A stretch of 45,690 nucleotides of DNA from Nitrospirota bacterium. GTDB taxonomy: Bacteria; Nitrospirota; UBA9217. Below are positions 1 through 45,690 of this stretch, piece after piece. Under the pieces are notes generated by a model. The model saw nothing but the letters and a program-made list of their open reading frames with translations. It was not told where the DNA came from and ran no database searches. Within the stretch, counting starts at the first letter, position 1; every line of letters begins with the position of its first letter. A program made the translations under genes and the position numbers. The stretch lies in NCBI GenBank assembly GCA_020052615.1, contig JAGVOT010000051.1, positions 1-45,690 on the forward strand. The letters are read 5' to 3'.

Positions 1-401
1 CCGATGCCGAGCGCCGAGACGCCCGCCGCGCCGGGCGTGTGGCTGTCTGCTCCGAGGAGCGTCCTGCCCGGAACGCCGAAGCGCTCCATGTGCACCTGGT
101 GGGATACGCCGTTCCCCGGTTTGCTGAAGTGGACGCCGTAGCGGGCCGCCGCGGTCTGAAGAAATCTATGATCGTCGGCGTTTTTATTGTCCGTCTGGAG
201 GAGGTTGTGGTCCACATACTGGGCTGCGAGCCCCACCTTCACCCGGTCGAGCCCCAGGGCTTCGAATTCGAGCATGGCCAGCGTTCCCGTGGCGTCCTGC
301 AGCAGGGTCTGATCGATCGATATGGCGATAGACCTGCCCGGCGACAGCGTGCCCTCGACCAGGTGGGCCTCCAATATTTTATGGGTCAGGTTCTTTTTCA
401 T
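1..401 (-). CDS. Aconitate hydratase (aconitase/isopropylmalate dehydratase large-subunit family), N-terminal part
   Basis: Only the first 133 or so residues are present; the gene runs off the left edge. It starts with ATG at 401 (MKKNLTHKILEAHL) and continues with SIDQTLLQDATGTLAML and, near the edge, the motif GADSHTPGAAG. That motif is characteristic of aconitase-family [4Fe-4S] dehydratases, where its Asp-Ser-His sits in the active site. The short N-terminal lead resembles the Aquifex-type aconitase rather than the long AcnA form. The cluster-ligand cysteines lie beyond the edge. By family it would interconvert citrate and isocitrate in the cytoplasm. It is divergent from the small gene at 617. 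Homoaconitase or LeuC remains possible because the diagnostic C-terminal regions are missing; fumarase and succinate dehydrogenase in the window favour aconitase. Confidence 0.85.
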   Translation of the reverse strand, partial: MKKNLTHKILEAHLVEGTLSPGRSIAISIDQTLLQDATGTLAMLEFEALGLDRVKVGLAAQYVDHNLLQTDNKNADDHRFLQTAAARYGVHFSKPGNGVSHQVHMERFGVPGRTLLGADSHTPGAAGVSALGI

Positions 402-525
402 GTTCAGCGATCTACCCCTGCCCGGGCCTCGGGACCGGAAAATCTGGATAAACCGACTCCTCTATCGTCTCGTTTAATTTTACCACATTTTCTCCGACAG
501 GAAGGCTGCCTGATGAACAGGGCTC

Positions 526-554
526 TTGACAGCCGCCGTCGGGAGAGTTATAAA
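526..554 (+). promoter_or_regulatory. Sigma70-type promoter for the small gene at 617
   Basis: A consensus -35 TTGACA (526-531) is followed after exactly 17 bases by TATAAA (549-554). A start near 561 would give a leader of about 55 nt ending in the strong AAAGGAGG ribosome site at 603-610. This is one of the best matches to consensus in the window, suggesting the small gene is well expressed. Confidence 0.75.
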
Positions 555-616
555 TACAATGCAACAGGATAGATCGTATCCTCTTTAAGATAACGTGAGT
601 GAAAAGGAGGTCGGTC

Positions 617-886
617 ATGACAAAGTTTTTGATCGCATCAAGGCATGAGCCTGATGACTGTTTACGCGCCCTCGATGAGGAGCTGGCAAAGGGGCCCGGC
701 ATCCTGGACAAGTTCGTGTATGGATGCAAGGAAGGCGACCACACCGGCTACGCCATCGTGGACGTAAAGAACCTGAGCGACGCACTCGCCATGGTCCCTG
801 GATTCCTGCAGGCGTCAGCATGCATTACCAAGGTTGACAAGTACGCGCCCGCGGAGATCAAGTCGCTCCATGCAAAGGCAGCCTAA
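617..886 (+). CDS. Small conserved-looking protein of unknown function (89 aa)
   Basis: Start MTKFLIASRHEPDDC is chosen at 617 because AAAGGAGG lies at 603-610, six bases upstream; an in-frame ATG at 599 lacks such a site. The 89-residue product has no signal peptide or membrane segment, so it is probably cytoplasmic. The pattern of a beta strand (KFLIASR), a helix (DDCLRALDEELAK), a strand with VYGCKEGDHTGYAIVDV and a further helix resembles small ferredoxin-fold alpha/beta proteins, but I do not recognise the family. It has its own consensus promoter (526-554) and an intrinsic terminator (1060-1091), so it appears to be a single-gene unit. The gene looks real from its ribosome site, promoter and codon use; its function is unknown. 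Confidence 0.8.
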   Translation: MTKFLIASRHEPDDCLRALDEELAKGPGILDKFVYGCKEGDHTGYAIVDVKNLSDALAMVPGFLQASACITKVDKYAPAEIKSLHAKAA

Positions 887-919
887 CCGCTGCCGGGCGA
901 GCGCATGGAAGAATTCGGA

Positions 920-1036
920 TTTTGCCACCGAGAACATCGAGGGTCCGGAGCAAAGGCAAAAACCGGAACACCGGCATTAGCCGAAGATCCCGAAAAAAGG
1001 GATCTCCTCTGGCACCCCGATAGCTCTGTGGCAAAA
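920..1036. repeat. Large imperfect palindrome, 117 nt, with nested hairpins
   Basis: The outer arms TTTTGCCAC (920-928) and GTGGCAAAA (1028-1036) are perfect complements. Pairing continues inward (GAG/CTC, ATCG/CGAT, GGGT/ACCC, CCGGAG/CTCTGG). Two inner hairpins are also seen: CCGG-aaca-CCGG near 963-974 and GATCCC-loop-GGGATC (986-1004). It lies in the 3' untranslated region of the 617-886 gene, before the terminator. Its ends (CCACnGAG / CTCTGTGG) resemble those of the palindrome at 10004-10086, so it is probably an intergenic repeat-family member. A structured ncRNA is the alternative. Confidence 0.6.
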
Positions 1037-1059
1037 GTTAAGGTTGGATCAAGAGAAGC

Positions 1060-1091
1060 ACCTGCAGTAAGTACCATGCAGGTATTTTTTT
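1060..1091 (+). terminator. Intrinsic terminator downstream of the 617-886 gene
   Basis: The perfect 7-bp stem ACCTGCA (1060-1066) / TGCAGGT (1077-1083) is followed by a run of seven T (1085-1091) on the plus strand. The orientation fits the small gene at 617-886. Confidence 0.7.
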
Positions 1092-1097
1092 GTTAAG

Positions 1098-1245
1098 CTG
1101 TTGCCCTGCCCCTTCCCCGTGTCTCTTGGAAGCGCCTGCTTCCGGCCCCCTGTCGGTCTTACTGTCCCCTTGTCCCCCTTGTCCCCTTGCGCCCTGTCCC
1201 CTTGTCGCCCTGTCGGTCTTGCTTTCCCCGTGTCCCCTTGTCGAT
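1098..1245. repeat. Low-complexity degenerate tandem repeat (TGTCCCCTTG units)
   Basis: The stretch is built from variants of TGTCCCCTTG and contains a 13-base direct repeat, CCCTGTCGGTCTT, at about 1148-1160 and 1208-1220 (60-base period). It is strongly strand-biased: C/T-rich on plus and G/A-rich on minus. It lies just downstream of the groES-like gene. With the palindrome and terminator at 920-1091 it makes up the 365-base gap 887-1251, in which I see no gene. Reading frames across it are repeat-encoded low-complexity peptides. Confidence 0.65.
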
Positions 1246-1251
1246 CTTTCT

Positions 1252-1617
1252 TCACCCTTCCTCCGACAGCTCGGTCCGTACGAGCGCCAGGATCGCCGAA
1301 TGGGGCACGATGAGGTACTTCTTCTCTTCGAACTCGATCTCCATGGCCGCGTCCTTCAGGAAGATGGCATAGTCCCCTTCCTTGGCCTGGAGCGGCATGT
1401 ATTTAACTTCCTTTGACCCGGCCTTCCATGATTCCTCGGGCGTTGACTCGGGGATGGCGTATCCCGGGCCGGTCTTGACCACGGACCCGCCCTGCACCTT
1501 TTCCTTCTCCTTCACCGTCGGCGGGAGGTAGAGGCCCGACGAGGTCTTATCCGATCCCGCGTCCGGGTCGATCAGCACCCGGTCTCCGACGACGATGATG
1601 TTCTTTTTGGTTTTCAT
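1252..1617 (-). CDS. GroES-family co-chaperonin (solitary, 121 aa)
   Basis: The 121-residue protein begins MKTKKNIIVVGDRVLIDPD and contains a mobile-loop-like segment KTSSGLYLPPTVKEKEK at about 24-40, as in GroES (Cpn10), whose mobile loop binds the GroEL apical domain. It ends with a typical Cpn10 strand (EEKKYLIVPHSAILALV). Usual GroES is 94-100 residues; here about 20 extra residues lie in the middle (PESTPEESWKAGSKEVKY). No groEL follows; the next 365 bases hold only repeats and a terminator. The ribosome site GAGAGG precedes the ATG at 1617. It is probably a paralogous or divergent GroES acting with a GroEL encoded elsewhere. Family assignment is firm; a role distinct from the housekeeping GroES is inference. 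Confidence 0.88.
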   Translation of the reverse strand: MKTKKNIIVVGDRVLIDPDAGSDKTSSGLYLPPTVKEKEKVQGGSVVKTGPGYAIPESTPEESWKAGSKEVKYMPLQAKEGDYAIFLKDAAMEIEFEEKKYLIVPHSAILALVRTELSEEG

Positions 1618-1760
1618 CGCGAACCTCTCAATTCTTCATTTTCGATCACGCAAAACAACCATCTCGCCGGGCAGTCGTGCCGCACTCTGGATATCGGGGG
1701 TCTTTCCCGTCCAACATCCCTCTGTCGCCCCCTTCCGTGGCAGGCCATCAATAGAACAGG

Positions 1761-2972
1761 TCACACGATCGTCATACCGTCCGATCCGGGAGTCAGTTTT
1801 TCTCCTCCTTCATCGGTGACAAGAAAGGTGTTTTCCACACCCACCAACCCGATGCCCTCCAATCCCTTCTTAGGCTCCAGGGCAATGACCATGTTGGCCT
1901 CAAGGGGGGTATGTACCTTGCCTGCAATGGCCGGGAATTCGTCAATAGCCAACCCGATGCCGTGGCCAAGGAAAGGCACCTGGTTGCTGCCGAAACCCAT
2001 GAAGTGCTTTTCAAAGCCACGGGGATGAACGAATTCGTTGTAGACCTCCTCATATATCCGGGACGGGATGGCGCCGGGCTTGAGGCGGCGCCGGACGGCC
2101 TCCTGGATGTCCAGGCATACCTGGTGAGCATCGAGCGCTTGAGCGGGCGGGTCTCCAAGGGAGAAGACCCTCGTTTTATCGGTGAAATATCCCTCATACC
2201 CAAACCCGGTATCCACAAATATCGGTTCGCCCCTTCCCAGCCTCTTCTTTCCCCCAACCAGGGGGAAGGCCGGAGAAAGCCCCATCAGACCTCCCGGCCC
2301 TACCGATGCCGTGGGATAGTTTCCTGATTCGCCGAAACTGACGATCCCCATGAACATCTCCCCGCCAAACGCAGCAAGCCGCATGATCCCGGTGTATCCC
2401 AGCGCCATCATTTTCTTGTGGATCCCGGCCCCGAGCTCCCATTCCGTCATCCCTTCGCGGATCAGGGAAGGGATGACGCCATAGACCATCTCGTGCAAAG
2501 TCCCGGCTTTTCGGATGAGCCCCACTTCGTAGTCGGACTTCTTCGCCCGGATCATGCCCAGGAGGGCGCTGATATCCGTGAACGTCCCTCCGGGAAACGC
2601 ATTGACCAGCGTTTTAAAAACGGAAACGGACAGGGTTGTTTCAGCCACCCCCAGGATGTTGGTTTTTAGACCCAGATCCGCAAGGGTTGCCTGAAGTTGG
2701 CTGAACCCTTTCAAGGGGAAAACCCTTTTCAATGGTGTTTCCCGCTCTGCCCGTTCGTAACTTCGCCGGACCAGGAAGACCGGTTCTCCCGACCTTGGGA
2801 CAAAGCAAACCCCCTGCTGCATCGTCCCCGTGTAGTAATACATGTTCAACGGATCGAGGATCAGCGCGCCATCCACCGGCCCTTCCTGCAACCGGTGCTG
2901 AAGTCTTGAAACACGCTGAAATATCTCCCGGGCAGGGACAAGATTGTACTGAGATCGGTCGTCTGAACTCAT
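1761..2972 (-). CDS. M24-family metallopeptidase (Xaa-Pro aminopeptidase / creatinase-like)
   Basis: A 403-residue cytoplasmic protein with an N-terminal creatinase-type domain (about 15-150) and a C-terminal pita-bread M24 domain (about 155-395). All five metal ligands expected for dinuclear M24 peptidases are visible in order: Asp in FVDTGFG, Asp in FTDKTR, His in GHGIGL, Glu in ALEPKKG and Glu in VENTFLV. This supports an active X-Pro dipeptidase or aminopeptidase P-like enzyme. The start is placed at ATG 2972 (MSSDDRSQ) because GAGGA lies nine bases upstream; the in-frame ATG at 2981 directly abuts that site. The exact substrate cannot be told from sequence. Confidence 0.9.
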   Translation of the reverse strand: MSSDDRSQYNLVPAREIFQRVSRLQHRLQEGPVDGALILDPLNMYYYTGTMQQGVCFVPRSGEPVFLVRRSYERAERETPLKRVFPLKGFSQLQATLADLGLKTNILGVAETTLSVSVFKTLVNAFPGGTFTDISALLGMIRAKKSDYEVGLIRKAGTLHEMVYGVIPSLIREGMTEWELGAGIHKKMMALGYTGIMRLAAFGGEMFMGIVSFGESGNYPTASVGPGGLMGLSPAFPLVGGKKRLGRGEPIFVDTGFGYEGYFTDKTRVFSLGDPPAQALDAHQVCLDIQEAVRRRLKPGAIPSRIYEEVYNEFVHPRGFEKHFMGFGSNQVPFLGHGIGLAIDEFPAIAGKVHTPLEANMVIALEPKKGLEGIGLVGVENTFLVTDEGGEKLTPGSDGMTIV

Positions 2973-3076
2973 GGTGAACATTCCTCAGGGGGTAATGTCG
3001 GGCTTCGCATTTCTCGCGCGTGTGCTATCTATTTTCTTCGGTGGTCAATACTTTTCGATAGCGCCCATGTACGTCT

Positions 3077-3676
3077 TCACTTTATTGTCCCAAAAAACAC
3101 CTGCCCCAGCGCAGCCTCAAGGTCCTCTTCGAGACGCTTCGTCCCCCGCAAAACAAAAGCGCCCGTATTTCTCCGGTGCATATTGACATCAGACTCAAGG
3201 GACCCGCTATTGACGTCGAGTACCCTGACCCGAACCACGGCTTCAGATCCTCCTTCCCATAGAATTGGAGAGAGATAGAATATCAGGAGAGGTCCCAATT
3301 CTTCAACGCGGAGAAGTATGATCTTATTGTAATGATCCGGAAGGGTTGATGCGAAGTCGATGATTTCAATATCGGAAAGCGTGAGCGGCTCATGGCCGGC
3401 AAGCTTTCTCAGGAGCGTCGTTTTTGCGTAGCAAGGCCGAGACCCGAAGAATTGTGTAATTGCCTGCGATGCCTTTTCCTCGCGCAACTTCATTTCTTTC
3501 TGATCCGTACGCCACGCTGTTCCCCACAGAACGAGTGCGCTTTCCTGATTTGTCTGAACCTGACAGAGCGGCGGCGCTTTCCCGGCGGAATGTATGGCAG
3601 ACTGAGTCACAGCACAACCGGACAAAGGAACCGCGACGAGAAGCAGAACCAGGAGCCTTACAGGAAGTATCTTCAT
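3077..3676 (-). CDS. Predicted lipoprotein of unknown function (199 aa)
   Basis: The N-terminus MKILPVRLLVLLLVAVPLSGC is a typical signal peptide with lipobox LSGC (Cys21), so the product should be lipid-anchored in the envelope. The mature part contains a segment rich in charged helices (KEMKLREEKASQAITQFF) and a beta-rich C-terminal half (RVRVLDVNSGSLESDV). I recognise no family. It ends about 100 bases beyond the start of the M24 peptidase gene on the same strand. Two promoter-like sites lie 200-340 bases upstream (3887-3915 and 3985-4013), implying an unusually long leader. Confidence 0.75.
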   Translation of the reverse strand: MKILPVRLLVLLLVAVPLSGCAVTQSAIHSAGKAPPLCQVQTNQESALVLWGTAWRTDQKEMKLREEKASQAITQFFGSRPCYAKTTLLRKLAGHEPLTLSDIEIIDFASTLPDHYNKIILLRVEELGPLLIFYLSPILWEGGSEAVVRVRVLDVNSGSLESDVNMHRRNTGAFVLRGTKRLEEDLEAALGQVFFGTIK

Positions 3677-3886
3677 GGCAGACCTCTCATGCAGTTGATG
3701 GTCCCGCAGTGCTAGAGGAGCAATAGACGATGTACTGCCTCAGCCGTACGGGATTACAATGATCACCTTACTGTTTTTTTGATTCGCCGTCGATTCTGTA
3801 TGTGATCGGTTCGCCCCATCGACATGAGGACAGAAAACGAAAATGGTTAGCAAGAATGATGCTCTAAGTCTTTATTTGTGAAAGCG

Positions 3887-3915
3887 AGCATATTTTTATG
3901 CCTGTGGGGTGTCAA
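3887..3915 (-). promoter_or_regulatory. Sigma70-type promoter (proximal of two)
   Basis: On the minus strand a perfect TTGACA (3915-3910) is separated by 17 bases from TATGCT (3892-3887). A start near 3880 would give a leader of about 200 nt before the lipoprotein ATG at 3676, or could transcribe a small RNA. Confidence 0.5.
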
Positions 3916-3984
3916 GTTGATCAGTTATTATCGGAACGAGGTCGTGCATCTATCTATATGCTTTTTCCCGCAGACGTTGACACG

Positions 3985-4013
3985 AATATATGCCTAATCA
4001 ACGGCGATGTCAA
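3985..4013 (-). promoter_or_regulatory. Sigma70-type promoter (distal of two)
   Basis: On the minus strand a perfect TTGACA (4013-4008) is separated by 17 bases from TATATT (3990-3985). A start near 3978 would give about 300 nt of leader before the lipoprotein ATG. It lies 98 bases upstream of the similar promoter at 3887-3915. Confidence 0.5.
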
Positions 4014-4125
4014 AAATTCCGATCGGGTATTTAGAGGGTATAAGGTGAAGGATACAGTATGCAAATTAACCTATTGCACGGGATAGCCATGACAACAACT
4101 GCTGGAAAGAAGGAAACCCCGCACG

Positions 4126-4869
4126 TCAGAACAATACCTGGCAGGGTACCTTGTTCTTGTCGAATGCCTTGCTCAGATCGTCGGCAATTTTTCTGAAAAA
4201 GCTGTCGTCCCGCGCCCACTGCATCCCGAACTTCTTATAGACCGCGTCTGCATAATGATAGTTCAGCCGGTCCACAATCACATGGTCCGCGCTGTTCCTG
4301 AGAAGCTCTGGCAGCTTCTCGGCCCCGGGAAGGAGCGGCGCTATCATGGCGAAGGTCCTGATGCCCTCTGCATGGAGCGCTTCCAGCGCCTCGATCCGTT
4401 TTGCTATTGGCGGCGCCCCGGGCTCGAAGATCTTGCGCATCCGCTCATCGGCCGTCGTGATGGTGAAGCCGACCTCGATGTCGGCTGCCCGCTTCAAGAT
4501 ATCGATGTCCCGCAACACGAGCGGTGATTTGGTCTGGACCGTGACAGGCCAGCCGTGCTCCACGAGGACATCAAGACAGCGCCGCGTCAGGCGGTACTTC
4601 CTCTCCAGGGGCTGATAAGGATCACAGACGCCGCTGATCCAGACGCGCCCGACCTTCTTCTTCGTCACCTCCCGGGCCAGAAGCTCGGGCGCATTGACCT
4701 TCACATCAACGAACTCGCCCCAGGCCTCCCGATGGCCGGTGAAGCGCTTCATGAACTTGGCGTAGCAATAGACGCAGGCATGCTGGCAGCCGACGTAGGG
4801 ATTCACCGCGTAATCGGATACCTGGGAGGTTGACAGGATGCTCTTGGCGGTAATTTCCTTGATCTTCAT
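4126..4869 (-). CDS. Radical SAM protein, SplB-like (COG1533 type)
   Basis: A 247-residue protein with the radical SAM cluster motif CxxxCxxC at Cys28, Cys32 and Cys35 (GCQHACVYCYA), which holds the [4Fe-4S] cluster that cleaves S-adenosylmethionine. The flanking NPYVGCQHAC and VWISGVCDPYQPLE segments are typical of the group related to spore photoproduct lyase. Such proteins are widespread outside spore formers and their substrates are mostly unknown, so lyase activity should not be assumed. The start is MKIKEITAK at 4869; the frame stays open further upstream but runs through a palindromic repeat (4930-5014) and is not plausible coding sequence. Confidence 0.85.
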   Translation of the reverse strand: MKIKEITAKSILSTSQVSDYAVNPYVGCQHACVYCYAKFMKRFTGHREAWGEFVDVKVNAPELLAREVTKKKVGRVWISGVCDPYQPLERKYRLTRRCLDVLVEHGWPVTVQTKSPLVLRDIDILKRAADIEVGFTITTADERMRKIFEPGAPPIAKRIEALEALHAEGIRTFAMIAPLLPGAEKLPELLRNSADHVIVDRLNYHYADAVYKKFGMQWARDDSFFRKIADDLSKAFDKNKVPCQVLF

Positions 4870-4929
4870 CGCACTGTTATGGTTACTAACGGTCGCATAG
4901 GAGAATCGATACGATCGTTGCTCTTCTAT

Positions 4930-5014
4930 CGTCATTCCCGCAGCGGTGCTCAGCGGGAATCCAGTCCTTTTTTGTATCGCTCTGGATCCCCGATAGGAGC
5001 ACTCGGGGATGACG
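4930..5014. repeat. REP-like double-hairpin palindrome
   Basis: Two perfect hairpins lie in tandem: ATTCCCGC/GCGGGAAT (4934-4941 and 4953-4960) and ATCCCCGA/TCGGGGAT (4986-4993 and 5003-5010). The outermost arms CGTCATTCCCG and CGGGGATGACG also pair with each other, so the whole unit is one near-palindrome with two sub-hairpins. It sits between aat and the radical SAM gene and resembles the paired REP/BIME type of intergenic repeat. Confidence 0.75.
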
Positions 5015-5078
5015 GTCGGCGGGTTTGAACAGCCATTTATGAGATTATTAATAATGAACGAGCTGCGTCTGTGCACAC

Positions 5079-5756
5079 CTACTCCCACCTGCCCTTATGC
5101 CCCGGCTTCTGCCGGTCCCTGATGACCTGTTTCAGGAACTCCTTCCGCGGCATCTCTTCCGCGCCGAGGCTCAGCAGATGCGGGTTCGTCACCTGGCAGT
5201 CGATGAGCGGGAACTTCCAATCCTTCAGCCGCTGCACAAGGTGCCAGAGCGCGATCTTGGATGCCTCGGGCCGAAGATGGAACATGGACTCGCCGCTGTA
5301 GGTCATGCCGATGGAGATGCCATACAGTCCGCCGGCAAGCTCTCCGTCCATGAAGACCTCGGTCGAGTGGGCAAACCCAAGCTCGTGGAGCCGGATATAC
5401 GCCTGCACCATCTCCTTCGTTATCCAGGTCCCGCGTTGCCCCTTGCGCTTCGCCGCGGAGCACTGCCGGACCACTTCGTCGAAACAGGTGTCGAACCGGA
5501 CCTTGTAATTGCCCTTCTTGAGCGCCTGACGAAGGCTCGTGGATATTTTGAGCTTCTCCGGCCGGAGCACGCACCGGGGATCGGGCGACCACCACATGAT
5601 CGGCTCGCCCTTGCTGAACCAGGGAAAGATGCCGTTGCTGTAGGCAAGCCGCAGCCGCTCAGGGGACAGGTCCCCGCCCACGCCGAGCAGGCCGTCGTCT
5701 TCGGCAAGCTCCGGGTCGGGAAAGATCAGTTCGTCAGGGATCTGGTAAACAGGCAT
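5079..5756 (-). CDS. aat: Leucyl/phenylalanyl-tRNA-protein transferase
   Basis: A 225-residue protein with hallmark Aat sequences: the PDELIFPDPELAEDDGLLGVGG region near the N-terminus, then GIFPWFSKGEPIMWWSPDPR and GGLYGISIGMTYSGESMF. The enzyme transfers Leu or Phe from aminoacyl-tRNA to N-terminal Arg/Lys of proteins, marking them for ClpS/ClpAP (bacterial N-end rule). The start is MPVYQIPDEL at 5756, which matches the usual start of the family; a TTG codon at 5783 would add nine residues. No strong Shine-Dalgarno sequence is seen. The length is normal for the family. Confidence 0.95.
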   Translation of the reverse strand: MPVYQIPDELIFPDPELAEDDGLLGVGGDLSPERLRLAYSNGIFPWFSKGEPIMWWSPDPRCVLRPEKLKISTSLRQALKKGNYKVRFDTCFDEVVRQCSAAKRKGQRGTWITKEMVQAYIRLHELGFAHSTEVFMDGELAGGLYGISIGMTYSGESMFHLRPEASKIALWHLVQRLKDWKFPLIDCQVTNPHLLSLGAEEMPRKEFLKQVIRDRQKPGHKGRWE

Positions 5757-5877
5757 GGGGAGAATAGAGAACTCAATATTCAATATTCAGGATGCAACAC
5801 TTTATGAAGCTCTGACTATATAAAACAATTCAAATGCGCAAGGCGTCTCTCGCAACCAAAAGTAGGCACCTCTAGGT

Positions 5878-5960
5878 GAGCCGCAAAGACGCAAGGAAAG
5901 ACCATGCAAAACAAGGTTTCTTTTCGCTTCTCTTTGCGGCCTTTGCGGCTTTGCGAGAAA
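5878..5960. repeat. Imperfect intergenic palindrome (GCCGCAAAGACGCAAGG type)
   Basis: The left arm begins at about 5878 with AGCCGCAAAGACGCAAGG. The right arm near 5930-5955 reads CTTTGCGGCCTTTGCGGCT, its complement with one bulge. It lies between aat and the zinc-ribbon gene. Its iterated GCAAAG/CTTTGC units are built like the CACAGAG/CTCTGTG palindrome at 10004-10086. Confidence 0.65.
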
Positions 5961-6007
5961 ATAGCATTTTGGGTTGGATTTAAGCAACATAACTCAAGAC
6001 AACGCTA

Positions 6008-6196
6008 TCACTTATCAGGATCGCCTTTTTTCTTGAACACGTCCGGATTGATATTGCCTGAGTCCGGCCCGCCGCACTCGGGGATGTAGCAGGAGACGTC
6101 GACATGTTCGCATTTTTCCCTGCATGAGGGACAGAGCTCCGGCGGGGTGTCTGCATGGATCGTGTTCCCGCATCTGTTGCATTTCCACGCTGTCAT
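6008..6196 (-). CDS. Rubredoxin-like / zinc-ribbon small protein (62 aa)
   Basis: A 62-residue protein with CNRCG at the N-terminus and CPSC about 16 residues later, the two CxxC knuckles of a rubredoxin-type Fe(Cys)4 or zinc ribbon. Two further cysteines (SCYIPECGG) lie beyond. It is cytoplasmic, with no signal peptide. It ends the same strand as the malic enzyme gene, whose stop is 11 bases upstream, so the two are probably co-transcribed. Whether it binds iron (electron carrier) or zinc cannot be decided from sequence; the spacing is shorter than in classical rubredoxin. Confidence 0.75.
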   Translation of the reverse strand: MTAWKCNRCGNTIHADTPPELCPSCREKCEHVDVSCYIPECGGPDSGNINPDVFKKKGDPDK

Positions 6197-6207
6197 GACC
6201 GCTTCCT

Positions 6208-7611
6208 CTACCGCGTCAGGCCGGTCTTCTTCGCTGCCTCGGAGACTGCCGCCGCGACATGGGCCGCCACCTTCCGGTCGAAGGGGCCCGGAATGATGTA
6301 GTCCTCGTGGAGCTCCTTCGTTTCGAGCGTGTGGGCGATGGCCTGGGCCGCGGCGAGCTTTACCGCCTCGTTCACGCCGTGCGCCCGTACGTCGAGGAGC
6401 CCCCGGAAGATGCCGGGGAAGCCGAGCATGTTGTTGATCTGGTTCGGATAGTCCGACCGGCCCGTTGCCATGACCCTCACGATATCGACGGCCTCCTCGG
6501 GCGCGATCTCCGGCTCGGGGTTCGCCAGGGCGAATACGATGGGGTCCCTGCCCATCTTCCTGATGTCCGCTGCGGTGATGACGTTCGGCGCGGACAGGCC
6601 GATGAACACGTCCGCGCCCTTCATGACGTCGCTGATGCTTCCTTTCATCTTCCTCGGATTGGTGATCTTCGCCAGTTCCCGTTTCCAGGGGTCCATGTCC
6701 TGCTTCCTGCCCGCGTACAAGGCGCCGGCCCGGTCGCAGACGATGATATCCTTCACCCCCGAGGAGAGGAGGATCCTGGTCGTGGCGGTTCCCGCCGCGC
6801 CTGCGCCGACCACCACGATCTTGAACTTCCTGAGGTCGCGCTTCAGGAGGCGCGAAACGTTGATAAGCGCGGCCAGGGCGACCACTGCGGTGCCGTGCTG
6901 GTCGTCATGGAACACCGGGATGTCGAGCAGCTTCCGGAGCCGGGCCTCCACCTCGAAGCACCGGGGACCCGAGATGTCCTCGAGATTGATGCCGCCGAAT
7001 GCCGGCGCGATGTTTTTGACCGTCGCCACGATCTCGTCGACGTTCTTGGTGTTCAGGACGATGGGAAAGGCGTCGATGTTCGCGAACTCCTTGAAGATCA
7101 TGGCCTTGCCTTCCATGACCGGCAGCGCCGCCTCGGGCCCGATGTCTCCCAGGCCCAGCACGGCGGTCCCGTCGGATACGACTGCCACGGAGTTCCCCTT
7201 GATCGTGTAGCGGTATGCATGCTCCTTGTTCTGATGGATGTCCATGCAGACCCGGGCCACGCCCGGCGTGTAGATCTTCGAGAGGTCGCTCCGGTCCCGT
7301 ATGGGCAGCTTGTTCCTGATCTCGATCTTGCCGCCCTCGTGGACCAGGAAGGTCCGGTCCATGGTGCGGAGGACCTTGACCCCCATCACGGTCTTGATGG
7401 CCTTCACGATGGTCTTCTCATGGTCCTCGTCGCGGGCGTTCACCGTGATGTCCCGGATGATCTTGCCCTGCTCGGTGCGAACGATGTCCACGGAGCCGAG
7501 GTCGCCGCCGGCGCTCGAAATGGCCGTGGCGATCCTGGCGAACATGCCGATCTTGTTGTCGATCTCCACCCGGATGGTGATGCTGTAGCTGGGACTGCAG
7601 AGGTAGTTCAT
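6208..7611 (-). CDS. NAD(P)-dependent malic enzyme with N-terminal ACT domain
   Basis: A 467-residue protein. Residues about 11-85 form an ACT domain (SITIRVEIDNKIGMFARI), a likely amino-acid-sensing regulatory module. The malic enzyme core follows: SKIYTPGVARVC (catalytic Tyr region), VVSDGTAVLGLGDIGPEAALP, FHDDQHGTAVV (metal-binding acidic residues) and a Rossmann motif VVVGAGAAGTATTRI. It oxidatively decarboxylates malate to pyruvate in the cytoplasm. The neighbouring fumC and sdh genes, divergent from it, supply malate. NAD versus NADP preference cannot be read with confidence. The ACT-fused form is a recognised bacterial and archaeal variant; the short (about 400-residue) type lacks the ACT domain. 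Confidence 0.92.
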   Translation of the reverse strand: MNYLCSPSYSITIRVEIDNKIGMFARIATAISSAGGDLGSVDIVRTEQGKIIRDITVNARDEDHEKTIVKAIKTVMGVKVLRTMDRTFLVHEGGKIEIRNKLPIRDRSDLSKIYTPGVARVCMDIHQNKEHAYRYTIKGNSVAVVSDGTAVLGLGDIGPEAALPVMEGKAMIFKEFANIDAFPIVLNTKNVDEIVATVKNIAPAFGGINLEDISGPRCFEVEARLRKLLDIPVFHDDQHGTAVVALAALINVSRLLKRDLRKFKIVVVGAGAAGTATTRILLSSGVKDIIVCDRAGALYAGRKQDMDPWKRELAKITNPRKMKGSISDVMKGADVFIGLSAPNVITAADIRKMGRDPIVFALANPEPEIAPEEAVDIVRVMATGRSDYPNQINNMLGFPGIFRGLLDVRAHGVNEAVKLAAAQAIAHTLETKELHEDYIIPGPFDRKVAAHVAAAVSEAAKKTGLTR

Positions 7612-7796
7612 TGCCGGTCTCCTTGTATTTCTCAGGTCGGCTGTCAGTATGCTGTGATGCTGCGTACTCTGATTATAGATTCAATTCGCCTGTCGGTCAA
7701 CCAGAAGAGGGGTGCCGATGCAGCCATCGGTTTATAACCCTAATTTGAGCTTATATCATTTTTGAAAATCTGAATGCAAAATCTGGACAGAATAGG

Positions 7797-7802
7797 TATA
7801 AT
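7797..7802 (+). promoter_or_regulatory. Candidate -10 element upstream of fumC
   Basis: A perfect TATAAT lies at 7797-7802, about 64 bases before the fumC ATG, in an AT-rich stretch. The -35 region 17 bases upstream (ATGCAA) is poor, so the promoter may be activator-dependent. Confidence 0.4.
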
Positions 7803-7865
7803 TAGCTTTGTCAGACGGCTGCCTCACGACTATCGACTGCAGTTCGACTGACTTACGACCGCCCC

Positions 7866-9254
7866 ATGACTGATTTTCGTGTTGAAAAAGATTCCCTCGG
7901 CGACGTGAAGGTCCCGAAGGACGCGCTCTACGGGGCGCAGACCCAGCGGGCCGTCGAGAACTTCCCGGTGAGCGGCATCCGCTTCCCCCGCGTATTCATC
8001 CGCGCCCTGGGCCTGATCAAGGCGGTCTCCGCAGAAGTGAACGCCGGCCTGGGGCTGCTCGACGTGAACATCGCCAATGCGGTCCACCTGGCGTCCCTGG
8101 AGGTTGCCGAGGGCAAGTGGGACGACCACTTCCCGCTGGACATCTTCCAGACCGGTTCCGGAACCTCGACGAACATGAATGCCAACGAGGTCATCGCTGC
8201 CAGGGCGAACCAGATGCTTTCCGGCGGCTCCGTCCATCCCAACAATCACGTGAACATGGGCCAGTCGTCCAATGACGTGATCCCTACTGCCATTCACGTG
8301 AGCGCCTATCTGCAGCTCCAGGAGGTCTTTCTCCCTGCGTTCACCCACCTTCATGCCGCGCTCAGGAAACGGGAAGCGGAACTGGACGATATCGTCAAGA
8401 CCGGCCGAACGCACCTCATGGACGCCATGCCGGTCCGGATGGGCCAGGAGATCGGCGGCTGGGCATTCCAGGTCCAGCAGGGCATCGAACGCATCGAGTC
8501 CTGCCTGCCGAGGCTGGCCCGGCTCGCCATCGGCGGCACGGCAGTGGGCACGGGCATCAACGCGCCGAAGGAGTTCGGCTCGATCGTTGCCGCAAGGCTT
8601 GCCGGCCGCACGGGCATTCCCTTCCAGGAGGCCAGGAACCACTTCGCCGCACAAGCCGTGATGGACAGCGTAGTCGAGCTGTCAGGCCACCTCAAGACCT
8701 CGGCCTCGTCGCTCATGAAGGTCGCCAACGACCTCAGGTGGATGAACAGCGGCCCCATCGCCGGCCTCGGCGAGATCGCGCTCCCCTCGCTGCAGCCGGG
8801 ATCGAGCATCATGCCGGGCAAGGTGAATCCCGTCATCTGCGAGGCCGTCATGATGGTCTGCGCCCAGGTGACGGGTAACGACGCCGTCATAACGATCAGC
8901 AACCAGCACGGCAACTTCCAGCTGAACGTCATGCTGCCCGTGATCGCCCATAATCTGCTCCAGTCCGTAACGCTCCTGGGGAACGCGTCGCGGCTGCTCG
9001 CCGACAAGGCCGTAGCAGGCTTCACGGTGAATACGGCGCGGATCGCGGGACTGGTGGGACAGAACCCCATACTGGTGACGGCGCTCAATCCCGTCATCGG
9101 GTACGACAGGGCCGCCCAGATCGCGAAGAAGGCATACGCCGGAGGAAGGTCCGTCAAGGAGATCGCGGCGGAGATGACGGACCTGTCGAAGAAGGACCTG
9201 GACAAGCTCCTCGACCCGAGACCGATGACGGAAGGCGGGATCGGGGAAAAATAA
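7866..9254 (+). CDS. fumC: Fumarate hydratase, class II
   Basis: A 462-residue member of the aspartase/fumarase superfamily. The superfamily signature GSSIMPGKVNP is at about residues 310-320, and the active-site segments QTGSGTSTNMNANEV (about 97-111), HVNMGQSSNDV and TGRTHLMDAMP are intact. It is the iron-free homotetrameric fumarase, reversibly hydrating fumarate to malate. Argininosuccinate lyase and aspartase are less likely: the substrate segments read as fumarase and the downstream neighbours are succinate dehydrogenase genes. It leads the cluster fumC-sdhCAB, with 67 bases to sdhC. Length is normal. Confidence 0.95.
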   Translation: MTDFRVEKDSLGDVKVPKDALYGAQTQRAVENFPVSGIRFPRVFIRALGLIKAVSAEVNAGLGLLDVNIANAVHLASLEVAEGKWDDHFPLDIFQTGSGTSTNMNANEVIAARANQMLSGGSVHPNNHVNMGQSSNDVIPTAIHVSAYLQLQEVFLPAFTHLHAALRKREAELDDIVKTGRTHLMDAMPVRMGQEIGGWAFQVQQGIERIESCLPRLARLAIGGTAVGTGINAPKEFGSIVAARLAGRTGIPFQEARNHFAAQAVMDSVVELSGHLKTSASSLMKVANDLRWMNSGPIAGLGEIALPSLQPGSSIMPGKVNPVICEAVMMVCAQVTGNDAVITISNQHGNFQLNVMLPVIAHNLLQSVTLLGNASRLLADKAVAGFTVNTARIAGLVGQNPILVTALNPVIGYDRAAQIAKKAYAGGRSVKEIAAEMTDLSKKDLDKLLDPRPMTEGGIGEK

Positions 9255-9321
9255 TCGCAGGGGCGGCCCTATGTGGCCGCCCGTCGAAAGGCAACCACGC
9301 AGGGTTTCCCCTACAGGTAGA

Positions 9322-9993
9322 ATGAATATGCTCCTCCCCACATCATCGGTCGGCAGAAAACTGGTCATGGCCGCGACAGGCCAGTTGATCATTTTGTTCG
9401 TCATCCTCCATGTCCTCGGGAATGCGACCATCTATTTCGGCCTGCTCAACGCCTATGCCGCGCACCTTCACGCCCTGCCGCCCCTGATCTGGTCCTTCCG
9501 GATCGGCCTCATCATTCTCTTCTCCTTCCATATATACTATGGCATTGTATTGACCCTGGAGAACAACAGGGCAAAGCCTCAGTCCTACGTAATGCGAAAC
9601 GACCTGAGCGCGACCGTTGCCGGAAGGAACATGGTATGGACGGGTGCCGTCATCGGCTCCTTCATTATCTATCATCTTCTTCATTTTACCGTGCAGATAA
9701 CGAACCCCGGCCTGGCCGCTGCGCGGCACCTTGATTCCCTGGGCAGGCCCGATGTCTTCACGATGGTCGTAAAGAGCTTTCAGAACTTCGGCATTGCTTC
9801 CGTCTATCTCCTGTCCATGATCGCGCTGTGGCTTCACCTCTCCCACGGCATCCAGAGCTCCTTCCAGACCTGGGGGCTGAACAGCGAACAGAGCTTTCCG
9901 ATCGTCAAACGGCTGAGCGCGTTGGCGGCGATCGTCTTGTTCGTTGCTTATGTCGCCGTGCCTGTTGTGATCGCGACGGGGATATTGAAATAA
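9322..9993 (+). CDS. sdhC: Succinate dehydrogenase/fumarate reductase cytochrome b558 subunit
   Basis: A 223-residue membrane protein with five hydrophobic helices (about 15-35, 55-78, 105-125, 155-175 and 195-220). Histidines at positions 30, 70, 118/121 and 172/175 are spaced as expected for the two b hemes of the single-subunit b558 anchor found in Bacillus Sdh and Geobacter or Wolinella Frd. It anchors SdhAB to the cytoplasmic membrane and passes electrons to or from (mena)quinone. The start is ATG 9322 (MNMLLPTSSVGRK) with AGGTAG just upstream; the in-frame ATG at 9271 would add an unlikely Pro/Arg-rich lead. Confidence 0.9.
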   Translation: MNMLLPTSSVGRKLVMAATGQLIILFVILHVLGNATIYFGLLNAYAAHLHALPPLIWSFRIGLIILFSFHIYYGIVLTLENNRAKPQSYVMRNDLSATVAGRNMVWTGAVIGSFIIYHLLHFTVQITNPGLAAARHLDSLGRPDVFTMVVKSFQNFGIASVYLLSMIALWLHLSHGIQSSFQTWGLNSEQSFPIVKRLSALAAIVLFVAYVAVPVVIATGILK

Positions 9994-10003
9994 AGCAACA
10001 GCC

Positions 10004-10086
10004 ACCACAGAGACACAGAGGCACAGAGAGAATCCGGGAAGCATGCGGCCCTTTTGTTGTTCTCTGTGTTCTCTGTGCCTCTGTGG
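10004..10086. repeat. Intergenic palindrome (ACCACAGAG...CTCTGTGGT)
   Basis: The left arm of iterated ACACAGAG/GCACAGAG units starts at 10004. The right arm, ending CTCTGTGCCTCTGTGGT at 10086, is nearly its full reverse complement. It fills most of the 120-base gap between sdhC and sdhA and would form a long hairpin in the sdh mRNA. Similar ends occur in the element at 920-1036. Confidence 0.8.
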
Positions 10087-10113
10087 TAACGACTTTTTGA
10101 GGTAATCTTAACT

Positions 10114-12027
10114 ATGATCCTTGACGGCAAAACACCCTCCGGCCCCCTCCCTGAAAAATGGGACAAGCGCAAGCAGGAGATGAAGCTCGTCTCGCCGGCC
10201 AACAAGCGCAAATACCGGATCATCGTTGTCGGCACCGGCCTGGCCGGCGCGTCGGCTGCCGCTACCCTCGGCGAGCTGGGCTACAACGTCGAGTCCTTCT
10301 GCTTCCAGGACACGCCACGCCGCGGCCACAGCATCGCGGCCCAGGGCGGCGTCAACGCGGCCAAGAACTACCCGAACGACGGCGACAGCATCTACCGCCT
10401 CTTCCTGGACACGGTGAAAGGCGGCGACTTCCGCGCTCGGGAATCGAACGTCTATCGCCTGGCGCAGGTGAGCGGCAGCGTCATCGACCAGGCCGTCGCC
10501 CAGGGCGTTCCCTTTGCCCGGGACTACGCAGGGTATCTCGACAACCGCTCCTTCGGCGGCGCCCAGGTATCGCGGACCTTCTACGCCCGCGGCCAGACGG
10601 GCCAGCAGCTCCTGCTCGGCGCTTTCGGCAGCCTTATGCGCCAGATCAGGGTGGGAAGTGTAAAGCTCCATCCGAGGACGGAGATGCTGGACCTGGTTGT
10701 CGTGAACGGCGAGGCGAAGGGCATCACCGTCCGGGACCTGGTCACCGGCGAGGTCTCGTCCCATGCCGCCGACGCGGTCTGTCTCTGCACGGGCGGGTAT
10801 ACGAACGTCTTCTATCTGTCCACGAACGCCGCGGGGTCGAACGTGACCGCCACCTACCGCGCGTTCAAGAAGGGCGCACTGTTCGCCAATCCCTGCTTCA
10901 CCCAGATCCACCCGACCTGCATCCCCGTCACGGGGGACCACCAGTCCAAGCTCACCCTGATGTCCGAGTCGCTCCGGAACGACGGCAGGGTCTGGGTGCC
11001 GAAGACCAAGGGCGACAGCCGGGCGCCCGGCGATATCCCTGAGACGGACCGGGACTATTTCCTCGAGCGCAAGTACCCCGCCTTCGGGAACCTCGCGCCG
11101 CGCGACATCTCGTCGCGCGCGGCAAAGGAAGTATGCGACGAAGGACGCGGCGTCGGACCGGGCGGACGGGGCGTGTATCTCGATTTCGCCAATGCTATCG
11201 GCCGCCTCGGCGAAGGCACGATCCGCGAGCGGTACGGGAACCTCTTCGAGATGTACGGGCAGATCACCGCGGAGAACGCCTACCAACAGCCCATGCGCAT
11301 CTACCCCGCGCCCCACTACGCCATGGGCGGACTGTGGGTGGATTACAATCTGGAAAGCACCATTCCGGGGCTTTTCGTCCTGGGCGAGGCGAACTTTTCC
11401 GACCACGGCGCGAACCGCCTCGGCGCAAGCGCCCTGATGCAGGGGCTCGCCGACGGCTACTTCATCATCTCCTACACCATCGCCAATTATCTTGCACGGG
11501 CAACGCCGGGCGCCGTGACTACGAACCATGCCGAGTTCCTGAAGTCGCGGGAGGACGTCGCCTGCTTCACGAGCAAACTGCTCGCCATCAACGGGAAGAG
11601 GACGGTGAACGAGTTCCACCGTGAGCTGGGCAGGCTCATGTGGGAGAACGTGGGCATGGCCCGCAGCGAGGCATCTTTGAAAAGCGCGCTTTCGCTGATC
11701 CCGCGGCTCCGCGCCGAGTTCTGGGAGAACGTGAAGGTCACCGGGACCGGGACGGAGCTGAACCAGGAGCTCGAGAAGGCCGGCCGTGTCGCCGACTTCC
11801 TCGAGTTCGGCGAGCTCATGGCGCTCGATGCCCTGCACCGGAACGAATCCTGCGGCGGTCATTTCCGCGTGGAATATGAGATGCCCGACGGGGAAGCGAA
11901 GCGCGACGACGAAAACTATTGCTATGTTGCCGCCTGGGAGTTCAAGGGCGTCGATAAAGCTCCGGAGCTGCACAAGGAACCGCTCACGTTCGAGAATGTG
12001 AAGCTGGCGGTACGCAGTTACAAGTAA
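10114..12027 (+). CDS. sdhA: Succinate dehydrogenase/fumarate reductase flavoprotein subunit
   Basis: A 637-residue flavoprotein. The FAD-binding Rossmann motif [19 protein letters not shown] starts at about residue 38. His72 in [14 protein letters not shown] matches the histidine that binds FAD covalently. Substrate and catalytic regions [25 protein letters not shown] and the C-terminal [19 protein letters not shown] are all present. It interconverts succinate and fumarate at the cytoplasmic face. The form without a short lead and with the b558 anchor is typical of epsilon/delta-type enzymes that can also work as fumarate reductase. Direction of catalysis cannot be deduced from sequence. It lies between sdhC and sdhB. 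Confidence 0.96.
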
Positions 12028-12131
12028 ACCACGAAGGCAAGAGGACAGGAGCGTAAGAAGGTAAATCGTAAGTCATCGTTACTTCCCTCCTTCCTTCATT
12101 CCTTCTTACCTTCAGGTTAATCGAGGCCTAT
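12028..12131. repeat. Intergenic inverted repeat between sdhA and sdhB
   Basis: GTAAGAAGG at about 12053-12061 is repeated in inverse as CCTTCTTAC at about 12103-12111, enclosing a C/T-rich loop. It is a long-looped hairpin without a T-run, so more likely an mRNA element or repeat than a terminator. Confidence 0.45.
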
Positions 12132-12872
12132 ATGAATTTAACTCTTTACGTCTGGCGCCAGAAGGGGCCGAAGGATGCGGGCCGCCTTGTCCGGTATGAG
12201 GCGAAGGACGTCTCGCCGGACATGTCGTTCCTCGAAATGCTCGACCTGGTGAATGAAGGCCTGGTCAGGAAAGGCGACGATCCCATCGCCTTCGACCATG
12301 ACTGCCGCGAGGGCATCTGCGGCATGTGCGCGCAGGTCATCAACGGCATCCCCCAGGGGCCGCAGAAAAAGACCACGGTCTGCCAGCTTCACATGCGCCA
12401 CTTCAAGAACGGCGACACCATCTACATTGAGCCGCTGCGCGCCCGCGCCTTCCCCGTGATCAGGGACCTGGTCGTGGACCGGGGATCCCTGGACAAGATC
12501 ATCCAGTCCGGGGGCTACATCTCGGCCCACACCGGCGGCGTACCCGACGGCAACGCCATCCTCATTCCCAAGGACGACGCCGACCGGGCGATGGACGCCG
12601 CCGAATGCATCGGCTGCGGCGCCTGTGTGGCTGCCTGCCCCAACGGCTCGGCCATGCTCTTCACCGCCGCCAAGGTCACCCAGCTCGCCACGCTCCCCCA
12701 GGGAAGGACCGAGGCGGCCCGCCGCGTCTGCGTCATGACCGAGGAAATGCTGGGCCAGGGCTTCGGCAACTGCGGCAACCACTATGAGTGCCAGGCTGTC
12801 TGCCCCAAGGACATCAAGGTCCAGTTCATCGCAAAGCTGAACCGCGAGTTCATCAAGGCACGGCTTAAATAA
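12132..12872 (+). CDS. sdhB: Succinate dehydrogenase/fumarate reductase iron-sulfur subunit
   Basis: A 246-residue protein with the three clusters of the family. Cys58, 63, 66 and 84 (CREGICGMC...C) hold the [2Fe-2S] cluster. Cys159, 162, 165 and 169 ([12 protein letters not shown]) hold the [4Fe-4S]. Cys214, 220 and 224 ([12 protein letters not shown]) hold the third, [3Fe-4S]-type cluster. It relays electrons between SdhA flavin and the hemes of SdhC. Length and order (C-A-B) match the b558-type enzymes. It closes the fumC-sdhCAB cluster; a GC-rich CCTGCC/GGCAGG hairpin without a strong T-run lies just downstream (about 12886-12902). Confidence 0.95.
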
Positions 12873-12914
12873 GGCACCCTGCCTCCTGGTTCCCCGGCAG
12901 GCTTAATCTATAGT

Positions 12915-12944
12915 TTGACGTTGCAAATTCCCCTGTCCTATGCT
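12915..12944 (+). promoter_or_regulatory. Candidate sigma70 promoter for the liv operon
   Basis: TTGACG (12915-12920) is separated by 18 bases from TATGCT (12939-12944). An overlapping TTGCAA with 17-base spacing to TATTTA is also possible. It would give a leader of about 65 nt ending in AAGGAGG (13002-13008). Confidence 0.45.
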
Positions 12945-13013
12945 ATTTATGTAGTTAATTGCTCCATTAGCAATTCCTATACTCCGTATATCCCCATCTA
13001 CAAGGAGGCCAAC

Positions 13014-14204
13014 ATGAAACATCTGTCCTGGGTAGTCGCTGTAATCTTCGCGTTCACGTTGTTCGCCGTCCCGGTGTTTGCCGCGGACACTTTTGACCTG
13101 GTCATTCCCCTGCCGCTCACGGGCAAACCGGCCAAGTTCGGCGAGATCATGAAGCGGTCCTACGAGCTGGCCGCCGAGGAGATCAACGCCAAGGGCGGCG
13201 TGAAAGGCAAGAAGATCGCCCTCTCCTTCGAAGACTCCAACGGCAAGCCGGAGACGGCGCGGGCCATCGTCGAGAAGCTGATCGACTCGAAGAAGCAGCC
13301 CGTCATCGTGGGTGAGTACACCTCATCCTGCGCGAAGGCCGTGGCCGCCGTTGCCGAGGAGCGCAAGACGCCCTACCTCGTCGTGGCAAGCGCCGACGAC
13401 GACATCACCCAGAAGAACTACAAGTATGTGTTCCGCCAGAACCAGGTGAACGCCCACTACGGCGACGCCGTCGTCTCTTTCCTGAAAGAGGTCGTGAAGC
13501 CCAAGACCATCGCTATTCTCCATGAAAGCACAGCCTTCGGAACGTCGGGGGCGGATGCCATGGCAAAGGACGCCGCCTCTTTCGGCGCGAAGGTCGTTCT
13601 GAGGGAAAAGTTCGAAAACGGCGCCATCGACTTCAAACCGCTGCTATCGAAAGTCAAGGCCGCCCAGCCTGACGTGATCTACACCGTTGCTTATGCCAAC
13701 GAGGCCCAGCTCATCATGAAGCAGGCCAAGGAGCTTCGCATCGATGCCAAACTGTATGGGGGCGGAGCAGCCGGTTTCGCCATCCCCGAGTTCATCAAGG
13801 GCGCGCAGGATGCCGCGGAATATGTGGTCAGTGCGACCCTCTGGACCCCCCAGCTCAATTATCCCGGCGCGAAGGCCTTTGCCGACAAGTACAAGACCAA
13901 GTATGGCGATTATCCCTCGTACCACGGGGCTTCGGCCTATGCCGCGCTCTTTGTGACCGCCGACGCCCTCAACCGGGCAAAGAACTGGACGCAGGACGGC
14001 ATTCGCGACGCCCTCAAGGCCACAAACCTGAAAACGGCCTACGGTCCGGTGAAATTCGAGGACAAGGAAGGATACCAGAACCAGAACTTCCATGAGACCC
14101 TGGCGATCCAGGTTCAGAAGGGCGAGTTCGAGACCGTCTGGCCAAAGTCCCATGCCAGCAAACCCTACATATATCCGGTCCCGTCGTGGAGAGACCGGAA
14201 ATAA
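13014..14204 (+). CDS. livJ: Branched-chain amino acid-type ABC transporter, periplasmic binding protein
   Basis: The start is ATG 13014 (MKHLSWVV), six bases after a full AAGGAGG. Residues 1-22 form a signal peptide, with likely cleavage after VFA before ADTF. The 396-residue product has the type I periplasmic binding protein fold of the LivJ/AmiC group: an IPLPLTGKPAKFGEIMKRSYELA opening, SSCAKAVAAVAEERKTPY for ligand binding and the second lobe around AAQPDVIYTVAYANEAQ. It would capture the ligand outside the membrane and deliver it to LivHM. Ligands of this family include branched-chain amino acids, amides, urea and aromatic compounds, so the substrate is open. It is first gene of livJHMGF. 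Confidence 0.9.
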   Translation: MKHLSWVVAVIFAFTLFAVPVFAADTFDLVIPLPLTGKPAKFGEIMKRSYELAAEEINAKGGVKGKKIALSFEDSNGKPETARAIVEKLIDSKKQPVIVGEYTSSCAKAVAAVAEERKTPYLVVASADDDITQKNYKYVFRQNQVNAHYGDAVVSFLKEVVKPKTIAILHESTAFGTSGADAMAKDAASFGAKVVLREKFENGAIDFKPLLSKVKAAQPDVIYTVAYANEAQLIMKQAKELRIDAKLYGGGAAGFAIPEFIKGAQDAAEYVVSATLWTPQLNYPGAKAFADKYKTKYGDYPSYHGASAYAALFVTADALNRAKNWTQDGIRDALKATNLKTAYGPVKFEDKEGYQNQNFHETLAIQVQKGEFETVWPKSHASKPYIYPVPSWRDRK

Positions 14205-14245
14205 TTCCCCAGGCAGGCAAACCATCGATAGCAGGGTGCTTTACC

Positions 14246-14274
14246 CCTGTCCCCCTCCGACCGAGGGGGACAGG
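14246..14274 (+). promoter_or_regulatory. Strong hairpin between livJ and livH (probable mRNA stabiliser/attenuator)
   Basis: A perfect 12-bp stem, CCTGTCCCCCTC (14246-14257) and GAGGGGGACAGG (14263-14274), with a 5-base loop, lies 42 bases after the livJ stop. No T-run follows, so it is not a standard terminator. Such hairpins after binding-protein genes typically raise their expression over the membrane subunits by protecting the upstream mRNA. Confidence 0.6.
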
Positions 14275-14325
14275 ACGAAGAGCATCACAGCAACTGATCC
14301 GTCATCCCGTCCATAAAGGTGATCT

Positions 14326-15255
14326 GTGACCGCAATCCAGACCGAAGTCCTTCTCCAGACGCTCATCTCAGGGGTGCTGCTCGGCGGGCTCTATGCACTG
14401 ATCGCCCTCGGCATGACCATCATCATGGGCGTCATGAAGATCATCAACCTTGCTCACGGCGAGCTTATGATGGTGGGCATGTATATCGCCTTCGTCCTCT
14501 TTTCCTGGCTCCATATCGATCCTTATCTGTCCGTCTTCATTGCTGCGCCGTTCCTCTTCCTGCTCGGGATCGGGCTTCAGAAGTATCTCATCAACCCGGT
14601 CATGAAGGTGGATTCCATCCTGCCGGAGAACCAGGTGATCCTCACTGTCGGGATCGGCATGGTGCTGGCGAACCTCGCCACGATCATCTTCCAGTCCGAC
14701 TACCGCCAGACGCCGGTCTCCTACGGCACCAAGGCCTGGTACCTTCGCGATTACTGGAAGGACTCGCCGGTGGACATTTCGCTGTCCATGCCCTGGACCG
14801 TCTCGTTCACCATGGCACTCCTGATCACCGCGGGCCTCTGGTTCTTCCTTACCAAGACGGACATGGGAAAGTCCATCCGCGCCACAGCCCAGGACCTTGA
14901 CGCGGCCCTGCTGATGGGCGTCAACGTGGAACGCATGCGGGTCGTCACCTTCGGCCTCGGTTCGGCCCTGGTCGGCGCGGCCGGCTGCCTCTTTATCCCG
15001 ATCTACTACATTTATCCCGATATCGGCGGACAGTTCACGCTCATCTCATTCGTCATCACGATCCTGGGCGGGCTCGGGTCCACGGTGGGGGCCATCATCG
15101 GCGGCCTTATCCTCGGGCTTTTTGAATCGCTTACGGCAACCTATGTCGGCATGGGCTGGGCGCCGGTCGGCCGGTTCGTCATCTTCGTCGCCGCGCTCAT
15201 TTTCATCCCGGGGGGCGTAGCGTCGCTGCTCCGAAGCAGGAAGTTCGGAAAATGA
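14326..15255 (+). CDS. livH: Branched-chain amino acid-type ABC transporter permease LivH
   Basis: A 309-residue inner-membrane permease with about eight hydrophobic helices. The opening LLQTLISGVLLGGLYALIALG and MKIINLAHGELMMVGMY are family hallmarks. It begins with GTG at 14326 behind AAAGGTGA, and its stop overlaps the livM start (ATGA at 15252-15255), indicating translational coupling. With LivM it forms the translocation channel, energised by LivG and LivF. Confidence 0.93.
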   Translation: MTAIQTEVLLQTLISGVLLGGLYALIALGMTIIMGVMKIINLAHGELMMVGMYIAFVLFSWLHIDPYLSVFIAAPFLFLLGIGLQKYLINPVMKVDSILPENQVILTVGIGMVLANLATIIFQSDYRQTPVSYGTKAWYLRDYWKDSPVDISLSMPWTVSFTMALLITAGLWFFLTKTDMGKSIRATAQDLDAALLMGVNVERMRVVTFGLGSALVGAAGCLFIPIYYIYPDIGGQFTLISFVITILGGLGSTVGAIIGGLILGLFESLTATYVGMGWAPVGRFVIFVAALIFIPGGVASLLRSRKFGK

Positions 15256-16193
15256 AAAAGCACATTACCTACATTGTCCTGGGACTCCTCGCTCTCGTGC
15301 CGCTCCTGGGCCTGAGCAGCTACATGATGCACATCCTCATCCTCGTCATCATGTGGTCCGTTATCGGCATGGCATGGAACCTCCTTTCGGGATACTGCGG
15401 ACAGGTCTCCTTCGGCCACGCGGCGTTCTTCGGCGTCGGCGCCTATACCGCGGGCATGCTCTACAGCAAGCTCGGCATCTCGGGCTGGTGGGGTTTCCCG
15501 GCAAGCGTGGTCGTGGTCGCTGTCTTTGCCCTGGGCATCGGATACATATGCCTCCGCCTCCGGGGTCCCTACTTCGCCCTTGCAACGCTGGCCATGGGGG
15601 TGATCTTCAGGATCGTGGCGGAGAACCTCGTCGGCGTTACCGGCGGCGACCTGGGCATCATGCTGCGGGAGCGCACCTGGATCGACAAGACGTGGTACTT
15701 CTACATCATCCTGCTCGTTGCGGCAGTGACCTATTACCTGGTGCGGAAGATAATCGAATCGAAGCTCGGCTACTACTTCGTCGCCATCCGTGAGGACCAG
15801 GACGCGGCCGAGTCCCTCGGCATCAACACGACGAAATACAAGACGATCGCGCTGATCCTAAGCGCCGTGATCACCGGCTTTGCCGGCGTCTTCTACACCA
15901 ACTACATGGGCTACATTGATCCCAAGGTCGTCTTTGCTCTTCATGACATCTCGATCATCACCATCATGGTCGTCATGGTCGGCGGCGTGGCGACCTACTG
16001 GGGCCCGGTCGTGGGCGCCATCATCATGGTGCTGCTCGCCGAGATCATCCGGTCCATCCCCAAGCTCGGCACGGCCCACCACACGCTATTCGGGGTCCTC
16101 CTGATCGTCATCATCATCTTTCTGCCGAATGGCATCGTCGGGGACTTTTCGAAGCTGAAGCGCCTTTTCGGCATGAGGAGTCCCGCTCCATGA
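15252..16193 (+). CDS. livM: Branched-chain amino acid-type ABC transporter permease LivM
   Basis: A 313-residue permease with eight or more membrane segments. The motif [23 protein letters not shown] (about 43-65) and the cytoplasmic loop [20 protein letters not shown] (about 178-197), which docks to the ATPases, are typical of LivM. It overlaps livH by four bases and livG by four bases, so the operon is tightly coupled. Confidence 0.93.
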
Positions 16194-16912
16194 GCCTGCT
16201 CGAGGTCAAGAGGGTTTCCCGCTTTTTCGGCGGCATTACGGCCGTGAAGGACGTCTCGTTCGACATTACGAAGGGCGAGATCCTCGGTCTCATCGGACCG
16301 AACGGCGCCGGCAAGACAACCGTTTTCAACGTCGTAAACGGCTTCTACCCGCCCTCGCGCGGCGAGGTCTTCTTCAAGGGTGAGCAGATATCGGGCCTCA
16401 AGCCCCACCAGATCTGCCAGCGAGGCCTTGCCCGGACCTTCCAGGTCGTAAAGCCCCTGCAGCGGATGAGCGTGCTCGACAACGTCGTCGCCTCGGCGTT
16501 CCTTCGCGCCAGGGACCGGAAAGAGGCCGATGCGATCGCAGCCGAAGTTCTGAATTTCACCTCGCTCGACGAGGACCGGAACGTGATCTCCAAAGGCCTG
16601 CCTTTAGGCAAGCGAAAACGGCTCGAGATCGCCCGGGCGCTGGCAACACGGCCCGACCTGCTGCTCCTGGACGAGTCCTTCGCGGGGCTCAACCCTTCGG
16701 AGCTCGACGAGTCCATTCAGATCATCCGGAACATCAAGAAGAAAGGCATCACCATCATGATCATCGAGCACCACATGAAGGTGATCATGTCCATCTCGGA
16801 CCGCATCGTCGTCCTGAATTACGGCGAAAAGATAGCCGAAGGCTCGCCGCTGGAGATCGGCAGGAACCCGCTGGTCGTCGAAGCATACCTGGGAGAGGCG
16901 CAGAGTGCTTGA
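16190..16912 (+). CDS. livG: Branched-chain amino acid-type ABC transporter ATPase LivG
   Basis: A 240-residue ATP-binding subunit. Walker [10 protein letters not shown] is at about 37-45. The signature region reads [15 protein letters not shown], in place of the canonical LSGGQ but in line with the LPYG-type signature of LivG proteins. Walker [14 protein letters not shown] carries the catalytic Glu, and the switch His is in IIEHHMKV. It works as a heterodimer with LivF on the cytoplasmic face. It overlaps livM (4 bases) and livF (8 bases). Confidence 0.93.
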
Positions 16913-17609
16913 GATACGGAACATAGACGTCTACTACGGCGACGTCCAGGTGATCTGGGACATTTCCTTCGACGTGAAACAGGGGGAAGTGGTCGCGCTC
17001 ATCGGAGCCAACGGCGCGGGGAAGTCGACGACGCTCAAGACCGTCTCGGGCCTCTTGAAGCCCAAAAAGGGAGAGATCCTGTTCAACGGGACCTCGCTCC
17101 ATACGGTTGAGGCGTACCACCGGATCGACCTCGGAATGGCCTTTTGCCCGGAGGCCCGCAGGTTGTTCGTGGATATGACCGTCGAAGAGAACCTCGACAT
17201 GGGCTCGCTCCGGGGCGACGCAAAGCAAAAACGTGAACAGACGAAAAAAATGGTGTTCGGCCTTTTCCCGAGGCTGAAGGAGCGCAGAAAGCAGCTGGCA
17301 GGCACGCTTTCGGGAGGCGAACAGCAGATGGTGGCCATCGGGCGGGGATTGATGTCGCTCCCGAAGTTGTTGATGTTCGATGAGCCGTCCCTGGGACTGG
17401 CGCCCATCCTCGTCAGGGAGATCTTCGATGTGATCCGGAAGATCCAGAAGGAAGGGACGACGGTCCTGATCGTCGAGCAGAATGTGAAACAGACGCTCGC
17501 CATTGCCGACCGGGCCTATGTGCTCGAGACCGGCAAGGTGGTCATGCAGGGGACCGGCACGCAGCTGCTGAGCGATCCCCATGTGAAAGCGGCATACCTG
17601 GGATTGTGA
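16905..17609 (+). CDS. livF: Branched-chain amino acid-type ABC transporter ATPase LivF
   Basis: A 234-residue ATP-binding subunit with Walker A GANGAGKST (about 34-42), canonical signature LSGGEQQMVAIGR, Walker B LLMFDEPSLGLAP and VEQNVKQTL containing the Q-rich switch typical of LivF. The start overlaps the end of livG by eight bases. It is the last transporter gene; the CBS-ACT gene follows 81 bases later on the same strand. Confidence 0.94.
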   Translation: MLEIRNIDVYYGDVQVIWDISFDVKQGEVVALIGANGAGKSTTLKTVSGLLKPKKGEILFNGTSLHTVEAYHRIDLGMAFCPEARRLFVDMTVEENLDMGSLRGDAKQKREQTKKMVFGLFPRLKERRKQLAGTLSGGEQQMVAIGRGLMSLPKLLMFDEPSLGLAPILVREIFDVIRKIQKEGTTVLIVEQNVKQTLAIADRAYVLETGKVVMQGTGTQLLSDPHVKAAYLGL

Positions 17610-17690
17610 TAAACTCATAGGCAGAAAAAGGCGGCAGAACCCCTATTCAACAAGCCTTTCTGTCTTCGCGGTGCTGTCTGGAGGTGGCTT

Positions 17691-18335
17691 ATGTATGTTG
17701 CTGACTGGATGACAAAAAGGACCTTCACCATCGGGCCCGACGATTATCTCTCCGACGCCATCACCCTGATGAAGGAAAAGGCGATCAAGCATCTGCCCGT
17801 CGTAAAGGCCGGCAGGCTCAAAGGCATCCTCTCGGACCGGGACATCAAGGAGTACAGCCCCTCCAAGGCCACGACCCTCGATATCTATGAACTGCACTAT
17901 CTCCTCGCGAACACCAGGATCAAGGAGCTCATGAAGACGAAGGTCGTCACGACCGCGCCGGACACCCCGGTGGAAGAGGCGGCCATGATCATGCTTGACC
18001 AGGATATCGGCTGTCTGCCCGTCGTCGACGGCGGATCGCTCTGCGGGATCATCTCGGACAAGGACATCTTTCACGCCCTGGTGGACATCACCGGCGTTCG
18101 TCACGGCGGCCACCGCATCTTCCTGACCGTCGAGGACCGTCCAGGCTCGATCCGCGAGGTCGCGGACATCGTCCGGCGCCACGGGTTCCACCTGCAGGGG
18201 ATCCTCACGTCCTACGAGTGGGCCCGGGAAGGGTATCGCAAGGTGGTCATTCGGACGACCGATATTGGTGATTTCCGGGGGCTCAAGGAAGAGCTGGAAG
18301 ACAACTACAGGAACGTCCAGATCAAAAAGGGATAA
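17691..18335 (+). CDS. CBS-CBS-ACT domain protein, AcuB-like
   Basis: The 214-residue protein has two CBS domains (about 1-60 and 76-135; MTKRTFTIGPDDYLSDAI, MKTKVVTTAPDTPVEEAAMI, DQDIGCLPVVDGG) and a C-terminal ACT domain (about 142-212; FLTVEDRPGSIREVADIV). Domain order and length equal those of Bacillus AcuB, a regulator linked to acetoin use. CBS domains bind adenyl nucleotides and ACT domains amino acids, so it probably senses energy and amino-acid status in the cytoplasm. Its position right behind livF suggests a link to transport or use of the liv substrate, an inference. A strong terminator follows at 18368-18397. Confidence 0.85.
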   Translation: MYVADWMTKRTFTIGPDDYLSDAITLMKEKAIKHLPVVKAGRLKGILSDRDIKEYSPSKATTLDIYELHYLLANTRIKELMKTKVVTTAPDTPVEEAAMIMLDQDIGCLPVVDGGSLCGIISDKDIFHALVDITGVRHGGHRIFLTVEDRPGSIREVADIVRRHGFHLQGILTSYEWAREGYRKVVIRTTDIGDFRGLKEELEDNYRNVQIKKG

Positions 18336-18367
18336 GGATGCTCCGGACGAACCGCTGCTCTGTAAAC

Positions 18368-18397
18368 AAAGGCCGGGAAGCCTGCTTCCCGGCCTTT
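18368..18397. terminator. Bidirectional intrinsic terminator between the liv cluster and fbp
   Basis: A perfect 14-bp stem, AAAGGCCGGGAAGC (18368-18381) and GCTTCCCGGCCTTT (18384-18397), with a two-base gap, lies between convergent genes. Its A/T ends serve both strands. Confidence 0.85.
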
Positions 18398-18444
18398 GCT
18401 GGTGTCAGTACCTGCATTTCACCCTGGCGGTAACGATCATTCGC

Positions 18445-19560
18445 TCACGCCGCTTTCTTCATTTCCCGTACGGCGAACTTCTTTTCCAGCACCGCGAGCT
18501 TTTCCATGATGCCCGTGTATTCCAGCTCGTTCATGGGCAGCATGGCCGCGCCGAAGAACCCCTGCCTGCGCATGTCCATGGCCTTGTCCGCGACGTGGTC
18601 GCGCACCCGGTCCCAGAACGGATGGTCGAATGCGTCCACCGGGCCCGTCAGCTGCCCGTCACGGACGCAGAACGTCGCGCAGCTCACGACCGGCGGTCCG
18701 TCAAAGTAGCTGATCGTGGAATTCAACTTCACCGGCATGATCGGCATGGTGTGCGATCCCCGCATGCACCCGGCGACGAAGTGGCCGATGGCGAAAGGCT
18801 GCAGAACCTCGCCGGTCGCCGGAAAGTCCATCTGGCTGCGGATGAGCATGACCGGGTCGTCCTTGCCGGTATATTTTCCCGCGATGTTGTGGAGCCGCGA
18901 GGTCGCCACGGAGACCGCCTGGGTCCCCGCCGCGCGCGACCAGATCGATTCCACGACGAACCGCTCCGGGTCGCGCAGCAGCGTGGCGATGTCATAGAGG
19001 TCCTCGGGCGCGTTCAGCTCGATGATCCGGTCGCCCTCGGTGTTGTTCACGTCCATGATCACGAACTTGAAGCCCTTTGCCATCTTGGGGGAAAGCATGA
19101 GCCCCGGCGTGTTCATGGCGTCGCCGAAGGCGAGGTAGAGCGGAAGATTGTATGCCCCGGGATCGGTCTTGTCGGCCGCAAAGAACAGGAACGGCTCGCC
19201 CGGCCGCTCCTCGAACTCCATCTCCGTGACCGCGGGCCCCATGCCGTGCACGTTCCCGGAGAAGGCGTCTTTCAGCAGGTCCTGCCCCGCCCCGTAGAGA
19301 CCCTGGGACTTGGCCACCGCGGTCCCGGCGAGGAAGGCCTCCCAGGCAAGCTTGTGGACCTGCGCGTTGTCCACACCGCCGGTGTGGGTCATCAGGATGG
19401 CTACGTCATCTCCGGTGAAGCTCACGTAGCTGTCGATCAGCAAATCCTTGCCCTTCTCTTTGATATGCCGCGTCACGGTCGCCACGAGCTTTTCCGAAGG
19501 TGCGATGTGTCCTCCCACAGATCCGATGTCCGCCTTGATAACGCTCAGTGTGATCTTCAT
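18445..19560 (-). CDS. fbp: Fructose-1,6-bisphosphate aldolase/phosphatase (archaeal type, class V)
   Basis: A 371-residue member of the bifunctional FBP aldolase/phosphatase family, which condenses DHAP and glyceraldehyde-3-phosphate and then dephosphorylates the product to fructose-6-phosphate, making gluconeogenesis one-way. Hallmarks are MKITLSVIKADIGSVGGHIAPS, SFTGDDVAILMTHTGG, and Tyr230/Lys233 (KYTGKDDP), corresponding to the catalytic Tyr and Schiff-base Lys of the archaeal enzymes (Tyr229/Lys232). Several acidic residues expected to bind Mg are present. AAAGGAGG precedes the ATG. A perfect 12-base palindrome (19604-19615) lies 44 bases upstream. The enzyme is typical of archaea and deep-branching or autotrophic bacteria; pckG nearby supplies the same pathway. 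Confidence 0.95.
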   Translation of the reverse strand: MKITLSVIKADIGSVGGHIAPSEKLVATVTRHIKEKGKDLLIDSYVSFTGDDVAILMTHTGGVDNAQVHKLAWEAFLAGTAVAKSQGLYGAGQDLLKDAFSGNVHGMGPAVTEMEFEERPGEPFLFFAADKTDPGAYNLPLYLAFGDAMNTPGLMLSPKMAKGFKFVIMDVNNTEGDRIIELNAPEDLYDIATLLRDPERFVVESIWSRAAGTQAVSVATSRLHNIAGKYTGKDDPVMLIRSQMDFPATGEVLQPFAIGHFVAGCMRGSHTMPIMPVKLNSTISYFDGPPVVSCATFCVRDGQLTGPVDAFDHPFWDRVRDHVADKAMDMRRQGFFGAAMLPMNELEYTGIMEKLAVLEKKFAVREMKKAA

Positions 19561-19603
19561 GCCAGTCCTCCTTTCATCGAAAAGTTGCGGAATTCTGAAA
19601 CTT

Positions 19604-19631
19604 GAACGATCGTTCTGCTTTTTTTATAATA
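19604..19631 (-). promoter_or_regulatory. Candidate operator and -10 for fbp
   Basis: GAACGATCGTTC (19604-19615) is a perfect 12-base palindrome of the kind bound by TetR- or GntR-type dimers. It sits about 11 bases downstream of a TATTAT -10 candidate (19631-19626, minus strand), so it would cover the transcription start of fbp. The -35 region is weak. The bound regulator is not in the window. Confidence 0.4.
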
Positions 19632-19792
19632 CAATGATAGCACTCCTTACGGCATTTCGGGCGAGGAGGACAAGCGTTGCAGAAAACAGCACAAGCAAAG
19701 TATGATTCACTCGGGAAGGTCAGGCAGGCTCTGGTTATTTTTTCTTGCAGAATGGTGCGTGAGCGGCCGCAACAAAGGACAGCGGCCGGAGA

Positions 19793-21517
19793 TCAGGCGG
19801 GATCGGCGACCTTCCACAAGGTCTCAAAGTTGCAAATGATGACATCAGGTTCGCCAGCATGGTCCTTCACGATCTCGCCCCGGGAGTTCATCGCCAGGAG
19901 AAGGTCATTCATCTTCAGGAGCGAACCGTCGTAGCCCGCGCCGCGAAGCCGGGCGATGACACGGTCCAGATAGGCCCGTCCCTGCGCCGCATCGATGATG
20001 CCCTTGCGGACCGCCTTGGCAAGATCGACCGGGGTGAGCAGCTGGTCCTCGTGCTCCGGCACCCACTCGTCCGGTCCGTTGTAGTAGCCCCGTATGGTGA
20101 TGTAGTTATGCTCCGCCGCCAGCACGGGATCGCCGTCGATATCGACGATCGTCCGGTGGGACTGGTACCGCCGGGGATCGACCGACATCTCGATCTTCAG
20201 ACTGCCCGTCACGTAGATGGCGCGCACATAGACGGCATGGATGCCGCGGCTGTTCAGGTCCTGGGAGATGGCGAACTCCTCGAACGGGCTGTTGATGCCG
20301 TGGAGCCTGATCATCGCGATCTCCTCGGGGCTGAACTTGCTGTCCGTCGGGAACTCCCCCACGCGGGATGTTTCCCAGACCAGGTGAATGTTGTCCTTGG
20401 TGACCGTATAAAACACCTCGTTGTCGTTCGACAGGCTCAGGGAGGGCGTCTTGCGCCATCGCTCGGGAAGGAAGTAGTCGAAGAGGCGCGCGTTCCGACC
20501 GACGACCCACATGCGGCCGCCCGTGCTTTCCGCGCGTCCGAAGATATAGGGCACGCCGAATATCTCCGTGCGGGACAGGTGAGGAGGCAGCGGCGTCGGG
20601 TCGAGACGGCATTTCTGATCGTCAAGATAACAGTGCCGCCGGGTCGCCTTGACCCGGTCCTCGTGCTCCGGTGTCCGGAAGAGAAGCTCGTAGTCGATCA
20701 CCGAATATCTCCCCACCTCCATCAGGTGATAGAGCAGGTCCACCTGCTTTGCCGCCGCGCCGGCATCTCCGTTCCCGCCCAATTGCTCGATGCGCTCGCA
20801 GTCATGCTCCTCGATGATGACGTGCTCGGGCTTCATGTCCGCCATGAGATAGCCCTTGACGGTAAGGTGGTCGAGGGCCTTCTTCTGCATCGTTGTCAGG
20901 TGATGAACGAGGTCGGGCATCTCCACCTTGATGTGCTCGAAGATCTCGACGAGGTTCTTGCCCCGGATCCATTCGTAGACCAGCTTGTACTGCTTCAGGA
21001 TGTCGAGGTCGACGCCGGGATGGCGCGCCTGGATGCGGTTGATCTTTGCGCGCGACCGGCCGCTTTGCCACGCCTGCATCCGCTGGGGCGGCACGTAGAT
21101 CGCCAGGGGCCGCTGCACCTTGATCCACTGAAGCATCTGGCCGAAATGCTTGTCGCCCATCTCCATCACCAGGGCGAACTCCTCCCAGGGGCTGTTGAAT
21201 TCGGCGCTCATGAACTCCTGCAGCGTGTGGGTGTTCAGCGGAACATCCTCGCCGACGCGGTTGTGCTTGACCACCAGGTCGAGACTGGTGCCGTTGATGC
21301 GCCGCGTCGGGACGCGGTAGACCGAGCTCGTGCCCAGAAGGCGCACGCGGTGCTTCGTGAACCAGCTCTCTTCGTACCAGTTCTCGATCTGGAGATGCTC
21401 CTGGTGCGGCTCTGCGAAACGCGTGAGGTAAAGGTCGCCGCCGTCCTCCGTCGTGGTATGGAGGTACACGACGCCCAGGACGTTGACCAGCGAGGTTGGG
21501 TGGGAAGTCTTACGCAT
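19793..21517 (-). CDS. Unknown protein with protein-kinase-like segment (574 aa)
   Basis: I do not recognise a named family. The sequence contains pieces in kinase order: Lys84 in DLVVKHN (like the N-lobe ATP lysine), YEWIRGKNL (181-189, hinge-like), LMADMKPEHVII (224-235; Asp227 and Lys229 as in the DxKxxN catalytic loop, with His in place of Asn) and VIDYELL (273-279) where a DFG-like metal-binding Asp is expected. An internal duplication is also visible: NSPWEEFA (108-115) recurs as NSPFEEFA (409-416), each with similar flanks, so the second half may be a degenerate copy of the N-lobe-like part. It is cytoplasmic, with no signal peptide. The gene follows pckG on the same strand, with a hairpin between them. 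The start at 21517 lacks a good ribosome site. A phospho-regulator of metabolism is possible but speculative. Confidence 0.75.
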   Translation of the reverse strand: MRKTSHPTSLVNVLGVVYLHTTTEDGGDLYLTRFAEPHQEHLQIENWYEESWFTKHRVRLLGTSSVYRVPTRRINGTSLDLVVKHNRVGEDVPLNTHTLQEFMSAEFNSPWEEFALVMEMGDKHFGQMLQWIKVQRPLAIYVPPQRMQAWQSGRSRAKINRIQARHPGVDLDILKQYKLVYEWIRGKNLVEIFEHIKVEMPDLVHHLTTMQKKALDHLTVKGYLMADMKPEHVIIEEHDCERIEQLGGNGDAGAAAKQVDLLYHLMEVGRYSVIDYELLFRTPEHEDRVKATRRHCYLDDQKCRLDPTPLPPHLSRTEIFGVPYIFGRAESTGGRMWVVGRNARLFDYFLPERWRKTPSLSLSNDNEVFYTVTKDNIHLVWETSRVGEFPTDSKFSPEEIAMIRLHGINSPFEEFAISQDLNSRGIHAVYVRAIYVTGSLKIEMSVDPRRYQSHRTIVDIDGDPVLAAEHNYITIRGYYNGPDEWVPEHEDQLLTPVDLAKAVRKGIIDAAQGRAYLDRVIARLRGAGYDGSLLKMNDLLLAMNSRGEIVKDHAGEPDVIICNFETLWKVADPA

Positions 21518-21534
21518 AGGAGTATCGATGCCGG

Positions 21535-21580
21535 AAAAAGAGCAACCGCCCCGGCACGCGGGGCGCCAGAGCGGTTGTTG
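21535..21580 (-). terminator. Terminator-like hairpin between pckG and the kinase-like gene
   Basis: On the minus strand CAACCGC pairs with GCGGTTG and an inner CCCCG/CGGGG stem forms within. The hairpin is followed by CTCTTTTTCC. It may terminate or attenuate transcription leaving pckG before the kinase-like gene, whose ATG lies about 20 bases further on. Confidence 0.45.
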
Positions 21581-21675
21581 TATGGCAATCCTTCATGTCC
21601 ATGGTTCGCGCCTCAACGCGGCCTGAAGCCTCCGCGATGGCTTCCGGAGGATCCGTGTGAACGATTACGCTCTGC

Positions 21676-23460
21676 CTATCCGAGCCGTTTCTTGAACGCC
21701 TCGAACTGCTGCTTCAGCCGGACAGGCAGGCGATCCCCGAAGACCGCGAAATGCTTCTCGATGTCCGGAATTTCAGCCTTCCACTCCTTGAGGTCCACTT
21801 CCAGGAGAGCCTTCATGTTCCCGGCGGGGATGTCCAGGCCGGACAGGTCCAGGTCCCCGTCCTTGGGCATGAACCCGATGGGCGTCTCCCGGGCGCCGAC
21901 CGTGCCGTCCACGCGATCGCACATCCACTTGAGCGGCCGGCTGTTGTCGCTGAAGCCCGGCCACAGGAACTTGCCTTCCGCGCTCTTGCGGAACCAGTTG
22001 ACGTAGAAGATGCGGGGCGCCTTCGCGCCCAGGGTATCTCCCATGGTGAACCAGTGAGCGAAATAATCTCCCATGTGATATCCGCAGAACGGCTTCATGG
22101 CAAAGGGATCACGGCGAAGATTGCCCACCGCCCCGATGTTCGCCGACGTGGTCTCCGAGGCTGCCGTCGCTCCCATGAACACGCCGTGGTCCCACGAATA
22201 GGCCTCGGTAACGAGCGGCACCACGCTGCTGCGTCTGCCGCCGAAAATGAAGATATCAATGGGCACGCCCTCGGGGTCCTCCCAGTCCGGGCAGATGACC
22301 GGGCACTGCGAGGCCGGCGCGGTAAATCGTGCGTTGGCATGCGCCGCGTCCTCGCGGCTTGCCGGCGTCCAATCCCTGCCTTTCCAGTCGATGGCATGGG
22401 AGGGAGCGTCCGACATGCCTTCCCACCATATGTCGCCGTTGTCCGTCAAGGCGCAGTTCGTGAAGATGACGTTCTTCTTCAGCGTATCCATCGCCATGGG
22501 ATTGGTGTCATAGGACGTGCCCGGCGCTACGCCGAAGAAGCCGCTTTCGGGATTAATGGCGTGCAGCCTCCCGTCGCCCCGGACCTTCATCCAGGCGATG
22601 TCGTCGCCGATGCACTCGCATTTCCAGCCCTTGAGCGACGGCTGCATCATGGCAAGGTTCGTCTTGCCGCAGGCCGAGGGGAACGCCGCCGCGATGTGGT
22701 ACCGTTTCCCCGCGGGGTTCGTCAGCCGCAGGATCAGCATGTGCTCGGCCATCCAGCGTTCCCGCCGCGCCATGTTCGACGCAATGCGAAGGGCGAGGCA
22801 TTTCTTGCCGAGCAGGGCGTTGCCGCCATAGCCGGAGCCGTAGGACCAGATGAGGTTCTCTTCGGGGAAATGGCTGATGTACTTCTTCTCGATCGGCGCG
22901 CAGGGCCAGAGCGCGTCCTTCCGGCCCTTCTCGAGCGGCGCCCCTATGGAATGGAGGCAGGGAACGAACTCACCCGTCTCACCGAGGACGTCAAGCACCG
23001 ACCTGCTCACCCGCGTCATGATGTGCATGCTGCAGACCACGTAGGGACTGTCAGTCAATTCCACGCCGATCTTGGCGATGGGCGAACCGATGGGTCCCAT
23101 GGAAAAGGGAATGACATACATCGTCCTTCCCTTCATGCACCCGGCGTACAACCCTCGCATGGTCTTCTTGAGCTCATCAGGATGGACCCAGTTGTTCGTT
23201 GGGCCGGACTCGTCCTGCGATGTTGTGCTGATGTAGGTACGGTCCTCTACGCGGGCCACGTCGCTGGGATCTGTGCGAAAGAGAAAGCTGTTCGGCCGTG
23301 TGGCAAGGGGGATCGCCATGCCGCGCCCCTGGAGAAGCGCCATCATCCGGTCGTATTCGGCCTTCGATCCGTCACACCACTGGATATCCTCGGGTTTGCA
23401 GAGGTCAGCGACCTCCTTGACCCAGGCGTTCAGTCGTTCGTTCCGCGATCCGATCGTCAT
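21676..23460 (-). CDS. pckG: Phosphoenolpyruvate carboxykinase (GTP)
   Basis: A 594-residue GTP-type PEPCK that converts oxaloacetate and GTP to PEP, CO2 and GDP. Visible motifs are [12 protein letters not shown] (86-97), the substrate/Mn site region [15 protein letters not shown] (206-220), and the P-loop FPSACGKTN (260-268) with the reactive Cys264 characteristic of the GTP enzymes. The guanine-pocket region [12 protein letters not shown] also fits. The start [10 protein letters not shown] at 23460 is preferred because AGGAG lies seven bases upstream; two earlier in-frame ATGs (23475, 23466) would put that site inside the gene. It is the gluconeogenic partner of the FBP aldolase/phosphatase gene close by. 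Confidence 0.96.
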
Positions 23461-23540
23461 CTTCATTCTCCTCATGCGTACGCCCCTGCCGCAGCCGGAG
23501 GGGTCCAGTCGCGTTCATGCCGCTGTTTTCTGTGAGCGGT

Positions 23541-23569
23541 ATTATCGGACATCGGCGGCAAAAAGTAAA
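23541..23569 (-). promoter_or_regulatory. Candidate pckG promoter
   Basis: On the minus strand TTTACT (23569-23564) and GATAAT (23546-23541) are spaced by 17 bases, about 80 bases upstream of the pckG ATG. It is divergent from, and only about 30 bases away from, the promoter at 23601-23629. Confidence 0.4.
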
Positions 23570-23600
23570 GAGCCTTTGCACCGGGGGAACGCCAAATCGT

Positions 23601-23629
23601 TTGCTTCACAAAGGGCGGTCGGGTATGAT
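23601..23629 (+). promoter_or_regulatory. Sigma70-type promoter for the 59-aa gene
   Basis: TTGCTT (23601-23606) and TATGAT (23624-23629) are separated by 17 bases. A start near 23636 leaves an 18-nt leader containing GAAGGAGG before the ATG at 23654. Confidence 0.6.
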
Positions 23630-23653
23630 GGGCTCGTATGGAAGGAGGCGAAC

Positions 23654-23833
23654 ATGCCGGTTTCGAAAGAAGCGCTCCAGGAAGCGGTCAGGAAGGCGGC
23701 GGTGGAGAATCGGTTGACGTGCGAAAAGGCCCATGCACTGGGGAAGGAACTGGATGTTCCGCTGCAGGAGATCGGCGCGGTCTGCAATGAGCTGAATATC
23801 AGGATCAAGGACTGCCAGCTCGGCTGCTTCTGA
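23654..23833 (+). CDS. Small cysteine-containing protein of unknown function (59 aa)
   Basis: Start ATG 23654 is preceded by a strong AAGGAGG (23642-23648) and a good promoter. The 59-residue product is largely helical (KEALQEAVRKAAVENRL; CEKAHALGKELDVPLQEIGAVCNELNI), like a small helix-turn-helix, and ends CQLGCF. It has four cysteines: 23, 44, 54 and 58. Four cysteines could bind a metal or Fe-S cluster, but the spacing fits no motif I know. It ends four bases before the convergent diguanylate cyclase gene. It looks like a genuine, expressed small gene. Confidence 0.75.
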   Translation: MPVSKEALQEAVRKAAVENRLTCEKAHALGKELDVPLQEIGAVCNELNIRIKDCQLGCF

Positions 23834-23837
23834 CGGC

Positions 23838-25100
23838 CTAGGGCAGCCCCTTGCGCTCCGCACTGCTTGCGGCGGGCATCCCGCAGCCTTCACTATAGCA
23901 GATCACACGGTTCTTGCCTGCCGCCTTGGCGTGATAGAGGGCGATATCCGCCTCGTTGATCAGTTCCATAATGGACTTCTGCTTGTCGCCCGCCATGCTG
24001 GAAACGCCGAGGCTGACGGTTACCGTGTCCTGGGGATGGTTCACCTTGACCGTGAACGGATACTCTTCGACCGACTGACGAAGGCGTTCTGCGACGGCAC
24101 GGGCCTCTTCCATCGTCGTCTCGGTGAGCAGGATCGAAAATTCCTCTCCGCCATAGCGGAAGCAGATGTCGGTGCTGTCGGTTCTGCAAGCCGTCCGAAG
24201 CAGCGGCCCCATCTGGGCGATCAATCTGCTCCCCTCGAGGTGGCCGTACCGGTCGTTCACCCGCTTGAAGTCGTCGATGTCGATCATGACGAAGGCGAAT
24301 TCCCTGCCCGTACGTATCTTCCTTCGCACCTCCTCAGCCAGCTTTTCCATCAGGACGCGGTAGTTCAGAAGGCCCGTGAGCTCGTCAATGCGGGACAGCT
24401 CCAGCGTCTTTCGGAAAAGCTCGGCCTTTTCGAACCCTGCGGAAATGAGCGGGGAAAGCGTCCGGATCGTATCGAGGTCCTCCACCTGGAACGCCCGGGG
24501 TTCGCCGTGGCTGAAACTCATGACGCCGATGACCCGGCTTTCGTTCTTGAGGGCGATGCCCACGTAGCTCCCCGGCTTGCGCACTTCCTCGGGATACTGG
24601 AGGAACCCTTCGTAAAGGGCCGCGTCCTGCAGGAAGATAGGCTCTCCCGTTGCCGCGATGGTGCCGGGCGCTCCGATGTCGTAGAAGATGGTGTCAAGGG
24701 TGGCGTTCTTGAAGAGCGGGCCGCCATAGAAGAACGGTTCGAGGCCGGTCATGTCCTTTTTAACGGTGTAGACGGTGGCGTCTTCGAAGGGAACTTCCTT
24801 GTTGATGACAGCGACGATCTTTTTGATGAGATCGAAGGGTTCGGTCTCTGAGGCGATGATCCTCCCCACCTCGTAGAACAGGTGGTTCTCGGTCAGTTTC
24901 CGGTGAAAGAGCGCCCTGTAGTCGCGCTTTGCACGTCGTGTCTTAAGCGGTGCCGCCGGCTTCTTTATTCGAGTCGCCGCCTTCGCCTCCGGTTTCTTCG
25001 CTGATGCCGGCCTCTTTTTTCGCGTCGCGGTCTTCTCAGCCGGCTTCTTCGATTTCGCCGGTTTCCGCAACCTCGACGATCGCTGTTTTTTGTTCGGCAT
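23838..25100 (-). CDS. GAF-GGDEF diguanylate cyclase with lysine-rich N-terminal tail
   Basis: The 420-residue protein has three parts. Residues 1-58 are a Lys/Arg/Ala/Pro-rich tail (repeats like KKPAEKTATRKKRPASAKKP) resembling histone H1-type tails. Residues about 68-225 look like a GAF sensor (DATVYTVKK, IGAPGTIAATGEP). Residues about 238-405 are a GGDEF domain with MIDIDDFKRVND and the active-site motif GGEEF (317-321), so it should make cyclic di-GMP from two GTP. The usual inhibitory RxxD five residues before GGEEF is absent (DSTD in its place), so product inhibition may be weak. No membrane segments are seen. A candidate promoter with an extended -10 lies just upstream (25149-25175). 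Confidence 0.9.
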   Translation of the reverse strand: MPNKKQRSSRLRKPAKSKKPAEKTATRKKRPASAKKPEAKAATRIKKPAAPLKTRRAKRDYRALFHRKLTENHLFYEVGRIIASETEPFDLIKKIVAVINKEVPFEDATVYTVKKDMTGLEPFFYGGPLFKNATLDTIFYDIGAPGTIAATGEPIFLQDAALYEGFLQYPEEVRKPGSYVGIALKNESRVIGVMSFSHGEPRAFQVEDLDTIRTLSPLISAGFEKAELFRKTLELSRIDELTGLLNYRVLMEKLAEEVRRKIRTGREFAFVMIDIDDFKRVNDRYGHLEGSRLIAQMGPLLRTACRTDSTDICFRYGGEEFSILLTETTMEEARAVAERLRQSVEEYPFTVKVNHPQDTVTVSLGVSSMAGDKQKSIMELINEADIALYHAKAAGKNRVICYSEGCGMPAASSAERKGLP

Positions 25101-25148
25101 GATCAGCCTCAGATACCCATGAGATCACCGTATGTTAGAACGCATGTC

Positions 25149-25175
25149 ATTATATCACAGATTAATTGTTATCAA
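25149..25175 (-). promoter_or_regulatory. Candidate extended -10 promoter of the diguanylate cyclase gene
   Basis: On the minus strand TGATATAAT (25157-25149) is an extended -10. A TTGATA -35-like box (25175-25170) lies at a short 15-base spacing. It sits in the 84-base gap between the clpB stop and this gene. Confidence 0.45.
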
Positions 25176-25184
25176 CATGAAAGA

Positions 25185-27812
25185 TTATTTTTTTCTGGCC
25201 CCTGTGCCTTCCGCCGAAACCGCGGTTTCGCTGACCTCCGGACGAAATACCAGCTGTCTGCCCTCGACATCAACCAGTACGCGGGAGCCTTCCTTCACCT
25301 CACCCGAAAGGATCCTGGAGGCCAGCGGGTTCAGGATGTCTCGTTGGACCACACGCTTGAGAGGCCGGGCGCCGTACACCAGGTCGAATCCCTCTTCCGC
25401 AAGGAGCTCCCGGGCGGCGTCAGTCAGCTCGATCTCGATCTTCCTGTCGGCAAGGCGCTTCCGGACGAGGCCGACCTGCAAGCCCACGATCTTCTTCAGC
25501 ACGTTCGGATCAAGGGGATGGAAGATGATCATATCGTCCACACGGTTCAGGAACTCAGGCCGGAAATGATGTCGCATGGCATCGGTCACTCGCCTCCGCA
25601 TCTCCGTCTCGTCGTTCTGATATTCCTGAATATCCTGGCTCCCGATGTTCGATGTCATAATGACCACGGTGTTCTTGAAGTCCACGGTCCTGCCATGGCC
25701 GTCGGTGAGCCTGCCGTCGTCCAGGAGTTGCAGCATCACGTTGAAGACCTCGGGGTGGGCCTTTTCGATCTCGTCAAAGAGGATGACCGCATAGGGTTTC
25801 CTTCGGACCGCCTCGGTCAACTGTCCGCCCTCGTCATATCCCACGTATCCCGGAGGCGCTCCGATGAGTCGTGATACCGTGTGGCGTTCCTGGTATTCGG
25901 ACATGTCGATGCGGATCATCGCCTGTTCATCGTCAAAGAGAAATTCTGCGAGCGCGCGGGCGAGCTCGGTCTTCCCCACCCCTGTCGGTCCCATAAAGAT
26001 AAAGCTGCCGATGGGCCGGTCGGGCTCCTGGATCCCGGCGCGGGCCCGGCGCACGGCGTCGGAGACCGCGGCTACGGCCTCGTCCTGGCCGACTACGCGC
26101 ATTCGAAGCCGGTCCTCCATATGCAGGAGCTTCTGCTTCTCGCCTTCCAGCATCCTGCTCACCGGGATGCCGGTCCACTTCGAGACGATCTCGGCCACGT
26201 CCTCGTCATCGACCTCTTCCTTGAGGATCTTTGCCTGCGACTGGACCGCAGCCAGAGCGGCCGATTCCGCTTCGAGCTGCTTGTGAAGCTCCGGGAGCCT
26301 TCCGTAGCGAAGCTCTGCGGCGCGCCCCAGGTTCCCTTCGCGCTCGGCCTTACCGGCGTCGGTCCCGGCGTGGTCGATCTGCTCCTTGATGCCGCGGATC
26401 TTCTGGATTCCGCCCTTTTCCGCCTGCCACTGGGCCCGGAGCCCGCCCCGCTTTTCCGAGAGATCAGCGATCTCCTTTTCGATCTTCGCCAGCCGCTCCA
26501 CTGATGCCGGGTCCTGTTCTTTTTTCACCGCTTCACGCTCGATCTCAAGCTGCCGCATCCGCCGTTCCACCTCGTCGAGCTCCGTGGGCATGCTGTCGAT
26601 CTCCATTCGCAGGTGCGAGGCCGCCTCGTCGATAAGATCGATGGCCTTGTCGGGCAGGAACCGGTCGGCGATATACCGATGCGAAAGAACGGCAGCATTG
26701 ACGAGCGCCGAATCCTTGATCTTGACGCCGTGGTGCACTTCGTACCGTTCCTTGAGGCCGCGCAGGATGGAGATCGTGTCCTCCACCGATGGCTCGCGGA
26801 CCAGCACCGGCTGGAACCGCCGCTCCAGCGCCGGGTCCTTTTCAATGTACTTCCGGTACTCGTTGAGGGTCGTCGCACCGACACAGCGGAGCTCGCCGCG
26901 GGCAAGGGCTGGTTTGAGCATATTCGAGGCGTCCATGGAACCTTCCGCCGCGCCGGCCCCGACAACCGTGTGGAGCTCGTCGATGAACAGGATTACCTCG
27001 CCCTGGGCCTCGGTGACCTCCTTCAGGACGGCCTTGAGCCTGTCCTCGAACTCGCCGCGGTACTTCGCGCCGGCGATCAGCGCCCCCATATCGAGCGCCA
27101 CGACCCGCCTGTTCTTGAGCCCCTCGGGAACGTCGCCGCTCACCACGCGCTGGGCAAGGCCCTCGGCGATGGCTGTCTTTCCCACGCCGGGCTCGCCGAT
27201 CAGCACGGGGTTGTTCTTGGTCCTTCGCGAGAGCACCTGCACGACGCGCCGGATTTCTTCGTCCCTGCCGATCACCGGATCGAGCTTGCCCCGTCGGGCG
27301 GCATCGGTCAGGTCCCGTCCGTATCGGGCAAGTGCCTGGTATTTGTCCTCAGGATTCTGGTCCGTGACCCGCTGGCTCCCCCGGATATCGACGAGCACGG
27401 TGAAGATACGGTCCTTGGTGATGCCATGGCGGGCGAGAATGTCCCGGGCCGCACCCTCGCTGTCCGCCGCCGCGATCAGCAGATGTTCGGTGCTGATATA
27501 CTCATCCTTTAACCGCCCTGCCTCTTCGTCGGCCTTGTCGAACAGCCTGTTGAGGCGCTGGGAAAGATAGGTCTGAACAAGCCCTTCCACTGCCGGAAGC
27601 CTGCCGAGCGCCTCGTCGACCTCGGACCGCAAACGTCCCGGGTCCGCACCAAGCTTTTTCAGGACCGGCACGACCACGCCGTCCTGCTGATCGAGAAGGG
27701 CCGACACCAGGTGCTCGGGCTCTATCTGCTGCTGTTTTCGCTTCGCTGCGATCTCCTGAGCGGCCTGGACGGCCTCCTGAGATTTCAGCGTGAATTTATC
27801 GAACCGTGCCAT
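25185..27812 (-). CDS. clpB: ATP-dependent disaggregase ClpB
   Basis: An 875-residue Hsp100 protein. The N-domain (about 1-145; [16 protein letters not shown]) precedes NBD1 with Walker [10 protein letters not shown] (about 204-212), a coiled-coil middle domain (about 400-520) that marks ClpB rather than ClpA or ClpC, and NBD2 with GPTGVGKTE (about 604-612). With DnaK/DnaJ it pulls polypeptides out of aggregates. The start at 27812 follows GGAGG; an in-frame ATG at 27860 gives an unlikely lead. It follows hspR and dnaJ on the same strand, the order seen in HspR-controlled heat-shock operons. No ClpP-binding loop is seen, as expected. Confidence 0.97.
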
Positions 27813-27924
27813 AAGAACCTCCGCCTCCTCGGGAAGTAGAACAGTTGTGGCAAAGAACATTCGCTGGAAATCTTGCCTGTTCTTGCTTACCTTCCTACAC
27901 TCTCACCTTCCTACCTTCTGTATT

Positions 27925-28302
27925 TCATTCGCCCCGCTTCACCGTGATCCGCCTTACCGGCACCAGGGCGTTCCGTGCCTCTTCTCGCCGCGCTATTTCC
28001 CTGGCAAGCTCCTCACGAAGGCTCAAGATCGTCTCCTCCATGTCTCGCTGCATCTGCTCCATCTTCCCCCGCATCGACAGGATGACGTCCACGCCGGCCA
28101 GGTTCACGCCGAGCTCCCGCGTGAGACGAAGGATCATCTCGAGCTTCTCCACATCCTCCTCCGAATAGAGACGGGTATTACCACCGCTCCGCTTCGGCTT
28201 AATGAATCCTTCCCGCTCGTAGAGGCGAAGCGTCTGGGGATGGATCCCCAGCATCTCAGAAACCACGCTGATCATGTACAGTTTCTGTCCCCGTGCGACC
28301 AT
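27925..28302 (-). CDS. hspR: Heat-shock repressor HspR (MerR family)
   Basis: The 125-residue protein has an N-terminal MerR winged-helix domain (about 8-75) with YMISVVSEMLGIHPQTLRLYEREG and NTRLYSEEDVEKLE, then a coiled-coil helix (about 80-115). HspR-type repressors bind HAIR inverted repeats and control dnaK, dnaJ and clpB, often with DnaK as co-repressor. Its place between dnaJ and clpB supports this identity. I did not find a clear full HAIR site upstream of dnaJ. Other MerR regulators remain possible but the context is strong. Confidence 0.9.
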   Translation of the reverse strand: MVARGQKLYMISVVSEMLGIHPQTLRLYEREGFIKPKRSGGNTRLYSEEDVEKLEMILRLTRELGVNLAGVDVILSMRGKMEQMQRDMEETILSLREELAREIARREEARNALVPVRRITVKRGE

Positions 28303-28362
28303 GCGTCATCCTCACAGTACCGATGGTTCTTGTCCGCTCGTCTCCGTCCCAACGTTCCGTTT

Positions 28363-29505
28363 TCAGCGTTTTCTGAATCCCCGAAAAATGGTGTCCTGCC
28401 TCGGATTTTCAGGATGCATCCTGTCCAGTTCGCGCAGGAGCTCAATGCCCTTCTCGGAGATATTGGTCGGCGTGACGACATGGATGGTGACATAATGGTC
28501 TCCCACCCCGGCACCGCCGAGATGGGGCACTCCCTTGCCCTTCAGCTTCAGCTGCTGCCCGCTCTGGACCCCGGGAGGCATGGTGAGCATGACCATTCCG
28601 TCCACCGTCGGGATCTCGATCTTCTCGCCCAGCGCCGCCTCTTTCACTGTCACCTTCACCTGGGAGTGAAGGTTGTCTCCCTTGCGCTCGAAGTAACTAT
28701 GGGGCCTCACCCGGGTGATGATATAGACATCGCCGGGAGGTCCGCCGTTCACGCCGGGCGCCCCCATGCCTGCCATCCGCACCTTGGAGCCGTTGTCCAC
28801 ACCAGCGGGGATCTTGACGTTGATCTTCTCCGACTTTGACGTAAGCCCGCTTCCGCCGCATGCCCTGCAGGGATTGGGATTGACCGTGCCTTCGCCCCTG
28901 CACGTAGGGCATGTCTGGGAGAAATGCATGAAACCCCTCCCCTGGGAAATGCTGCCGGTCCCCTGGCATGTCGCGCAGGTCCTGGGCTTGGTACCCGGCT
29001 GCGCCCCGCTCCCGCCGCAAACAGCGCAGTTCACTTCGCGCTGGAGGTCCACCTGCATGGCCCTGCCGAATATGGCGTCCTCGAGGTCCACCTCTACGGT
29101 GTAGGTGATGTCCTCGCCCTTCTGGGGGCCCATAGGCCCGGCAGCGCGTCCGCCGAAGAGATTCCCGAAGATATCTTCGAATCCCCGTGCCTGGAATCCA
29201 CCGGTTCCCTGGCCGCCGAAGCCCTCGAACCCGTATCCTCCACCCGTTCCCGGCCCCTGTCCGAACCCCTGCTCGAAGGCTGCGTGGCCGAACTGATCGT
29301 ACTGCTTGCGCTTCTTGGGGTCTGAAAGGACCTCGTAGGCCTCGTTCATTTCCTTGAATTTCTGCTCCGACACCTTGTCATTGGGATTCACATCGGGGTG
29401 GTATTTCCGCGCAAGTTTTCTGAACGCTTTTTTGAGCTCCGCGCTGGTTGCGTTCCTGTTCAGCCCGAGGACTTCGTAATAATCTTTTTTCGTATCCGTA
29501 GCCAT
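28363..29505 (-). CDS. dnaJ: Chaperone DnaJ (Hsp40)
   Basis: The 380-residue full-length DnaJ has a J-domain (1-70) with His36-Pro37-Asp38, a Gly/Phe-rich region (about 75-130), four CxxCxGxG-type zinc-finger repeats (about 158-220; [32 protein letters not shown]) and the C-terminal substrate-binding domains. It stimulates DnaK ATPase and delivers clients. It is first in the dnaJ-hspR-clpB unit, behind the promoter at 29535-29563. No dnaK or grpE occurs in the window. Confidence 0.96.
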
Positions 29506-29534
29506 AGTAAACCCCTAGCAGTTATAACAATTAT

Positions 29535-29563
29535 ATAATAAAATATGAGCGTATTATTGTCAA
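29535..29563 (-). promoter_or_regulatory. Promoter of the dnaJ-hspR-clpB unit
   Basis: On the minus strand a perfect TTGACA (29563-29558) lies 17 bases from TATTAT (29540-29535) in a very AT-rich 87-base gap. The start would be near 29528, about 23 nt before the dnaJ ATG. The start of a HAIR-like half-site (CTTGA) overlaps the -35. Confidence 0.65.
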
Positions 29564-29592
29564 GCTAGAGATAAAAAAATATAATCCATTGA

Positions 29593-30279
29593 TTAAATAA
29601 GTTTATTTATACATATTGTTGCTTCTTCACCAACCAATACCGAAGTAAAACAGTCCCCCCGATAGATCCAGGCCTCTCCCTTGTCCATGGCTAGGTTTTG
29701 AACGGCAGTAATGATCCTGTCCTCATATTCACGGCTCCAGACAGCAGACCGCTTGCCATAGGACCAGAGCAGACCGACAAGCTCCAGGCCGCGGACCTTC
29801 ACGAGGGGGTCCCTGTCGACAAGCGATGCAATGACAATCTTCTGGTACGATACCGCCAGTTCGGGCGCAGATCGAGCTATCCTGCCGAGGGCATAGAGCA
29901 CCCCTCCCCGGAACACGTCCTCTTCGATCTCATAGACCGAAGCGATGAGCGGGATGAAGTCCTTAAAGCGCTTCGGGTCCGCGCTCGCGATCTCGCCGAT
30001 GATTTCCGGTGCCGACCACCCGATACCTCCCGATTCGTCGGACAGGGACCAGATGAGTTTCCGGCAGGTCTCCCGCAGATAATCCAGGTCCGTTGCTATC
30101 AACTCGCACGACGCCTGCCCGATGGCCTGGATGGCCCTCCAGCCAACGAGCGTGTCCTTGTCATAAGCCAGGCGAACGAGGCAGGAGAGGACCTTGCGAT
30201 CTTCGCGGGCAAGAGCTGCTATCCTTCGCAAATCATTTGCTTCAATGGATCGTAGAATAATGTTTTTCGTATCGATCAT
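29593..30279 (-). CDS. HEAT-repeat protein of unknown function (228 aa)
   Basis: The 228-residue all-helical protein has repeating units of the HEAT type: LVGWRAIQAIGQASCEL, GIGWSAPEIIGEIASADP, VFRGGVLYALGRIARSAPEL and LVKVRGLELVGLLWSYG. It resembles the small HEAT proteins of Desulfovibrio-like bacteria (DVU0298-type), from memory only. No signal or membrane segment is present; HEAT repeats usually bind proteins. It lies directly upstream of dnaJ on the same strand, but dnaJ has its own promoter. No clear ribosome site precedes the ATG at 30279, and the terminator of the large lipoprotein gene is just upstream, so it needs its own promoter or read-through. Confidence 0.75.
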   Translation of the reverse strand: MIDTKNIILRSIEANDLRRIAALAREDRKVLSCLVRLAYDKDTLVGWRAIQAIGQASCELIATDLDYLRETCRKLIWSLSDESGGIGWSAPEIIGEIASADPKRFKDFIPLIASVYEIEEDVFRGGVLYALGRIARSAPELAVSYQKIVIASLVDRDPLVKVRGLELVGLLWSYGKRSAVWSREYEDRIITAVQNLAMDKGEAWIYRGDCFTSVLVGEEATICINKLI

Positions 30280-30289
30280 AGCAAATCAT

Positions 30290-30329
30290 AAAAAAACGGA
30301 ATGCGATCCCATCGCGGATCGCATTCCGT
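30290..30329 (-). terminator. Intrinsic terminator of the Ig-domain lipoprotein gene
   Basis: A perfect 13-bp stem, ACGGAATGCGATC (30296-30308) and GATCGCATTCCGT (30317-30329), is followed on the minus strand by a run of T (30295-30290). It starts about 30 bases after the stop of the 30359-32917 gene. Confidence 0.9.
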
Positions 30330-30358
30330 TCCCAAGTCTTTACGCAAAGCAGAAGGCG

Positions 30359-32917
30359 TTAATATGCCGTGCCGGAAAGCGTTTTTTGAATGTTCATCAG
30401 CGACGTCCCCATAATATTCCAATCGAGATCCACCTTGACGCCGCCGCTCTGAGGCCCACCATCGAATTCCGAATCACCCGGCGGGAGCCAGCTATCACAG
30501 ACAGTGACGGCCTGTACATAGGGACCATACGAAAACTCATCAGCAAGCGTGGCGGTTATCACTCCCGAAGAAAGGTCGCCGGCAGTCGTCGTAACCGTTA
30601 ATTTAGATCCGCCAGTAACATTGTTCATATTAATATCACCTATTGATATTTCGAAGTCCTGGCAAGGAGGCGCCCCGGCGACAGCATCCCATACGCCATT
30701 TTTAGGATTGATATCGCTAAAGAGCTCTCCCAGATCATAAGCTCCATTGCCATTATTATCATAATAGGGCTCGTATGTCGACGCACAGACATCATAGCGT
30801 GGTATGCTGAACTGTATTATCGGCGTTCCGGTAAATACCAGGTCCGTGCCTGTCCATATGTTTATATCCGTGTCCCAAGCGCCGTTGGGGCCGTCATAGG
30901 AGCCGTTCTGATTGGTGTCGACATAGAACTCCGCCTCATCATGGACACCGTTGAGATTGCTGTCCGTATAGAGCTCACCGCGATCATATTTTCCGTTCCC
31001 GTTGGAGTCGGTAAAGAGCTCTGTAACATCGTCGCGAACGCCGTTCCCGTTCATATCGAGAAACGGCTCGCCGAGATCGTCAAAATCCTCCCCTGTATCG
31101 TACAGTCCATTCGCATTCGAATCCATGAACTTTTCTTCGCCGCGCGTAACAGCAATGACCCTTACCCACCCGTCCCGGGGATTGTAGGTTACCGGTAATG
31201 AAGCTCCCGGCGGTGTCGCGGTATAGCTTATCGGAAGTTCCCATGCCAGCGGAGCCACGTCCTGAGGTTCCGGCCCCTGTGTCCGAACGATCGCAGTGGT
31301 TGTTCCAACGGCATCGGTAATATTACTGGTATCGACTGCACCGGCTTCGATATAGAAGGACACAGTAGTTGCGGGCATGACGTTATAATTACCGAAGCGG
31401 TCAGCGACATAGACCGTCAATGTCGCTTCTCTGCCATACCATGCCAGGCCGGGAAGATTGAATCGCGATGTGGCCATGCTCAAATGTCTTGCCGAGGGAA
31501 AGCCGCCGCCGATCGATACCGCCGCCGTTGCGGTGGTCACGTTAGTTGGGATGCCTCCAACGCCCAGCACGGTAGCGATTATTCGGACCGGCCCGGAAAC
31601 GTTTCCGCTGTTGACGATGACGGATACTTGCCCAAGCGTGGTGCTCGCATCATGCATTGTAGGAGTTGCGTCCGGATCGCCTATGTATTCCCCGCCGTTC
31701 GGGCCGGTCATGGTAAAACGCACTTGTGTCCCGTCGGGAGCCTCACCGCCTGTAGTCGTTTTAACGGCGAAAATGACCGTTGACGTAACATTCGTACCAG
31801 CGCTCTTCACACCGATGATATTCGGCGTTGCGGAAAGAAACTCTATGCTTCCGATGGTCGGCTGCTGAACGGTAACGATCACGGTAGCTGGAGTCGCCGC
31901 GCCCGTTGCGCAGGAGATTGAAATCGTCACCTGCCCCGGTGTATTTCCGGCAAGATAGGTTGCTGAGGCGTACCCTCCGACCGTCGTTGCCGACTCAGTG
32001 AGCGTGCCGCCTAAAGTGTCGACCGCCAAAAAGGTCACCACCGTGCCATCCGATACCATCTGTCCCGCGCTGTTAAGTACCTGGGCGGTGATGTTTGTGC
32101 TTGACTTTACACTGATCGACGAGTTTGCGACAGTCGCGGAGATGGAAGCGGGAAGACTGTTGATCCTCACCGAAGCAGTGCTCGTCGCGGTTGGAAAGCC
32201 CGTGGCTGTCGCGCGTATCGTAACCGTGCCCGGTGTGGTCCCCGCCGTAAAGGTGATGGTCGCCTGACCACTGACATTCGTTGTCGCCGTGGCCGCTGAC
32301 AATACACCCAGTGTTCCGCCTACGGTGAAGGTGAAATCGACGCCTTTGTTGCTCAGCAGGTTACCTACGTTGTCTCGCACAACGACCGAGATGGATGACT
32401 GGCCTCCAACGTCAATATCCGTTGGAAGAGAGCTCATTGACAGGGAACTCGGATCCGCTATTGCCGTAGCGGTCACTGCGATACTTGCAACCGTTGAGGT
32501 CAAGGCGGGTGTAACCGATGCCACGGTCGCCTGGACTCCGACAGGCCCCGGAGTGGTCGTTGAAGTAAACAGTACGACCGCCTGTCCTGCCGCATCGGTC
32601 GTTGCTATACCTGTCGAGGGAGTTAGCGTTCCCGCGCCTGTTACAAGGGAGAACGTAACGCTGACCCCGCTCATGGCAATGCCGCTCTGATCGCGAACTG
32701 TCGCGCGTAAATTCGTGCTTGCGCCGGCAATGATCGAGCTTGAATCGGGGACCACTGAAATCGTGGTAGGAACGCTTGTACCGGTTCCGCCTCCCGGCGT
32801 TCCGCTCCCGGGGACACCACCTCCCGCTGCTGTACCATTAAAATTCGTTCCTTCACAACCGAACAGGAAGGTCGCCAAGCACAGGACTATCAGGATTATG
32901 CGCGTAGTATGTCTCAT
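30359..32917 (-). CDS. Large Ig-like-domain lipoprotein with calcium-binding-type loops (852 aa)
   Basis: Signal peptide with lipobox LFGC (Cys21), followed by a Gly/Pro-rich linker. Residues about 50-560 are tandem bacterial Ig-like (Big_1/invasin-type) domains, recognisable by repeated phrases such as VVRDNVGNLLSNKGVDFTF and TTNVSGQATITFTAGTTPGT. Residues about 596-740 hold six loops of consensus DxNxNGxxDxGE (DSNANGLYDTGE, DSNGNGKYDRGE, DNNGNGAYDLGE and others), like EF-hand/dockerin or thrombospondin-type calcium loops. It is probably an outer-membrane or surface adhesin or stalk. It lies downstream of the pilMNOPQ operon and a second lipoprotein on the same strand, with its own promoter (33059-33086) and terminator. 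A pilus-related role is inference. Confidence 0.87.
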   Translation of the reverse strand: MRHTTRIILIVLCLATFLFGCEGTNFNGTAAGGGVPGSGTPGGGTGTSVPTTISVVPDSSSIIAGASTNLRATVRDQSGIAMSGVSVTFSLVTGAGTLTPSTGIATTDAAGQAVVLFTSTTTPGPVGVQATVASVTPALTSTVASIAVTATAIADPSSLSMSSLPTDIDVGGQSSISVVVRDNVGNLLSNKGVDFTFTVGGTLGVLSAATATTNVSGQATITFTAGTTPGTVTIRATATGFPTATSTASVRINSLPASISATVANSSISVKSSTNITAQVLNSAGQMVSDGTVVTFLAVDTLGGTLTESATTVGGYASATYLAGNTPGQVTISISCATGAATPATVIVTVQQPTIGSIEFLSATPNIIGVKSAGTNVTSTVIFAVKTTTGGEAPDGTQVRFTMTGPNGGEYIGDPDATPTMHDASTTLGQVSVIVNSGNVSGPVRIIATVLGVGGIPTNVTTATAAVSIGGGFPSARHLSMATSRFNLPGLAWYGREATLTVYVADRFGNYNVMPATTVSFYIEAGAVDTSNITDAVGTTTAIVRTQGPEPQDVAPLAWELPISYTATPPGASLPVTYNPRDGWVRVIAVTRGEEKFMDSNANGLYDTGEDFDDLGEPFLDMNGNGVRDDVTELFTDSNGNGKYDRGELYTDSNLNGVHDEAEFYVDTNQNGSYDGPNGAWDTDINIWTGTDLVFTGTPIIQFSIPRYDVCASTYEPYYDNNGNGAYDLGELFSDINPKNGVWDAVAGAPPCQDFEISIGDINMNNVTGGSKLTVTTTAGDLSSGVITATLADEFSYGPYVQAVTVCDSWLPPGDSEFDGGPQSGGVKVDLDWNIMGTSLMNIQKTLSGTAY

Positions 32918-33058
32918 CCTTTACCCCCTAGTCTGCCGCAACAATCACTCAAGGAAATCCAATGCGTTCTTAATTGAAGCCCTTACGAGATAAGCATTCG
33001 CGTTCACAATGAAAGCGGCTTAGAATATCATCGCATCAGCAGATCAAACCATTTCCAT

Positions 33059-33086
33059 ATTATAACTATTTTTATAGAATTGTCCA
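33059..33086 (-). promoter_or_regulatory. Promoter of the Ig-domain lipoprotein gene
   Basis: On the minus strand TGGACA (33086-33081) lies 16 bases from a perfect TATAAT (33064-33059). The leader would be about 135 nt. Together with the terminator at 33112-33151 this separates the large lipoprotein gene from the upstream pil unit. Confidence 0.6.
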
Positions 33087-33111
33087 CTTAAACCTGACTG
33101 AAGATAACAGC

Positions 33112-33151
33112 CCCAAAAAACAAATTCAGAGGGAACCTCGTCCCCCCTGAA
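33112..33151 (-). terminator. Intrinsic terminator after the small lipoprotein gene
   Basis: The stem TTCAGAGGG (33125-33133) pairs with CCCCCTGAA (33143-33151) with one G-T type mismatch. On the minus strand it is followed by TTTGTTTTTT (33124-33112). It starts about 25 bases after the stop at 33177 and would end the pil transcript. Confidence 0.7.
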
Positions 33152-33176
33152 CAGTGGAGCTCATTGTGCTTGTATC

Positions 33177-33716
33177 CTAAGGTGCGTCTCCCTTGACCGT
33201 CCAGTCAACAAGAAAATCTTCTGACTGCGAACCGGAGTACGCCTGAACCCACGATTGTCCCGTCTGGTCGAGTCCGGCAGTGGTTCCAACCACCGGATTC
33301 GACGGCGGCAGGATCTCGGTGGACCAGTAGAGATTGACCACACCAGTGTCATTCGTCACAACAGCACGGGCGTTCATTGGCCCGGTGCCGGTAATAACGG
33401 TCGAATACGAAGCATCAGCATACCAGAAGCCGTCCGTATACACGATGAGGCAGATATTGTTTCTGGGGATCTGACCTATATCTACTACGGTAAAAGTTAC
33501 CGGAGCATAGGTTACTGTTCCTCCCAGGAACGGAGAACCTATCGTCACATCGGCATTCTCAGGGGCCAGGATCCTGTCGAGGGAGTTCAACATATATGAA
33601 TCTGGAGGACAACCCTGTTTTTCCGCCACATCCGATCCACAGCCCGGAAGCAGCAGAACCGGCGATGCCAGGAGCAAAAGCACAGCTATCGAAGCAAATT
33701 TTGTTATCGTTCTCAT
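33177..33716 (-). CDS. Predicted lipoprotein downstream of pilQ (179 aa)
   Basis: The start at 33716 (MRTITKFASIAVLLL) follows GGAGG; an upstream in-frame start at 33734 would lie before that site. The signal peptide ends in lipobox LPGC (Cys26). The mature protein is beta-rich and Ser/Thr/Gly-rich with segments such as VTIGSPFLGGTVTYAPVTF and VNLYWSTEILPPSNP, suggestive of a single Ig-like or fibronectin-like domain. I recognise no family. It is 25 bases downstream of pilQ and probably the last gene of that operon, before a terminator. It might be a secretin-associated or pilus-associated lipoprotein, an inference from position only. Confidence 0.75.
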   Translation of the reverse strand: MRTITKFASIAVLLLLASPVLLLPGCGSDVAEKQGCPPDSYMLNSLDRILAPENADVTIGSPFLGGTVTYAPVTFTVVDIGQIPRNNICLIVYTDGFWYADASYSTVITGTGPMNARAVVTNDTGVVNLYWSTEILPPSNPVVGTTAGLDQTGQSWVQAYSGSQSEDFLVDWTVKGDAP

Positions 33717-33741
33717 GGAAGACCTCCGTGCCAATATGCTG

Positions 33742-36147
33742 CTATATCACTTCCTGCTTCACTACCCGGGGAGTTATGAAGATGAGGAGCTCCCGTTTTT
33801 CCTCACGCACCGCCTTGCTTTTGAACAGCCACCCGATCAGCGGTATATCCGCGAGAAAGGGGACCTTCGTGATCGTCTGTCCGCGGTCGAGGACAAGGAT
33901 ACCGCCGATGACCGCCGTCTCTCCGTCGGTCAGGAGGATCTCCGTCTGGGCCTCGTTCTTCCTGATCGAGGGCTGGCCGCCCGCGCCGAGGAGCGACGTG
34001 TCCGGCGCGTTCTTGGTGGCCTGTATCTTCATGAAGATCTTGTTGTCCGGCGTGGCATGGGGCGTCACGACGAGCGATAACTTGGCATCGATGAACTGGA
34101 CGTTGGTCGCCCCTCCGGCCGATGATGTGGCAAAGGGGATCGAAACGCCCTGCTCGATCTTGGCTTCCTTGTTGTCCAGGGCGCTCACCCGCGGGGTCGA
34201 GATCACCTTGCCTTCACCCGTTGATTCAAGCGCCGACAGGACCAGGTCGAGGTTGAGCGTCTTGCTGAGCGAGCCGAAGGTAAATCCGATGGCGCCGCCG
34301 CCGGTCCCCGCGCCCGCCGGTGCCGGCATGTTCACAAAGAAGTTGCCTTGTCCGGAAGGGACCACCCCCATGGTCGGTCCGCCGGTGACGCCGACGCTGT
34401 TCGGGAACTGGAGGCCCGTCGGGTTCCCCGTTCCCGCGCCGGCGTTAAAGTTGCCGCCCCACTGGACGCCGAGCGTGCGGTTGAAATTGAGCGAGGCTTC
34501 AACGATCCGGGCCTCGATCATGATCTGCGGCGTCGGCTTGTCGAGCTGCCTGATGAGCAGAGCAACATCCTCGACGTTCCGGGGAATGTCCTTCACGATC
34601 AGCGTGTTCGTCCGGGCATCCACCACGGTCTCGCCGCGGTTGGACAGGGACTTCTTGATCGTTGTTTCGATGGCGCTTGCCGTCGAATAGTTGACCGGGA
34701 TGATGCGCGTAATCAGGTCTTCGGCCTTTTTCCTGGCTTCCTTCGTCCGCATTTCATCGTCCGCTTCTTTTGCAAGAGCGCTCATGGACGCTATGCGGAG
34801 GATATTGTCCTCGATGTTGTACCCCAGGCCGTTCATCTTCAGGATGATCTCCATGGCCTGGTCCCAGGGAATATTGACGAGCCGGACCGTTACCTTCCCT
34901 TTGACATCGGGAGAGAGGATCATGTTCAGGTTCGCAAGCTCGCCGAACAGACGGAGCACATTCACCAGGTCCGCATCCTGAAGGTCCAGGGAGATCCTGC
35001 GCCCGCCATACTTCTTTGCACCCATCACCATGGTCTCTCCGGCAAGCAACTGCGGGCGGGATGGTGCGCGCTCCGGCTCCTTTACCTGTGCCGCCGTTGC
35101 CGGCACCAGCGCAGCCGCCTCGGGCGTTTCCTTCTCCGCCTTTTCCGTAACAACCGCTGCTGCGGCCGCCTCCGGCTGGGCCGCGGCGCGCTCCTGGGGC
35201 TTTTCCTCCGCCTTCGGCGCCGCAGCGATGTTCATGGCCACGACGAGGGTGTTCCCCTCGGGCGTGACGGTGTATTCCATGGTCTTCGTGAGGTCAAGAA
35301 CGATGCGGACCTTTTGTTCCGGAGCCGTGTGCTGACCGATCCGAACCTTGTCCAGGCCTCCCTTTCTGACCGGTATCACACTGGGCCTGACCCGGCTTTT
35401 GGCTCCCGGGACATCGATCACGAGGCGTTTGCCCTCGATCATGAAAGAGTTCGGCTTCATGGTCCCGTCGGCGGTAATCACCACTTTTGCGCCCTGCTTG
35501 CTGCCGGTCGCTTGCACCGACTTCACGACCTTGGCAGTTCCGCTTTCTTCAGCGATCGGCGCGACGACGGGAGCGGCCGCCTCTGCGGGAGCTTCCGTGA
35601 CCGGCGCCGGTGTCACGGCTTCAGGCGTCGCCTGTGCCGCTTCGACCGGTTTTGCCAGTTCAATCATCAGCTTGCCGCCCGCCTGATAGACCTTGGTGTC
35701 CACAGCCTGGGAAAGGGCGATCTCCAGCCGGGCGATATTATCAACCTGGCTCGGCGTTATGTCCACGACCGGTCCTTTGTCGACGACGATCTTCTCCTTG
35801 AAGTTCGCGAGGTCCGCGTCGGTGATGTCAACGATCAACCGGAGCGGCTCGGTAAGCTGGAACGAGGTATACTGGAGAATCTGATCACTGCCCTCGATCA
35901 CGATCTCTGTCCGCGTATCGCTCTCGAGCGGTGTGATCGCTTGTATCGCGACCTTGGCGCCGGTTGTGCCAGCCTCCGGCCCATTGCGGGCGCCGCATCC
36001 CGCGAACAGCAGGGATGAGACCATGATGAGCAACATGCCCCAGGCGACAGGCCGGCAGCGCGCTCTTCCGGTTTCCTGTTCTCCCCTGCCCCCTGATCCG
36101 CCTTTACCCCGGGAGCTGATGTTTCTAAGGGGTTGAATGGATTTCAT
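33742..36147 (-). CDS. pilQ: Type IV pilus secretin PilQ
   Basis: An 801-residue secretin. After an N-terminal hydrophobic segment (37-50) ending in the lipobox-like LLFAGC (Cys51) come AMIN domains (about 70-160 and 205-310, cell-wall binding), a Pro/Ala/Glu-rich linker, a secretin N/STN region (ISLDLQDADLVNVLRLFGEL) and the C-terminal secretin barrel with VPFLADIPLIGWLFKS and LLIFITPRVV, which are strong hallmarks. It forms the outer-membrane ring through which the pilus passes. The start at 36147 follows AGGAGGGG. A four-base overlap with pilP shows coupling. A lipid-modified PilQ is unusual and uncertain. Confidence 0.95.
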   Translation of the reverse strand: MKSIQPLRNISSRGKGGSGGRGEQETGRARCRPVAWGMLLIMVSSLLFAGCGARNGPEAGTTGAKVAIQAITPLESDTRTEIVIEGSDQILQYTSFQLTEPLRLIVDITDADLANFKEKIVVDKGPVVDITPSQVDNIARLEIALSQAVDTKVYQAGGKLMIELAKPVEAAQATPEAVTPAPVTEAPAEAAAPVVAPIAEESGTAKVVKSVQATGSKQGAKVVITADGTMKPNSFMIEGKRLVIDVPGAKSRVRPSVIPVRKGGLDKVRIGQHTAPEQKVRIVLDLTKTMEYTVTPEGNTLVVAMNIAAAPKAEEKPQERAAAQPEAAAAAVVTEKAEKETPEAAALVPATAAQVKEPERAPSRPQLLAGETMVMGAKKYGGRRISLDLQDADLVNVLRLFGELANLNMILSPDVKGKVTVRLVNIPWDQAMEIILKMNGLGYNIEDNILRIASMSALAKEADDEMRTKEARKKAEDLITRIIPVNYSTASAIETTIKKSLSNRGETVVDARTNTLIVKDIPRNVEDVALLIRQLDKPTPQIMIEARIVEASLNFNRTLGVQWGGNFNAGAGTGNPTGLQFPNSVGVTGGPTMGVVPSGQGNFFVNMPAPAGAGTGGGAIGFTFGSLSKTLNLDLVLSALESTGEGKVISTPRVSALDNKEAKIEQGVSIPFATSSAGGATNVQFIDAKLSLVVTPHATPDNKIFMKIQATKNAPDTSLLGAGGQPSIRKNEAQTEILLTDGETAVIGGILVLDRGQTITKVPFLADIPLIGWLFKSKAVREEKRELLIFITPRVVKQEVI

Positions 36148-36701
36148 GGTGTCCCCTCCTGTTTTTTACGGAGCTCAATAGTGATTTCCTTGCGATTTAT
36201 TTCCCCTGTCGGGTCCTTATATTTTTCTTCAATGATCATCGTCGTTTGAGTGATCTTCTTGACGACCCCCTGGTTTGGTCCGATCTTCGTCCCTACCCGG
36301 ATGAAGTACCCTTTGCCGTCAGGCCCTTCAAGCATTGCATGATAGCCGAGCCCGCCCCACACTATCCCGGCGAGCTTGAACTCATTGATGGGAAAACGCT
36401 CCAGGGGCGTTTTGGCGCCGGACAGGCCCTTCTTCTCTTCTTTGATGATAATGGGCATGAAGGGGTCCCGCCGGCCTGCAGCCGAATACGTATAAATTAC
36501 GACCGGCTGCTCCTCGACCTTGGCTTGCACGGTAGAGGTCACCGCGGACCTTGGCTGCTGCGCCGGCGCCGGCGGCGGCGATGCCGGCTTCGTCGAATCC
36601 GAGCAGCCGACCATGCCGGCCGCAGTCAGGAACAGGGCCGCCAGGATCGCGAACAGCCGGTTACCTAACCTGTTTGGTTGCCGTTGGTTGCGCTGTGTCA
36701 A
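36144..36701 (-). CDS. pilP: Type IV pilus assembly lipoprotein PilP
   Basis: A 185-residue PilP family protein that links the PilMNO inner-membrane complex to PilQ. The signal peptide ends in lipobox MVGC (Cys33), followed by a Pro/Ala-rich spacer and the conserved RRDPFMPII and AGIVWGGLGYHAMLEGPDGKGYFIRVG segments, the PilP beta-domain. No ATG start is available; TTG at 36701 (LTQRNQRQPN) has GGAG seven to eight bases upstream and is preferred, TTG at 36722 being an alternative. It overlaps the end of pilO by 41 bases. Confidence 0.9.
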   Translation of the reverse strand: MTQRNQRQPNRLGNRLFAILAALFLTAAGMVGCSDSTKPASPPPAPAQQPRSAVTSTVQAKVEEQPVVIYTYSAAGRRDPFMPIIIKEEKKGLSGAKTPLERFPINEFKLAGIVWGGLGYHAMLEGPDGKGYFIRVGTKIGPNQGVVKKITQTTMIIEEKYKDPTGEINRKEITIELRKKQEGTP

Positions 36702-37287
36702 CTTTCTTCTCCACTGCTGCAAAGGTCATCGCCGTGCAGTCGATATTGATCTCCATGGTACCGCTTCTGCCGAGCTTCGGCTGATCCATCTTTACGTTCA
36801 GCATGTTCACGATCCGGGTAAGCTTGCTCACGCTGTCGAAGAACAAGGCCACATTGTGATAACCGCCGGTCAGTTTGAGCGTGATCGGGATCTCCTCGTA
36901 CATGCCGCTCGCATGCTGCCTGCGCTTATCGGGCTTCCACAGCTTGAGCGAAAGACCGGCCTTGTTCACCAGGCCCTGGATCTGACGCAGGAGCCCGGAT
37001 ACTTCGGACTCGGGAGGAAGCTGCTCCGTAAGGATCTTGAGGCGTTCCTGGAGGGACTTCACCTCTGCCCGAAGCTGGTCCAGTTTCTTGATCTTCGCGT
37101 CGTTTTCCCGTATCTTCGCTTGCTGCTGGGCGATCTCGGTTTCCAGATTCCGGATCTCGGTCGTCTTGGGAATGTGGACCTGCCAGATAAAAAGCACCAC
37201 GACCACGCCGATGAGAGAGAAGAAGGCAATGGCGCGGGTTTTCGTCGGGATCTTCTGCAATTTATCGAGTATCGCTGGCGTGGCCAT
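36661..37287 (-). CDS. pilO: Type IV pilus inner-membrane protein PilO
   Basis: A 208-residue protein with one N-terminal membrane helix (about 20-37, AIAFFSLIGVVVVLFIWQV), a coiled coil (about 40-90) and a ferredoxin-like periplasmic domain containing PPESEVSGLLRQIQGLVNKAGL, which is typical of PilO. It pairs with PilN to form the alignment complex of the pilus machine. It overlaps pilN by a single base at 37287 and pilP by 41. Confidence 0.92.
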   Translation of the reverse strand: MATPAILDKLQKIPTKTRAIAFFSLIGVVVVLFIWQVHIPKTTEIRNLETEIAQQQAKIRENDAKIKKLDQLRAEVKSLQERLKILTEQLPPESEVSGLLRQIQGLVNKAGLSLKLWKPDKRRQHASGMYEEIPITLKLTGGYHNVALFFDSVSKLTRIVNMLNVKMDQPKLGRSGTMEINIDCTAMTFAAVEKKVDTAQPTATKQVR

Positions 37288-37835
37288 TATAACCCCTTGT
37301 ATCTGAACTGCAGCTTGTACTCGTAGATTTCGTAACCGTCCTTGGACTTCTGGCTCGTTTCCAGGAGATACACATCCGTAAAGAATGCCGAGGCCTTCAA
37401 TTTGTCCACGAACTTGACAACATCCTCGTTCGAAAATGCCTCGCCGCTAAGGTTGATGTTCCCGCCGGCCTCGGTCATCGAAGTAATATCCGCCGTCGCG
37501 GGGATCGCCTTGCTGATCTCGTCAAGGAGGCGAACGGGCCCCTGCTGGTTCTTCTTGAGCTGTTCGATGATCCCGATCTTATCGGTCACCTTTTTCCGCT
37601 CATCCTCGACGTTCTTGACTTCCCGCAGCATATTATCCTGTCTCGCGACCTCGGCCAAGGCCGCGGCCTTATCCTTCTCGCGAGCGGCTATCTTCGCATT
37701 CAGGCTGAGATAGTAGAAGGCCATTGCGGCAAACACGCCGCCCATTACGATAACAGCGATAATGAGATGTCTCTGGAGCTCGGTTATTTTCCGCGGAGGC
37801 TTCCGCTTGGTCGGGAGGAGGTTGATCTTGATCAT
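37287..37835 (-). CDS. pilN: Type IV pilus inner-membrane protein PilN
   Basis: A 182-residue bitopic protein. The N-terminus MIKINLLPTKRK is the conserved cytoplasmic segment that binds the groove of PilM. A membrane helix (about 27-47) and a periplasmic coiled coil and ferredoxin-like domain follow. It overlaps pilM by four bases and partners PilO. Confidence 0.94.
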   Translation of the reverse strand: MIKINLLPTKRKPPRKITELQRHLIIAVIVMGGVFAAMAFYYLSLNAKIAAREKDKAAALAEVARQDNMLREVKNVEDERKKVTDKIGIIEQLKKNQQGPVRLLDEISKAIPATADITSMTEAGGNINLSGEAFSNEDVVKFVDKLKASAFFTDVYLLETSQKSKDGYEIYEYKLQFRYKGL

Positions 37836-38884
37836 CGGTCGCTCGGCCTCCTCATTGCAAGACCTACCGCGATGGCGGCAAGCGGCGCCGCGTCGCTTAT
37901 GAATCCCGCCTCAAAATACTTGGGATCGACCTTGATGTTCTTGAACGGGTTGATGATGTCCACCGGGATCTCAAGCCGTTCGGACAGGACCCTGGTGAAT
38001 TGGGAGATCTTGGCACATCCGCCGGAGAGAAGCACCCGGGAGACCTTGTCGCTTCCGGTAGTGGAACGAAAGAAGTCAAAGGACCTCTGGATCTCGCCCA
38101 CGATGTCTTCGGTCACGGTCGCGATGATGGCGTTCAGCTGGTCCATGTCGGCCCCGTCCACGGCCTCGCCGCGCTTGATCTTCTCGGCATCTTCATAACT
38201 GAGGCCTGCATCCCGCTGGAGCGCTTCCGTGTAGCGATTGCCGCCCACCGTGATGTCGCGGGTGAAGATGGAAACACCGTCGCGCAGGATATTGATGTTC
38301 ATCACCGACGCGCCGATGTTCAGCAGCGCCGTGATCCCCGCCTCCACCTCATAGTTCAATTCGCACATATTGGCGAGTGCAAAAGCGTCCACATCCACGA
38401 CGACGGGCTCGAGTCCCGCATCCTTCACCAGGTTGACATAATCGTTGATCTTGTCCTTTTTCACGGCGACCAGGAGCACGTCGGCCTGTCCCTCTGCGGC
38501 GCCGGGTCCCAGCTTCTGGAAGTCGACGTTCACATCGTCGATGGAGAAGGGAATATACTGCTCTGCTTCCCATTTGATGGATTCTGCAAGCTCTTCGTCG
38601 GTCATATCCGCTATCGAGATGCGCTTGATGATGACCGAACTTCCCGACACCGACAGGACGACCTCCTTGGTCTTGACCTTCTGGGCAGCCAGGAGCTCCT
38701 TGATCGCCTCGGACACGCGGTTCGCATCCATCACCGCGCCCTCGACGATCACCTCGGCCGGAAGAGGGATCATGCCGAACTTGGCGAGGCTGTAGTTCTT
38801 TCCCGATGCCTTGAGCTGGACCAGCTTGATAAAGGTGGACCCGATGTCAAGGGCGATCGGTTCTATTTTTCTGGAAAACAGCAT
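37832..38884 (-). CDS. pilM: Type IV pilus assembly ATPase PilM (actin-like)
   Basis: A 350-residue actin/FtsA-like cytoplasmic protein. It has the phosphate-binding opening IALDIGSTFIKLVQLK, the PilM hallmark SGSSVIIKRISIADM, IKWEAEQYIPFSIDDVNVDFQ, and VLLSGGCAKI as the adenosine motif. It binds the PilN N-terminal peptide. The start ATG 38884 (MLFSRKIEP) follows GGGGT; a GTG two codons earlier is possible. It lies 37 bases after the HTH gene and leads pilMNOPQ. Confidence 0.95.
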   Translation of the reverse strand: MLFSRKIEPIALDIGSTFIKLVQLKASGKNYSLAKFGMIPLPAEVIVEGAVMDANRVSEAIKELLAAQKVKTKEVVLSVSGSSVIIKRISIADMTDEELAESIKWEAEQYIPFSIDDVNVDFQKLGPGAAEGQADVLLVAVKKDKINDYVNLVKDAGLEPVVVDVDAFALANMCELNYEVEAGITALLNIGASVMNINILRDGVSIFTRDITVGGNRYTEALQRDAGLSYEDAEKIKRGEAVDGADMDQLNAIIATVTEDIVGEIQRSFDFFRSTTGSDKVSRVLLSGGCAKISQFTRVLSERLEIPVDIINPFKNIKVDPKYFEAGFISDAAPLAAIAVGLAMRRPSDR

Positions 38885-38921
38885 GCTCACCCCGGAAGCG
38901 GTTATCCCGCTGAGATGATCA

Positions 38922-39119
38922 TCAGGCGCTCTTGCCCCGGATGATCTTTTCGATCACTTTCAGGTTGTTCTCGTTGTACACTCGCCAGCCGCGCCAGTCC
39001 CGGCCGACTCCCGCAAGCAATCCCTCGCTCTCCCAGCGAAACAGGGTCGCTCTCGAAATATCGAATCGGTCACAAATATCTTTCGTTTTATAGATCTTCG
39101 GATTTTTGCGCTTGACCAT
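38922..39119 (-). CDS. Small MerR/excisionase-type HTH protein (65 aa)
   Basis: The 65-residue protein consists of one winged-helix DNA-binding domain: IYKTKDICDRFDISRATLFRWESEGLL then GWRVYNENNLKVIEKII. It lacks the effector and dimerisation parts of full MerR regulators, resembling AlpA/Xis-type small regulators. As first gene before pilMNOPQ, with only 37 bases to pilM, it is probably co-transcribed and may control the pilus operon. A palindrome near its start region (39147-39167) could be its own operator; this is inference. Confidence 0.8.
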   Translation of the reverse strand: MVKRKNPKIYKTKDICDRFDISRATLFRWESEGLLAGVGRDWRGWRVYNENNLKVIEKIIRGKSA

Positions 39120-39604
39120 TGCAGCCCCTCTGACCTTACTGACAGTACTATATATATTAAGTATAGTTAGTATGATAACGAAACTAATTAGATTGTCAAG
39201 GATAAAGTAAAAAATATTATATTATTTTCAATGACATACAGCATCTTGTGTTTTTGATTTAAATAAATACAACATATACGCCACATGCGGATCTTTTTTT
39301 GCCGCATAGACGGACCGATATCGCAGATAACGACCAAGAGACCATGCTCGCCAGGGCGAAGCCATCGATCGAAATTGTTTCGCAGGAGGGGTACTCACCG
39401 CCTGCCGCTCACTTGTGCTCCTCTCTCGACTTTTCTCGTGATCGTTCCTACGGTCGGCCCCTGAAGTGGTCCTTGCTCTCCCTGATCAGCAGACCTTGTG
39501 ACTTATCCCGATAGAGGACAGGGATTATGGAATGGGACAGCCGCGGGCATGCAAAGGGTCCTTCCGTTGGAGGGTCTGCTTGCCCGAGCGCACTGCAAAT
39601 AAAG
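39120..39604. other. Gene-free intergenic region upstream of the HTH-pil unit
   Basis: The first 130 bases are strongly AT-rich and hold the promoter and palindrome listed separately. A hairpin ATGCGG/CCGCAT (39285-39290 and 39302-39307) follows. The part 39310-39600 returns to high GC and shows no reading frame with a ribosome site or recognisable sequence. Confidence 0.5.
39147..39199 (-). promoter_or_regulatory. Promoter and candidate operator of the HTH-pil operon
   Basis: On the minus strand TTGACA (39199-39194) lies 16 bases from TATCAT (39177-39172). Just downstream, ACTATA (39147-39152) and TATAGT (39162-39167) form an inverted repeat with a 9-base spacer across the expected start, a reasonable autoregulatory site for the HTH protein. 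Confidence 0.5.
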
Positions 39605-39634
39605 AAAGCCGGCTGGTGTTTCCAGCCGGCTTTT
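39605..39634. terminator. Bidirectional intrinsic terminator after the CO dehydrogenase gene
   Basis: A perfect 12-bp stem, AAAGCCGGCTGG (39605-39616) and CCAGCCGGCTTT (39622-39633), with a five-base loop, lies 35 bases after the CODH stop. A/T ends serve both strands. Confidence 0.85.
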
Positions 39635-39668
39635 GCATCGTCCGTAATTCCCGAGATTCGTATCTGCT

Positions 39669-41648
39669 CTACACGTCCACGCCGTGCGGAGTGGCGAAAG
39701 AGCCGCGGCGCGCGGCCATGTCGAGAAGCACGCGTTCCGTGCCGAAGGCGCCCGGCTCATACTTCCGGAGCTTCAGTTTCTCGCGGGCGGTGTCAATGAG
39801 CTTCAGGGCGAGCTCGAGCATCTTGCCCGGGTCTTCTTCAAAATAGAAGCCCGCGGTGAACATCTCCCACCATTTGTTTTCCATGATGTCCTTCAGCGTC
39901 TTGCTGGCGCTTACCGGAGAGCCTGCGCCGAAGATGATCGGAACGCCGGAGGCCACGAAGTAGGTGCCGATAGCGATCGCCTTTTCGCTCATCCACTCGG
40001 GGCCGATGCCGACCGCCGGGAGGCCGCCGATATCGTCTCCCAGGCCGCCCTCTTCGGCGATGTGGGACGCAATGGTCAGGATGCGCGAGTTGTCCACGCA
40101 CGAGCCCAGGTGGAGGATGGGCGGGATGCCGATGGCCTCGCAGACCTGGCGGAGGCCCGGGCCCGCGTTCTCCAGGGCGTTCTCCGGAGTCATGTAGCCT
40201 GCCTTGGCCGAAGCGTGGGCAGAGCAGCCGGTCTGGACCACGAGGACGTCGTTCTTGATGAACTCGCGGGACAGGAAGTTATGGATGCTGTCCTGGCTGA
40301 TCCGCGGGTTGTTGCAGCCGGCGAGACCCACAACGCCGCGGATGCGGCCCGAGATGATGGCGTCGTTCAGCGGGCGGTAGGAGCCCCGGTACTGTCCGCC
40401 CTGCATGTACTCGATGTACTCGTCTGAGAACCCGGCAACCATGTTGGGCTGTTTGAGCTTGACCGGGCTGGTCAGTTCCTTCTTGCGGTTCGGAAAATTG
40501 TCGATGGCGATCTTCAGGACCTTCTTCGCGATGTCCATGGCATGGTGTTCATCATACTGGATGTGCGTCGCGTCTACCATCTTGCCCTTGGGTGTCGTCG
40601 TGATGATCTTGGTGTGGAACTTCTTGGCGAGCTGGCCGATCGCCGGCATGATGCACTGCACGTCTACGGCCATGGCCTCGACCAGACCCGTGACGATCCC
40701 AAGCTCCTGCTGAAGAAATCCGCCGGCGGTGGCAATGCCGTGCCGTACCAGGATCTCATTCGCCGTGCAGCACATGCCCACGAGGTTCACGCCCTTGGCG
40801 CCCTTGGACTTGGCATAGGCGACGATCTCGGGGTCGTCCGTGGCCTCGACGAGCATCTCGGCGAAGGAAGGTTCATGGCCGTGTACGACGAAGTTCACAT
40901 AGTCTTCCTTAAAGACATCGAGGCTCGCCGTCGCGGTGACCGGATGCGGGGTGCCGAACAGGATGTCCGAGATGTCCGTACCGATCATGGAACCGCCCCA
41001 GCCGTCGGCCAGGGAGGTGCGCAGGGCGCCCAGCATGATGTTGTTCGGCTCCTGGTCCACGCCCATAGCCGTCCGATGCAGCATCTCGACGCACTCGCGG
41101 TCGATGCCGCGGGGCGCAATGCCGAATTTGCGCCAGAGCTCCTGACGCCGCTTCGGCGCCCGGGAAAGGTATACCAGTTCGCCGTTCTGCTGGCCGAACT
41201 GCTCGATGAACTTGAGGGCCACTTCTTCGGCCACCTTGTTCACGGACTTGCCCTCGATATTAATATTGAGGTAGCCGGCAACGCGGTTCAGTTTGCGTAC
41301 GTCCTTGATCTTGAAATCCTTGGCCTCGCCGCGTGCGGCCGCGAGAAGGGTGTTCGCCAGGTCACGTGCGTGGTCCGAATGGGCGGCGGTACCCGCGGCT
41401 ACCATGCGCGCGAAGTTCCGCGCCGTCACGACCGGCAACGTCGCGCCGCATACGCCCTCGGCCTCGTCTTCCTTGCCAACGAGCCGGCAAGGGCCCATAT
41501 GGCAGATCTTGCAGCAGGCGCCTTGGTGTCCGATGGGGCAGGGCTTCAGCTTCTCGGCCCGGTCGAACGAGGTAGTTATGTTCTTCTGACCGGCAACCTT
41601 CAAGAGGACCTGGGCTGCCGGATCAACGGATCTCTGATTTTCCTTCAT
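39669..41648 (-). CDS. cooS: Anaerobic carbon monoxide dehydrogenase catalytic subunit (Ni-Fe-S)
   Basis: The 659-residue protein has the N-terminal cysteine set for clusters D and B: Cys37, 45, 46, 49, 54 and 67 (CPIGHQGACCKICHMGPC). The C-cluster ligand regions are visible further on: VVHGHEPS (His), GMCCTANE, GLAGCNN, VQTGCSAHAS and LHLGSCVDNSR. It oxidises CO to CO2 or reduces CO2, working as a cytoplasmic homodimer. No cooF, cooC or acsB lies in the window; the upstream neighbours on the same strand are NuoG/NuoF-like electron-transfer genes. Whether it is CooS or the AcsA of a Wood-Ljungdahl complex cannot be settled. Its start has GGAGA nearby and a TATAAT (41731-41726, minus) 78 bases upstream. 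Confidence 0.95.
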   Translation of the reverse strand: MKENQRSVDPAAQVLLKVAGQKNITTSFDRAEKLKPCPIGHQGACCKICHMGPCRLVGKEDEAEGVCGATLPVVTARNFARMVAAGTAAHSDHARDLANTLLAAARGEAKDFKIKDVRKLNRVAGYLNINIEGKSVNKVAEEVALKFIEQFGQQNGELVYLSRAPKRRQELWRKFGIAPRGIDRECVEMLHRTAMGVDQEPNNIMLGALRTSLADGWGGSMIGTDISDILFGTPHPVTATASLDVFKEDYVNFVVHGHEPSFAEMLVEATDDPEIVAYAKSKGAKGVNLVGMCCTANEILVRHGIATAGGFLQQELGIVTGLVEAMAVDVQCIMPAIGQLAKKFHTKIITTTPKGKMVDATHIQYDEHHAMDIAKKVLKIAIDNFPNRKKELTSPVKLKQPNMVAGFSDEYIEYMQGGQYRGSYRPLNDAIISGRIRGVVGLAGCNNPRISQDSIHNFLSREFIKNDVLVVQTGCSAHASAKAGYMTPENALENAGPGLRQVCEAIGIPPILHLGSCVDNSRILTIASHIAEEGGLGDDIGGLPAVGIGPEWMSEKAIAIGTYFVASGVPIIFGAGSPVSASKTLKDIMENKWWEMFTAGFYFEEDPGKMLELALKLIDTAREKLKLRKYEPGAFGTERVLLDMAARRGSFATPHGVDV

Positions 41649-41725
41649 GGTCGTTGCGATCTCCTTTCAGTCGGCACGTATCAAAAGGGGAATGAGTTCC
41701 ACCCGATAATCTTTGAACGCGGTGC

Positions 41726-41731
41726 ATTATA
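41726..41731 (-). promoter_or_regulatory. Candidate -10 element upstream of CODH
   Basis: A perfect TATAAT on the minus strand in the 185-base gap between the NuoG-like gene and CODH. No good -35 is present, and a small AGCAT/ATGCT hairpin lies just upstream. It could be an activator-dependent promoter, giving CODH partly separate expression. Confidence 0.3.
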
Positions 41732-41833
41732 CAAAACAGCATAAAAAAATGCTACTAGAAGTTACGAAATGACCCTTGCCGCATGCAATCATGGTTAGAG
41801 GAGTTCTTCATCAACAATTTTAGCCCTTCCCGT

Positions 41834-43996
41834 TTAACGCTTCGCTACTGTTTCCTGCACAACCAGCACCTTCTTGACCGCCGACTGGCCAAGCAGCCCG
41901 GCGTTCAGCGCCATGAGGATCTCGGTCGTGGACCTCGAAACGGGCTTCCCCGCCTTCGCCGGTACCGGCTTGAACGCTGCGGCGGCAAGCTTCGCTGCCT
42001 TGGCCTTCTTTGCGGCCGCGGTTATGTCCTTCACCGTGAATCCCTTGGTCTTGCTCAACACGAGGGAAAGCCCGGCCGCAATTTCCGCGCCGTCCTTGGC
42101 CGCGCCTTCGGGGTCCTGCACCGGAGCGAAGGTCTTCTGGCCCCCGTAGATCGTGATGATCGAGCCTCCCCGTTCGTACAGCGCCCCCATGGGAAGCACC
42201 ACGTCGGCCTTTTCGGCGAGCGGCGTCAGGTGGCTCGTCTGGACGACGAGGAAATCGGCCTTCAGGTCCGCATCGGGAACGCTTCCTGCGACGAAGAGCG
42301 CCTTCATGCCGGACCGCATGTCCGCGTAGGCCTTGCCGGTCTTCTTGATCTTGGCGAATCCCGGTCCGAGGTCGGACAGACATCCCATCTGCATCACGCC
42401 CAGCGCGTTTGCCTCGGGCAGGAGCGGAAGCACGCCGGCGTTCTTCATCAACGCGAGGTTCAGCGCCTGGAGCGATGCCTCCTCGCTGGCCGATATGCCG
42501 GTACCGATCACGACAACGGGATTCTTCGCCGCGGCATAGGCCTTGGCGGCAAGCATGATCTGTTCCGCAGAAACGCCTGACGCCGAAGCGGCAGCGTCAA
42601 CAGCGATGAGCGACTTCTTCAGGGCATCCAGCCCCTTTGCCGACGGGGCCGCGCCTTCTGCGAGCGCTGCGGACATGAGGCCGGCGAGCAGTGCCGCGTC
42701 GGTCCCGGCCTTGAGCTGCAGCAGGATGGCGTTGGCATGGTGCGCGAGGTCCGTCTTTTCCGTGCTCACCACGATCACCTTGGCGCCAGCCTGGGCACGA
42801 CGCCTGATCATCACATCGGCTTCCTGCATGGTCTGTTTCTTCTGGGACGGGTCGGCCCCGATGACGACCACGGCATCGGCCGTGCTCAGATCGGCCTGGG
42901 ACGCTATGCCGATCCCGGCATCACCGTATACCGAGCGCAGGGCGCTGATAAGACCGCCCGCGTAGGCCGAGGCCGTCGTGTCTATATTGGCGCTCCCGGC
43001 CACGTCGCGCGCCAGGGATTGCACCGCCATGGCTTCTTCATTCGTAAGCGAGCCCGAGGCGATGAAGCCCGCGTTTGCACCGGCCTTCTTCAGACCGTCG
43101 GCCGCGATCTTGAGCGCTTCGCTCCACGTCGCCGGCACGAGCTTCTTGCCTTCCCGCTTCATCGGGGTCGTGACGCGGTTCGCCGAGCGGTGCGCGTCGA
43201 AACCGAACCGGCCGATCACGCAGATATAACCATTGTCCTCTTTCGCGTTCACCTTGACGATCTTCCCGTCCTTCTTGCTCACGACCACGCTGCAGCCGGA
43301 TCCGCAGGCGGTGCAGACCGACTCATGCTTCGCAAGGTCCCACTCCCTGCCGTGCTGCCAGCGGTCCCGCTCCATGATGGCGTTCACCGGGCATGCGTCG
43401 ACGCAGCTCCCGCAGAAGGTGCAGCCGGACTCGTGAAGCGGCTTGTCCATGGCCGTCGAGACCTTTGAGGTGATGCCGCGGCCCATGAAGTCGAGTACGT
43501 TCGTGTTCTGCTCCTTGCAGACCCGCACGCAACGGCCGCAGAGGATGCAGTAGTTGTTGTCGATGGTGATAAAAGGGCTCCGGTCGTTCAGCTCATAATT
43601 GAAGCTCTTCCGTCCGAAGGATGATTCGCGGATGGTGAGGTCTGCGGCGTAGCGCTGGAGGTCGCAGGTGCCGGCCTTGGGGCAGGTCATGCAGTCCAGG
43701 GGATGGAAAGACAGGACCAGGTCGGTCACGAACTTCCGGATCTCCTCCACCTTGGGGGTCTTGGTCTGGACCTTCATGCCCTCCTTGGTGCGGGTCGTGC
43801 AGCCGGTGACCGGGGTCTTCAAGCCCTCGATCTCCACCATGCACATGCGGCAGGCGCCCACGCCGCGGAGTTCCTTGATATGGCAGAGGTTCGGGATGTG
43901 GACCCCCACCGTCGCGGCAGCGTCGACCAGCGTCATGCCCTCGGGCACCTGGTATGCCTTGCCGTCGAATTCCATGTTCACCATCTTCTTCGTCAT
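41834..43996 (-). CDS. NuoG/formate-dehydrogenase-like iron-sulfur subunit lacking a molybdenum ligand (720 aa)
   Basis: The domain order is that of NuoG and NAD-linked FdhA. The [2Fe-2S] ferredoxin has Cys38, 49, 52 and 66. The His98/Cys102/105/111 [4Fe-4S] and two ferredoxin clusters (Cys150/153/156/160 and 192/195/198/202) follow, then Cys228/231/235/259 at the head of a molybdopterin-oxidoreductase-like domain. Where formate dehydrogenases carry Cys/Sec, this protein reads NIDTTASAYAGG, so no Mo/W ligand is seen. The C-terminus is an Ala/Lys-rich tail (about 660-700) with no clear dinucleotide-binding domain. It probably acts as an electron-relay subunit with the NuoF-like protein upstream. 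Calling it formate dehydrogenase would be unsafe. Confidence 0.85.
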   Translation of the reverse strand: MTKKMVNMEFDGKAYQVPEGMTLVDAAATVGVHIPNLCHIKELRGVGACRMCMVEIEGLKTPVTGCTTRTKEGMKVQTKTPKVEEIRKFVTDLVLSFHPLDCMTCPKAGTCDLQRYAADLTIRESSFGRKSFNYELNDRSPFITIDNNYCILCGRCVRVCKEQNTNVLDFMGRGITSKVSTAMDKPLHESGCTFCGSCVDACPVNAIMERDRWQHGREWDLAKHESVCTACGSGCSVVVSKKDGKIVKVNAKEDNGYICVIGRFGFDAHRSANRVTTPMKREGKKLVPATWSEALKIAADGLKKAGANAGFIASGSLTNEEAMAVQSLARDVAGSANIDTTASAYAGGLISALRSVYGDAGIGIASQADLSTADAVVVIGADPSQKKQTMQEADVMIRRRAQAGAKVIVVSTEKTDLAHHANAILLQLKAGTDAALLAGLMSAALAEGAAPSAKGLDALKKSLIAVDAAASASGVSAEQIMLAAKAYAAAKNPVVVIGTGISASEEASLQALNLALMKNAGVLPLLPEANALGVMQMGCLSDLGPGFAKIKKTGKAYADMRSGMKALFVAGSVPDADLKADFLVVQTSHLTPLAEKADVVLPMGALYERGGSIITIYGGQKTFAPVQDPEGAAKDGAEIAAGLSLVLSKTKGFTVKDITAAAKKAKAAKLAAAAFKPVPAKAGKPVSRSTTEILMALNAGLLGQSAVKKVLVVQETVAKR

Positions 43997-44102
43997 AGCA
44001 GCCTCCGAATGGACATCAATTATTGAAAAGGTAGGTTTGGAGCTTGAAGAGTGAAAATCTTAAATCTTCATTATTCAATTTCCGACTTTCAATGGCATCT
44101 TA

Positions 44103-44774
44103 CTATTTCGCCGGTGATATGGTCTCCGCCATATCGTGTATGGAACAGACCGGCGCCTTGCCGGTCGGCCGTCCGCTGACATCGCAGGTGCAGACCAGAG
44201 TACGCAGGGGCTCTTTCTTTTTTTCCTCGCGGACCTTCTCCACGATGACCACTGCTCCCTCGGGACATACCTTGATGCATTCGCCGCAGTGCGTGCAGCG
44301 CTGCTGACGGATGCGGTAAGGCGTGAACCCGCCCTGGTAGCCGACCGCCTTCTGTCCCTCAATGGCGTTGTCCTTGCAGACCTCGCGGCACTTGTCGCAC
44401 ATGATGCATCTGGACGGCTCGATCTCGTAGGTCACGAGGGCCGCGCACTCGCGGTGATCGCAGATGCCGTCGATATGCCGCTGCAGGTCGTCCTTGTGCT
44501 GGGCGAGGAACGCGGCGAGAATATCTGCGTGGTCCTTACCCTTCTTGCACATGCCGCCGTCCTTCACGTCGGCAGCGATGCGGGCAAGCTGGGCCGCATG
44601 CTTCGCGTTGCCCCGGCCGGACTGGATGGCCTCGAAGATCTTTATGGCGTCGAAGATCCCGAGCTTGCAGGGGTGGCACTTTGAGCACATGCCGTCCTTG
44701 GAGGGATCATTATAGAAGAACGCGAGCTTGAGCCGGGTGCTGTTTACGGGGCACTTACTTTCCTGCTTTGACAT
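44103..44774 (-). CDS. Iron-sulfur protein with NADH_4Fe-4S-type helix bundle and two ferredoxin clusters (223 aa)
   Basis: The N-terminal part (about 26-110) has [10 protein letters not shown] and a four-helix segment with Cys76, like the NuoF C-terminal 4Fe-4S domain ([10 protein letters not shown]) but without the flavin domain. It is followed by bacterial ferredoxin motifs at Cys123/126/129/133 and Cys160/163/166/170, and ends in a cysteine-bearing tail (Cys195, 197, 210). The start at 44774 (MSKQESKCP) follows GGAGGGG and overlaps the end of the NuoF-like gene by 20 bases, so the two are coupled. It likely passes electrons between the NuoF-like and NuoG-like subunits. I know no exact named family. 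Confidence 0.8.
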
Positions 44775-45690
44775 GGGCCCCTCCTTTTTCAACGACAATG
44801 GCCTGCGTGGGGCAGACGCCGTAGCACGCTTTGCACTTGGTGCAGTAGTCCTGGTCGATATAGAACCGGTCGCGAAGCTCGACGACCGCGTCAAAGGCGC
44901 AGGCCGTCTTGCACAGCCCGCAGAGGATGCAGTGCTCGGGCCGGATGCGGAACATGCCCAGGCCCTGGCACCGCTTGGCGCGGCAGAACTTGTCGTTCAC
45001 GTGCTCCTCGTATTCCTCGCGGAAATACTTGATGGTGGAAAGCACGGGATTCGGCGCGCTGTTCCCGAGGCCGCAGAGCGAGCCGGCGACGATCATCTTG
45101 CCCATCTTCTCGAGCCGCTCGATGTCCCCCTTCTCGCCGCCGCCCGACGTGATCTTGTCGAGGAGCTCGTACATCTGCCAGGTGCCGACGCGGCAGGGCG
45201 GACATTTGCCGCAGGATTCGCTCTTGGTAAAGGAGAGGAAGTACTTGGCCACGTCCACCATGCAGTCGTCCTCGTCCATGACCACCATGCCGCCGGAGCC
45301 CATGATGGAGCCCACGGTCGCCAGGGTGTCGAAGTCCACTTTCAGGTCGAGGAACTGGGCCGGGATGCAGCCGCCCGACGGGCCGCCGGTCTGGACCGCC
45401 TTGAATTCCTTCTCGGGGTTCAGCATGCCTCCGCCGATGTCGAAGATGATCTCCCGGAGCGTGATGCCCATGGGGACCTCGATAAGGCCGGTGTTCTTGA
45501 TCTTGCCGGTCAGGGCGAAGACCTTCGTGCCTTTCGATTTTTCCGTGCCGATGTTGATGTAATAATCCAGACCCTTGGTGAAAATGGTCGGAACGTTCGC
45601 GAAGGTCTCGACGTTGTTCAGGTTCGTAGGCATTCCCCAGAGGCCGCCTGCCGCTTCGGAGAGGCGCGGCGGACGGGGGCGCGGCATGCC
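44755..45690 (-). CDS. NuoF/HydB-like NADH-binding flavoprotein subunit, C-terminal part
   Basis: The gene is cut by the right edge; about 311 residues remain. The retained part has [32 protein letters not shown] and the 4Fe-4S motif [14 protein letters not shown] with the later Cys in GSLCGLG, all typical of NuoF. Two C-terminal ferredoxin clusters ([11 protein letters not shown] and [12 protein letters not shown]) follow, as in HydB/FdhB-type subunits rather than respiratory NuoF. The FMN/NADH-binding N-terminus lies outside the window. Together with the two downstream genes it should oxidise or reduce NAD(H), possibly with ferredoxin. Confidence 0.92.

Follow-up and report, generated by a model that had tools for sequence, protein, structure and literature searches.

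A tandem kinase-like protein linked to one type of GTP-dependent PEP carboxykinase in Nitrospirota

In the 45,690-nucleotide stretch of Nitrospirota DNA analysed here (the window), a 574-residue kinase-like protein (KLP) is encoded directly downstream of pckG, the gene for a GTP-dependent PEP carboxykinase (PEPCK), as had been proposed. KLP is a tandem duplication. Its N-terminal half is related to protein kinases and conserves a catalytic set of residues, and its gene is linked to pckG and co-occurs with it. The reading considered best is that KLP is a kinase joined to a pseudokinase and the dedicated partner or regulator of one type of PckG in Nitrospirota, probably acting by phosphorylation; the chances of this are judged to be about even.

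The open frame of KLP starts with ATG. The coordinates and length given in the original prediction were confirmed, and the minus strand, which it had left unstated, is added here. A large open frame runs antisense over the gene (Table 1). When one antisense frame was translated in four relatives with a minus-strand KLP (L003, L004, L006 and L008), 1–5 stops were found, while the KLP frame stayed open. Thus, the minus-strand frame is the gene.

Table 1. Positions of KLP, its parts and other genes and features. Positions are those of the window unless a locus is named.
Feature	Position	Strand	Basis
KLP gene, whole	19793..21517	-	open frame; homologues in 39 Nitrospirota genomes
N-module, residues 1-305, kinase-like, catalytic residues intact	20603..21517	-	Pkinase profile match; PDB profile hits mostly kinases
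C-module, residues 306-574, degenerate copy (pseudokinase-like)	19796..20602	-	half-versus-half hhalign; catalytic residues lost
Glycine-loop-like stretch L60-x-G-T-(S/G)-S-V-Y, residues 60-67	21317..21340	-	L60, G62, S65, V66 invariant in 39; putative role
K84, presumed ATP-binding (beta-3) lysine	21266..21268	-	39/39; putative role
NSPWEEFA (108-115), first phrase copy, presumed helix C	21173..21196	-	N108, E112, E113 invariant
Catalytic loop A-D-M-K-P-E-H, residues 226-232	20822..20842	-	39/39; aligned to kinase HRDIKPxN loop
D275-Y-E277, presumed metal-binding (DFG-equivalent) motif	20687..20695	-	39/39
NSPFEEFA (409-416), second phrase copy	20270..20293	-	half-versus-half blastp and hhalign
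Antisense open frame, 715 aa	19859..22006	+	
Terminator-like hairpin, 15 pairs and T-rich tail, between pckG and KLP	21543..21577	-	window sequence
pckG, GTP-dependent PEP carboxykinase, conserved partner	21676..23475	-	NCBIfam NF003253, 944 bits
Class V fructose-1,6-bisphosphate aldolase/phosphatase (FBPA/P)	18445..19560	-	NF041126, 556.6 bits
CBS-pair and ACT-like protein	17691..18335	+	
322-aa protein	L202:6205-7170; L204:4322-5290	-; -	
Divergent ATP-PEPCK-like protein, examples (also L209, L210, L213 and others)	L205:92-1768; L206:5504-7183; L207:5576-7237	+; -; -	

Of 296 Nitrospirota genomes searched in full, 39 carry a KLP homologue, and in two of these (G187 and G212) the copies are broken or split. 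Residue conservation was counted over 39 full-length sequences from 39 loci. These share at least 56% pairwise identity and 68% on average (75–92% inside the genome family of the window, about 57–66% across the phylum), which is very conserved for a regulator; the corresponding identity of PckG is about 80%. No relative of KLP was found in the viral, plasmid and phage collections searched. A contig scan with two short motifs gave KLP matches in Nitrospirota only, and since it missed most of the known Nitrospirota members, room is left for homologues in other phyla.

The phrase NSP(W/F)EEFA had been noticed twice in KLP and taken as a hint of a duplicated module. Both copies are present, 301 residues apart, as the most conspicuous sign of a tandem duplication that covers the whole protein. 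The two halves, residues 1–305 (N-module) and 306–574 (C-module), align by hhalign with a local score of 56.9 (P=1.6e-7), compared with 21.7 for the reversed profile and no more than 24.1 for any of 40 column shuffles, and are also paired by blastp (E=0.001). Besides the phrase itself, blastp pairs GVVY...SDGGDLY with GVPY...STGG, SVYRVPT with EVFYTVT and LVVKHNRVGE with LVWETSRVGE.

The relation of the N-module to kinases was examined with profiles of Pkinase, ABC1, APH and Kdo built from local family alignments in related Nitrospirota genomes. Against Pkinase, hhalign gave a score of 44.5 (P=1.5e-5) over residues 177–256, in which LVYEWIRGKNL...KGYLMADMKPEHVII is aligned with the kinase hinge and the HRDIKPxN loop; the aligned regions are thus the hinge, helix E and catalytic loop of Hanks-type kinases. 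In 150 shuffles of the Pkinase profile the maximum was 24.6, save one 11-column artefact at the end of the profile (score near 136; the Kdo shuffles likewise gave one odd score near 136), and 11 unrelated neighbour families scored 20.1 at most. The scores against ABC1 (19.1) and APH (16.7) were within the shuffle range and Kdo/WaaP was likewise noise. In PDB profile searches nearly all matches were Ser/Thr kinases at the same loop, each of them weak (E 0.03–1; best 0.033), and together with the Pkinase match they bear out the kinase relation of the N-module.

No family in Pfam or NCBIfam covers KLP. The Pkinase model (PF00069) gave no match in Pfam at E≤10. The weak matches of KLP and its relatives at the same loop, ABC1 (E=0.24), PrkT (E=0.023) and, in relatives, WaaY (E=0.094), are all far below cut-off; PrkT, the best in NCBIfam, scored 13.7 bits where the cut-off is 280.

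The lysine, the D-x-K-P-E-H loop and the downstream Asp had been predicted to stand in kinase order, and their conservation in homologues was proposed as a check. K84, D227, K229 and D275 are identical in 39 of 39 sequences, as are E106, E112, E113, P230, E231, Y276, E277 and A226 of the catalytic loop. The His noted in place of the loop Asn (H232) is equally invariant. The helix-C Glu and DFG equivalences are our own assignment. The claim that a standard glycine loop is lacking needs softening: GxGxxG is indeed absent, but a short stretch L60-x-G62-T-(S/G)-S65-V66-Y/F with four invariant residues precedes K84. Phosphotransfer by KLP is uncertain, because His replaces the loop Asn and the Asp of the DYE motif lies 48 residues past the catalytic Asp.

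In the C-module, the equivalent of the lysine is E/K/R382, that of the catalytic Asp is L/S533 and that of the DFG metal Asp is N563, the last two by our own motif alignment. The profile comparison detected no kinase signal of its own in this module. As judged from the aligned sequences, the C-module is a degenerate copy of the N-module that has lost the catalytic residues. Since the N-module is related to kinases and has an intact catalytic set, and the C-module has no catalytic residues, KLP is most likely a kinase followed by a pseudokinase.

Structure predictions were of low confidence. AlphaFold2 models had a mean pLDDT of 41 for full-length KLP (13 sequences) and 54 for the C-module (11 sequences). 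Foldseek searches with the poor full-length model returned mostly kinase folds, with RIOK3, AceK and PRPK among the first (E≥0.014), and no match at E≤0.001; the C-module model gave no decisive match. The models being of low confidence, they do not prove the fold, and the kinase fold of KLP is supported by sequence and not by structure.

The neighbourhood of pckG, the conservation of which had been suggested as a further check, is conserved far beyond the window. On the same strand, pckG lies upstream of KLP in 37 of 39 genomes (34 of 36 by gene calling and three more by tblastn). In 27 genomes nothing lies between the two genes, and where they are adjacent the median gap is 39 bp. All other neighbours of KLP vary, so that pckG is the only one conserved across the phylum. 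In the remaining two genomes, G249 and G187, KLP and pckG are on separate contigs. In one 74%-complete genome (L039 in G006) the pckG match upstream of KLP is in two separate pieces, perhaps owing to a frameshift or an assembly error. In the window the two genes are separated by the strong terminator-like hairpin, a point against the preferred reading; it may perhaps lower the expression of KLP relative to PckG. In most relatives the gap is too short for such a hairpin.

A GTP-PEPCK is present in 48 of the 296 genomes, including all 39 with KLP. The co-occurrence (Fisher P=2e-40) is not corrected for phylogeny and is inflated by co-inheritance through the phylum. Of the nine genomes with PckG and no KLP, seven have a divergent PckG, with 29–31% identity to the PckG of the window in G108, G183, G218 and G295 and 49% in G159, G291 and G151; these are two further types of GTP-PEPCK, and neither was ever found with KLP. 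Within a single genome family, f11, KLP accompanies the type-1 PckG in three genomes and is absent from six with a divergent PckG. KLP was likewise found in none of the 58 genomes with a match to the PEPCK_ATP family. As an observation in its own right, G218 has a true ATP-PEPCK besides its divergent GTP-PEPCK. Since genomes with divergent types of GTP-PEPCK lack KLP, it follows the PckG protein and not the reaction, and the partner, originally given as PEP carboxykinase, is refined to one type of GTP-PEPCK. The other two genomes, G233 and G273, keep the same type-1 PckG without KLP. KLP is thus not strictly required for PckG, which argues against a role as an obligatory PckG maturation factor. 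No convincing signature of changed residues was found in the PckG of these two genomes (n=2).

In several genomes pckG-KLP lies directly before genes for an M50 protease or trpS, and in other genomes a divergent ATP-PEPCK gene stands alone before the same M50-trpS genes. At this locus a two-gene unit looks to have been exchanged for a single gene. The divergent ATP-PEPCK-like protein (about 555–570 aa) is found in about 45 Nitrospirota genomes, and in the genomes examined its gene is usually directly upstream of the M50 protease and trpS. It scores roughly 36–61 bits to PEPCK_ATP, far below the NCBIfam pckA cut-offs, and is possibly an unrecognised class of PEPCK.

FBPA/P, encoded downstream of KLP, was seen as a neighbour in the genome family of the window only. 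As a partner of KLP it was rejected, its co-occurrence being at chance level (7/39 versus 61/257, P=0.54). In two genomes of this family (G012 and G009), an ATP-PEPCK-like gene and FBPA/P are separated by a gene for a 322-aa protein, which has a hydrophobic N-terminus and contains an HEYLH/HEFLH stretch. It was considered as a short KLP and rejected, having the HEYLH stretch and no kinase motif; the L202 copy had no Pfam or NCBIfam match. A CBS-pair and ACT-like protein, encoded in the window beside a branched-chain amino-acid-type ABC transporter operon, is kept near FBPA/P in several relatives.

On the most economical reading of these results, PckG itself would be the target of KLP. In the proposed mechanism, the N-module, with its short glycine loop, ATP lysine, catalytic Asp and Lys and metal Asp, would most likely bind ATP-Mg and would phosphorylate either PckG or one of its complex partners. 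Phosphorylation of PckG would adjust the flux from oxaloacetate to PEP. The C-module, as a dead copy, may serve to bind PckG or as a sensor of metabolic state. The pairing of an active site that looks intact with a degenerate one suggests a kinase that carries its own pseudokinase for regulation or docking. The fuller proposal, that the KLP family is a private kinase of PEP carboxykinase and a post-translational switch of gluconeogenesis, analogous to AceK and of separate origin, is put forward tentatively and rated somewhat short of even.

The strong conservation of KLP leaves room for a different reading, in which it would be a non-catalytic subunit that binds PckG, its modules serving as ATP or metabolite sensors and as a scaffold for allosteric control with no phosphotransfer. 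Both modules are highly conserved (mean identity 68.3% for N and 67.8% for C), the two genes form a closely spaced pair, the loop is atypical, with His for Asn and no HRD Arg, and the C-module is clearly degenerate. In the N-module, K84, D227, K229 and D275 nevertheless stayed fixed, whereas the C-module counterparts of Lys and Asp drifted, which suggests that the N-module was kept for catalysis. A purely non-catalytic KLP is accordingly regarded as rather unlikely.

Less probable still, KLP could act in the PEP/oxaloacetate branch as a small-molecule kinase or as some other phosphotransfer enzyme, its co-transcription with pckG being a coincidence. A DxE motif is typical of small-molecule kinases of the APH/choline-kinase type; the D-Y-E of KLP resembles it, and the conservation of KLP is enzyme-like. 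Against this, KLP follows the type of PckG rather than the pathway and is absent where PEPCK is of the divergent GTP or the ATP type, and in profile comparison it resembles protein kinases, not the APH family. Kinase-fold enzymes with chemistries other than phosphotransfer are also known, for example the AMPylation carried out by SelO, and an atypical active site with Lys and Asp intact would suit AMPylation or glutamylation of PckG. Nothing specific favours such chemistry, and the D-x-K is kept as in phosphotransferases, so that this is held to be improbable. That the two genes have no functional link and merely keep an order frozen by vertical inheritance is very improbable, for although the distance matrices of KLP and PckG correlate (r=0.78), as vertical descent predicts, every other neighbour varies at the same loci, KLP persists with PckG in G249 and G187 where the two are not adjacent, and KLP is absent alongside other types of PckG.

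Compared with known systems, the kinase-pseudokinase reading places KLP closest to the Hanks-type kinases (PF00069), with which its hinge (LVYEWIxGxNL), helix E and D-x-K-P-E loop align significantly and with which it shares a beta-3-type Lys, a catalytic Asp and a downstream metal-type Asp whose equivalence is presumed. It differs from them in lying below Pfam detection, in its duplicated module, and in the absence of GxGxxG, the HRD Arg, the loop Asn and DFG, in place of which it has the short L-x-GT(S/G)SVY, A-D for R-D, His232 and a DYE after a variable insert. Its Pfam matches to ABC1/UbiB and WaaY are weak, with no significant profile similarity to ABC1, APH or Kdo/WaaP. An Ala precedes the catalytic Asp in ABC1 and RIO, and a His occupies the Asn position in WaaP; KLP has both. 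JAK-type proteins are tandem kinase-pseudokinases, and KLP similarly has one intact-looking and one degenerate module per chain. KLP departs from the JAK type in having the kinase ahead of the pseudokinase and a duplication that lies within its own family, and no relation by sequence was seen between the two.

A functional analogy is AceK, which controls isocitrate dehydrogenase by phosphorylation and dephosphorylation, as described in PMC6591243. AceK is of similar length (solved chains of 547–566 residues), controls one central-carbon enzyme and is among the weak Foldseek matches of the low-confidence full-length model. KLP, in contrast, is a tandem duplication with PEP carboxykinase as partner, and no AceK model is among its Pfam matches up to E=10. 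Neither the kinase fold nor a kinase dedicated to a metabolic enzyme is a new idea, the latter being known from AceK (PMC6591243). What appears to be new is the KLP family, with its tandem layout and its association with PEPCK; a search of open-licence papers found no description of KLP.

If the proposal is correct, Nitrospirota would gain a post-translational switch of gluconeogenesis acting on PEPCK, comparable to that of AceK on isocitrate dehydrogenase. The control would fall on the first committed step of gluconeogenesis, across a bacterial phylum. To our knowledge, few bacterial kinases dedicated to a single metabolic enzyme have been described. A kinase and a dead kinase derived from a single duplication within one protein would, moreover, be an instructive example for the origin of pseudokinase regulation outside eukaryotes.
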